From Diprion similis (taxonomy: Eukaryota; Arthropoda; Insecta; Hymenoptera; Diprionidae): a stretch of DNA of 64,000 nt. The stretch lies in the NCBI RefSeq assembly GCF_021155765.1, contig NC_060116.1, positions 1,860,001-1,924,000 of the forward strand, in the 5' to 3' direction. The translations under genes and the position numbers were made by a program. Under the pieces are notes generated by a model. The model saw only the letters and a list, made by a program, of their open reading frames with translations, searched no databases and was not told the origin of the DNA. Positions within the stretch are counted from its first letter, which is position 1. Every line of letters starts with the position of its first letter. Below, piece by piece: positions 1 through 64,000 of this stretch.

Positions 1-809
1 TGGAATAATTCCATCTCGTGGAATTGAATTCCGGTATCCAGGAGCACATCATCATGCTCGCTGGATGTCCAAAGCCATATATTGCTTGAAAATATATTTA
101 TTTCGAGAACAGTTCAATTGACCACAAAAGAACAGAATGCGATTGCTGATACTTGTATTTTCGTCGTGCTCGTCTATGTAAAAGCTTGGTTCACGGCTCC
201 GGTTGCACCTGCAGCCCCCAATCACGATCTTTAGTTTTTAAAAAAACTTTCCGATTATGAATCAATTGATTCTGAGGTATCGCGCGTAACACTTGAAACA
301 TTTAAAAACCACTTATGGCACCTCAATCCAGAGACAGCCGCAATGTCTTTCTATGACGAAAAATTGTCAGTCGATGTAAAAAAAAAATGGTGACTGCTCT
401 GAATACAAATAAGGAAACAGGTGAAGATTGTCCAAAACGATTGCAAATAACGTATGCAAGTACAGCTACTTTGGGCGATAAAGAAATGGATTATTTCATT
501 ACTGCATAATCACTTGAGTTTTTTGAAAGATTTAATATCAGTAAAAACTTTTTGAATATTGACCCGTCCATGTGGTTCGCAGACGAAAATTTCGCAGAAG
601 GATTGAAAAAAGTGAAAGGTCTGAGAGTAGTCAACGATGCTGCAGAGAGAGCGGTTCGGCTTATAGAAGAGTGCAATAATGTTTTGACTAGAAATGAAGA
701 CCAGAAACAATTTGTACTGCAGGTCATAAGCGAGTATCGTAAAGAAACCCCTAATGCTGAGAAGCGAACGATTGTGCGAAATTATGAATATAATCTTCTA
801 TGTAAATAA
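1..809 (+). pseudogene. Decayed arthropod multicopy protein gene
   Basis: The plus strand reads as one ancient protein broken several times. The start encodes GAHHHARWMSKAIYCLKI (about 38-95). A frameshift near 115 leads into YVKAWFTAPVAPAAPNHDL, stopped by TAG at 232-234. TGA at 391 and TAA at 507 follow, and an open tail at 552-809 contains AAERAVRLIEECNN and ends at a stop. The order of blocks matches, from memory, an uncharacterised protein family present in many copies in aphid and other arthropod genomes, probably transposon-associated. No function is established. The 5' end lies outside the window. The number of breaks makes it a clear pseudogene; the family assignment is less sure. 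Confidence 0.6.
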
Positions 810-1149
810 ATGAAATTTTTTTTGAATAATTGCATTATTGGTCTATATTGATGTACAATGTTGTTTTGTATTAATAAATCTAAACGAATTTCTTTTCTCA
901 GTATATAGTTTTTGAATAATTTCACTTTTAAAAATCCACCTTTTGATCATGTGTCATCAATAAATTCTTCATTATAAAATGCCTTTTTTTTTAAATAATT
1001 TTGTGCTTACCGGCACGCTTTCCGGTTATCGCACAGGCCCTAGCTTGTGTAGAACGTTTTTTTTATTCATCTAGAGTCGAACTGGGGGAGGAATTTAAAA
1101 AAAAAAATTTCAACCCAAAATAAGGACCACCCTACTCATGTAACCGATT
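810..1149. other. Unassigned AT-rich DNA
   Basis: I see no coding signal or repeat structure here, only AT-rich sequence with short homopolymers. Confidence 0.5.
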
Positions 1150-1414
1150 AAGGAGCGATTGTCTCGCGCTGCCCCGCCTGTTTTCAGTTTCTATGATTGG
1201 ATAGTTTGCATACATGGTTTGCAACCGATTGTCATCTTGGATATATTTGACGGCAAGTGTCAATTTTGCAATTACCGAATTGCTTGACAAACCGATATTC
1301 CCACGAACCGACAAAGGCTACACTTCGAGCCGCGCAGAAAACGAAAGCTAGATAGATATATAATATATCATAGGAACTGAAAACAGGCGGGAGAGCGCGT
1401 GACAATCGCTCCTT
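1150..1414. mobile_element. 265-bp inverted-repeat element (MITE-like)
   Basis: Positions 1150-1195 and 1369-1414 are inverted copies of each other over about 46 bp with few mismatches. The outer ends begin AAGGAGCGATTGTC. The roughly 170-bp centre has no coding sign. I could not identify a convincing target-site duplication, so the unit may be a MITE or the remains of a foldback element. Confidence 0.5.
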
Positions 1415-1811
1415 TGCGCCCTCCCTAGCAGCGCTCCAAGAGGCTAAAATAATAACGATAAACGCCTTTTCGGGTTATAATTGTGTCGGTACATTTTTTG
1501 AGTTTTTTTTCTTAGTTTTTGAGTACACTTTCACATGATCTGAAAGAAAATTCAACTATGAGAAAAGTGCAAAAGTTTTGATTTTGAGTAGGGTCTTCCC
1601 TTAACTGTAATATCTCTTACTTTTTTTTTATCAATTGTAGTATTCTCGTCTTTTCGATCGATTATCGTACCTTATTGGTTTTATTTGCAAATTGCTGCGA
1701 TTATTCCTTATTTATGTGATTATATTTTCCTCGCCGTACTATACTGTTCAACCTGAATTGTAACAATTAGTTTCTAAGAACCTTAGATTGTTCATTGCAT
1801 GCTAGCCCACT
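1415..1811. other. Unassigned intergenic DNA
   Basis: AT-rich DNA with no coding or repeat structure that I can support. Confidence 0.5.
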
Positions 1812-2392
1812 TGTGACGAGGGGTGAGCCTCGCACTTATTTGGGGAAGGAAGGAGGGAGACGAGAGACGGAGAAGAGTAAAGTCACCCGCCGAAATCATG
1901 GAAAAGTAAAGAAATTTAATGTATATTTGGGGTCGGTTTCGATGGATCTTACGTGCTAAGTACCAAAGTGGTCGGTCCCGCGTGGCGGCTGGTCACGCCC
2001 CAGTCAATTAGCGTTTGCTTAAAATTATTTCCTTAAAACTACTTGCTCAAAACTACGACGGTGATACAAAAGAGGGTGTGAGTGAGAGGGTGTGTGTGTG
2101 AGTGTGTGTATGGGGGGATCTGATGAGGATGCAGTGGTGGGATGCGGTGACTGGCGTAGGAGATGCGTAGCGTCGTGGTTGCACGAGGCAATAAATGTGA
2201 ATCAGCTGACCTTTTCTGTAGAGGATGCTTGGCGTCGCGTAGGCTTCCTTCTTTCTCGGTATCCAGCACAAGAGTGTCGTCTCCGGCCGGCCCGGCGCGT
2301 CTTCGGGTGCGCGTGGGCCGGTTCGGCGTTGTTCGGCCTCGCTCCGCGAGTTAGGGGCTTATTGTGACGTGCACGCGGGGTGCAACGTCACA
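1812..2392 (-). mobile_element. Solo LTR, family A copy 1
   Basis: A 581-bp unit runs from TGTGACG to CGTCACA and is flanked on both sides by CACT (1808-1811 and 2393-2396). It is the reverse complement of the units at 28698-29241 and 61591-62195. TG...CA ends, short terminal inversion and a 4-bp TSD fit a solo LTR of a Ty3/gypsy-type retrotransposon. No internal retrotransposon genes of this family occur in the window. A TIR element of Ginger type also uses TGT ends and 4-bp TSDs, but would be expected to have long TIRs, which are absent. Confidence 0.8.
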
Positions 2393-2530
2393 CACTTCAC
2401 CCGCTTTGTAACCTACGCCGATTGTTATAACGAGTAATAGTATCGCGATTGCACCCGTTTTGCACCGCCAATCACACGAATAATTGTATCGATAACGTGT
2501 TACCTCTCAATTATATCTTTCTCTCTGGCC

Positions 2531-3664
2531 GCATTTAAATCCCTTGGCTAATCTTGTCAGTACGTTATGTACTGTGACGTGGCGGGTCTACCAGCCCGTC
2601 ACCGACCCGCACCTCCACTCCCAGGCGGCCGCTTCAAGCACTCTTAAAGAGCAAGGGAGAGTCTTACCGTGCCGCCAATGAACAACCAGAGTTAGCTTGA
2701 AGATTTATGTATTATTGCTAATGCCTTTTGTTACTCCCCCAACCAATTCTTTGAGGTGACCGCCACTGCCGTCGCCACTGCCGTCGCAGAAAACCAGAGG
2801 GACCACGGGACGACCGGCGTGGAGTTCGAAACCCCGGACCCAGTAGTCGCGCTGTTGCTTGCATGACCATCGATGCCGCCCAGGACATACCGCTGCTACC
2901 GCCCAGGGGTCGATTACCTCCACCTCAGTCTCTGATGAGCCCGGCCTCGCCACCCGGCACCCACAAACCACCGGACTCAGTCTCCCCCTGGGCCCGCCGA
3001 TGCCAAACGGACGATTCCGCCTTAGCGGGGCCACCCTCTCAACCCGCAGCACAGCGCGGCGAACAGACCGGCTGCCTAGGCTCTCGCCGGTCTATCGCCA
3101 AAATCTACCTATCATCCCCCCCCCCCCCCCCCCCCCCGTAGCGCCACCACGGGATCGCGATCGTCGAGGGCCGGCGGCCACCTCACTCTCCCTTGCGCTC
3201 TGAAACTGTTCATCACGATTCGCTTTGCTTTGAGTTTTGTTTTGTGCTTCTTGCTCGCTTTGCGCTTTATCCTGTTTCTTGCTGATTATTCGTGCCGGAC
3301 TTTTCCGAGGAGACACCGATGCCGTTCTTTTTTGTGGAAAACCGGACCTGTGTGCCGTAAAAAGGTAGGCTGCCGTTACCCCGAGTCTCGCTGGCTGTAG
3401 ATTCACAACGGCCTCAGGCCATTTATCGCTTGTAACAGGTTGCCGGCCGGCTTTGGTCGGCCATTTTGTATGAAAGTCCACATGCCTCGTGGTAGCTAAG
3501 CTTTTCTATTTGATTCTATTGTTGATCTTATTGGCTATTCTTAGTTTATAATTAACATTACATGCTCTGGTTGTTCATTCGGTAATTTTCTGCCGTTTTA
3601 TCGTAACATATAACATGTAATAGATCGTCTACCGTGCCGCTTCCCGGCCGCATACCAGGTACGT

Positions 3665-3696
<32 letters not shown>

Positions 3697-5933
3697 ATCT
3701 GTGAGTGAGTGTGTGCGCCCGTGCCGTTGTTGCCGAGCGTAACACCGTCAAGCGGCGGCAGGCGACCGTGCCGATTTTGAAGACGAGCGAAAGAGGATCA
3801 TATTGTATTTGCGAAAATATTAGATTGCTAGTGAATTTGTTTTTTGGAATTGTTCTGCCTTATTTTGGAGTTTTGAAATTGTTAACGAGTTTGCTTCGCA
3901 ACGATTCTATATTTGCATGATTTATCGAACTGTTAATGATTTTACGTCGCTTATTATTCGCCTAGTCGGTCGCTTGCCGCTCGTCACTTCTAGCTATTAC
4001 TGCTTGATTTTTGCCGTGTTATATTGAATTGTTTAATTTTGTTGCTGAGTTATATTTTATTTTATTTTTATTTGTTTTTGAATTGTATCGAAGCGTACCG
4101 CCACCGATATGACCGCTTGCTGTGGATATATTTTATTTTCTGTGCTTTCTGCCTTGCCGTAACGGCTCTTTTTTTTTTAATAAATGCTGGTAATTACATC
4201 TATAATCATTTGATTATCTTCTATACTATTTCACCTTCACGCCCACGTTTCCCTCACCGCTAGCTAGTCGGCTGTTTTTGCGTGCTTGCCCCTGATATAG
4301 TTTTGATTTTCGAATTTGTCTGTGTGAGTTTGGTTCGCCGTTCGAGTCGGCGAACAAGTGCTATAGGACCGTAAATTTTGAACCTGGTAGGAGTATAGTC
4401 TCTTACGGCTCTCTCGAGCCTGGCGCCCAACACCTGTTCTGCAGTTCCGTCAATTATCACTTTTCCATCTTTCTACTGCCGTGTTGGTCAACGCCATTTT
4501 TGTAAACGAGCCTCTGTGCCGACCCCGCTTTCCCCCGGGTGAAGTAAAAAGCCCGTTACAGTACATAACGGTGAACTTTTCGACATCCTGAAGAATGCTC
4601 ACATTGAAACAGGGCACGGTGGCGTTCACAAGATGTATGAAGTGATTCATCGGAAATATCAAGATGTTCAACGAAAAATTATTCAATCATTTCTGCAACA
4701 TTGTAAAGTGTGCCAAAGAAAAAAATCTTTTCCGAAAAAGGGTGTCGTAGTGAAACCATTATTGTTGAAAGAAGTAAGTGCCCGGGCGCAAGTGGATCTC
4801 ATTGATATGCAATCTTGCAAAGATCAAGACTACAAGTTTATTTTAAATTATCAAGAGCATTTGACTAAATTTGTACTCCTCAGGCCTTTAAAAACGAAGA
4901 CCGCTGCAAAAGTGGCATACGTTTTAATTGACTTGTTTTGTGTATTCGGTGCTCCTGCAGTGCTTCAGCCAGATAATGGAAGTGAGTTCGTGAATTCGAT
5001 CATAAATGAACTCTCGCTCTTGTGGCCTGGATTAAAAATTGTCCATGGGAAACCTCGCCACTCTCAGGAGCTAGGGAAGCGTAGAGAGATCAAATCGAGA
5101 TGTGGAAGATATGCTGCGGGCGTGGATGACTGATAATAATACGACAAAATGGAGTGAGGGCTTGCGTTTCGTTCAATTTCAGAAAAACAATAGCTTCCAT
5201 ACGGGAATCAAGCAGTCACCCCACCGGGCGATCTTTGGTCGAGAAGCGAAATAAGGGTTGAAGGACTCGGCATTGCCACAAGAAATATTAGCATTATTCA
5301 ATACGGAAGAAGAAATTGAAGAACTTCTAAATAATTCCACCTCCAGTTTATCTTCAATTCCTGAAGAAAAAACTATAGCCGAGACTCACGAGAGTATTAA
5401 GCGAAGTCATGAGGTTGCATTTCAAGGCCTGGAAAATCAAACAAAAAGAATGAGACTTGCTAGTGATGCTAAATTCAAACCGCTAGAGAGGGGAATGTCT
5501 GTATTATTACCGGTCCCCGATGTTGACAAGAGCAAGGCCGATTCAAGGAATTTAATAGGTAACTTGCTGATTCTATTTATTTTTCTCTTACTATGATTAT
5601 CATTATTAAAGCTAGTATTATGATACAGGGGTCATCATGAATGTAACTAAAGATGGATTTTATAAGATCGGAACCCAGAGCGGAATTATTTCTGAATTAT
5701 TTAGTAGGAATCGAATAGCCCCAGCTACGGCCGAATTTCTTCAGGGGAAGGATGTCCCTGAACAAACTACTTCTGTTAGAGCAGCCAATAACAAGTCTTC
5801 GTTGGTGGGAGGGCAAGGTTTCCTCCGATGCTCTTGTACTACTAAATGTAAAAATAACCGATGCATCTGTAGAAAGAACAATGTTTTATGTAACTCGCGT
5901 TGTCACAATTCTAGTTCGTGTTGCAATAAGTAA
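2531..5933 (+). pseudogene. GIN/KRBA2/SCAND3-like integrase gene, broken
   Basis: Coding sequence upstream of 2572 resumes at 4561, after a solo LTR, with an HHCC zinc finger (HIETGHGG...CKVCQRKK, about 4594-4715). A retroviral-type integrase core follows (VDLIDMQ about 4795; LQPDNGSEFVN about 4964). Frameshifts after about 5060 and a stop near 5252 break the C-terminal part of the core. The downstream segment 5258-5558 ends at a GT donor (5559). A second exon from 5629 to 5933 continues in phase and encodes a Cys-rich tail (CSCTTKC, CRKNNVLCNSRC). Domain order matches arthropod KRBA2/SCAND3-like proteins related to Ginger/GIN integrases. It is a pseudogene from both the LTR insertion and the frameshifts. 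Confidence 0.75.
2573..4560 (+). mobile_element. Solo LTR, family B copy 1 (1988 bp)
   Basis: The unit starts TGTGACGTGG, ends CCGTTACA, and is flanked by GTAC on both sides (2569-2572, 4561-4564). Joining the flanks restores a plausible integrase reading frame, so the duplication is real. A second copy, inverted and full of nested insertions, lies at 35458-49190. It contains a C22 tract (3116-3137) and a GA microsatellite (about 3668-3697). Open frames inside it are short and not conserved in the second copy. No internal retrotransposon region is present, so this is most simply a solo LTR of unusual length. Confidence 0.8.
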
Positions 5934-5939
5934 TAAGTA

Positions 5940-6441
5940 AATGTATAGTATAAGACTCGATACATTCATTTTCATGTATTATGTTCTTGCAGCAGACAAA
6001 AAGAATAATTATCAATTTTCATTAATGTGAAACGTAAATATTTATTCGCTGGCCAACACACATATGTAATACATGTGATTAGTGCAGGATTGTACAAAGA
6101 CTCTCGTACAATGCGCGCAGTGTACGGCATGAAACGTACATTGCGCGCACTGTACAGAATAACTTGTACAAACCCCGTATAAACCAGGATTGTACAAACG
6201 GCCCCGTACAATGCGCGCATTGTACGATTGCGGGGTTTGTACATAACAAATATACTTGATTATAAATACGAATTTATCACCTAACCTCTTTTCTCTCTTC
6301 AAAAGAACTGTCACGCTACAACATATACGGATACATACATACGCACTTCCCTTATATCATAAGATCAATATATCAATAATCAGACACTACGAACTCATAT
6401 TTTAACCTCCCAAAGGATTCAGACTAGAATATCATTGCTAA
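5940..6441. repeat. Non-coding segment with clustered palindromes
   Basis: Three 20-bp palindromic motifs centred on TGCGCGCA lie at 6106-6125, 6136-6155 and 6206-6225. The last, GTACAATGCGCGCATTGTAC, is perfect. A block of about 40 bp starting AGGATTGTACAAA is directly repeated 100 bp apart (about 6087 and 6187). No gene is visible. Confidence 0.6.
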
Positions 6442-8260
6442 TTGTTTACGTATTATCTTACCTGCGTTCTTGACAATCCGCCACATGTTCTCACTAACAT
6501 CTCCATATGCGAATTATCACCAACAATCCAATACCATCGCAACACCCGAGCAGCCGAGAAATCATTACGCTTATTCGCATATCAAATAGATACCATAAGC
6601 CGAGCCCGAGTTGATGAAACAAATTTGATTGTAAATAATATTATAATCCAATTGGAGCACGACTTTCCACAATTTCGAACCACCCGGTTACTCCGTCATT
6701 TCGAGCATTACATCTCACAAGCTGTAACAGTATTTTTGTCAGTCCGCCAGAGAGCATTTCTTGTACTATTACTCCGAACATTTTACTATGGTATCATTAA
6801 CCGAAGCGAATTAATAAACGTTCAAGTCTGATAAAAATTCAAAACTTTTACTTTAAACCAAACGTACACGAATTACACACTCCTACCCCAGTCGCAGTCC
6901 TCGTCAGCTCGAGCAACGAAGGTAAGTTGACGTCTCAAATCAAAACTTGGTCGAAAACTAATCCGAGCAGTAATGCTTATTTATTTTCAATTCGAGATCA
7001 ATCGACCATCCAGTTTCAGAGATACGCGAGTTTAAAATTCGACCAGATTAGCATTTTATCCGTAGGATCGAGGAGCACGTTTGGCATGTCACGAACAGAG
7101 GATAACGAAATAATCAATGAAGAAAGTTATGTAAGACAAATAGTTCATTAAGAAAAACATGAACACATATACATAAATCGGATGAAAACTAGTGATTTAA
7201 TACAACAATATCTCTTGTACGTAAATTATATGTTATAAAATATTCTCATCACATAACCATACAAAAAGCATCATTGTTTAATACTGACCCAACTCATCGC
7301 GACCAGCGGTACATGTACGGTTATAGCATTTGAGAAATGGTGAACGTTTTACAGCAAATTCTTCTCATTCTGCTATGAACAACACAGAATTTTTGCTAAC
7401 GTCGTCAATCGATATATTCTTACAAACTAATTTTCGCAGAGTAATCACGTCATACGACGCATCGTGAAAGTATTCTTCGGTAGACTTTTCATCGAAAATA
7501 AAGTTGGGTAATCGAAGAACCACCGGGAGGACACCGATATCTTCAGATGCACTTTCGGTAATCAAACTGTCGGCAAACCACAGTTATTCATCGGAGCATC
7601 GCCCGCCGTAGCACAGGTCGGCGCAGCAAACGTGGCAGGTTGGCCTTGCCCACGAGAGAAGCACGTCTACTCGGACCAGCGCGATCCAGGCCGTTGGACA
7701 TCCTATCCTACCAGCAGAAGTGGTACAAGCATCAAATAGTGTCCTGTATATGTCTTACAATATCTGGCCGCATCACGCTTACAAGGAAGCACGTGCCGCA
7801 GGTATGGGATATTCGGTCCAGATATGGAGATGCGATTGTTACATCTCGTCACAAGTTGTTACGAAGGGATGGCGTTCCACCTACCAAAACAGAAACACGC
7901 ATTAGCTTTGGGGTTGTGTCTCGCGATCGATGTATACAAACGTATCGACAGCGATCGTGATCTTAGCCAACGCGTCGGACGGCCGAACGCGATCAGCCAG
8001 ACTATTATATCGAAAGAACTCACCGTACCTGTCAGACAAACGGGATCGAACAGCGTTTTTTGTTCCAGACGAAGCGGAACCGTGCCGAACTTGACGTAAA
8101 ACGAAACCACCATGGCCGCTGCGGAAGCCTTACATCAAATAAGTTACTAGACTGCGGCTGCTTTTCACCGTCCATGGAAACTTACCTCGACGCTGCTGTG
8201 ACGTCGGAGCGGCACTCCAGGAAAATTCCCCAAAACTGCCACTAGAGATTATCGCGCATG
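6442..8260. other. Unassigned DNA with short unrecognised open frames
   Basis: Open frames such as 6442-6831 and 7640-7960 on the plus strand are not recognisable as any family. The part from about 7510 to 8250 is more GC-rich and open in several overlapping frames. I cannot choose a coding frame, so no gene is called. Confidence 0.4.
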
Positions 8261-10500
8261 ATTAGCTAGACTTCACATCAGTAGTTGTGGGTCGCCAATA
8301 TCGATTAATCACTAGAGTGAAATGAACACAACTTGATCGAATTCGCGTAATTGGATATTAACGGAGAGTTGGAAATTGTTATAAATTATTAGAATAACAT
8401 TTACCTTACCTTTTATGAGACGGCTTCTTCCGGAACTGTGGTATAGGCGTGATGAAGGAACTTGTTTTAAATGAACACAGAATTTAGATTTGGAATTGGT
8501 TTAAAGTAGAATATATTTTGATTGAACACACAGAATAAGAATGAACAAATTTTAATAATATAAAATTGGATAATGAATCGGACAGAGATTCGTTGTCGGA
8601 ATGCAAATGCTAGAGGATTTTACCGCGAGGATCTACTGAGTAATTGTAGCTACTGGAGATAAAAACCAAGAGAGCGAATGATCGCTGGGTGCTCGTATTT
8701 ATTCAGAGCGGCAACGATAGGGGTGTGAAATCCTCTCCTCGAGCATTGCCCCACACAACGCATTTCTTTCCCTTATTCTAAGAATTAAAACTAGGCTGAT
8801 ATGCTATGCTATGGGATTTATTGGAGTTGGGTGCAAAGTTGGACTTTGGACTGTGCCCCCAACTCTTTGCTCCATACCCCCTCTCTAAGATTGAGAACTA
8901 GAGTGGTATTCGTTTTTTAGGATTTGAATTAGTGTATGTTATGGGTATGAGTTTCATGTATATGTGTGTTGGTGCAACGCGCTAGTGTATTCGTCGATGG
9001 GCGCGCGGTCCCTTGGTAGTTGTACTGAAGGAGTAGGGGGTCTAACACAACTTTACGAGGTGGCCTTCGGGCGCGTAACGCGCGTATGCTCGAGATCGTC
9101 GCTTCCTAGGGTTGAATCCGTGTGAGCTTTACCTACATCATTATATTGGTTTTGATTTTATACAATGTCGGCGTTCTCGAGCGTACGGGGCGTTATATTA
9201 CAAGCGTACTTTTATTTCTAGAATGTTCTAGTATGCTAGGGAATATAATGAAGGGTTATATAGAAGATAATTGATTAATTTGCTTGCTTAATGTTTAGCT
9301 GCGATACAAGAGCGTTCTCTAATATAATATTTGATATATTTTATAGAAGATAATTAATCCTGGAACACTATTATACTTCGTCTCCAAAAATACTGTGGAT
9401 GTTTTGATTTTGATGATTTAATAATAGTCAATTCATTATTATTTTCCTGAGTTACCTTTTGATTGCTTCGCCCTACAGAATCATCCCGTGAGTTAGTTTA
9501 CCTTCGGTGATTTTGTTATTATGTTACTGATACACTCTTCAGGTGGCGTTCTGTACGGTTCTGCAATAGGAGGTCTACGTTACCTCCAAAGTTTGGGCGC
9601 GTTACCTACAATACGGCGTTTTGGAAGGGAATGTTGAACAATTTGTATTTACGTATTTGGAGGTATCGCAGTCCCTGGCCTTTACAGGTTATTTCTCTAA
9701 TGTTATTAATTCTATAATATATTGATTATATATCTTCATGTTATAGTCTTATCTATCTCGTGGGCTGTAGGCTGTAGCGTAGGTTGCCTATAATGTGGCT
9801 CTAAACTCCGTGTTTGCAACTAGGTATTGTATAATATTTCGATATAATGGTGTTAGTAAATTGTGATAATAAAATAATAATATCATAGTCTCCTGTAATG
9901 TGACGATCCTGTAATATGGTTTCTGGACTCTTGATTAATGATAATGGTTGTTATGCCTCATCTAGGGGCTTTCAGATGGTTAAGCAGTTCCCTTGAATGA
10001 CTTTCTTACAGAGTTCTCACATTTAGGGTTTTGGTTAGTTGGTAACTAATGTTAGGGAATAATCATAAACAATAAAACGTACGGACGTTCCGGTCGGATG
10101 TTACACTGCCGCCGCGTCAAATTACCAGACCAACGTTACTAACACCTAGCAAGTCACTAAACTGCCGCACCTCTCTGCCGCTCATGAAATCTCACCCCAA
10201 GGACTCCGCGATAGCACGAGAGAGCGGTCCGAGAACGAAAGTTACCAGACGACCGGGTCGGATAACCCGTCGTACACTAGTATCCCAGTCGGTCATACGA
10301 AATTGCACAATCCGTGACAATTCGACGAACGAATTATACGCAACAAATCGAACGATTTATCGAAAACTGAACCGAAAATTATAGAAATGTTGGCTCCGTT
10401 ATAAAGTTGGAACGAGTTCGGCTGTACCGCGACGTTGGCACCCGGAAGGCTAGAATGAGTTCGGCTCCGCGAAACCACAACACACACGCTGGTACGATTA
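8261..10500. other. Unassigned intergenic DNA
   Basis: More than 2 kb without a convincing open frame. Composition varies locally (GC-rich near 8990-9110), which suggests old repeat remnants, but I could find no paired terminal repeats. Confidence 0.45.
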
Positions 10501-11560
10501 ACGACGACCAAAATCCGTTAAAAATGGTGCGGTCGTGTCAAACGCGGTGGCTGTCAATCGAATCTGCTGTTTTACGAATATTTTCTCAACGGCTAGAATC
10601 AAAAACTCTTTTTTCCGTTACTCCTCACAAAGATAAATGCTATAAAGCAGAGCTATTTTATGCAAACGATGCAGATGATACAAATTATGCTGATATTGCA
10701 TTTTTGTGTCCTATCTTAGTGAAGGTTAATAGAGTCAACAAAATGTTTGAAAGAAAGAAGCAGACCATACGAAATTATGCGACGAGTTGACTGGTTTAAT
10801 TAAAATCTTGGTTAGTAAAATTACGTTACCAGCAAACAAAGTAAATATTTTTTCGCAAAAGATTGAAGATTTTGTTGACAAAACGTTTTATCTAGGATAT
10901 AAGTTTGAAACATTTATCTCAGGTATGGTTGCAAATGGATTTCCAAAAAATCAAGAATTATGGATACGTGAAAGGTGTATTCAATTTGTTCTGGATTTAA
11001 TTTATGAAATAAAAGAAAGATTGCCTGACGACAACTTACGTATTATGAAAAAAGTAAATAGAAATAGTATTGATCACGCTTTAAACCATAACAATGAACC
11101 AATTATTGATTTGTTCCGTTCTTTTGGCAAAGACGAAGATTTTGTAGCAAAAACTGATGATCAGTGGCGTCGAATTCATCTTTTAAAGTGGTCAGAAACA
11201 AAAAACACCAACAAATTTTGGTATGAGGTTCTTGGCTTCAAAGATTCATTAGGAAATTCTAGAATTGATGAATTAGCCAGTTTGGCCATTTCATTATTGA
11301 TACTTCCTAACTCCAATGCGGATGTAGAAAGATTATTGCGCACAATGAATCTTACTAGAACAAAACAACGTAATTGTATGAAGCCAGAAATGTTAAAAGC
11401 TACTTTAACTATTCGCGGAGGATTGACAAGGGAATCCAAATGCTGCAACGACTATGAACTGCCTGCTGATGTGATAAAAAAAATCGGTACAAATGAAGTT
11501 TACGTAGGGTCTACAGATCTCGATTACTCTATTGATGTTTTATCACACGAAGATAAATAG
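10407..11560 (+). pseudogene. hAT-type transposase, 3' fragment
   Basis: From about 10500 the plus strand encodes NPLKMVRSCQTRWLSIESAV, a block common in hAT transposases. The frame shifts by one base near 10785, and a second frame (10787-11560) continues to the end of the protein. The C-terminal block LASLAISLLILPNSNADVER followed by an RTK..RNCM-type segment is the hAT dimerisation domain. The N-terminal zinc finger and most of the catalytic core are missing. No TIRs were found around it. It is distinct from the intact hAT gene at 15586-18189 and is most likely an old truncated copy. Confidence 0.75.
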
Positions 11561-13354
11561 CTTTTTTACTTATGTTCTCTTTTGTTGGGTTGAAAAATTA
11601 TATTTTATTGCTTATCGGACTGTATAAATTGGGGATAGGCTCGGATGAGCCGTCCAAGGACAAGACCTATCTTTGAAAATTAAAATATATTTTTGAAAAC
11701 AATTATAAGATTTACAGCAGAACTAAAGGTTGGTATAGAAATAGAGAATGAATATTCGGGTTTTCACAATGAAAATGCCTTGGACGACGGAACTATCTGG
11801 AAAGTAAAGAAACAGTATTAATTTGTTGTTGATTGAAGAGGATAGACTGGTAATGTAATCGCAAGTCAAATTTTTATAGGTGAGTAGATGTCGTATTCAG
11901 AATAAAGCAGGGATGCAGAAAATGCTTTCAATATAGTAAACGATCAAGTCGTTTAGGGAAAATAGCGCGAACTAGGCGCTCCGGACCAGGTGCACGAACT
12001 CGGTGCAAGTAAGTACAATGCATGAATTAAATGCTCTCATGAAAAGTGCACGAACTAGGGGCCTTGAAATAGGTTGCACAAACTAGGTGCAGTTTTACTA
12101 GAAGAAGGATTTCGTTGTCAACCTGTAGATTAGTCCGGGGCGCGAAGCTGTAGTTTCCTCGGCGCTGGTCAGATGAGAAGTGCTTCTCGCTCCGTGGTGG
12201 CGCTTTTATAAGAGGCGGTTGGTCGGATCATCAAGCGCTCAACAGTCGCTCGGTGACGTCACCGATATAGAAGTACCGATTGAAAACTTATGTTCTCCCT
12301 TGCCGAGATGTACTTTTACGTGAGCATTCATTTATTGTTATAGGAGTGAGTTTGATAGCATAGATCCATACATGTAGAATTTATTAATCATAATACAACA
12401 AAAAAAAAGTGGGATAACTAGTTTCTAAACACGGACCAAGTAGAATATTTATATATTTTATTAATGAATGACTAAATTACATATAAATTATAAATTAGAT
12501 CTGCTCAATATACGTTTATACTTATATGTATATTAAAATAGTCAAATATTGAAATATTGAATTAGTCCAATGTTAAAATATTCAAATAGTCAATCATTGA
12601 AATATTCAATGAGTCAAATATTTCAATATTTTTAAATGATTTAATAGTTACTATTTAAAGATTTTTATTTAATCTTTTTACTTATTGATAAATAAAAAAA
12701 TATTTATTCATTGTTAGAACTTATATTAATGATAAATATCAATTTTCACATAACAGTAAAGTTTATTTGTTTTTTTCTTTTTTTACTCGATTTTATTAAC
12801 GGTATATTGACGTCCAATGTTAATGTTATGTTACTATGTATTATAAAATGATAAAAAGATGCAAATTTTATCATAGATGTTCATTTAATACATACAAATA
12901 AGATAATTATTTTGAGGCAAATATTTGCGCGCTAAATGGAAATAAAATTTTTAATACAGTCCACAAGGGGAAAGTTTAGTGGTTTTTCAGTGGAATTGAT
13001 TGGTCGTCTTAGTGGGAGAGAATTCAGAGTGTTGGCAACACTAGTCAGTACGCCATCCACCCTGCAAAGAGAAGCACGCATCGAACAGTACAATTCCGAG
13101 AGGTGTGTCTTTGAGTCTTTATTTATTTTCGAAGTTCTCGTGCCTACATAGCATGTCGAAAATCAAATAGTTGTGCGACAATCATGCATCGATACTCGTC
13201 TTTTTTCACAATTTCTCGCATCGTAAATAAAACTCCGGTGAAGATCCTTTTTTACGAAGATTGCGAAACGCATTGGCATACGGTACGAACAGTCAAACGG
13301 GCATATACGCGGGACAAGTCCAATATAACATAGTGTGCGATAAACGGGAAAAAC
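11561..13354. other. Unassigned DNA with repeated short motif
   Basis: Variants of GCACGAACTAGGTGCA recur at about 11966-12092 (at least four). The stretch 12400-12900 is very AT-rich, with degenerate AAATATT repeats. The GC-rich block 12120-12260 resembles a promoter or LTR edge but has no partner in the window. No gene is supported. Confidence 0.4.
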
Positions 13355-13526
13355 CATGCACCGAGCCTACGTAAACAAACGACAACGCAGAATTTTCACG
13401 GCTTTCGGGCCGACGTAAACAAACGACAAAGTAAAATAATCACGGCTCACTCGGCACTCGAGCCGACGCAGGCGAGTGACAAACGGGAAAACCCACGGCT
13501 CGCTCGGCGCTCGAGCCGACGTCAAC
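13355..13526. repeat. 53-bp satellite, left block
   Basis: About three units of a 53-bp tandem repeat. Each has a near-palindromic core of the type CGGCGCTCGAGCCG followed by ACGTAAACAAACGAC. The array continues at 18366 after the hAT insertion. Confidence 0.85.
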
Positions 13527-16500
13527 CAGGGGCGGATTTCCCAATAGGCTGAGTAGGCTATAGCCTAGGGCGGCAGAAATCAGGGGGCGGCAAAATTCAA
13601 AAGTGATATTTTTTCAAAATAGTAAGTAAATGTGGTACACGAAAATAGCTGAGCGCCATACGAATGGAAATGCATTTAACAAAAAATTTTCTTTCAGTAA
13701 CAGAATTTATATAGTCAATGTCATAAGGATATTCTTTAAAAATAATGAGATTCATCGACTGAACATATTCGTGTATGTATTAAAAATATTTCCAGCTGCT
13801 TTCGAGCCCTTGCCTCCAGATTGTCTTTCGAATGAACTCGATATTTAATACAATGTAGGCATGCGCTGATCGTCACAGCCTGCCTGAGCCTGCTCGAACT
13901 TGCATCATGTGCAAGGAGCAAGGCTTGACTGTTACGTTTCGCAAATCGTATAAAAAGTTGAAGCGCTCATTTGGTCGATGACACTAGACGTGATTAAATC
14001 GTAGCAAGTGCGTGGTTACCTATTCGTGTAGTGAATCATTATTGTTTTTTCAGTGGGTTGTGAATGCTGTGATCGAGGTATTGTTCGTTATATTGTAGGT
14101 AAAGTAGATGATAAAATTATTACCTACGAGAAGTCGAGAGTTTATTTGTAGTTTCTAATCAAAAATTGACAGCGTAATTAAACAATAAAGTAGGTTGATA
14201 TGTAATATTGGATTGTATGTTCCATCTTTTCTTTCAATTTCACGGAGCATCCGAAAATTTTGTTCCAAATCGGATGAAAAGAAATGTGCGTGAAATGTGG
14301 TTCCGTTCAGAAAATACTGAGATGCAGCTACAGTACCTAGAAAAATGATAAATTAATCTTAGTTACTTCAGCATTGTATTTCTGTGATTGAAAATGAATT
14401 CTGAAAAGATTGAATCACGTATAAAAATATTACAAAGTACCGAAAGAAGTATTATTCAATATTTTTTCTTATAATTGTTAACATCAGTTACTAATTTTAG
14501 TAACTCTTCATAACTTATTAACTTATATATTGTACATACATGTACATATTGTATATGATACATATGGGCATATGGATTTCGGTCTGCTGATTCAGAATAT
14601 GAACTCTGTTTTTGCGTGTCACGTCGTTATTTCTTGTTATTCATACATACTTGGAGAGATGCTTTTCTAACAGTTTCAAAAGAGCAATCTAGTGAATTCA
14701 TGTTTTCATCGTTGGTATGAAGATGCAGATTTTGAGAATGTATATACTTTGCTATGACAAGCTCAGCAAAAAGTACCCGTAATTCCTGCAAAACTTGTTT
14801 CTGAACTTTCAGCAACGTAAAAGATCCTGATTATGAACATATTGTCCAAGATATATCAAGTGACTAAAAAAACTTACGATGTAATATGACTCTAAAAGCT
14901 CACTTTATCTTAAATTGGCGGTAGTTTTTCATGTTATTGTAGTATTGTAAGAATGAGGATGGTTTCTAATATCATGTTGATTGTATTCATAAATTCTACG
15001 TTCCCAAATACCAAAATTCACAGAAAAAATCAGGGCAGGAAAATGTTTTTTTGTAGTGCTGTGAAGTATTATTGTGATAAACTTTAGATGTTCAAAAATT
15101 TCGAATTTCACATCCAAATATTGCTTTTTTTAGTCAACTATGATAACACTCCAGTAAAAGAACTCTCAGAGAAAAACGGAAATCTGTGTTATTGCTATCA
15201 ACACTTTTGATGAAAGATTAGACGGTAGTATTTTTACTATGTTTGAAACAATTTCGTTTTTCATTCAATTTTTGCAACATGAAACACAAAGCCAAGCTCA
15301 AGTATATAAATTTTTCTTTCATTTTTACTTTTCGATGTAAAGTAGCACCCTTTGAATATTTTTTGGTCGTATCCACGTTTTATACAGATTTTTTCACGCA
15401 ATTTGGAATAATATGTCCGATTTCCCCGCAAACTTAAAAAACAAGAGTCGAAAGTGAACCACCTGATATGGACAGTGACTTAAATAAAAAGTGGGTGATA
15501 ATTTTATTTTCTACCTTATCCGATAGAATTCCAGTGTTTACAGTGCAGCCAGGACGCAGTCTGCTTGCGATTTTTTATTGGAAAAATGAGTGATGGGCGG
15601 CAAAAATTAAGTGGTTCCGAATACCGAAAACGAGCCAAGGTAAAGGCAGAAAAACAAGAGGATGTGCTCGAGAAGACGAGAAAATTGGACCAATTTTTCA
15701 ATAGTTCTGTGGCCAGTGGAAGCCATCCGGCAAATGATGGTCCCACTTCTCTGCCAAGTGCAAATACCAGTCATCAACCTACCGAAGTTTCGAGTGAAAC
15801 CACGGTCAGTGTTGCTGAAGGACAGGTGGAAAATTCAACTGAGAACTCCTGTTGCAATGGAAACAACGTCGGGTCTCTGAGTACAAGTATTGACGATAGC
15901 CATATTATACCTTTGACAAAAAAAGATGGTTATACTACTAGGGCTGATCTCCTGTCAGAATCACAGAATACTCAAACTAAGCTGCAATCCCTAGTGAGTA
16001 AGGATCCAGCTGAATGGACGATTGATAACATAATTAAGGATTACATGGCCATAAACGGCATACAACAGAATATGGACGCGGACTTTTCACGTAGCAAACG
16101 TGACTATGGTGACCAAACTCGCTATTTTTCAAAATCTTTGGTTGAACGTCAGTTGTTAAATGGGCAAAAAGCTCCTCGAAAATGGTTAATTTATTCGGAA
16201 AGTAAGGGGCGAGTCTATTGCGGACCATGTCGTGTATTCAATGGCGGAACTCAGTTTGGCGAACAAGGATATGATGATTGGAAAAATGCTGCTGCTCGGG
16301 TGGCAAATCATGAAAACTCATCCTCCCATAAATTGGCCATCTTAGATATGAAAAAGAGAGGACAACTTCTTGGCCGTATTGATAAACAACTAACGGCACA
16401 GCTTGATGAAGAGATTTCGTATTGGAAGAAAGTTCTGACACGAGTAGTAGCTACCGTGAAAGCTCTGGCTTCACGGGGGTTACCTTTCAGAGGTCATGAC

Positions 16501-18365
16501 GAAAAATTTGCATCGCATCAAAATGGGAATTATATGATGGCATTAGAACTCATCGCTGAATTCGATCCCTTTTTAGCTGAGCACATTTCACGATACGGTA
16601 ATCCAGGTAGGGGGCAGACGTCGTATCTGTCGTCCACGATCTGTGAGGAGTTCATCAGACTTATCGCCGATAAAGTCACAAGAACCATTTTAGAAGAAAT
16701 TAAGTCAGCCAAATACTTCTCAATCATTGTTGATTCGACACCTGATATAACACATGTGGATCAACTCGTGCTTGTGGTTCGGTACGTACAAGGCAATGGT
16801 TCACCGGTTGAGCGTTTCCTCAAATTCATACCGAACACGGGACATAAGGCGCAAGACATGGCCAACGCTATTACATCAACATTGACCAAGCTTCGAATTG
16901 ACATCACGAACTGCAGAGGTCAATCATACGACAACGCTTCGAACATGTCAGGCATATATAACGGACTGCAAGCCCAAATTAAAAAAATCACACCACAAGC
17001 AGAATACGTTCCGTGTGCAGCTCACTCGCTAAATCTGGTGGGGGAGTCTGCTGCAGAGAGTTCAGAAGAGGGTTGTAGATTCTTTGCACTGTTGCAGGAA
17101 CTGTACAATTTTTTCACCGCGTCAACACATCGATGGGAAATTTTATCATCTGAATGTCGATCTAAGCAATGTTCAAAGCAAACAGTTACAGTCAAGAGCT
17201 TGTCGGCGACTCGCTGGTCAGCTCGCTCAGATGCTTGCAGAAGTCTATACGAATCATGGGAAGAAATTCTTAACGCACTTCTTCACATTGAACACGAAGA
17301 ACAACAGAAAGCAACAGTTAGATGCGAAGCTAAAGGTATCCGACTGAAGCTTGAGCGTTTGGAAACCGCTTTCATGACAGTTTTTTGGAGTTCTCTGCTC
17401 AGGCCTTTCAACGTAGTGAATAAAGCTTTACAAGCTGTGAATGTTGATATACACAACGTTGTCCAGCTCTACGATTCATTGATCACTCTAGTTTCTGACA
17501 CTCGTGAAACATTTGATGAAATAGAAGAGAAGGCAATGAAGATATCCGTGGCTCAGGAGTTCGAAGACGAAACAAAAAGAAAAAAGAAGCGAAAGCTTCA
17601 ACCGGACGAGTCTGAAGAACGAGTGCATATAACTGGCCGAGAAAAACTACGAGTCTCCACATTTTTCGTAATCATTGATAGGCTTCTGTGCGAGCTTCGA
17701 AAGCGACGAGAGGCGTATCATCGGTTTCACGAAAAGTTTGCATTTCTCACAAATTTAAGGAACCTTAGCGAAGAAGAAGTGAGAGATAAAGCAAGTGCGT
17801 TGAAAAATTTCTACGTTGCTGATCTCGAGCAGAATTTTGTCGAAGAATGTCTGCAACTCCAGTTTCATTTATCTGCGACTCGGAAGAACCAGGATACTGC
17901 CTTGACATTATTGAAGTGGCTGCAAGAGGAAGACTTATATACCGAATATCCAAATGTTGATATAGCGCTACGGATCTGCGTTTGTACTCCTATTACAAAC
18001 TGTTCTGGCGAACGTAGCTTTTCGTGGTTACGGCGAGTAAAAAATTATTTGCGTTCAACAATGACTGGAGATCGACTGAATGCACTTGCTATCCTCAGCA
18101 TCGAGGCACAACTATTGGGATCATTGCATTGTGATGATATAATTGATACCTTTGCAAATAGAAAAGCTAGGCGTGTGGAAACTAGATAGCCGTAACCTAC
18201 AACCCTGCTTTATTAACTGATAATAATCATTATAATATAATAATATAATAATAATCATTTTCGAACTGTCAGGTATCTTGTTTCACTTTACTTATCCTAC
18301 GTCTGGTGAAAAGGGCGGCATTTGCTCGCAAGCCTAGGGCGGCGGTTAGGCTTAATCCGCCCCTG
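13527..18365 (+). mobile_element. Complete hAT transposon (4839 bp)
   Basis: The element begins CAGGGGCGGATT and ends with its exact inverse AATCCGCCCCTG. It is flanked by a perfect 8-bp duplication, ACGTCAAC (13519-13526 and 18366-18373), as expected for hAT. It lies inside the 53-bp satellite. Subterminal GCCTAGGGCGGC motifs occur near both ends. The first 2 kb is non-coding leader; the transposase gene fills 15586-18189. Open gene and perfect TSD point to a fairly recent insertion. Confidence 0.93.
15586..18189 (+). CDS. hAT transposase (ZMYM1-like), 867 aa
   Basis: A single uninterrupted frame. I start it at ATG 15586 (MSDGRQKLSG) because the frame upstream has no ATG. A charged, serine-rich N-terminus is followed by a TTF-type zinc finger (YCGPC near residue 209, then NHENSSSHK). 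A DUF4371-like region follows (GLPFRGHDEK, near 300). The hAT RNase H fold has VDSTPD (about 382) and RGQSYDNASNMSG (about 447) supplying the acidic residues. The C-terminal dimerisation domain contains NCSGERSFSWLRR (about 804). Length is usual for this ZMYM1-like insect group. The TIRs at 13527 and 18365 are its likely substrate. No stop or frameshift is seen, so it may be active. Confidence 0.92.
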   Translation: MSDGRQKLSGSEYRKRAKVKAEKQEDVLEKTRKLDQFFNSSVASGSHPANDGPTSLPSANTSHQPTEVSSETTVSVAEGQVENSTENSCCNGNNVGSLSTSIDDSHIIPLTKKDGYTTRADLLSESQNTQTKLQSLVSKDPAEWTIDNIIKDYMAINGIQQNMDADFSRSKRDYGDQTRYFSKSLVERQLLNGQKAPRKWLIYSESKGRVYCGPCRVFNGGTQFGEQGYDDWKNAAARVANHENSSSHKLAILDMKKRGQLLGRIDKQLTAQLDEEISYWKKVLTRVVATVKALASRGLPFRGHDEKFASHQNGNYMMALELIAEFDPFLAEHISRYGNPGRGQTSYLSSTICEEFIRLIADKVTRTILEEIKSAKYFSIIVDSTPDITHVDQLVLVVRYVQGNGSPVERFLKFIPNTGHKAQDMANAITSTLTKLRIDITNCRGQSYDNASNMSGIYNGLQAQIKKITPQAEYVPCAAHSLNLVGESAAESSEEGCRFFALLQELYNFFTASTHRWEILSSECRSKQCSKQTVTVKSLSATRWSARSDACRSLYESWEEILNALLHIEHEEQQKATVRCEAKGIRLKLERLETAFMTVFWSSLLRPFNVVNKALQAVNVDIHNVVQLYDSLITLVSDTRETFDEIEEKAMKISVAQEFEDETKRKKKRKLQPDESEERVHITGREKLRVSTFFVIIDRLLCELRKRREAYHRFHEKFAFLTNLRNLSEEEVRDKASALKNFYVADLEQNFVEECLQLQFHLSATRKNQDTALTLLKWLQEEDLYTEYPNVDIALRICVCTPITNCSGERSFSWLRRVKNYLRSTMTGDRLNALAILSIEAQLLGSLHCDDIIDTFANRKARRVETR

Positions 18366-19035
18366 ACGTCAACAAACGACAAAGTAGCACGTTCACGGCT
18401 CACCCGGCGCTCGAGCCAACGTAAACAAACGACCAAGTCGAATATCCACAGCTCTCTCGGCGTTCAAGCCAACGTAAGCAAACGGCAAAGCACAATATTC
18501 ACGGCTCACAAGGTGCTCGATCCAACGTAAACAAACGACCAAGTCGAATATCCACAGCTCGCTCGGCGCTCGAGCCAACGTAAACAAACCGCAAAGCAGA
18601 ATATTCACAGGTCACCCGGCGATCGAGCCGACGTAAACAAACGACCAAGTCGAATATTCGCAGCTCTCTCGGCATTCGAGCTAACGTCAACAAACGGCAA
18701 AGCAGAATATTCACGGCTCACTCGGTGCTCGAGCCGATGTCAACAAACCACAAAGTAGCACGTCCACGGCTCACTCGGCGCTCGAGCCAACGTGAACAAA
18801 CGGCAAAGCAGAATAATCACGGCTCACTCGGCGCTCGATACGACGTAAACAAATGCCAAAGTCGAATATCCACAGCTCGCTCGGTGCTCGATCCGACGTA
18901 AACAAACAACCAAGTCGAATTTCCACAATACGCTCGGCGCCCGAGCCGGCCATAAACAAGCGACGGAGTGGGATTACCCATGGCTCGCTCGGCTCTCGAG
19001 CCGGTCATAAAGTAACCACAAAATAGAATAACCAC
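18366..19035. repeat. 53-bp satellite, right block
   Basis: About 12-13 further units of the 53-bp repeat, diverging toward the right end. Units differ at several positions (GACAAAGTAGCA versus GACCAAGTCGAA versions partly alternate), which suggests higher-order structure. Open frames across it are by-products of the repeat. Confidence 0.88.
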
Positions 19036-20180
19036 AATAGAGCGCACCGCCGACTATATTGGCGATATTCCACGAATATTACAATATAAACGCCCGCGTC
19101 AAACCCAAACTTTTCGTTAATATTATTCCTATACAAATGCATGTATTTTCCTCCCCATATTTTCACCTTCCGATTCAAGTCACTTCGTTTCAGTTCAATT
19201 TTATTCAATTTCAAGTTATTTTTCCTTCCGTTTCCACCAAAATTCAGGCTACATGTAATTTATTTCAATTTTCTTCCATTAATCTTGTTTTTTGTTTTTA
19301 TATCCGCTTCAAGTCACTTTTCTGTTTGCTTTAACCCGCCGTTGCGCTATATATTGTTGTCTACTTTCACTTTTCACTTTATTTCGATTTTGCCATTTCC
19401 ATTCGCTTGTCTTGCGTTATTGTTCTGTAAAATTATTTGCCTCCGCTGTTTCTCTTTTGATCTTCTTGTGTCCTGTATTGAATTTCAGTTACGTACGCAT
19501 TTTTCATCCACTGTCGTCGCGATCTACGTGATATCGTTGATTCCCTAATACGCGTCCGGTACATAGTTGTAACTTCGACGCTTTGTCGCGTCGTTCGCTT
19601 CAAATGTGAATTATTAGGCGTACCTAATTTCACCACGGAATCGTCTTGACGTACGGATTATTTCTTCTGAACTACCGTCATGTTTTCCGTGACAGTCGAA
19701 AAAAGCCTATATACAATCATCCCACGACACGCAAATATTTTCGAAATCCAAACCTACGCGAACATTATCGGTATCGAACTAATTTTCACTACGCCGTACC
19801 TTTATTTCAATCGAGATAAGACCTTCACGCCAACACATATCAATCTCACGAGTCGTATTGTCTCTTTACAGCCGCATTATGAGCGAAACTAACGAAACGT
19901 ACAGAGTCAAATCGGCCGATTCTGAAAGCAGCTGGGATATACCCCTATCCTAGGCCAGGAGAACACTGGTAAGTAGCGTTGTTGCAAAGCAGCAGCACAA
20001 GTGAAATCGAAAAGCTGTTAATTTTGCATTCCGTATCGTTTCGCAGGTTGCGCGGACCGCCGACCGGCCTGTCAAAGAAGAGGCAAACTCTGCAGAGTGG
20101 CGACTTCCCGTAAGTATGAAAATCTTTCAAAACTAGCAGTACAGGCACGTCCGCCCAGGAAAAAATTGCCAACCCTTACA
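19036..20180 (+). other. Unassigned DNA with a possible spliced exon pair
   Basis: Mostly AT-rich. Near its end, an exon-like segment ending at 19968 (encoding IYPYPRPGEHW, donor GTAAGT) can be joined in phase to 20047-20109 (LRGPPTGLSKKRQTLQSGDF), bounded by AG and GTAAGT. The join gives about 40 open codons. I do not recognise the protein, and no further exons were found, so this may be a remnant of a host gene. Confidence 0.35.
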
Positions 20181-20189
20181 ATATGGCCA

Positions 20190-20690
20190 GTGATGGCGCG
20201 GCACTGGGCAACTAATCGTTGATGGTCAACGTTGGGCCCAAACCTGGGTCAATCTATTCACCATTGCTGAACCTATGCTCAGTTCAAGCATTGGCATATA
20301 ACGAATGGCCAATTATGGGCTGATATTGTTTTGACGATGGCAAACGACCGTTGGTGATCAACGTTGCTCCAACCTTGGGCCAATGTTATTTGCCATTGCC
20401 GAACCCATGCTCAATTCAAGCATTGGAATACAACGAATTGCCAACTCTAGGCCGATATCGTTTTGACGATGGCAAACGACCGTTGGTGATTAACGTTGCC
20501 CCTACCTTGGGCCAACGTTATTTGCCATTGTCGAACCCATGCTCAATTCGAGCATTGGCAGGCAATGAATTGCCAACTCTAAGCCGGTATCGTTGTGACG
20601 ATGGCAAACGACCGCTGGTAATCAACATTGCCCCGACCTTGGGCCAATGTTATTTGCTATTGCTGAACCCATGCTCAGTTTGAGCATATT
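20190..20690 (+). repeat. 132-bp tandem repeat, about 3.6 copies
   Basis: Units start at about 20223, 20352, 20484 and 20616 (period 129-132 bp). Because the period is a multiple of three, a 110-codon frame stays open through it (repeating NVAPTLGQ). The GGGCCAA-rich motif resembles sequence at 27290-27720, so both blocks may be subterminal repeats of the element between them. Confidence 0.75.
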
Positions 20691-20956
20691 TGGCGTCATA
20701 TAATCAAACAACAAAACGATTAAGCTATTTTGAATTTTCATTTATTATTCGTTTGTGGATACATTATAAAAATATTTTTCATAAGTTTGTGAATTTCTAT
20801 TGTTAAGATTTTTTATTGGAAAGGTTTCTTCATTCTTCGGAAACGATTGATTGTCATTATTAACTTTTGCATTTTTTTAAAAAAAACTTTATAGTGCACG
20901 CAGTGTGTAAATATGTAAAGATAATATATAACAGTGTAAATAATAAGTCACCAGTC

Positions 20957-23015
20957 ATGTCGAAAAGATATTATAGTGTGAAGAAAGGTCGAGAATTAAA
21001 TAAAATAACAAAAAATCAAAATACAGAAGAGGAGGTGGCGTACCAATATAAAGAAGAACTCGAGCACATTGTTGAAAATAAACAATTATCAACAGAAAAG
21101 TGCTCAGATATTCTGAATAATAAGCAATCGGATGGCGTATTCGATGAAGAATCTGATGAACAATCTATCGAAGAATTTTCGGAGCTATTGAGTGATTTGT
21201 CAACGGGTGGCGAAAATGAGAAATCCGATGAAGAATCTGAGCCTTGTCCTGTCGAAGTTCCGACATTAAAAGAAAAGCTGGTCGCTTTTGCACTAAAACA
21301 TGCCGAAACGCTGCCACATAACATCCTCACAGATCTTCTGACATTACTTCGCTCTGAAGGATATGTAAACTTACCGAAAACAGCGCAGACACTTTTGGGT
21401 ACTCGTCAGTACAAGAATGTGCAGCCAATGCTCAGTAAAAAAGGGACTCTAGGGAAATATGCGTACATTGGGATAGAAACCCAATGAAATAAAAAAATCT
21501 CTCCTGATATTTACACTGATACTCAAATCAATGTATTTGTAAATATAGATGGTGTCCAAGTGTACCGCAGTTCGAACAAACAATTCTGGCCCATCTTGAT
21601 GAAAATTCATCACGATAATTTCGAATGTCGACCGTTCGTGATTGCAATTTACTTCGGCGATTCAAAGCCACACACTGTGTCTGAGTTTTTAAAAGACTTC
21701 GTTTTCGAAGCAGAGGCATTGATCACAGGTGGTGTCGTCGTTGCTGGAAAAAAATTCACGTTTCGGATCACTGCATTAATATGTGATTCACCGGCTCGAT
21801 CATACCTCAAGTGCATCAAAAGCCCAGGAGGTTTCCATGCGTGTGAACGTTGTACTGTGAAAGGTGTCACCATCAACCGGAAGCGAGTGTATCCAAATCT
21901 TGATTGCCCAAAAAGAACGGAGGAATCATTCCACCTAAAAACAGATAAAAATCATCATTTGCCTAATCAGCTGACAGCGCTTCTTCAATTACCAGAATTC
22001 AACATTATCAAGTCCGTTCCGCTCGATTCGATGCACCTCCTATTTTTAGGAGTAATGAAATTACTGCTCGAAAAATGGACAGCTCGCAGTAGTCCTTCCC
22101 GGATGAAAAAATCAAAGCTGCGTATTTTCACTGAGTTGATGGCTTCGCTGGAATCGATGGTTCCAGCAGAATTTCAGCGAAAAGTCTTCGATGTGCAAGA
22201 AATAGCCAGATGGAAAGCGACTCAATATCGATTCATTCTCTTGTATTGCGGTCCTGTCATTTTACCACACGTATTGTCTAAAAATCAATACAAACATTTT
22301 TTACTTCTCTCGATGTCATGTCGTATCCTCTGCAGTTCGAAACATGTTTTAACACATGCCGACTATGCTAACGGTCTATTAAGAAAGTTCTTTCGACTCA
22401 TGCCTTCACTATATGGACGTGATTCGCAGACTTTAAATTTTCATAATCTTCTTCATATAGCTGACGATGTAAAGCATTTTCAATTGCCGTTAACGATCAT
22501 TTCGGCATTCTGGGCAGAAAGTTATCTTGGCAAATTGAAAAATCTTGTCCGCACTCCAAAAAATCCATTAGCGCAAGTGGTAAATAGATTATCCGAGCTC
22601 GATTCTCTTTCTACAACAAAAATTCAACAAAAAAAAAAATATTCAAAATGTCATTGTTAAAAACAATCACGTGATATCAATACAAGCGAGGGGTATGATC
22701 ATTTCATCCATGCCTCCGAACAATGTAGTTCAGTTGAAAAATGGTGACATTTTGTTTGTGAGAAACGTATTGACTGCAAATGAAAAAAAAGATGCAAAAG
22801 ACTGCAGTGCAGGAGAATTTTTCTTGATCGGGTCATTAATGACAAGAGTAACACATTTTTTCTCAGAACCGGATTTCTCGAATAAGTTTGGTTTATTTCA
22901 AATTCTCGAAAAATCTGAAGAAACAATTACACTTCCTTTCGAGGCAGTAGAATTTAAATGTATTCTCTTCGATATTAACCATACATTTTATGTAGTCACT
23001 TTACTTCATGTATAA
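20957..23015 (+). pseudogene. CACTA/EnSpm-like transposase, one stop and one frameshift
   Basis: The gene starts at ATG 20957 (MSKRYYSVKKGR). An acidic linker and a conserved start region (LLRSEGYVNLPKTAQTLLG) lead to an in-frame TGA at 21485-21487. The same frame continues with NIDGVQVYRSSNKQFWPIL (about 21540), DSPARSYLKCIKSPGGFHAC (about 21786) and LDSMHLLFLGVMK (about 22022). In an A-run near 22630 the frame shifts by one base, and the C-terminal domain continues to 23015. Block order matches metazoan Transposase_21-like proteins. With only two lesions, one in a homopolymer, either young decay or an assembly error is possible. Confidence 0.7.
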
Positions 23016-23599
23016 AATAGTGAAAAAATGTTATCCGCAGTGCATCTGTAAAATAAAAAAATTCTTAACCAGTGATATTACTGTTTTATATATTTTTCTG
23101 CTGTTTTATTTTTCACTGTAATTGAAAGTATAAAATACAACATTTTTTGTAGAAAAATAATATAATAATCGTTAAAACAAAAAAAAAAAAAAAAATTGAA
23201 GGATATTTGACAAAAAGGAATTTGAATATTTTTGAAAAAATGAAATGTCGCATGATGAATGGAAATTTCTCCGATATTTCAATATGAGTGAAATCAATTT
23301 CAAAAGAAATAAAGTATAGAACTATCAATGAAAAATCAATTCAAGAAAAAAGTAGAGTTAAAATGAGAACGATAATATATTTTAATAAATAATGCAATAT
23401 TGGTATACTTACTTATTTGTAAAAAATAATTATATGACGATTATTGGCGGCTAGCCGGCATTGTCAGTTAACCAATGTGCGCCCGAGCGTAAAATATTAA
23501 TGCGCAAACTCTCAACCTCAACGTCTCAATACGAGGTACATATACCGGTAACCGTAGCACGCTCTCACGTTCTTCTCGTCTCATTTTTTGTCGCGCCAC

Positions 23600-26500
23600 A
23601 TGGTCGTTCATCGTTATATATTATATCGCTTTTCAAAGTAAAAGGAAAAAAACAAGGTAAGTTTCTATTTATTTACTGTGTCTCGTGTTTTTACTTTTTG
23701 AAAGTAAATATTCGATTGCTTTTTGGATAATTGTGCGTTATTATCTTTCAAGATATAACGTTTCTAACCTCCAAACATAACCTATTCATTTTTAGCATGG
23801 CATGTACACGGGAAACAGGCGCAAGATTTCTCATCGTAGAATTCAACGAAAATGTTGGTGACCAGCCCGTCGTAGATTTGGTTCCTACATCGTGGGTCGA
23901 TACAGATGACGAAGATCAGGGGTGCTGGTATCCTGAGAATGTCACCGCGAAGAAAATTCGCAAGTGGGTTGAGCAGGAGAAGGAGCCGGCATCAAATTGG
24001 AAGAAATATTCGATTACAAAAATAATCAGCCGTGCACGTAAGTTTATAAAGTTTAATCCTAATTGAAAGAAAACCCTTCTCTTTATGTAAGAACTTTTCA
24101 TTTTTTTTTTAATACCTACCAGCGTCAAGACGCTGCTACGTCTATCACTCTTTTTTTTTCTTTAGTATTTTTAAATAAATTGCATTTCATTTATGCCAGG
24201 TAATTTCGAGCAAGGGACCCGTCGCCTGGAACGAGCGCTCAATTGCTGTGAAGAGCATACTACAGATGGGGACAGCGAGCCAGGCGATAACATCGAAATA
24301 TTATCGATGCAGCAGCTGTCAAATACTTTATCCGATAATACGCTTTTGCCTGAGATCGGCGATGTTTCGCTTGCAGTAAATCTTTTTGGTATGTATATTT
24401 CGATATTTCTTAAATAAAAATTTGAGTTCTTTTGTTAATGAAAGATTTTTTAAATTTGTTTAGATGGAAGATTGCCAACAATGACGCTGGTCAATGAAAG
24501 TTTGCCCGCAGAGCAACTTGGGCCGATACAAAATTCAAACAACGATGCAGGTATAATATTCTCCTCCGCTGCATGGAACAATTATTTTGTAGAAAATACC
24601 TTGAAAAAATAGGAAAAAAACAATTCAATCGAGAAGCGCAATTTGGTCTATTTTTCGACAATTTATAGACAGCTAAAAAAAAATCATATCTTATTGGTTA
24701 AAGGATAGAATATTCTGAAAAAACCAAGAGTTTTTTTTAATAGATATAACAACCGAAAAATCTTTGAATCAAATAAACAAAAGAAAAGTAAATAGTTATT
24801 GGCTTTCTACAATTGCTAACCACAATTTAATTTTTTTTACCACAACCGCTGCTCAGCGTTGCTCAGCGCTAAATTTTGGTTAGCAATTGTAGAAAGCCAA
24901 TAACTATTTACTTTTCTTTAGTTTATTTGATTCGACATTCTTTCGGTTGTTATATCTATTTAAAAAAACTCTTCGATTTTTTCAGAATGTTCCACCCATT
25001 AACCAATAAGATATGATTTTTTTGTGCCGTCTATAAATTATCGAAAAATAGACCAAATTATGCTTCTCAATTTTTTATTTTCGTATTTTTTCAAGGTATT
25101 TTATAAGAAATAATTGATGTTTTTCTTTTTGAAAATATCTTGGAAAAATACCAAAAAAAGAACGATTGAGAAGCGTCAGTTAGTCTATTTTTCAGCCGTG
25201 TATAACTTGTGAAAAAGACCAAATGATGCTTCTCAATTGTTTTTTTTTCCGTATTTTTCCAAGATATTTTCAAAAAGAATAACATCAATTATTTTTGATA
25301 AAATACCTTAAAAGAATACAAAAATAAAAATTTAAGAAGCATAATTTGGTCTATTTTTCGACAAGTTTATAAACGGCTGAAAAAAAATCATATCTTATAG
25401 GTTAATGGGTAGAACATTCGGAAAAAATCAAGAGTTTTTTTTTTAATGGATATAACAACCGAAAAAATTTTGAATCAAATAAACTAAAGAAAAGTAAATA
25501 GTTATTGGCTTTCTACAATTGCTAACCAAAATTTTATTTTTTTAACCACGACCGCTGCTCAGCGTTGCTCAGCGCTAACATTTTGGTTAGCAATTGTAGA
25601 AAGCCAACAACTATTTACTTTTCTTTAGTTTATTTGATTCAAAATTCTTTTAGTTATTATATCCATTCAAAAGAACTCTTGATTTTTTCCGAATGTTCTA
25701 CCCATTAACCAATAAGATATGATTTTTTTCAGCCGTCTATAAATTGTCGAAAAATAGACCAAATTATGATTCTCAATTTTTTATTTTCGTATTTTTTCAA
25801 GGTATTTAAAAAAAAATAATTGATATTTTTCTTTTTGAAAATATCTTGGAAAAATATAAGAAAAAAAAAAAAACAATTGAGAAGCAACAATTGGTCTATT
25901 TTTCACAAGTTGTACACGGTTGAAAAAAAATCATATCTTATTGGTTAGTGTGTTGAAAATTCTGAAAAAAATCAAGAAAGTTTTTTTTAAATAGATATAA
26001 CAAGTCGAAACATTTTGAGTCAAATAAACTAAAGAAAAGTAAATAGTTATTGGCTTTCTACAATTGTTAAACACAATTTATAATATAACATTTTTATAAA
26101 TTACCATTTTCATTTGTAATATTTTTATTATGTTTTTCAGGTTTATCGAAAGATTATTTTCTCCAAGCGCTTTCTGCAATGGAGACAAGAATTTCAAAAA
26201 ACATCACTGGAGCCAAACGATCGATATTGTATGATATGAACAAAAAAATTGACGAGCTCAAAAATATGATCGCGATGACTCTTCAAGTACAACCCGAAAC
26301 CGATGATGGAACTAACTCAACGAGGGCACAACTAAATGATGTGCTACCATTCGCTTCTCAGGAAGCTTTTATCGAATTCGACCGAACAATTGCAGTGTCT
26401 GATGACAAGCGTAATGCTCTGGTACGTATATATTTTCTGAAAATAATGTAATGTGTTTTTACTTTTCTAATTTCTACTAATATTTTACATTTCAGAAAAA

Positions 26501-26909
26501 CGTGATCACGTCATTGATTTTTGGATCTTGCAACATCAAAAGTGCGTTCAATCGTACAATGCCAGCTCTCATCGCTATAGACGTGCAACTGCAATATAGC
26601 GGATGTGGACGGAAGACTAAAAACAACCCAGGCAAACTTTCTTTTGCAGCGACGAACACTTTCAAGTGCATTCGAGGTATGTTTATATGTATTTTACCAT
26701 CAAAAATAATTGGTCTGCGTAACAATATCTGGAAAACAATTTAATATTTTTCTCTCTTTGCAGATGTTTTCCAGATAAAATTTCCCACCGAGGAATCCAC
26801 CGCTCTACTGCCACATTTGAGCCGTTGGCTAGCGGGGGCTGGAGATCGCGAGGGTGGCCGTGCGGCACGGATGACAATCGGTCCTAACGACAACAATAAT
26901 AACAAATAG
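23600..26909 (+). CDS. DUF4806 protein, seven exons, 374 aa
   Basis: An untranslated exon ends at 23656. Coding exons are 23797-24037 (exon start 23796), 24200-24388, 24464-24550, 26141-26421, 26496-26676 and 26764-26909. All have GT/AG borders and phases that agree, giving 1125 nt including the stop. The start is MACTRETGARF. Exons 5-7 form the DUF4806 domain, with F..FDRTIAVSDDKRNALKN then CNIKSAFNRTMPALIA and YSGCGRKTKNNPGKLSF. This domain of unknown function is frequent beside CACTA-like transposases in invertebrates, as far as I recall. Intron 4 is 1.6 kb because of the foldback array. No lesion is seen, in contrast to the transposase upstream. Confidence 0.78.
24590..26090. repeat. Array of foldback (hairpin) repeats in intron 4
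   Basis: An arm of about 240 bp (24590-24835) is followed by its inverse (about 24870-25110). The whole hairpin recurs at about 25290-25830, and a third partial arm lies at about 25840-26085. The hairpin centre carries CCGCTGCTCAGCGTTGCTCA. Copies differ by scattered substitutions. This looks like a MITE that inserted and was amplified in tandem. Confidence 0.8.
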
Positions 26910-27289
26910 AGCGTGATGATTTATTATCTTTGTGACTTACTATCTTTAACTTCATGTGATATCCTCTCGATGTGATATTATTTCATAGTATCTTGATCTC
27001 TTCATAATTATAATCTTAATTTTCATTACAGTATAAGTATACGAATACGAATTGAAACAAAAATTAAAAAAAAAACGACATTACATCATTTAATGATGAG
27101 ATTATGTATTACGTACGATATGTACGATACGAGTATTATGTACGATATCAGTATTACGTGTGATATTAGTATTACGTACGATATTAGTATTACGTACGAT
27201 TATGTACGATACGAAAAATACATTAAAAATATATTAAAAAATCAGTTTTTTTTACCTGTTTTTATTGAATCGCCTTTGAGCAAAAAGAT
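26910..27289. other. Unassigned AT-rich DNA
   Basis: Follows the DUF4806 stop. Short TACGATATTAGTAT repeats occur at about 27110-27200; otherwise I see no structure. Confidence 0.5.
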
Positions 27290-27720
27290 TGGCACAGTAC
27301 TTATGCCAACTCTACGCCGGTATTGGCCCAATCGTTAGGTCGAAATTGGCGGAGCGTTGGGTTGTTTTCGCACCCAACACTGGCCCGACACTGCCAAGAA
27401 AATTGGGCCAGCATTGGTATCAGCTTTGGTCGAATGTTGGTTGATGAATGGCCAACTTTCACCCCCAGGGTTCGCACAGTAGTGATTCCAACTCTACGCC
27501 AGTATTGGTCCAATCGTCAGGCCAACGTTGGCGGAGTATCGGGTTATTTTCCCAACCAGTACTGGCCCAATGCTATCTATCAGTCCTAGCTTACCGTAGG
27601 ACCGTTCCTATCACTCCAACCTTGGTTCAAGCATCGGCCTAGTAGTGACACTAACTGTCGGGCATCCGGCGGACAGCGTTGGCGCAATACTGTGCCGAGC
27701 TTGGGCCGTTTGAACATTTT
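27290..27720. repeat. GGCCAA-rich degenerate repeats
   Basis: Diverged units containing CAACTCTACGCC, ATTGGCCCAAT and TTGGGCC occur in both orientations, the clearest pair about 185 bp apart (27303 and 27488). They resemble the left repeats at 20190-20690. Confidence 0.55.
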
Positions 27721-27791
27721 TTCATGGGCGGTAAGCCGCGCCATCCTGCAGAGCGTCGTCTTCCCGATAATAAAGCGTTTCATGGTGTTAC

Positions 27792-28445
27792 ACGTTGTTG
27801 CAGTCGTCGTCGCCGATAGAGATTTGGATCGTGGATTCCGAAGACGAGCAGCCGGCAGCCGACCGACAACGGCTGACACCACCAACGCCGGCATCTTCGC
27901 CACCGCCACCGCCACCGCCACCGCCACCGCCACCGTCACCGGAGCGGCTGGAGGAAAACGTAAGTATGAGCGCAATTCGAAGGTCGCGCCGAAGGCACAT
28001 CGGGTAGACCGCGTGCCGCCTTGTCACGCGACATCTGTGCATTGATCAAGCTCATCAGTGCGTTGCACGTTTTCGCAACTAACATTGTGATGTTATTGCA
28101 GGGGACCCCGCCAATGGTCGAGCGGCCAAACACGCCGTCACCGCCCCCAGCACTGGCGTTGCCGCCGTATGAAGTATTAAGGGAGCGCTTCAAAGGGGGG
28201 GGGGGGGGGGGGCGATGGACCAGCCCGCGCCCCCAAGACGCCGATACGAGCCGGAAGAGGACGAATTACTCCTGGCGTACGCCGTGCGGAGGCCGTCGCT
28301 CCGCTGCTTGTACAGCCAGGAGTTCTGGGCGCAGGCGGTCAGGGTCCCGGGCGGCCTGGTCGTACTGCGGACGTCCCCGTGCTCCCTGCTCAGCCGGCTC
28401 CGGCTGCTCGTCAGAACTCGAAAACCGGTAGTTGAACGGCTCTAA
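27792..28445 (+). pseudogene. Possible Myb/SANT-like (Rap1-type) gene fragment
   Basis: After an AG acceptor near 27800 an exon encodes SSSPIEIWIVDSEDEQ, then a proline run, ending at GTAAGT near 27960. A second exon from about 28102 encodes TPPMVERPNTPSPPPALALP and runs into a G-tract (about 28195-28212). Beyond it, a frame from 28215 encodes RRRYEPEEDELLLAYAVRRP and SQEFWAQAVR up to a stop at 28445. The last part has the acidic/aromatic spacing of a Myb-like domain such as that in Rap1. The frame across the G-tract cannot be settled. Family assignment is tentative, and the gene may be intact or broken. Confidence 0.35.
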
Positions 28446-28524
28446 CCAGGGCGTAGGAACGCCCTTGAAAACTTTTTTAAGGCCGCACGTAGGCAATACT
28501 TATAATAACACTATCATAATTAAA

Positions 28525-28660
28525 AGTAGAACAAGGACATAGTACGTTAAGTTTAGGATAGTATAGATTAGGAAAATAAACAGTTCAAAAGTAGGATAAG
28601 CACATAGTACGTTAAGCTTAGGATAGTATAGATTAAGAAAATAAACAGTTCAAAATTAGA
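28525..28660. repeat. Two tandem copies of a 66-bp unit
   Basis: The unit contains CATAGTACGTTAAG, TTAGGATAGTATAGATTA and AAAATAAACAGTTCAA. The two copies differ at only a few positions. Confidence 0.8.
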
Positions 28661-28697
28661 AGAGTTTATATGATTCAAGTTTTCAAGACATATACAT

Positions 28698-29241
28698 TGT
28701 GACGTTGCACCCCGCGTGCACGTCACAATAAGCCCCAAACCCGCGGAGCGGGGCCGAACAATGCCGGCCGGAGAAGTCACTCTTGTGACAACCGCCGGCC
28801 GAGACGGACGCATCGACGACGCCACCGCCACGTCAGAGACAAGGTCAGCTGATCCGCATCTGCTCCTCTGTGCAACCCCACGCTAATCACCCACTCCTCC
28901 CTTCACCGCATCGCACCACGACATCCTCCTCAGATCTCCCCCTTCCACACACACACACCCCACATACCCACACACTCACACACACCCTCTCAACCACACC
29001 ATCATTTATACATCATCCGTAGTTTTAAGGAATTAGATTTAAGTACACGCTAATCGGCTGGGGCGTGACCGGCCGCCACGTGGGACCACGCTCTGTAATT
29101 TAGTTTTTGAGGCCCCTCGGGGACAAGAAAATATACGCCCGATAATTGTTCTCCACGACTCAGACGCGTGCACTCTTTCTCCCTCGTCTGTCGTCTCCCT
29201 CCGCTCTCCCCAACTAGGTGCGAGGTTCACCCCTCGTCACA
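28698..29241 (+). mobile_element. Solo LTR, family A copy 2
   Basis: A 544-bp unit from TGTGACG to CGTCACA, flanked by ACAT on both sides (28694-28697 and 29242-29245). It is in the same orientation as the copy at 61591 and opposite to that at 1812. The first 30 bases form a near-perfect hairpin, as in the other copies. Confidence 0.85.
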
Positions 29242-29836
29242 ACATGTCGTTCCGAGAAAAATTCCACAATCGAGTACGCCTAGTCCTCATACCGGTTGAC
29301 CGTAACCCGCGAGATCTTCCGGAACACCCTCCTATGACGCGTTCGAATATTCACTCATCCGTTGCGTCATCTTAAAAAAATTCGGTCACGCAGTGTCCAG
29401 CTTCACAGACGTTTCAGACGATATATAGTCGGATCCGCATGATAAACGAAGGTTTCTCCTTTTCTCTCTTTTTTTCCCTAATTTTTTTGTCGCGTACGTC
29501 GCATAACGGGCGAAACGAGGTGTCAACGATTTCGAAGTTAATAGAGTCACCCAGAGTCAGGTTATCCTGGTGTTGCAGACAATTCGGGCCCAATCCATAC
29601 AATCTTGGGGGCGAGAGAAAGTGTGCCAGGATCAACCCACAGTCGACGCGATCAAACAGAACAAGAAAATGAGGCAAATCCTTAGTTATTTACAGTCATC
29701 GGTTAACGTAGGATCGAGGTACGGAGAAGGAGCAGACCGGCAGTGAACTCGTTTCCGCACCACCACAGGGGTAGAGTTCTCGACGCATTATTTTTTACGT
29801 GGTATCCCCAGTAGGCCTAATTCACGCACCATCGGC
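29242..29836. other. Unassigned DNA
   Basis: No repeat or coding feature that I can support between the solo LTR and the SPRTN-like pseudogene. Confidence 0.5.
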
Positions 29837-30888
29837 TTATTTGGGCCGAGCGTTGCCGCTTCTCCTCGGCGTAAACCCGACCGGCCACTGAACTTTCGTC
29901 CAGGTTCTGGTGCAGACTCCCCCGTGTGCCGTCTTCTTGGCCAGCTCGACCAACGGACCGCGGTCGCGCCACGTGCAGTAAGCGCCTCTGCAGAACGGAG
30001 GGGTGTTCCGGCACGCCTTCGACGAACACTCCCACACGTGGGCTTCCGCGTCCGGCACCGTCGCGACCAAGTAATGCTGCACCTGTGGAGCAGACAAAAA
30101 AAAAATCAAAATCATGCAGAAAATCACAAATCAACCGTCTCAACCCGACGACATCGTTAGACCATCGTATCCGAACTCACGGGTATCCCGCCAATGTCGG
30201 ACAACCCTTTCAGGCGTCGCTTGTGGCGCATAAAATCGACGCCGTGGTCCTCGCCGCCGTCCTCGTTTTCCGTTTGGAAATGATACGCATGTATCAATCC
30301 GTGCTGAAACAAGATTGACCGTCAACAATAATCGACAATCGCGTCGGTCGCCGTGCGTCACGACCCGCGTACTTATCAGGAGGACGGTGACCAGGTACTC
30401 GCGACTCGCGCTCCGGAGCAGCGGTACCGACTAATGGCTCTTCAGTTTGCCGGAACGCGTGATCTCAGTTGCCCCCGCCTCACTGCAAAAGCGTGAAAAA
30501 CATCAGTACCGCCGTATAACGTATTTCCGGATTTTGCGCCTATCATGCCCACCTATACATACACGGCCCCCACACGACCTCGACCGGTCTGCGGCCGGGA
30601 CTGCGTCGCAGGATCTCCCCGCCGAAAACCGCATCGTCAAACTGCCGCGTAAGATTCGCGACGTCCGGCGACGGATCGACCAGGTTGAACCGGGGATCAA
30701 CCCAAGACACCGCGTCGACAAGGTCCTCCCGGCGAAATCCCAACCCCTGCGGAGAAAAACAACCTAATCAGTTTCACGCATTCGCGCACCATCCAGCGCG
30801 ACGGAAGCACTTATCGTGCATCCGAACGCGCACTCACCTCCTTGCCGAAGTCGGCGCTGCTACTCAATCCGAGGATCACCGGTTCCAT
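29837..30888 (-). pseudogene. SPRTN (Spartan)-like DNA-protein crosslink protease, broken
   Basis: Five minus-strand exons join in phase: 30888-30838 (ATG), 30746-30553, 30482-30377, 30303-30181 and 30082-29837. Together they make about 239 residues, the size of a SprT domain. Exon 2 has NLVDPSPDVANLTRQFDD, the usual SPRTN start. Exons 3-4 meet at LL/HGLIHAYHF, then EDHGVDFMRHKRRLKGL. Exon 5 holds the zinc ribbon (WECSSKAC, later GGVCTRTWTKV). SPRTN cleaves proteins crosslinked to DNA through an HExxH zinc site. Here the Glu is Gly (HGLIH) while the three His ligands remain. Exon 3 carries an in-frame TAG (30433-30431), and its donor reads ATAAGT instead of GTAAGT. These lesions indicate a pseudogene. 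Confidence 0.82.
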
Positions 30889-31152
30889 TGTCCGGAAAAT
30901 CTAAAAATCCACAAGAAAACAAACGAAAGATAAGCAGCGGCTCAAAGAAGAAAACAGAAATCACACGTTCACAACGGAAATACTTACCGTCAACCCTTGT
31001 ACACGCGCCTTCGCAACACACATGCACATAGAAACTTCAGAAATTAACATTGGTTTTATAGCGAAGAGGTTCGGATCACTCGGGTACGGGATAATAAGCT
31101 GAAACACTTGATCTAAAATTTAACGTTTAAACTCTTTTATTTAAGGTGCATA

Positions 31153-33848
31153 CCGGGACCATCTCTAGAAACTAAACAGGAACTGCGCATGCGCTGAATG
31201 ATTCAATTTCATTGGTCAGCGAAATTGCCCCGCGGAGTAATTTTCGTCAGCTAACCAAGGCGACCAACGTACACGAAATGTGACAAGGCTCTGAATATCT
31301 CGCGCGTAAAGTAGCGTATTGAGGTTATGTTGATATTTATTCCTACTTATCGTGAATTTTCTAAGAAAAGTGTCATTCAGCAATACCGTAGTTGATATTA
31401 GAAGATATTTAATCGACACAATAAAGACGTCAATGGGGAAACAAATATCAAAAGCTACAGAAATTGGATCAGTTATTTATTGAAAGAAGAAATCTGAAAT
31501 TAAATGTGGAACGTCATCAACGAGTGGGAGTCTAGACAAACTGAGGCAGGTAAGTAAAAATATTGTTTATTTCAAACAGATTCTTTATTGACATAAAATT
31601 GAAAATAAATGGATTGTTGAAACCCAGTAGAAGGTTGCTCCAGAGTAGATTTGTTACAGTGCAGTGCTCCGGAAGCCAGTAATCAGTGCCGATGAACATG
31701 AAATATTAAAATAAAATCAGTAACAAGGAATAAAAGAAATAGTGTATCTTGAAACACAAAGCTTAGGAGTACAAAAAGTAGCAATTCGTTTTTCTGTCGC
31801 AATTTATTGAAAATTAGTGGTATCCAAAACGATTAGAAGCTCTTGTCTGATGATAATATCTTTTAATATTTTCAGGTGGGAAACAACCATCATCGAAGCG
31901 AGACTGAAGTTGTCAGGCGTTGAAGCGTGTAAGTAAATTTCTGATGCTGTGATATTTGCATATTGCAATATTTTCACATGTATTCAATGATAAAATTCGT
32001 TTGTTCTGACATACTTAAAGTTTCAAGTTTGGATAATAGGATGAAAATCATACCTTACCTGATGGTCAAAACGTTTTGGTGGCTAGGACCCTAGTTTCTC
32101 GATTGGTGCCACCGTTCCAACCATCGAACCTGGTTGTTCCGTTGTTCCATTAGACAACAGGTATCCGAAGGAATTTCTTCTGGTCATCGCCATCTTCTGA
32201 ACATCAGTCGTGGCAAAATTGAAGAGCACGACACGCTACAGATCATGGTGTTTGAATATTCCATTATTTTAGATCTATCGAGCCAATAGTAATAAGTTTG
32301 TTATTCAACAATTGCTGCTAACTAATTTTACAGAGCAATCATTCCATGCACCATTGTAATCCAAGCAGTATTATTGGCCCGCATTATTTTTGAAATTTTA
32401 TTTTCGGCAGTTTTGATATTTTATTTTTCACTATTTTGGTATTCAATTCAAATGAATAGTGTTTCAAGTGTTAAATCAGATTCCAAGGATGAATTTTGAT
32501 GTGTAAACTGAACCAATCTCAATCTAAAAATGTTGGATAACTTCAGTTGAAAATGTCTCTAAAGTCAATATTAATCGACAGTATCATCTGACTAGCTAGT
32601 TGCAGCTATCATCCGTGCTTGAGCCTCGTTCAACCCCGGCAAGGTCTAAGGAATGCATTCACTTACTAGTACACGTTACAAATGATCACTTTGTCTACAA
32701 TAGGACTTACTTGCTGGCTAACTTTTTTATGATGAATCTTTATCAGGGAGTCATCCGGTAACTTATTGAAAGCTTGAAACCAGATTCAATTCTATACTCT
32801 TACAATGGTCCTTCATTGAAACTGAGAGTTTGTGAATCTCCATTTATTACAATTAATTCTGCATCCCATGTTAACACTGTTCGAAACCAAAAAACTTATC
32901 CTAAGATTGGAAATGGAGTCTGCAATGCACAAGTTATCTAGTGGCACAAGTTAAAAACAAAGAACCCTATAACGGTTTCTGCGACAGAGGGATTACTTTC
33001 GGATATTCATGTTACTGGATGATGTTCGGAGCACTATGAACAAGATATTGTATTGGATTCAGGTTTAAGTAAATATTTTCATGAACTTCAGTGAAAATTA
33101 GATATTTATTTGTTTCAAAGGAACAAGGGGTACAATGTTGAACCGGATAAGTCAATATTTTCATATGAATGTTCTGAACATTACTCTAAAACATGATTAT
33201 CCATAAAGTTAATTGTGACACTGAGGCACATTTTGAAAATGTTGATTTTTAACTTGTGTCACAGAATGTTTCTGAGTTTTACTCTTCGGATTAGATTTTT
33301 TTAGATTAGATTTGAAATTGAAAGAAACCGTAAGATCTACAACTTCCTTTTCCAACCAACAAAAGTGGCCGATGATCTCTGCATGTGTCATGAATTGAAT
33401 GGGAAGAGAAGCCATCAGCGAACAGCAGAGACGCTATTATTTTGGCTGTATTTTCTGTTGAAAGAAAAAAATTTCATTGTTATTCTTAATGTATGAAGTA
33501 ATGAAAATGATTGAATAAATTGTCCCCACCTACCTGCTTCGGTTCTTCCAAGCACCCAACATTTAAACAGATTTCTTGTTTCAATCGCATAGGACGAATT
33601 TCCAAAGAGCATCAGCATCAAATTCCGACCGTTCTTTGAACAATCAATTTTCAATAACGAATGCTTTCCAAGCCTTTTCGAGTGACTATCTGAATGACTT
33701 GGGATTCTAACCTCAAAAATGCATGTGAACTACATCGCCGACAAAAACAGAGTTTGACAGCAGGGTCTCGGGGTGGCCAGACTGCACGGACGGCGGATTT
33801 AAATTCGCGCATGCGCAGTTCCTGTTGAGTTTCTAGAGATGGTCCCGG
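31153..33848 (+). mobile_element. TA-flanked DNA transposon, deletion derivative 1 (2696 bp)
   Basis: The ends begin CCGGGACCATCTCTAGAAAC, with TIRs of about 42 bp, flanked by TA on both sides (31151-31152, 33849-33850). It is nearly identical over its length to the copy at 50434-53128. Compared with the longer copy at 40629-46264 it lacks the segment with the transposase gene and some smaller stretches. Exon-like pieces with good splice sites remain (for example CTGAGGCAG/GTAAGT near 31550). It encodes no complete protein and is probably non-autonomous. Confidence 0.9.
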
Positions 33849-33850
33849 TA

Positions 33851-34201
33851 CAAAGTTTTCTCTAATAACTTGTGCTTGATTTTCTACGATATCAGCCGGC
33901 TCTGATGCTGGTCTGATATTAATAATTTCCAAGAATGCAGTGAGCCAGCCGGCTTGGTTGCCTCAGGTCTGCTGCTTGGTCCGTGGTTTGCCGGTCAGAT
34001 ATTTAGTAGCCAGTGTTACCGTTGCTTCGAGCCCCGATTGTCGCGTCGTCCATCTGTCGGCGTCTGGTCGGTACTGTCGGCGGTCTTTGTTGTCACATAA
34101 TCTGTCTCTGTCGTTGAAGGTGGTCAGTCCGTGGCTCCTACTCAGGGGTTCTCACCCGGTGACCATCATTGTGATGTGACCAGTCACCGGTCACGTAACA
34201 A
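33851..34201. other. Unassigned segment between transposon and chromodomain
   Basis: No recognised gene. The stretch ends GTCACGTAACA just before the chromodomain frame, which looks like an LTR end, but no matching start was found. Confidence 0.35.
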
Positions 34202-34309
34202 TATTTAGTGGAGAGAGTTTTGCAGAGGAAAGGTGATAAGGTGTTTGTGAAGTGGTTGGGTCTGGATAAATCACACAATTCTTGGATAAATAAAGACAAT
34301 GCATTGTAG
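34202..34309 (+). pseudogene. Chromodomain tail of a Polinton-type integrase
   Basis: A 35-codon frame ending at TAG 34307-34309 reads YLVERVLQRKGDKVFVKWLG, then SHNSWINKDNAL. Aromatic residues, the V.WLG block and the SW motif are those of a chromodomain. C-terminal chromodomains are typical of integrases in Polinton/Maverick and adintovirus-like elements, whose PolB gene lies convergently next to it here. The rest of the integrase is not found upstream, so this is a truncated remnant. Confidence 0.65.
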
Positions 34310-34358
34310 TCGTTTTATTCACATCGTGTTTATATTTTTTGTTAAATAAATATTATTT

Positions 34359-35453
34359 CTATTCAGATGGTGTAATTTTTACATGTCCCCAGGGTAACGT
34401 GTCTGTACTATCGGGTAGTAAATACCGCTTATCATCGTGATGGCTCAAAGCAAGCTTCAATTGTCGAATTGAATACACTTTATGCAGATTCGAACGAATG
34501 GTTCGCTGCGTTTCTGAAATACTCTCGTGTTGGTCAAGGCAGTCGAGATAATTTTCGAAAGTTATTTGATTGTTCAATACATTATTTTTCACACCTTTTG
34601 CTTTCTTCACGATCTTATTGTCATCCATTCGCGTCGCATACATTTTGGATCGCAATCCGACAAATTCAGTCATTATTTCGCCATTTCTCTCATCCTTCAT
34701 TAGTCCTACAACTTTTTTGTTAACCTGAGGGATTTTATAAATATTATCCGCAGGATAATCGCTGGTGTCGAATCTGTCAATATTGTTGCGAATGAATTCA
34801 TAAACGTCGCAAGATTTTATTCCATAAATAAGACTGTCCGTATCGGTATACATTAACTTACAATTTGATTTCATCTTTGGTAACATAAAAGAATAATGAA
34901 AGTCGTGGACGCAAATTTTGGATAAATCTAGAATGGCCATTCCGGTGTAAATTGGCTTGTTAAATATCACTTCGAGCCTGTTCAGCTGTATCGCAACGAA
35001 ATTTTCATCGAGTATACTTCGACTGTGGAAATTTGGTCGCGATATCAGTGCTTTGGCACCGCAACGTCCATGCCATTTTTGCGCTAACTTGACGTCTGAA
35101 TATTTTCGAACATTTTCCATCGTTTTACCAAATACCACGTTGTTCATCAGTGTGTATAGATTCTGGGCGAATTCGTTGGCACTTTTGGCTCTTAACGCCG
35201 TGTTCAAATCAATATAACTCTTCAACCATGCTGATTGTTTGAATTTCAATATTCTATGAATTTTACGCGATATCAAACCGTTTTTACCTACTGTTGTAAA
35301 TTACAATAATGTATAACATAACGTGTCTTGTTCTGCAACGTAGCTAAAAGTTTCGGAGTTTTCCCACCGGGGGGTTTTTGATGATTTGGACAAAAGGGTA
35401 AGTCTTGATGTAATACGAACATTGGTGGAGTATTCTAAATCTACCTCCAATAT
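34359..35453 (-). pseudogene. Polinton/adintovirus-type DNA polymerase B, C-terminal part
   Basis: The minus strand encodes the second half of a protein-primed family B polymerase. KLMNNVVFGKT-type (here TLMNNVVFGKTMENV) and MYTDTDSLIYG motifs mark the palm. The reading frame is broken by a frameshift near 35415 and by a stop plus frameshift near 35290. It continues the fragment ending at 49195; the two are separated by the family B solo LTR, whose GTAT target duplication lies at 35454-35457 and 49191-49194. Such polymerases replicate Polintons and adintoviruses. This is an old, non-functional copy. Confidence 0.85.
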
Positions 35454-36133
35454 GTATTGTAACGGGCTTTTTACTTCACCCGGGGGAAAGCGGGGTCGGC
35501 ACAGAGGCTCGTTTACAAGAATGGCGTTGACCAACACGGCAATAGAAAGATGAAAAAAATAAAGATTGACGGCACTGCAGAACAGGTGTTGGGCGCCAGG
35601 CTCGAGAGAGCCGTGAGAGAATACACTCTTACCAGATTCGAAATTTACCGTCCAATAGCATTCGTTCGCCGACTCGAACGGCGAACCAAACTCACACCAC
35701 CAAATCTCAAACCGAAACTATAGCAGGGGCAAGCACACACAAAAACAGCCGACTAGCTAGCGGTGAGGGGACCGTGGGCGCGAAGGTGAAATAGTATAGA
35801 TGATAATCGAATGATTATAGATGTAATTACCAGCGTTTATTAACAATCAGTGCCGTTACGGCACACAGTAGGAGAAAAGCCCAAAAACCTGGCCAAAACC
35901 CCAAAAAATAAATTTTCGAAATAGGGTCAGTTGAGTAGTCATTCAGGTAGAGGACTAGTAACTGAATTCTATTGTGGAAGGGGAAGCCCTCTAAGTGTAT
36001 ACCTGCGCCGCAGCGTCAATTGGCAGCTAGTGTTCGTGAAGAGTGTACGTGTCACGCGCTGAACAGACGAAAATAACGCTGACTTCAAAAACCCATAACT
36101 TTAAAGTGACGGGTTTAATTTCAATTCTGCAAC

Positions 36134-36995
36134 ATGGATATGACTTCTGGAGGTATGTAGAACATGTTTTTACATCGGTTGAATCTAAAGTTTATGTATA
36201 AATGATTGAAATGTAGTATAGCCTTCGGCATAAATAAAATTGAATAATTTTGAAAACTTATATTTTCAACGGTCCGAAAAGTTATATATTTTGTCACATT
36301 TTGCAAAGCTCCTAGTCTCGGCCTTTAGTTTAATGTATAAGCTTTCGAAATTTACAAGAGTTACCTGCGGAAAACGTGCGTCTTGTCCGTTATGATTTTT
36401 TTCGCATCGTGCGGTAGCCGAGCGTGCACGCGGCACTATTGAGCAGCCTCTGCGCCTCTACCTGAGAATGGGTGAAGTAGCATCATAACGGACAAGTCGG
36501 CTGTTATACGCTTGAAATAAATTATTTTAATATATATGTATGTGTATATATATATATATAAATTTTCTGTGATTTAATTGTGATATATACGTATGCATAT
36601 ATATATATATACATATTAAAATCAACCACATAAAAATTTCTTAAATATGAATGAAATGTTATAACATTCAAATAAAATATTTGAATATACATATATTATA
36701 TAGTAAGCAAAGCTTTCTTTTAACCAAATCCATGTCAATATTTTCTGTCTAATTTTTTTAAAATTATTTCAATTATTGCGGTTATTTATTTGGTAAAATA
36801 ATGTACATTGTTCAAGTTTTTGTATTAATTGAAAATTTTATCTTTTCCTTTAACACCAATTTTCTACAATTTTATGTCTTTATTACAGGATCCGGTTACA
36901 AAGAATTGGTGCTGACAAGGAAGTGTCAGAAGACTACCACAGAAGAAGCTGAAGAGTTTGTCGCCGGAAGCTGTAGCGATGTTGATCGCTCCTAA
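36134..36995 (+). other. Possible small spliced gene inside the CACAGTA element
   Basis: ATG at 36134 opens a 19-nt exon with donor GTATGT at 36153. It joins AG acceptor 36887-36888 to give a frame of about 42 codons ending at 36995. An alternative frame downstream (about 36930-37115) ends in an acidic run NSDNDSDSDSDSDYDFD before a stop. Neither is a recognised family. One of the two may be the relic of a longer element protein. Confidence 0.3.
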
Positions 36996-37317
36996 AGTGA
37001 CTGCTGCAGCAGACGAATTTTGTGCAGAGATTGAAGCCGTGCCGGGAGTTGTAATAGATACAAACTCGGATAATGATTCTGACTCCGACTCCGACTCCGA
37101 TTACGATTTTGATTAGGAATAAAATTTTCTATTTTTGAAACGTTCCGTATGTATTTTGGAAATAAAAATAATAATTGCGTAGAATACACTGTTCACGTTT
37201 ATTTTATCATGATGATTTTTTTCAATATATTAATTTATCTATTTAGCAGGATACTCGGCCATTTTGTTTATAACAATTTGCTGTAAGCTCTTTGTTGCAA
37301 GTTATAGACAATAGATA

Positions 37318-37595
37318 TCGGATTGGTAATCAGCGACCTTGAAAACCCGTATATACCAATTTTTGTCAACATCTGGTAACTTTTTAACGTTCATGTCGGC
37401 CATATTGGATCGGCCATTTTTTTTACGATAATTTGGCTTGCGGATTCGTAATCAGCGACCTTGAAAACCCGTAAATACCAATTTTTGTCGACATCTGGCA
37501 ACTTTTTAACATTCATGTCAGCCATATTGGATCGGCCATTTTGTTTACGATAATTTGGCTTTCAGATTCGTAATCAGCGACCTTGAAAACCCCTG
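37318..37595. repeat. Tandem repeat of about 120 bp, 2.3 copies
   Basis: Each unit contains AATCAGCGACCTTGAAAACC and later CATATTGGATCGGCCATTTT. The repeat sits just inside the right end of the CACAGTA element. Confidence 0.85.
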
Positions 37596-38840
37596 TAAGC
37601 CAATTTTCATTCCCGTCAAAGGTCATTTGAGGTTTTGGCCAGGTTTTTGGGCTTTTCTCCTACTGTGCGGCAAGGCAGAAGGCAACAGGCAATAAACTAT
37701 TTACAGGGCAAGCGGTCTTATCGGTGGCGGTACGCTTCGATACAATTCAAAAATAAATGAAAATAAAACAAAATAGCATAAAATATAACACAGCAACAAA
37801 ATTAAACAAGTCAGTAGAACACGGCAAAATCAAGCAGTATAAGCTAGAAGCGACTAGCGGCAAGCGACCAGGATAAGCGAATAATAAACGGCATAAAATC
37901 AGTAACAGTTCAATAACTCATGCGGCTACAGACTCGTGGTAAGGCAAGTTCGTTAACAATTTCAAAACTCGAAACAGGGCAGAACAATTCTAAAAAAAAC
38001 AAGCTTGCTAACAATCTAACAGTTTCACAAACACGAGATAATCCTTCTTCGCTTTTTCTATATTCTCGGCACGGTCGCCTGTCGCTGCTTGACGGTGGTA
38101 GTTACGCTCGGCAACGACGGCACGGGCGCACACACTCACTCACAGATTCTCTCTCTCTCTCACACTCACGTACTCGGTACGCGGCCGGGAAGCGGCACGG
38201 TACATGATCTATTATCAAGTATACGATACAATAAAGCGGCAAAAGATTACCGGATGAACAATCAGAATATCTTATCGTAATTATAACAAATCAAGGTAGC
38301 AATTAAAATCAGAAATACAATCGAGTAGAAAAGCTCAGCTACCACGAGGCTCGCGGGCTTTCACACAAAATGGCCGACCAAAGCCGGCCGGCAACCTGTT
38401 ACAGAGGGAAAAATGGCCTCAGGCCGTTGAGAATCTATAGCCAGCGAGATTCGGGATAGCGACAGCCTACCTTGTTACGGCAAACAGCTCCCGGTTCTTC
38501 CCAAAGAAAAACAGCGGCAACGGTTCCTCCTCGGCAGAGATACAGAGCAAGGGCCACAACAGAACTCGACTTCGATTTCTCAATATAATTATTGAACACG
38601 ATTAGGCACTACGATGAGCTACAATACGTTCAATAGCGCAGCACAAGGGAGAGTGAGGTGGCCGCCGGCCCTCGGCGATCGCGATCCCGCGGTGGCGCTA
38701 CGGGAGGGGATGATAGGTAGATTGGCGAGAGACCGGCGGGAGCCTAGGCAGCCGGTCTGTTCGCCGCGCTGTGCTGCGTGTTGCGAGGGTGGTCTGGCGA
38801 AGGCGGAAATGTCCTGTCGGCATCGGCGATCCCAGGGGGG

Positions 38841-40237
38841 TGTTACGTGCCAGCCGGTATCCACGGGGGCACCCTCTCTGTATCCTACATTACCGATGTG
38901 CAGTTACCATAGGAGAACTTTAGGAGCTCTTACCCGTAGTTCTTAAACTAATACCGACATGCACAATTATAATCATAACGTGCAATATTCTTATATCGAC
39001 AGTTCTCTACGCTACATTAACCGTTATTTCATCAGCTAAACTTATATACATATATGGTACTTATATTTTTCTCACATTTGACCGTTATATTTTTCAACAC
39101 TAGCTTTTAAATAAATCCCTTAATTTACGATCGCAGCTGCAGTGCTTCAAAGTAATAAACACTTGCAATAATTCAGGGCAATAAACACTTGCAATAACTC
39201 AGAGTAATAAACACCTGCGATAATTCAAGTCAATAATCACTTGCAATTATCACTCAATAAAGATAGTCGAGTAGACTAAACAGAGGAAACGTGGGAAGAG
39301 AAGTCATGAATAGCTCTCAGATAAAGAAGCCTTATTCTCAGAATTAGGAATAGCGCCCTTATTTAATGATCACGCGGCCAATTAGCGTATCGCCGCTTGC
39401 TTTCTAAACCAACCACCTCACGCTAATTCCCCGCCAAGATCCTACGCACTAATCAGAAACCTTACCCCCATACTAATTAATATCCTCATCCAATCATCCT
39501 AGACCCGCGAGAAACTGTAACCCTTTCGAACTCCTCCTATTTTTTCCACCTCTTTTCTCAACCTTAATTCAAATCAGGGAGAACAGTTTTAGACATCAGA
39601 GAGATCAGAGCAGAATAAATCCAGACATCAGCGAGAACAGTCTTAGATATCAGAGAGATCAGAGCAGAATAAATCCAGACATCAGCGAGAACAGTCTTAG
39701 ATATCAGAGAGATCAGAGCAGAATAAATCCAGACATCAGCGAGAACAGTCTTAGATATCAGAGAGATCAGAGCAGAATAAATCCAGACATCAGAGAGAAC
39801 AGTTTTAGACGCCATAGAAAGCAGAACAACTTTAGAACAGAGTTTAATCCACAAATCATAGAAAAGTTTAGACTCAGTGAATAAAGTCAAACTCAGAACC
39901 TCGAAGATTTAATAACAGTTGCGATTGTAATAAGCAAAACAGCAGTTTATAAACAATTGTAAATTCGACAATTGAGAATGTAAAGAACATTGTTGATTAT
40001 TAATAAATGTTTATTCTAAATTAAAGTGTTGTGTAAAGAGAATTATTTCAATCACGCATAGTGATGGTTGGCACGAGCCTAATTACCTTACAAACTCTCA
40101 GAATTAATTGAGCTGAACGAGAAGAGTTGAGGAGCTGATCAGCAGATTTTCGAACATCAACTACGTAAGTCAAGAGATTAACCAAAATCACGCAGTGAAT
40201 CATAATCAACTCGTGGCGTTCCTCTCAGAACGTAACA
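38841..40237. mobile_element. Solo LTR, family C (1397 bp)
   Basis: It runs from TGTTACGTGC to AACGTAACA with GGGG on both sides. Removing it rejoins sequence that matches the uninterrupted family B copy at about 2975-2985 (complement). Terminal inversion TGTTACG/CGTAACA and a 4-bp TSD indicate a gypsy-type solo LTR related in its ends to families A and B. No coding region is present. Confidence 0.82.
39590..39815. repeat. 63-bp tandem repeat inside the family C LTR
   Basis: About 3.5 copies of a 63-bp unit with AGAGAGATCAGAGCAGAATA and ATCCAGACATCAG. The period is a multiple of three, so the minus strand stays open, but no protein family is recognised. Confidence 0.85.
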
Positions 40238-40521
40238 GGGGGGCTGAGTCCGGTTGTTTGTGGGTGCCGGGTGGCAAGGCCGGTCTTATCCATTGAATAA
40301 AGAAACTCAGGAAGAAGCATAGAGTCTAAATTTCAATGGTGGGGGTAAAGCGGTAGTGACGTCATAAAACTGAACCATTCTCCTTTTGGCGGGCTATTAT
40401 GAAAGTGCCCATACTCACCGAGTTTCTTTATTCAATGTACTCACCTGAACTCCGGCATCACAGTCAAAACATAACCTCAATAGCGGTTACGCATAAGATC
40501 GTGCTGCATATGTAAATAATC

Positions 40522-43500
40522 ATGGTTAGTTGTTGTTCTTGTGGTTATTCACGAACAAAAGGCCATAAAAATGACGCAGTATCATATCATGCGTAAGTAC
40601 AATCATATTTATGACAAACTTTATTATACCGGGACCATCTCTAGAAAGTAAACAGCAACTGCGCATGCGCCAAATAATTCAATCTCATTGGTCAGCGAAA
40701 TTGCCCCACGGCGTAATTTTCGTCAGCAAACCAAGGGGACCAACATACAAAAAATATGACAAGGCTGTGAATCTCTCGCGCCTAAAGTAGCGGATTGAGG
40801 TTATGTTAATATTTATTCCTATTTCGCGAGAATTGTCTAAGAATAGTGTCATTCAACAATACCGTCGTCGATATTCGAAGATATTCAATCGACATAATAA
40901 AGGCTCGAATGGAGAAACAAATATCAAAAGCTGCAGAAATTGGGTTAGTTATTTATTGAAGAAATCTGAAATAAAATGTGAAACGTCATCAACGAGTGGG
41001 AGTCTAGACAAACTGAGGCAGGTAAGTGAAAATATTGTTTATCTCAAAAAGATTCTTTATTCACATAAAATTAATAATAAGTACATTGTTGAAACCCAGT
41101 AGAAGGTAGCTCCGGAGTAGATTTCTTACAGTGCAGTACTCCAGAAACCAGTTATCAGTGCCGATGAACATGAAATGAGTAATTAAATCAGTAACAAGGA
41201 ATAAAAATTAATTATTGATTGTAAACACAAAGTTTAGGAGCACAAAAAGTTAGCGATCACAGCAAACGTACTTGACAAATGTCCTAATACCCTCAAAAAC
41301 CCTCAAAGACTCCGTTGAATAGTTGACAAAGTTTATGCAAGTCCATTGTACAACAGTCGATGTTCCGTTAACAAAGAAGAGTTCACCAGACATCCAAGTA
41401 CGAGAAGATAAAAAGGACAACAGTTAATTTCACAGTGTAACTCATGTTACTAAAGAAAAATTAGGAAACAACGCAATAACGTACAGGACAATCATCCCAT
41501 AGCTCAAGGAGACCAATCTTCACTTCCGTGATAAAAATAAATGGATCGTTGAATCTCAGTAGAAGGTGCCTCCGGAGTAGATTTGTTACAGTGCAGTGGT
41601 CCCGAAGCCAGTAATCCGTACCGATAAACATGAAATAAATAAATAAAATCAGTAACGAGAAATAAAAAAAAATTGGGTATCTTGAACACAAAGCTTAGGA
41701 GTACAAAAAGTAGCAAGTCACAGTAGACGTACCTGATGCAATACCCTAAAAAAACCCTCGCTGACTCCGTTGAATAGTTGACAAAGTTTACGCAACTCCA
41801 ATGTACCACAGTCGATGTTCAGTTAACAAAGAAGGGTTGACCAGACATCCAAAAACAGAAAAAGAACAGCAGTCAATTTTACAGTCTAACTCGTATTATT
41901 GAAGGAAAAAGTAAACAAAACGATAACTTACCGGACAATCGTCCTACAACTCAAGGAGACCAATCTCAACTTCCCTACTGATCACACATGATCATCTGGC
42001 CACTGGTTCCCTTTCAATAAATGCTCAAAATGCCCTCCAGCAGCTGCAGCGCAGTAACCGAGCCGATCGTAAAATGCATTTGTCGTGTTCGATATAACAT
42101 CTGGCGACAGGTTCTGCAGAATGTCCAAAATTCTGGCTTGCAGTGCTGCAAGGCCTTCAATTCTACCTTGTGCATAGAGAACATTTTTCAAATGGCCCCA
42201 CAAGCCATAGTCCAGAGGGGCGAGATCAGGGGAACGAGCTGGCCATGCCACCTCCGGGCTTCCTCTACCGATCCAACGTCCAGGGAACTCTTGGTCGAGG
42301 TAATCCCGGACGGCTCGTGTAAAGTGAGCCGGGGCTCCATCCTGCTGAAACCAAACAGGTTTGCCCTAAAATACAGAAAAAGACACGTTACTTTTAGTAA
42401 GCATAACAAGTATTTATTTCAAAATCACAGGGAGTCTGCTAATAAAAAGGCCCCCCTCACACGATAAGGTACACTCACGATTTCTTCTTCAATCAGCCTA
42501 AGAGCTGGTACGATGTGGTCCCTAAGTAACCGAAGATACTTTTCACCGTTGAGGTTCCCATCGATGAAAAATGGCCCGATCAGCCGATTACCAATGGCGC
42601 CGAGCCAGACGTTGAGCTTCAACGGGTACTGCGTGCCGGCCTGAATGAACAGACGAGGGTTGCTTCGGCACCAGGCTCTGGTGTTCTGCCTGTTGGGTTT
42701 TCCGAGAAGTATCACCGTACTTTCATCGGAGAAACAAATGCGACTCAACAAGCCCTCATCTGCATTCAGACGTTCCATCATCTCTTGGCTGAAGCGAAGA
42801 CGATTATCGCCATCACCAACCAAGAGTTCGTGATGTACTTGAAACTTGTACGATTTGTACTTAGCTTCACGCAGCACTCTTCTGACCGACGCCTTGGAAA
42901 TCTCAAGCTCCTGTGCAACATGGCTGGTTGGCTTGAAGGGATCCTCTTCGATGGTCAAGCAGATGTCCAGCTTGGTATCCCAACTTAGTTGCCGGTTTGG
43001 CTGGACCACTTTCTTCGTCCTCTCGTCGACACTCCCAGTTTGCTCAAACTTCAGGACCATGTTCCTGATTGTCGTGATGGACGGTATCGGTCGATCCGGG
43101 TGGGCAGCCGCGAAATGATCTCTGTTTTCCCGGTACGTCAGTCCTTGATGGTGATGCTTCACCAGCTCCACTTTTTCTTGAACAGAAAACTTGTAATTAG
43201 GCATTTTCAACCTGTAAAAAAACTTCACAAAAGGATTACGATACTTATCAAACACGAGGTTCACCACGTGCAATCTTTTTGCCAAGTGGCCAGTTTACGC
43301 GCGCGGGAGAGTTTATATTCGCGGGTGGAGAAGTTGGGAAACTTTACAGATAGATGATTTGATTGGCTGATATCGGTCGCGACGTTGGTCTCATCCAATC
43401 AGATTGTGGTAGCTGCGTGATTTTCGCGCCCTCGCGGGTGTTTTTCAGTATGCACAGAATTATGATACGTACTATTGTCTGGCTAAATACCACGTGGTGA

Positions 43501-46500
43501 TCTGTTTCTGACTTTCAGTTTAAGAAATCGATATCCTTCCTTATCATTACGTGGGAAAACATGGAAATGGTTCCGCGATGAGAACGGCGACGTTTAATTA
43601 CCGCGTGTTCAGCGGTTCGGGTAAACAAATTTTGATAACCTCGCGAGCATGATGTGACATTCGCGATTCGATGAATTTTGTTGATTTCGGGAAAATATGG
43701 ACTATAAGAAAAATTAACAATTCAAAGTCAATAAATGGAACTTACAAACGCATCACCTGAAACGATATCCAACGATCGGTAACTCGTGATTGTAATTTTC
43801 GAACGTGGAGTCAGTTGATGTCACATGGCAATGAGTTACAATAACGTTCATTTTTCATGCAATTTTTTACAAATCAGTTGTGTCCAAAAATATTAGAAGC
43901 TCCTAACTGATCATGATACCTTCTAATATTTTCAGATAGGAAACAATCCATCATCGAAGTGGGACTAAAGTTGTCAGGCATCGAAGCGTGTAAGTAAATT
44001 TCTGATTCTGTGATCTTTGCATATGACAATATTTTCACGTGTATTTAATGATAAAATTCGTCTTTTTTGGTAGGCTCAAAGTTTCAAGTGTGGTTAATGG
44101 GAGGAAAATCATACCTTACCTAATGGTCCAAACGTTGATGGCAAGGACCCTGATTTCTCGATTGGTGCCACCATTCCAACCATCGACCCTGATTGTTCCG
44201 TTGTTTCATCAGGCAACAGATACCCAAGGGAATTTCTTCAGGTCGTCGCCACCTTCTGAACATCAGTTGAGACAAAACTAAAGAGCACGACACGCCACAG
44301 ATCATGATTTCTAAATATTCGATCATTTTAGATTGATCGAGCCAATAGTAATAAGTTTGTTTTTCAACAGTTGCTACTAATTAATTTTGCCGAGGAATCA
44401 TTCCGTGCACCATTGTAATCCAAGCGGTATTATTAGCTCGCATTTCTTTTCAAATTTTATTCTTTTTAGTTTTGATATTTTATTTCTTACTCTCTTGGTA
44501 TTCAATTCAGATGAATAGTGTTTCAAGTCTTGAATCAGATTCTACGAATGAGTTTTGATAGGTAAATTGAACCAATCTCAATCTAACAATGTTGGATAAC
44601 TTCAGTAGAAAATATCTTTGAAGCCAATATTAATTGACGGTATCATCTGACTAGCTAGTTGCAGCTATCATCCATGCTTCAGTCTCGTTCAACTCCAGCA
44701 ACGTCTACAGAATGCATTCACTTACTAGTACACGTTACAAATGATCACTTGGTCTACAGTAGGATTTACTTGCTGGCTAACTTTTTTATTATGAATCTCT
44801 ATCAGGGAGTTATCCGGTAACTTCTCGATAGCTTGAAACCAGATTCAATTTTACACTCTTACCATGGTCCTTCACTTAGACTGAAAGTTTGTGAATCTAC
44901 ATTTATTACAATTACTTCTGCATCCCATATTAACACTGTCCGAAACAAAAAAATCTCATCCTGAGATTGGAAATGGAACTCGCAACGCAAAAGTTATCTA
45001 GTGGCACAAGTTGAAAACAAGGAATTTTATAACGGTTTCAGCGACATAGGAATTCCTTCCGCATATTCATGTTACCGGATGATGTTCCGAGCACTATGAA
45101 GAAGATACTTTATTGGATTTAGGTTTGAGTCTATTGTTCTTAAATAACAGCAAGTAGGAGATTATTTGAGAAAATGTTTTCATGAACTTCGTTCAAAATT
45201 AGGTATTCATTTGTTTCAAAGGAACAAGGGCTAGAATCTTGAATTTGATAAGTTAATATCTTCATATTATTGATCTGAACATTTCTCTAAAACATGGTTA
45301 TCCTGAAAGGTAATTGTGATACTGAGGTACATTTTGAAAATGTCTATTTTCAAATTGGTCACAGAATGTTCCTCAGTTTTACTCTTCGGAATAGATTTTC
45401 TTTGTTTCGAACTGCACCAACATGAAATTCAGAAATTATTCCAGTAAATGAAATATTTTGATTTTAGTATTAGGTTCCTTTCATTTATTTCATCGAACAT
45501 TGCTGAAAATTCACAAAATGAACTCGAATAATTATTGGGTAATTTTCTGTAGTCGTAACAACAATTTTGTTGAACTAAATTCTAGAAAAAGAGATTCACA
45601 GTTGTGTTATTAACGGTAAGATATTCCAATTTCTTGAACAATCAAGAATCATCAAATCTAATGTTACCTTCTGAAATTACCAGAGAGTGACAAAGTTGAT
45701 TAAAAGATATGTTGCACGCGATATGAAATTAAAAGAAACTGTAAGACCCACAACTTCTTCCAACAACCAACAAAAGAAGTGATAATGTTTGCATGTGTCA
45801 TGAATTGAATAGGGGGAGCAGATATCAGCGAATAGCAGAGATGCAATTATTTTTACTGTATTGTCTGTTGATAGAAAAAAATGTCATTTTTATTCTTAAT
45901 GTATGAAGTAATGAAAATGATTGAATAAATTGTCCCTACTTACCTGCTTTGTTTCTTCCAAGCACCAAACATTTAAACAGATTTCTTGTTTCACTCGATT
46001 AAGACGAATTGTAAAAGAGCATTAGCATTAAATTCCGACCGTTCTTTCAAGAATCAACTTTCTGGCGCAATGACAAATACTTCCCAAGCCTTTGCGAGTC
46101 ACTACCTCGATTATTTGACACTCTAACCTCAAAATAGCGTATGAACTACATGGCCGACAAAAACAAAGGTTGACAGCTGAAATTCGGGGTGGCCAGACTG
46201 CACGGACGGCGGATTCAAACTCGCGCATGCGCAGTTGCTGTTTAGTTTCTAGAGATGGTCCCGGTATACAGATAACTAGAAGAATGCAGTAAATTCGATA
46301 TTTCAAATAAGAGGTTAGGTATGACATTCTATTTACAATTGATTCTCGAAGAATGATTATAGTTTAATGTACATCAGTTGTTTTTTAATTTTTTGTTGCT
46401 AATTTTATTTTGTCATTTTCCCGTATTAAAAAAAATTGTTTCAGATTTCCTAAAAACTTATTGTCAAGGCAGGCATGGATCAAGTTTGTCGATATTCCGA

Positions 46501-47937
46501 ATTGGGAACCAAATGATAACACTAGACTGTGTTCTAAACATTTTGCTGAAAATTGTTTCGATCGATCTGGAAAAATCGTTCGCTTGGTCGATGCTGCTAT
46601 TCCGACTATACGAATTGAGCGATTCAAATATGTTCGCAATATGCCAGTGGAAGTTCAAATTCCAGTACCCCAAACAGATTTTTCGAAATATACATCTATG
46701 GTATATAGAGTAAACTAATTGTTCATGATATTTAGCAATAAAATAATAATAAAACCGGTCTAAATAATTATGTTTGTATTACTTACAGGTTGCACATAGT
46801 TCCGATTACATGCCAAGTTTGAACGAAAATAATCAAGCTTGCACATCGTTTGCCGGCAAAGATATCACTGAAGAAAATTCTATCATAATTGATGATATCA
46901 ATTCTTCAGGTAGGATGACAATTCATTACACGACAGATTTAATATTAATTGTAATATAATTCATTTTTGTTTATTTTCTTTTATTAAAAAAATTAAAATT
47001 CCAAGATGGAACATTGGTGGTAAAATCTAACAGTAAAACTGGATTTGTATGTCTTTTAATAGCAATGAAAAGCTTGATAAATATCTACGATAAATTCGTA
47101 AGGGAGTCAAACAGTTTAAAGTATATTCCAAGCTATAAACTCTGCCAAGACCATTTGGAATTATTTTTCGGATCAATTAGATCACGTGGGGGTTATAACA
47201 ACAATCCTACTTGCTCTCAATTCACAGCGGCCTATAAAAGAATTTTGATTCATGCAGAAATTCGTGATCATGGCGCAGGCAACTGTGTTCCATTGGATGA
47301 AATAAATATATTGAAATGTAGCTCTTATAAAAAAAAGAACGAGAATACGTGCGCTACTACTGTTGCTACTCCATCGTTAAGCGATAATATTAAAGAAAAA
47401 TCATTTCAAGTCGAAATACCGGATCACGATTACTTTCCTAATTGTTATTTATCTCGTTTTGTTAGAGAAATTGTTATTTATATCTCAGGGTTTGTTGCTA
47501 AGCAGTTATTGGAACGGATTAACTGTCAAAACTGTACTAATTCTCTAGTCGCTGCCAAAGAAAATCTCGAAAATACGTTCGTAGCGTTTAAAGATCAGGG
47601 ACATCTTGTTTATCCTAGCGATACTCTGATAAATATATGTATGGAAGCAGAAATAACAATACGTTCAATCTTTGACGGGGAATTACCGAGTGTCGATTTG
47701 AGAGAAAAGATTGAAAATCAAATATTAGACAAATATGTAGAAGGAAAAGTATTTGCCGAGTTTGTTACGCATGATCAAACAACTGTTGAAGAACATGTCG
47801 TTTCTTTAATTAAGTCAATTGTGGAAAAATATTATAAGTTAAGGATGTATCATATTTGTAGGGAGGCTATGAATAATGAAAAGAAAGAATACATTCGGAG
47901 GTCTTATACCAAATTAATATTGTTCAAAGGCCAATAA
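40522..47937 (+). CDS. P-element THAP protein lacking the catalytic core, 459 aa
   Basis: Four exons join in phase: 40522-40592, 46445-46700, 46799-46919 and 47006-47937, all GT/AG, with no stop in 1380 nt. Exon 1 (MVSCCSCGYSRTKGHK) and exon 2 (FPKNLLSRQAWIKFV, CSKHFAENCF, AAIPTI) form a complete C2CH THAP DNA-binding domain. Exon 4 has the conserved C-terminal part (YKLCQDHLELFFGSIRSRGG, NNNPTCSQF, YISGFVAKQLL). P transposases are about 750-900 aa. The stretch holding the N-terminal RNase H half with its aspartates and the GTP-binding insertion is absent between exons 3 and 4. The product could bind element ends without cutting, like the KP repressor of Drosophila. Intron 1 is 5.85 kb because of a nested transposon. 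Confidence 0.82.
41070..41980. repeat. Tandem duplication of about 455 bp
   Basis: 41070-41530 and 41531-41980 are diverged copies sharing CAGTAGAAGG, CTCCGGAGTAGATTT, TTGAATAGTTGACAAAGTTT and CAAGGAGACCAATCT. The short elements at 31153 and 50434 have only one unit. The second unit abuts the transposase stop codon. Confidence 0.8.
41982..43204 (-). CDS. Mariner/IS630-type transposase, two exons, 369 aa
   Basis: Exon 43204-42479 (726 nt) and exon 42365-41982 (384 nt) join in phase 0 over an intron with GTGAGT donor and TTTTAG acceptor. I start at MPNYKFSVQEK because an acceptor-like TTTACAG lies just before it. Residues 1-130 form a DUF4817-like pair of helix-turn-helix segments (DRPIPSITTIRNMV; ISKASVRRVLREAKY). 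The catalytic triad is CFSDEST, then WFQQDGAPAH and SPDLAPLDYGLWG in exon 2; the last two aspartates are 43 residues apart. No stop or frameshift is seen, so the protein may be functional. TA-flanked ends of the surrounding element are its plausible substrate. Confidence 0.85.
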
Positions 47938-49194
47938 TAATAATAATCATATCAGTTTCATTTGCACGATGCATTTGCGTTTATTTATAAGACAATAACA
48001 AACTTTCTCTACTCTGTACATTTAGCTCTTTCTCATATTTCTCTCTTCTTCTATGCTCTTCACACCTCTTCCTTTTCACAACCCTTTTTTTTGACTATTT
48101 TCTCTATTTCTCTGAAGTATTTACATATTCCTTCATCTTTTTTTCCACTCTCTCTATATTTCTGGATCATAACCTCTACCCCCAATTGATTAAAACAATA
48201 AACAATTAATGTTTTAATTATTTTTAGCATTTCCCCAAGCCGCTTACGTCATCTCATTGATTACAAAAATCTTTTGAGGCTCATCACAACAACTTCTCAA
48301 AGTCTAAGGACGACATCAAAACAGCAGTGGAGAAAGGGTAACAGTATTAATTATACAAAATTTAGGACCTCTTTTTGAATTCTAGATTTTTCAGATGCTT
48401 CACAATGAATTTAAATTGTAAATATATTGAATTGCCAATTTTTTTGTACTCCTGGGTAATCTGAAACGATTTTTCGCCACCAGAGAATAATAAAAATTGT
48501 AATAAACTGATGTTCATTCTGAGTATTATTATCATAACTATGTGGTTTTAAATATTGTTGACTAACAATATTTTTCTAACGCTGAAGGGACGTAAATCAT
48601 TATTTATAATACCATTTTACTTTACTGAACTACGTGTATCGTATGGCTTTTTTAATGTAGTTTAAATCTACCGCCACGCGCAACTTCCGGTGACGTCATA
48701 CGTGACGTCATAAAACTAGGCCATTCCCGCATCGCCCCTTCCACTGGCATGCTCCTTCCTGAGTTTCTTTATTCAATGGTCTTATCGGAGGCTCAGGTGG
48801 AGGCAACTCGACCCCTGGGCGGCAGCGGCAGCATGTCCTTGGCGACATCGAGGTCCGAGCAAGCCACAGCGCGACTACTGGGTCCGGGGCTTCGAACTCC
48901 GCGCCGGTCGTCCTGTGGTCCCTCTGCGTTTCCCGCGAGGCAGCGCAGGGTGGTCGTTGGATGGCGTCGGCATTGGCGGCGGCAGTGGTCGCGGCAGTGG
49001 CGGTCATCTCAGAGAATGGGTTGGGGGAGTATCAAAGAGCATTAGCAACAATACATGAATCTTGAAGCTAACTCTGGTTGTTCATTGGCGGCACGGCAGG
49101 ACTCTCCCTTGCTCTTTAAGAGCGCTTGACGCGGCCGCCTGGGAGTAGAGGTGCGGGTCGGTGACGGGCTGGTAGACCCGCCACGTCACAGTAT

Positions 49195-50431
49195 ACATCA
49201 TCAGACTCTTCGCCAACGTGCATGAAATCAAAATCATGTACTCGATGCACCCATTCAAAATTTCTACAAGGCAGGTACTGAGACATCGCCCAACCATATA
49301 AATTATTTACGTCTAAGTAGAGCAATGATTTGGTTTCCAACTGCGGATTGTAATCTATCATATATTTATTATTTGCCATTACTGTATCGATTCGAGCATT
49401 GACTCAATCCTCCACGCAAGCCTCCTTCAATGAACAGCAGCATATCAACGTCCGTGAGCAATTCAAGCTGAATTTCGGTGTTGAAAAGCATGCAATCCCA
49501 AGTGAAACCGGGTAAGGTACAGTAGTTTGCTGGATCTAGCTTATATATTCGGAGGCAATTATCGCGGAAATTTTGAAAGACGTCTGCGAGGAGCATTACG
49601 TCAATTTTCAGATACAAATCACTATACTCGCCCAGTGTTGTGATATTAAAACTGCGCCAAACGTTCTGTGCATGAGCATAGTCTTCGTCCTCAATATTTT
49701 GGTCGTTGAATACGTTGTAAAATGATTCTTTCGAGGGTAATGAGCGTTCGTTCAGTCGGTCAGCTTCGGTCACGTAATCATACGGAAATATCCCTTTGCA
49801 GGTTAGAAGATTGAATTGCGAATCTGTGGCGTTGGGGAATTGACATTTCAAATTCGTTAAATCATTGTGCCGCAGGTAAGAACTTAGTTCGCCTAAACTT
49901 GAATTCATATGCCAATAGGAATCGATGAATTGAAGTCTTACGGCGAGGCTGTGAAACGTCTGGGTGAATGCTATGTACTTTTCTTTGGTAATTGGTAGAA
50001 CACTGAGCGAGGATGATTTATTATCAGCCAATTCACCGATTATGAAGTGCGCATCGTAACCACTCAAGTTGTGGAATACAACGGGTACGGTGCGATTGAG
50101 TTTGTAATTCAGATTACAATTTGAATGTGCAGGCCCGCGATATAGTCCTGTAACATGACAATGATCCTTCACGCGATCATTTAGATGCACAAATTTTAGC
50201 TCGCAAATGTGACATACTTCAGCGTTTTCGAACTCAGTCTGTTGTTGACCAGACAATTGATACATAGGTTTCTTTTGATTGAAGTATTCAGCTACCCTGA
50301 CTGCGATTCCGTGTAATTGATGGGCTAACCATTTCTGACAATCGACACCTCGATAGGAATTGTAGTATGATAGCGACTCATCGTGACTACATTTAAAATA
50401 ATAACCTACGCTATATGGTACATGTTTCTTA
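49195..50431 (-). pseudogene. Polinton/adintovirus-type DNA polymerase B, N-terminal part
   Basis: The minus strand encodes an HNH/endonuclease VII-like zinc segment (CHICELKF, DHCHVTGLYRG, HSNCN). The exonuclease region follows (HNLSGYDAHFIIGEL), then the first palm motif (LYLDVNNLYGWAM). A one-base frameshift lies near 49383. The sequence stops at the family B solo LTR (49190), and its continuation is at 35453. At the upstream end it meets a TA-flanked transposon at 50432. Together with the convergent chromodomain this identifies the host element as a Polinton-like relic of virus-related origin. Confidence 0.85.
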
Positions 50432-50433
50432 TA

Positions 50434-53128
50434 CCGGGACCATCTCTAGAAACTAAACAGGAACTGCGCATGCGCCAAATGATTCAATTTCATTGGTCAG
50501 CGAAATTGCCCCGCGGAGTAATTTTCGTCAGCTAACCAAGGCGACCAACGTACACGAAATGTGACAAGGCTCTGAATATCTCGCGCGTAAAGTAGCGTAT
50601 TGAGGTTATGTTGATATTTATTCCTACTTATCGTGAATTTTCTACGAAAAGTGGCATTCAGCAATACCGTAGTTGATATTAGAAGATATTTAATCGACAC
50701 AATAAAGGCGTCAATGGAGAAACAAATATCAAAAGCCACAGAAATTGGATCAGTTATTTATTGAAAGAAGAAATCTGAAATTAAATGTGGAACGTCATCA
50801 ACGAGTGGGAGTCTAGACAAACTGAGGCAGGTAAGTAAAAATATTGTTTATTTCAAACAGATTCTTTATTTACATAAAATTACAAATAAATGGATTGTTG
50901 AAACCCAGTAGAAGGTTGCTCCAGAGTAGATTTGTTACAGTGCAGTGCTCCGGAAGCCAGTAATCAGTGCCAATGAACATGAAATATTAAAATAAAATCA
51001 GTAACAAGGAATAAAAGAAATAGTGTATCTTGAAACACAAAGCTTAGGAGTACAAAAAGTAGCAATTCGTTTTTCTGTCGCAATTTATTGAAAATTAGTG
51101 GTATTCAAAACAATTAGAAGCTCTTGTCTGATGATAATATCTTTTAATATTTTCAGGTGGAAAACAAACATCATCGAAGCGAGACTAAAGTTGTCAGGCG
51201 TTGAAGCGTGTAAGTAAATTTCTGATACTATGATATTTGCATATTACAATATTTTCACATGTATTCAATGATAAAATTCGTTCGTTCTGACAGACTTGAA
51301 GTTTCAAGTCGGATAATAGGATGAAAATCATACCTTACCTGATGGTCAAAACGTTTTGGTGGCTAGGACCCTAGTTTCTCGATTGGTGCCACCGTTCCAA
51401 CCATCGAACCTGGTTGTTCCGTTGTTCCATTAGACAACAGGTATCCGAAGGAATTTCTTCTGGTCATCGCCATCTTCTGAACATCAGTCGTGGCAAAATT
51501 GAAGAGCACGACACGCTACAGATCATGGTGTTTGAATATTCCATTATTTTAGATCTATCGAGCCAATAGTAATAAGTTTGTTATTCAACAATTGCTGCTA
51601 ACTAATTTTACAGAGCAATCATTCCGTGCACCATTGTAATCCAAGCAGTATTATTGGCCCGCATTATTTTTCAAATTTTATTTTCGGCAGTTTTGATATT
51701 TTATTTTTCACTCTCTTGGTATTCAATTCAGATGAATGGTGTTTCAAGTGTTAAATCAGATTCCAAGGATGAATTTTGATGTGTAAACTGTACCAATCTC
51801 AATCTAAAAATGTTGGATAACTTCAGTTGAAAATGTCTCTAAAGTCAATATTAATCGACAGTATCATCTGACTAGCTAGTTGCAGCTATCATCCGTGCTT
51901 GAGCCTCGTTCAACCCCGGCAAGGTTTAAGGAATGCATTCACTTACTAGTACACGTTACAAATGATCACTTTGTCTACAATAGGACTTACTTGCTGGCTA
52001 ACTTTTTTATGATGAATCTTTATCAGGGAGTCATCCGGTAACTTATTGAAAGCTTGAAACCAGATTCAATTTTATACTCTTACAATGGTCCTTCATTGAA
52101 ACTGAGAGTTTGTGAATCTCCATTTATTACAAATAATTCTGCATCCCATGTTAACACTGTTCGAAACAAAAAATCTCATCCTAAGATTGGAAATGGAATC
52201 TGCAATGCAAAAGTTATCTAGTAGCACAAGTTAAAAACAAAGAACCTTATAACGGTTTCTGCGACAGAGGGATTCCTTCCGGATATTCATGTTACTGGAT
52301 GATGTTCGGAGCACTATGAACAAGATATTGTATTGGATTTAGGTTTAAGTAAATATTTTCATGAACTTCAGTGAAAATTAGATATTCATTTGTTTCAAAG
52401 GAACAAGGGGTACAATGTTGAACCCGATAAGTCAATATTTTCATATGAATGTTCTGAACATTACTCTAAAACATGATTATCCATAAAGTTAATTGTGACA
52501 CTGAGGCACATTTTGAAAATGTTGATTTTTAACTTGTGTCACAGAATGTTTCTGAGTTTTACTCTTCGGATTAGATTTTTTCAGATTAGATTTGAAATTG
52601 AAAGAAACCCTAAGATCTACAACTTCCTTTTTCAACCAACAAAAGTGGCCGATGATCTCTGCATGTGTCATGAATTGAATGGGAAGAGAAGACATCAGCG
52701 AACAGCAGAGATGCTATTATTTTGGCTGTATTTTCTGTTGAAAGAAAAAAATTTCATTGTTATTCTTAATGTATGAAGTAATGAAAATGATTGAATAAAT
52801 TGTCCCCACCTACCTGCTTCGGTTCTTCCAAGCACCCAACATTTGAACAGATTTCTTGTTTCAATCGCATAGGACGAATTTTCAAAGAGCATCAGCATTA
52901 AATTCCGACCTTTCTTTGAACAATCAATTTTCAATAACAAATGCTTCCCAAGCCTTTCCGAGTGACTATGTGAATGACTTGAGATTCTAACCTCAAAAAT
53001 GCATGTGAACTACATCGCCGACAGAAACAGAGTTTGACAGCAGGGTCTCGGGGTGGCCAGACTGCACGGACGGCGGATTTAAATTCGCGCATGCGCAGTT
53101 CCTGTTTAGTTTCTAGAGATGGTCCCGG
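50434..53128 (+). mobile_element. TA-flanked DNA transposon, deletion derivative 2 (2695 bp)
   Basis: Same TIRs, TA flanks (50432-50433, 53129-53130), orientation and internal deletions as the copy at 31153-33848; the lengths differ by one base. It apparently inserted into the upstream part of the PolB gene, since a minus-strand open frame can be followed on both sides. No transposase is encoded. Confidence 0.9.
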
Positions 53129-53130
53129 TA

Positions 53131-53597
53131 GAACTGAAGATATCTCTGCATGAAACTGAATGTGTTTGAACTTCAACCAAATAAATATCTTGACTGAACA
53201 AGAAAAGACCTGTTGGCTCTTCTTGCGTATGTATTACGTAAAAAATATGAAAAGCTCTTCATGGTCCGATTTGATCTTCAATATTCTATATACTGATATG
53301 AATTCATTCATGGTGGGTAGATCATGAGCAAAGTGCACGGCAGTCAGACAGGTAATTCGTGGTCCAAGTCATGCAGGGGGTACAATGTTGAAATACCGTC
53401 AATAACATTTATAAGATTAAAAATTTAAATAATAATGATTACAGTAATAATGATTATAATATAATAATAGTAATAATACATGATGCTTCGTACTATAAAA
53501 AGTTTGTACTATAAAAAGTTTGTACTATGATAAGTTTGTGCTATCAAAGTACAACTCAGGTTGCATAAATAATCATATGGACGTTAACCATCTCTGT
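53131..53597. other. Unassigned AT-rich DNA
   Basis: Contains short TAATAATAATGATTA runs and repeats of TAAAAAGTTTGTACTAT at about 53494-53540. The first 100 bases may include more of the decayed PolB region on the minus strand. Confidence 0.4.
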
Positions 53598-56520
53598 TTA
53601 AGACATTGGTCGTTCTTTTTCTCTTGTATCATCATATTCAATCAAGGTGTTTCCAGGTCTGCGGCAGATTGCCGTGTAATGGCCGAGTTCATCAATTGAT
53701 CTCGTTTTCACTTTTGTAGTGGGTGGTTTGAAGTTTACAACACCAACGAGGTGGTAGTTTTGTGTATCTGGTATTTCAATTTCAGTCGGAATGGCGGATA
53801 GTTGAATCTCTGTTCGGTCAGGATCCCCGATAATAGGGAAAACGTCAAATGCGACAAAGTGACCTGCAAAACGCAATAATGCCTAGATGACGAGCAGGTG
53901 CCGAACATACGGGAATAAGTATAGAACAATGGGTAATACAAAAATGGGCGAATCAAAAATAGATAAAGATGTGGGGTAACAGGTACAAATTTTATTCGCT
54001 AAATTTTATTTGTGCTCTACAAGAATCTTTGTACTTGAAAAGCCGGCTTTTACGAAGTGCAATAAGGTAAGTTGAATCAGAGTTGTAAAATTATTAATAA
54101 AAAAATATTACGTTCACCATTTTTATTTTTTCAATGGAAATATTTTTAACCATTCAATTTATTTTTCAATGGAAATATTTACCATTAAAAAAATAAATTC
54201 AACGGCTAATGGAATCATTTTACATGAAACAAATGAATCTAATGGCTAATACAACTTTGTTTAATTAAATAATCAATTTAATGGTTGATGGCAATTCTTT
54301 TCATTGAAAAAATAAAATCAATGATTAACGGAAATTATTCAGAACTCTGTAATTGTTTCAACGCAAAATCAGTCATTAAGTGAGTTCTTAGTTGCTGCAG
54401 TATGTGGCATACATAGCGCGTACCATTGTATCACACATAATAGTTTTTTAACTTCACTTTAAGAAATGGGAAATTATCATTCAGAACTATTTATTTATGA
54501 TTAATGGAAATTTGCCATTTTAAGAAATCAAATTTATTGGTCAATAAATACTATTGCTATTAGAAGACTAAATGTAATGGTAAACGAAAATCTTTTCCAT
54601 TGAAACTCTACATTCAATGGGGAATGGAAATTCTTTCGATTAAAAAATTGAAATTAATGATTAATGGAAATGCTATTGCATGAGAAAATTTAAATTAATG
54701 ATGAAAATAAATGCTCATGCATCACAAATTCAATGCATTATTTACAATCCTGAGTTGATCCAATTCGTTCAATTTAATATGGTTTTATATTTTGTAGTTT
54801 GAGCTATCAAGTTGTGTTAAGTTGTTCGTGCTAGCTTATGCTGTATTTCATTTTCTCTAAAACTAGAGTATATTCCCGAAAGAAGTGGGGAAAATAAATA
54901 AACTTATTTGAGAAAAAAAATTTAAAAAAAGGGGGAGACTAAAATCTCGCCACGTCCGTGCCGTTGGTTCTCTCCAAGCCAATCAACTGAAATGTTTCAG
55001 CATTTTCAACAACAATCAATGAACTATTTCAAATAATGTATTCATCCTCGAGTTAGGGTGAAAAAGACGCAAACTGAAAAATGGCCATATTTTTGGGAAA
55101 AAACATTTGATAGCTGCAAAATAACGACCCTAAAATTTGAAAAATTCATCATTTTCATCGAGGTATTGCACCGGTTATTGAACTTGAAAGTTTAATTTGA
55201 AGGCCTTGGAGATAACAATCAGTGCAACATATGGCTGCATGAATGCAAACCTACAGGAACTGTTGAAAACATCCAAAATTGGACGAGATCTGAGATGTGA
55301 TGCACATAAGTGACTGGGTGATCTAAAAGGGAAGTAAATCTGTCCCTGAAATAAATCCACTCGTAGGTGTAACTCTAACTCCGAATTGAAGTACTTATTA
55401 AATGAGAATATCTGTACGAACGAGGCTGAAGCTAGCAACTAAAATTAGCAGCCAAACGTTTGAATGTTCATTCGAATAAGGTAGTAAAATCCGAGAGTGA
55501 AAATTTTGGGAAATATCTTGATCCAACAATACTTTTATAGAATTATGAGGATCAAACCGAACTGCATTATTCTATTTCCGAAAAACTTGGAAACGTTTGG
55601 CTGCTAACTCTGTCTGCTAGCTTCAGCTTGATACTGTACGATTATGGAAACAGTTGTTACCCGTTTCAGTGACAGTCGTTGATTCTACACCCGTGCAACC
55701 TCGTGTACAGCAAGCCTTAGGTCCTTGGATGATCAGCTTTCCCGCAATGATTTTATGAAAATTTCCCTCTGTCAATGAAGAAGGCAGCGCTTGGAAAATG
55801 GGCAAAAATTTGGATCTTGGTGCACACCCTTTATCACACACGGATATCTCTGACAGAGCAGGTGTTGATTGAAATAGTTCCCTAGCCAAATCAGCTATGG
55901 TAACGTCACACTCGACGAGGGTGGAGTTGCTAGGTCGTGGAATGGTCGGAAAAATTTCTCGTAGGATCTGGGTTCGTTGACGATAAGAACCATTGGTCAA
56001 CCCCTTAGACAAAATATCCAAGATTAATTGAAAGAATTTATTTTCTTTATAATCAACGCAGCTTCTTTCAGTAACGACCGATCTTGCACGGCGGTTAAAA
56101 AAATTTGTAGCAAGCTGTCGAACGCACAAGTATTTCGTAGTGAAATTCTCTCTTTACCGAATTTCACTGACTGTAGGGTAAGAGTGCTACCATTCTTCAT
56201 TATGGGCATTTTTTTCAACTTCTCATGAAGGATAAATTCGTTTGCTGTGTAGCTTTGCTGTAGGTATCGACCCTTTTTCTTTTCTACAGGTGCTGCTAAC
56301 CCGCGCCAATCTTCGACTTCCCTGCTTGCAAGTATAACTGGAACGTTGCTAAAACTTTTACAGGCCAAGCAAATCCTACGTTGACCATAGCCTTCAGATT
56401 CATCTTCCATCGCTGTGGAACATAGATCTAAAGCATGTACAGGTTGAGAACAGACGGCACACACGTGTGCTCCAGATGGGTGATCACCATTATTGCAGGC
56501 AGGACAAGATTGAACTCACG
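53598..56520 (-). pseudogene. USP/C19-like cysteine protease gene with frameshift
   Basis: On the minus strand, from about 56510, a Cys-rich segment reads CPACNNGDHPSGAHVCAVC and EGYGQRRICLACKSF. A catalytic-Cys-like block follows (ISLRNTCAFDSLLQIF, near 56130). The frame shifts once near 56040 (KINSFN to KFFQLILDIL). A donor at about 55660 joins in phase to the last exon 53863-53598. That exon holds GHFVAFDVFPI, the His box GHYTAICRRPG and IEYDD, as in ubiquitin-specific proteases. The 1.8-kb intron is AT-rich repeat. Whether it is a host gene or part of a transposon is unclear. Confidence 0.58.
53970..55620. other. AT-rich intron with degenerate ATGGAAAT repeats
   Basis: Between about 54080 and 54730, motifs like TCAATGGAAAT and TTAATGGTTAATGGAA recur irregularly. 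The rest has no evident structure. Confidence 0.5.
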
Positions 56521-57146
56521 GACTTATGGACGGAGCGCAAAGTGACATTATAGACACGGGGGGCTATCCCACAAGACGGAAGGGGAATCAGAACGGCAGC
56601 CATATTGTCAGGAGCCATTTGCGCGCAAAATTCAACGCGGTTCTCATACCAGTTGAAAATTGATTCTGAATCCGTGTTATAAATTCATGCCGCTTGTTCG
56701 TTTTACAACAGTCCAAAAAGAAATCGGAAGGCCGTGACAGTGAAGTATATTGGTGAAATAATATAAATTTATGTACTTGGTAAGTATGTGCATCTATGTA
56801 GAAATTTACTTATTAGAATATCAGATATATTTATATGTAACCGCGTGTGTAACCGCATCCAAATTTAATTTCATTTGCGTGGTAGCATTATTTGTAAACT
56901 ATAAATAATACATGGTCGATTCGTATGCTTATTAATTTAGTTTTGAGCTCTGGACAACATGCCTCACTGTCTGGCAAAAGGTTGTACTCATCGATCCAAC
57001 AGAAAAAGCAGGGCTCAGTTGGAGCTTGAAAAAGACAACAAAATCACATTTCATGCGTAAGATACGTGTGAAAATTACAAATATCGTAGTGAAGGGCTCA
57101 GTATTATATTTCATTTCTATATGTATTTTAGTTTTCCAAAAAGTAG

Positions 57147-57453
57147 TGTTCAGCATTCTCACCGAATTCATGAGAGAAAGCTCGAAATCACACGTGAACT
57201 GTTTCCTAAGATTATCAAAACAGACCCACACACACAACCACACAAACACATTCACTACGTACACTCTCAAGGCAGCAAATGCCTTGTTTACCTCAGTTAC
57301 ACTCTTGTAGAGCTTGAGCGAGGATGTAAACTTCGAACCTCGTCAAGCAATTTCTATCCTATTGAATAAATTGTTAATTTTGGTTTCTTGTTAAGAAAAA
57401 CTGTGATTCGTATTTTACTCCCATCCTCACCTAATCTAATCTAGCAAAAAACA
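57147..57453 (+). repeat. 5' LTR of the BEL element
   Basis: 307 bp, beginning TGTTCAGCATTCTC and ending CTAGCAAAAAACA. Confidence 0.93.
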
Positions 57454-57995
57454 TTTGGTCCTTCGAGCCGGATTGGAGTGAATACACGAACAGAAACTCG
57501 GAAAAGTGTCGATTATTTCGAAACGAAAATCTCGTCAACCTCATCGACACTCTCGGTCGCTCTCACACATACGGGTCGCGGTAGTGTTGGTGCGTGGTGA
57601 TATAGTTGTGCGAGTGTGTTCGTGTCTCGTGTCTCATCGCTATCGTATCTATCAGTGTCCGCGTGTAGTGCGTGCTCCCCCCAGTATCGCTGGTATTGGG
57701 GTCCTGTATCGTTGTTCCAACGAAGTGTATCGGTTACGTGTGTGCGCGTCGCTACGAAACTAATACAAGTGAAGCGCTCTTCGTGCTCGTGTCGCTGTGG
57801 CCTTGTGTGGCAAGAGACTATAGACCCTCGCCACGCGGTGTGCCATCGCTCCCACTACTACTATTACCCGTCTCCTTCTCTTACTCGCGCGCTCTGCTGA
57901 CGTCGCAGCTATCTCGGTTTTTTTTCACATTTCGCGATCTCAGACTGTTATCACGATTAGAATTCCGGTCGCAGTTTCTTTCCTTCTCTCAAATT

Positions 57996-59006
57996 ATGCA
58001 GTCACGCATGGAGAAGCAAGCCAGACTCTCTGGGCAAATTTCTCGTACTCACGACAATATCAAAAAGCTCGGTCAAGCAAATATAACTCAAGGAGTACTT
58101 GAAGCCCGACTTCAGGCACTCGAAGAAAAATGGAGACAATTCCAAAATGATCACGATAAAATTGAAAATGGAGCATCAAGCGACGACATGAAAATGAGGT
58201 ACTTTACAGAAGATTTTTTCTCAACAACGGAAGAAATTTATCTCACGCAAAAAGGAAAGTTATTGGACTATCTTCGTGTATTTGTTGACAGACCTCCCGA
58301 AGTTGCAAGAGATGACCCCATTCCAATAGTACGACAATCACTGCCAAAAATCAATATCCCAAAATTCTCGGGAGACTTTACCGAATGGCTAAACTTTCGC
58401 GATCTCTTCAAGTCTATGGTGATTGACGCACCGTTGTCGCCAATAGAGCGAATGCACTATCTAAAAACTAATCTAACAAAGGAAGCCTCTTCCCTAATTG
58501 CTTCAGTGCCTTCCCTTGCTGACAATTTTGAAGTCGCGTGGCAGCTTCTTTCCTCTAGATATGACAAAACTCGCTTATTAACCAATGCTCAAATTGCTAG
58601 CCTTTTCTCACTCCCAGCTATGACCTCGGAGTCCTCCTCGGATCTGAAGGTCCTCTACAACGGAACCTCCAATGCACTCGGTGCATTGAGGGCATTAGGA
58701 CGCCCCGTTGACAATTGCGACGATTTTATCGTGTATATGACAGTGCAAAAGTTAGATAAGCAATCTCGGCGCGAGTGGGAAGCCTCTGTCGGAGCAAAAA
58801 AGGAACCATCTACTTTCAAGGAACTGCAATCCTTTCTCGAGAATCGCATTTGCTCCATCGAGGCCCTCGAAGGAGCGACAAAACCTCGCGAAAGCTCAGC
58901 ATCTACGAAAACCGCACCCTCAAGCGCTGTTCGTAACTCGAAAAAACCATCCAGCTCGTCGCCTCATCAGGGAGTCAAATCTCACGTATCAAACACACTC
59001 TCGTGA
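57996..59006 (+). CDS. BEL gag-like protein, C-terminally truncated, 336 aa
   Basis: I start at ATG 57996 (MQSRMEKQARLSGQ); the frame is open further upstream, but that part looks like untranslated leader. The protein has an N-terminal coiled region and the DUF1759-type gag block (LPKINIPKFSGDFTEWLNF, YLKTNLTKEASSLI, NALGALRALGRP). It ends in a Ser-rich stretch at HVSNTLS. BEL gag normally continues into CCHC knuckles and an aspartic protease in one polyprotein. Those parts are absent, and downstream sequence restarts in the linker before reverse transcriptase. Confidence 0.85.
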   Translation: MQSRMEKQARLSGQISRTHDNIKKLGQANITQGVLEARLQALEEKWRQFQNDHDKIENGASSDDMKMRYFTEDFFSTTEEIYLTQKGKLLDYLRVFVDRPPEVARDDPIPIVRQSLPKINIPKFSGDFTEWLNFRDLFKSMVIDAPLSPIERMHYLKTNLTKEASSLIASVPSLADNFEVAWQLLSSRYDKTRLLTNAQIASLFSLPAMTSESSSDLKVLYNGTSNALGALRALGRPVDNCDDFIVYMTVQKLDKQSRREWEASVGAKKEPSTFKELQSFLENRICSIEALEGATKPRESSASTKTAPSSAVRNSKKPSSSSPHQGVKSHVSNTLS

Positions 59007-59009
59007 GCA

Positions 59010-62000
59010 AGATGGTAGATACACAGTACGTCTCTGTTTCGTCTCTCGTCGTCGTACGTCTCTCGGTACGTACCTCTAAAGAAACCTCTTGACTCTCTCG
59101 GTGACTCCTACATTCCGGCAACGAAAATGCTACACCGAATGGAACATCGCTTCTCACAGGACACCAAATTCTTCGAAGCCTACTCTGCCTTCATGACAGA
59201 GTATGAAACTCTAAACCACATGGAAGTCATTTCGTCAACGAGCTGAATACCAAAAACGTCCTACTATCTACCGCATCACGGTGTAATGCGAGAGTCAAGT
59301 ACTACTACAAAGCTTCGAGTCGTTTTCAACGGATCGCAGAAAACTAACGCCGGACATTCTCTAAATGATCATCTTCACGTGGGCCCAAAGATTTTGCCTG
59401 AACTCGTCAGCATCTTACTTCGATGGAGAGCGCACGCAGTCGTGTTCTCCGCCGATATGGAAAAAATGTATAGACAAGTATTGGTGCATGAAGAGGATCG
59501 TGATCTTCAACGAATTTGCTGGAGAAAGGACTCCTCATTGGAAATTAATACTTACCGTCTTCGCACGGTAACGTACGGCCTCACGTGTGCTCCCTTCCTC
59601 GCAATAAGAGTGCTCCGTCAACTCGCTCATGATGAAAGGGATCGCTTCCCAATTGGAGCCTCAGCACTTTCGAGCGACGTCTACGTCGATGACGTTTTAT
59701 CTGGTGCTGACGACATCACCAGTGCCTTGATCAAGCAAAACGAATTAATCGAGTTGCTCAAGGCGGGCGGTTTCACTCTACGGAAATGGACCTCAAATAC
59801 TCCAGAACTTCTTGAACATCTAACGCCTGAAGTCAGAGCCACGACAACGTCGATCGTCTGGCAACCGGAAACCTTCCACATGCTGGGGCTATCATGGCAA
59901 TCGAGCAGTGACTCTTTTCTTTTCCAGTTAAACACTACCAAGCTTCAGCATCCTCTAACAAAAAGAAATGTGTTGTCGCGTATTGCTCAACTCTTCGACC
60001 CGCTTGGATGGCTAGCACCAGTTGTTATACTCGCAAAAATATTCATGCAATCCCTGTGGCTGCTTAAACTCGAATGGGATGACGCCTTACCTGACGAACA
60101 AGTCAACCGTTGGATCGAAATTCATTCAGATCTACCAGCAATCTCGAATTTCCGCATTCCTCGATGGCTCGGATTAAACTCATCGCAACAGACTGTCGAG
60201 CTTCATGGTTTCGGGGACGCGTCACAGCTTGCTTATGCTGCTGTAGTGTATTTGCGCATCATTCGTGATGGACAATCTTCGGTTACTCTCGTATCGTCCA
60301 AAACGAAAGTCGCTCCGGTCAAACAAGTTTCCCTGCCGCGATTAGAACTTTGTGCTGCTAACCTCGTCACGCGACTAGCTAAAACTATCCTTGCTATGCT
60401 CAAACTCGATCGTCCGGTTCACCTTTGGTCAGACTCGACGATAACACTTGCGTGGATACGTGCACACCCGACCAAGTGGACAACCTACGTAGCTAATCGT
60501 GTAGCTGACATTCAACTTTCTCTCCCGAATGCTATTTGGCACCACGTTGAATCAGCAAGCAATCCGGCAGATTGCGCATCTCGAGGAGTTCTCGCATCGG
60601 ACCTTCAAGACCACTCTCTCTGGTGGAGAGGCCCTGAATGGTTGCACGAAGATGCTAACAACTGGCCGTCCAGTCCTCGTAAACCTCCGAATGATCTTCC
60701 AGAAACTCGTTTGACGTCTCACGCCGTCGCCGAACAAATTGACGAGCCATACCATCTCCTCACCAAGTACTCGAACTTGACAAGGTTATCAAGAATCACT
60801 GCTTGGTGTTGTCGTGTCAATCTCACAAAAAATGGTAAACGCAATCTAACTCCAGCACTCACGCCATCTGAAATCGCTGCCGCCCTCCTGCGTCTCATTC
60901 GAGTTGAACAAAACCGCAATTTTAAAACTGAAATTCGTCTTCTCGAATCCGGACAAACGCCTTCGAAAGGGCAACTTCTCAAACTGAGCCCCCTTCTCGA
61001 CGACAAAGGTCATCTCCGCGTGGGCGGACGGCTAAAAAACTCACTTCTCGATCCTGATGAGAAACACCCTTACATTCTACCAAGCCGATCTCCATTGACT
61101 AAGTTACTCATCGAACATTATCATAAGGAAACTCTTCACGGCGGAGTGCAGCTCACTCTCGCCACCCTCCGACAACGATACTGGGTGATTGGTGGTCGCA
61201 CTGCAGTGAAAGCGGTCATACACAGATGTCTTATTTGCGTGCGACACCGAGCTACGACAGCGACTCAAATCATGGGAAATCTTCCGAAGGCTCGAGTCAC
61301 CCGAGCTCGACCCTTCCTCCACTCTGGAGTAGATTACGCTGGTCCAATCTACCTTCGAACTGCGAAAGGAAGGGGACACAAATCGTACAAGGCTTACATT
61401 GCCGTGTTCGTTTGCTTTTCGACAAGAGCGGTACACCTTGAAGCCGTATCCGACTACACCACTGATAGCTTCTTGGCGGCATTCCGGCGATTTGTTTCGC
61501 GCAGAGGAAAGTGCGCTACACTTACAAGTGATTGCGGAACAAATTTTGTAGGAGCAGACGCTGAACTACGAGCTCTCCTTGCTACTACTTTGTGACGTTG
61601 CACCCCGCGTGCACGTCACAATAAGCCCCAAACCCGCGGAGCGGGGCCGAACAATGCCGAACCGGCCCGGGCGCACCCGAAGACGCGCCGGGCCGGCCGG
61701 AGAAGGCACTCTTGTGCCAACGACGTACGACGCCGGATGCCCAGAAGCTCCAGTTACGAACGAAAAGGTCAGCTGAAATACATCCCTTCTACCGTGCACC
61801 AACCACGCTCCGCACCGCCACTGCCAATCACTGCATCCACACACTGCATACCCCTCCGATCCACACCCACACGCCCCCCCATTCCCCCTACACATCCACA
61901 CGCTCACACACACATCCACCCCCTTTCACTCACACGTTCATTAGCACTAATTCACTAGTTTTAAGAATTTAGATTTAAGAAACACGCTAACCGGCTGGGG

Positions 62001-62843
62001 CGTGACCAGCCGCCACGCGGGACCGACCCATTTTGTCAAATTAGCTCTTAAGATTCGTTAACTGTCAAATATAAGATACCCTTGATTTTCCACGACGCCG
62101 GCTCGTAAAGTTACTCTTCCCCGTCTCTCGTCTCCCTCCTTCCCCCCCCCCCCCCCCCCCCCCCCAAATAAGTGCGGGATTCACCTCCCGTCACAACTTC
62201 TGCTGAATCCGAGAAAATCGCGAATATTCTCGCCAACGATGGAACGTTGTGGAAGTTTAACCCCCCAGCGGCTCCGCACTTCGGCGGACTCTGGGAAGCA
62301 GCGGTGAAATCGACAAAACATCATCTTCGACGAGTGCTAGGCGAGAACACCTTGACTTTCGAGGAAATGACTACACTACTGACACAAGTGGAAGCTTGTC
62401 TCAACTCTCGTCCACTCCAAGCTCTCACAGACGATCCTGACGATCTGTCAGCGCTCACGCCAGCTCATTTTTTAATAGGTGAACCCCTCACTGCCGTCCC
62501 GGAACCGTCTCTCGTCAACTTACCTCACTCACGCCTATCAAGATTTCAGCTCATTCAGCAAATGCAACGTCACTTCTGGAATCGATGGTCATCTGAGTAT
62601 CTGCATACTCTGCAGTCCCGGCACAAGTGGCAACAACCTCAGCCTTCTCTGCAAATCGGTGACCTCGTTCTTATAAAAAACGAACAATTACCACCGACTA
62701 AGTGGCCTTTAGCTAGTGTCACTAACGTTCATTCGGGAGAAGAAAAAAAAATCCGCGTTGCTACTGTTAAGACAGCAACATCATCGTTAACTCGCCCAGT
62801 TGTGAAGCTTTGCCCTTTACTCAAAAGTGACGAAGCCCAATAA
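59010..62843 (+). pseudogene. BEL pol (RT, RNase H, integrase), broken
   Basis: A damaged linker with frameshifts (59010-59285) precedes a long open frame to 61590. Reverse transcriptase shows FNGSQKT, FSADMEKMYRQ and the YVDDVL active site (59682). RNase H follows (ELHGFGDASQLAYA, HLWSDSTITLAW). Integrase has the HHCC finger (HYHKETLHGG...CLICVRH) and two catalytic blocks (HSGVDYAGP, LTSDCGTNFVGA). A family A solo LTR cuts the frame at 61590. Integrase resumes at 62200 with PHFGGLWEAAVKS and ends at 62843. Without the linker damage and the LTR this would be an ordinary BEL pol. Confidence 0.9.
61591..62195 (+). mobile_element. Solo LTR, family A copy 3, inside BEL integrase
   Basis: A 605-bp unit from TGTGACG to CGTCACA with ACTT on both sides (61587-61590, 62196-62199). 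It contains a run of about 24 C (62142-62165). Since it interrupts a BEL element with nearly identical LTRs, it must be the youngest of the three copies or close to it. Confidence 0.92.
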
Positions 62844-62915
62844 ACAAAAAAAAACCATTTCATAGTACGCTGAGCACTCGACACTCAATTTCGTCTTCCG
62901 ACGAGGCGGGCGGAA

Positions 62916-63222
62916 TGTTCAGCATTCTCACCGAATTCATGAGAGAAAGCTCGAAATCACACGTGAACTGTTTCCTAAGATTATCAAAACAGACTCACAC
63001 ACACAACCACACAAACACATTCACTACGTACACTCTCAAGGCAGCAAATGCCTTGTTTACCTCAGTTACACTCTTGTAGAGCTTGAGCGAGGATGTAAAC
63101 TTCGAACCTCGTCAAGCAATTTCTATCCTATTGAATGAATTGTTAATTTTGGTTTCTTGTTAAGAAAAACTGTGATTCGTATTTTACTCCCATCCTCACC
63201 TAATCTAATCTAGCAAAAAACA
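62916..63222 (+). repeat. 3' LTR of the BEL element
   Basis: 307 bp, matching the 5' LTR with about two substitutions (for example GACTCAC instead of GACCCAC). Confidence 0.93.
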
Positions 63223-63296
63223 AGTAGTGACAGGAGAAAAATATGGATCGAACGTAACCGCATGTTATTTGATATCAACATTCAGTCATCTTCTAC

Positions 63297-64000
63297 TTAT
63301 TTTTTTGATACGTACTACATTCGTTTCTACTGGGATAGACTACAAGATGTTTTTCACATCTTTCCTAATTCTGTTATATGTTTTTTTTAACCGCATAATG
63401 TGGTGGTGTTATATTGTTAGTCTTTGCAACAAAAAATTAAAATTCCGTACATACGTCTATTTCATCATTTCATATTGCGAAGATTACCTACAGCCACGTT
63501 TTTTTGCAGATATTTTACACCGGAGTTGATTTGGCGTTACCTGTGACTAGGAGACTTCATTTAGATCCAAGGTAATATTTACTGTGGACAAGATAAGGTG
63601 TCGTACCCCTGAGCCGAAACCAATTTCTATATAAATATCGTACCTCACTTTTATTTTGAAAAGAGAAATGAGTTTGGCGCTGTTTTCAGCAAATTCAATC
63701 ACAGAATGTATCTTAAATAATGTAAATTTACCCCACCAAAATCCTAATTTCTATACCCCGAAAAAATACTTCAACAAGCCATTACTATGTATAGTTAAAC
63801 ATTTAACTTTAGTCAATATTCATATAATCATTAAAAAAATTACTACTTCTGAATAAAACAATATAAATTATTATTCAAGAAAATAAGACACTGAATTTAA
63901 GCTTATATTTATCAGCAAACTCCATCGATAGTAATTATTATGTGGGGTGATCGGTTTGAACGTGGCGCGCAATTGGCTCCTATTAAGATGGCTGATCGAG
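63297..64000. other. Unassigned DNA of the second P-like element
   Basis: An exon-like stretch after TTTTTTGCAG (about 63510-63572) ends at GTAATA. It encodes IFYTGVDLALPVTRRLHLDP, which I do not recognise. The last 50 bases match the left end of the element in inverted orientation. Confidence 0.4.

Follow-up and report, generated by a model that had tools for sequence, protein, structure and literature searches.

In Drosophila melanogaster, non-autonomous P elements with internal deletions are described as 0.5 to 2.8 kb long (PMC7776569). The KP element retains the 199 N-terminal residues of transposase (PMC4938643), and the 66-kDa product formed when intron 3 is retained is described as differing from transposase by about a third (PMC7776569). 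Both the deletion products and the intron-3-retained product are described as repressing (PMC7776569; PMC4938643), and telomeric P copies as acting through piRNAs (PMC4938643). The transposase has a coiled coil between its linker and its HTH (PMC7776569). Its cuts leave tails of 17 nt, and where excision sites have been end-joined, the 8-bp duplication encloses parts of these tails (PMC7776569; PMC2895639). Internal deletions of DNA transposons are known to arise by abortive gap repair (PMC8700633).

The locus described here is a P element of about 8.5 kb at positions 40291-48778 of the window, that is, of the whole 64,000-nucleotide stretch of Diprion similis DNA that was analyzed (genome contig C12). 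The original prediction had given 40522..47937, an interval that covers the exons; the whole element is wider and is flanked by the 8-bp target-site duplication (TSD) GTCTTATC. A search of the genome with the THAP exon returned 22 matches. Apart from the window itself, one match, on contig C1, was near-identical (99%); the best of the others reached 44%. The near-identical match belongs to a 4321-bp P element (L031, G000:C1:15727645-15731965) with its own 8-bp TSD, GTGCCGAC. This sister copy is the one longer member of the same family found in the search of the genome for full-length relatives. The two copies are about 98-99% identical outside indels (98.5% and 99.0% in two aligned pieces; 90.9% in the left piece, which contains a 26-bp footprint insertion). 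The ends of the window copy are as follows.

40283..40290, no strand: left 8-bp TSD GTCTTATC, identical to 48779-48786
40291..40320, plus strand: left terminal inverted repeat (TIR), with a single mismatch at position 25 in this copy; the repeat of the sister copy measures 30 bp
40356..40371, plus strand: subterminal 16-mer GTGACGTCATAAAACT, with a same-orientation repeat near the right end (from the sister-copy repeats and alignment)
48690..48717, plus strand: GTGACGTCA motif of the right subterminal region, present twice in tandem (once in the sister copy) and followed by TAAAACT (from alignment)
48749..48778, minus strand: right TIR, 30 bp
48779..48786, no strand: right 8-bp TSD GTCTTATC, a perfect match to the left one

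The TIR is perfect in the sister copy, where GTGACGTCATAAAACT is found at element positions 66-81 on the left and 4245-4260 on the right; these 16-mers are a candidate transposase-binding site. The doubling of GTGACGTCA is a 12-bp tandem copy present in the window copy only. The terminal 17-mer CATTGAATAAAGAAACT had five exact matches in the genome, four of them element ends and the fifth internal to the window copy. With one mismatch, 6 further places were found, as opposed to 7 for the reversed control at up to one mismatch. The 17-mer is specific to the P family of the window copy, all five exact places being explained. By contrast, a 12-base tip noted earlier failed as a family marker, with 44 + 43 genome matches against 40 + 31 for its reversed control. 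A DNA search with the element returned 9 pieces, namely the two copies and their ends, plus a 101-bp piece (74%) on contig C10, which sits where the search for P-like loci places a diverged one. By the 17-mer and DNA searches, the family amounts to two elements and one probable footprint in this genome.

Both copies carry the TIR and 8-bp TSD of the P superfamily, and the family has its domains: THAP, a P-type HTH, and an RNase H split by a GTP-binding insertion. The THAP match was scored on the window protein and the others on the sister copy, whose exon-4 frame of 787 aa contains HTH (residues 68-148), RNaseH_N (154-286), the GTP-binding domain (331-450) and RNaseH_C (521-555; Pfam). Among structure entries, this frame matches that of Drosophila P transposase (6p5a, E 5.6e-25). 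It holds Asp184, Asp273 and Glu529, which we take to be catalytic by resemblance to the Drosophila motifs. The P-type transposase of the sister copy and the 8-bp TSD recall THAP9 and Pdre2; however, the TIR is given as 13 bp in Pdre2, as opposed to 30 bp in the sister copy (PMC10983969).

The following features set the window copy apart from its sister.

40412..40445, plus strand: probable footprint left by excision of a P copy, 18 nt matching the P terminus (40420-40437) between two copies of TACTCACC (from alignment)
40625..46268, no strand: unrelated transposon nested in intron 1 and lacking in the sister copy; its 46-bp inverted ends are 98% complementary
46989..46994, plus strand: deletion junction with 6-bp microhomology AAAATT; sister element positions 1041-2548 missing

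Relative to the sister copy, 1508 bp are missing from the window copy, and AAAATT stands at either edge of this segment. Gone with it are the last part of intron 3, including what by eye is its likely acceptor (element position 1110), and 473 residues from the start of the exon-4 frame, among them HTH, RNaseH_N with both catalytic aspartates, and the GTP-binding domain. Of the two origins first offered for the open frame, a recent deletion is supported, because a nearly identical sister copy retains the 1508 bp. The 17-mer and DNA searches of the genome turned up no second copy of the deletion form. The window copy keeps its ends and lacks an internal part of a longer copy of the same family; it is very probably a non-autonomous, internally deleted P element.

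Like the deleted P elements of Drosophila, it has kept both ends and the 8-bp TSD and lost the interior of the transposase gene. It differs from them in that its family is distant, only one deleted copy was found in the genome, the C-terminal part is kept in a possible reading frame, and its length is 8.5 kb owing to the nested insertion. Internal deletion and, probably, excision leaving a terminal remnant, both known from Drosophila P, also occur in a distant P family.

The AAAATT microhomology at the single junction suggests an origin in gap repair. A break in the P element, from excision or otherwise, would have been repaired by copying from the sister chromatid; copying would have ended early, and the ends would have closed at the short shared word, producing the 1508-bp deletion. 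The remaining gene would then be open owing to the small number of accumulated mutations, not to retention of its product. Since both ends are preserved, the window copy may be mobile at most in trans, with transposase supplied from elsewhere; its own product has neither catalytic aspartate.

At the footprint, the sister copy has a single TACTCACC and no 18-nt terminus. The simplest reading, taken from this single junction, is that a third P copy probably inserted at 40412-40445 and was then excised, one tail being trimmed away. In this one case, the 18-nt terminal remnant between 8-bp repeats would fit a staggered cut of about the 17 nt typical of the P superfamily. The inverted tip at 40420-40437 had raised the suspicion of a composite MITE at the left end, which was dropped in favor of a footprint after alignment with the sister copy.

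The gene model consists of four exons.

40522..40592, plus strand: exon 1, start of the THAP domain (GT/AG borders, in-phase joining)
46445..46700, plus strand: exon 2, remainder of the THAP domain (99% identical on contig C1)
46789..46909, plus strand: exon 3, linker
47006..47937, plus strand: exon 4 of the earlier model, RNaseH_C with the catalytic Glu and the C-terminus (acceptor AG 47004-47005 is coding in the sister copy)

The length of intron 1 is due to the separate 5.6-kb transposon inserted in it. As had been predicted, the four exons join in phase with no stop and have GT/AG borders; the joined frame encodes 459 aa. Pfam detects THAP at residues 6-79 (E 1.1e-13) and TNP-like_RNaseH_C at residues 193-227 (E 2.1e-20), a 35-residue piece holding the catalytic Glu, and no further family at E <= 0.001. 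The catalytic core is skipped as described, in that RNaseH_N and the GTP-binding domain are gone, but the loss is wider and extends to HTH and to the segment that joins it to the linker.

The statement that splicing is intact did not hold. The likely native acceptor of intron 3 is deleted, and the acceptor used for exon 4, AG 47005, lies within coding sequence in the sister copy. Two of the seven AGs in 46940-47120 are in phase with exon 3 (47005, giving 459 aa, and 47062, giving 440 aa). The other five are out of phase and give 150-159 aa; CAG 47033, for example, causes a frameshift and a product of 157 aa. If exon 3 is skipped, AG 47106 gives 385 aa and the other AGs at most 120 aa. With such alternative AGs, exon skipping and intron retention also possible, the 459-aa product is one of several predicted outcomes. 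In-phase continuation from a cryptic acceptor is about a one-in-three accident, and this counts against our preferred explanation, an open frame left by a recent deletion.

The sister copy is a doubtful candidate for an intact autonomous partner, its frame being open with some acceptors and not with others. From its acceptor at element position 1110, the strongest when acceptors are ranked by eye, the frame meets an in-frame TAA after 154 aa; acceptors further inside exon 4 (e.g., 1176) give an open frame of 920 aa.

Between the two copies, the shared coding sequence differs by 10 substitutions in 1377 aligned bases, 8 nonsynonymous and 2 synonymous. With both lineages pooled, dN was 0.0073 and dS 0.0072 over the 1377 coding bases (NG86). 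The proposed dN/dS comparison could be made between the two copies, where the ratio is about 1; across copies of the deletion form there was nothing to compare, since that form was found once. Non-coding sequence carried 15 substitutions in 1429 bases as opposed to the 10 in coding sequence (25 in total; Fisher P 0.42). The coding sequence has changed at the rate expected without strong constraint.

A random change in the shared coding sequence creates a stop in 4.3% of cases, and about 25% of the non-stop changes are synonymous. The chance of no stop is 0.80 for 5 random substitutions and 0.64 for 10. The open frame therefore needs no selection, because so few changes have accumulated. The probability of two or fewer synonymous changes among ten is 0.008 or less for a dN/dS of 0.2 or lower, 0.04 for 0.3 and 0.17 for 0.5; these figures pool both lineages, and ten substitutions give modest power. 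Weak constraint on the shared coding sequence (dN/dS near 0.5) is possible, as ten substitutions are few. The shared coding sequence contains no indels, as opposed to four events outside it (small indels at 48084 and 48690, one where the nested insertion borders the element, and the footprint); with so few events, this argues mildly against full neutrality.

Polarity was examined for the five exon-4 amino acid differences, using the best 38 of 161 protein matches. Leu166 of the window copy agrees with the relatives, all 38 of which are hydrophobic at this site, and the His of the sister copy does not. Ser449 of the window copy is rare (2/38 rows), with the Phe of the sister copy in 8/38 and gaps in 6/38. 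The other three sites were too variable to polarize. Both copies look to be drifting. In a domesticated P-derived host gene, the terminal repeats are lost and the coding sequence is under purifying selection; the window copy has terminal repeats and a TSD, and its dN/dS is about 1.

The other origin first offered for the open frame was selection for a DNA-binding repressor, with KP as the parallel. Like KP, the window copy is a deletion derivative, and its product could be a THAP protein that lacks catalytic function. The parallel is weak, however. Only 149 residues, THAP and linker, precede the junction, as opposed to the 199 N-terminal residues of KP, which rules out a KP-type architecture; a C-terminal part of 310 residues follows, and HTH, RNaseH_N and the GTP-binding domain are lost. 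Retention of intron 3 would, as for the 66-kDa repressor, give a THAP protein, but on paper it is a THAP-only product of 165 aa, with no HTH or RNase H.

A KP-like or 66-kDa-like repressor under selection would be a THAP protein of 459, 440 or 165 aa that binds P ends and blocks transposase. The open frame with its THAP domain, the predicted 165-aa product, the indel-free coding sequence and the repressing products of Drosophila all agree with such a role, which is possible but unsupported. The 8:2 ratio of nonsynonymous to synonymous changes and the single occurrence of the deletion form speak against it, as do the loss of the region that is a coiled coil in Drosophila, the 5.6-kb insertion in intron 1 and the loss of the likely native acceptor. 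In addition, no clearly intact target of the same family was found in the genome, given the in-frame TAA of the sister copy with its by-eye strongest acceptor. Taken together, we consider selection for a repressor improbable. Where the acceptor is new and the copies diverge by about 1%, a post-deletion frame that splices on paper does not show that its protein has been kept.

It is just as doubtful that the window copy matters not as a source of protein but as a source of P-derived piRNAs, in a cytotype-like control. Its position among other transposons (frames of hAT, Pao-type, integrase and viral-type DNA polymerase occur in the window) and the action of telomeric P copies in Drosophila (PMC4938643) would fit such a role, but a transposon-rich neighborhood is common and non-specific. 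Less probable still is a regulator made by the deletion itself, in which THAP, fused to the C-terminal domain through the cryptic acceptor, would bind the ends (as a monomer or with the C-terminal part) and compete with the transposases of the family. An assembly error that hides a full-length copy is hardly credible: the window copy is known from the genome assembly alone, but its junction has a clean 6-bp microhomology, 25 substitutions separate it from its sister, and the nested insertion, the footprint and the TSD are its own. The feature is largely real, yet ordinary.

On its minus strand, the nested transposon has a transposase-like gene split over two frames: 42425-43204 matches a Tc3-type HTH weakly, below the cut-off, and 41985-42365 has no Pfam match. 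Its left 141 bp matched at 91-100% in all 40 scored genome places, the window included, a lower bound since 40 were scored among 299 first-look candidates. At least 39 further places match its left end at 91-99%, which suggests that it was recently active.

Among the matches listed, the closest protein to the exon-4 frame is P0002 (55% identity), and the best named proteins are from arthropods (aphid, 43%; moth and beetle, 37%); fish THAP9 is present among the best 120 of the 161 matches. Distant P-like loci in the genome comprise 69 matching pieces, two of which are the window and sister copies. Several diverged loci (e.g., L054, L057, L059 and L063) have open frames of 600-930 aa. Two P-like loci on contig C3, at 18275978 and 18554286, lie on opposite strands and score identically, which would fit a duplicated segment. 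Just right of the P element, on the minus strand, window positions 49372-50445 encode viral-type DNA polymerase B and endonuclease VII domains, perhaps a Polinton-like remnant.
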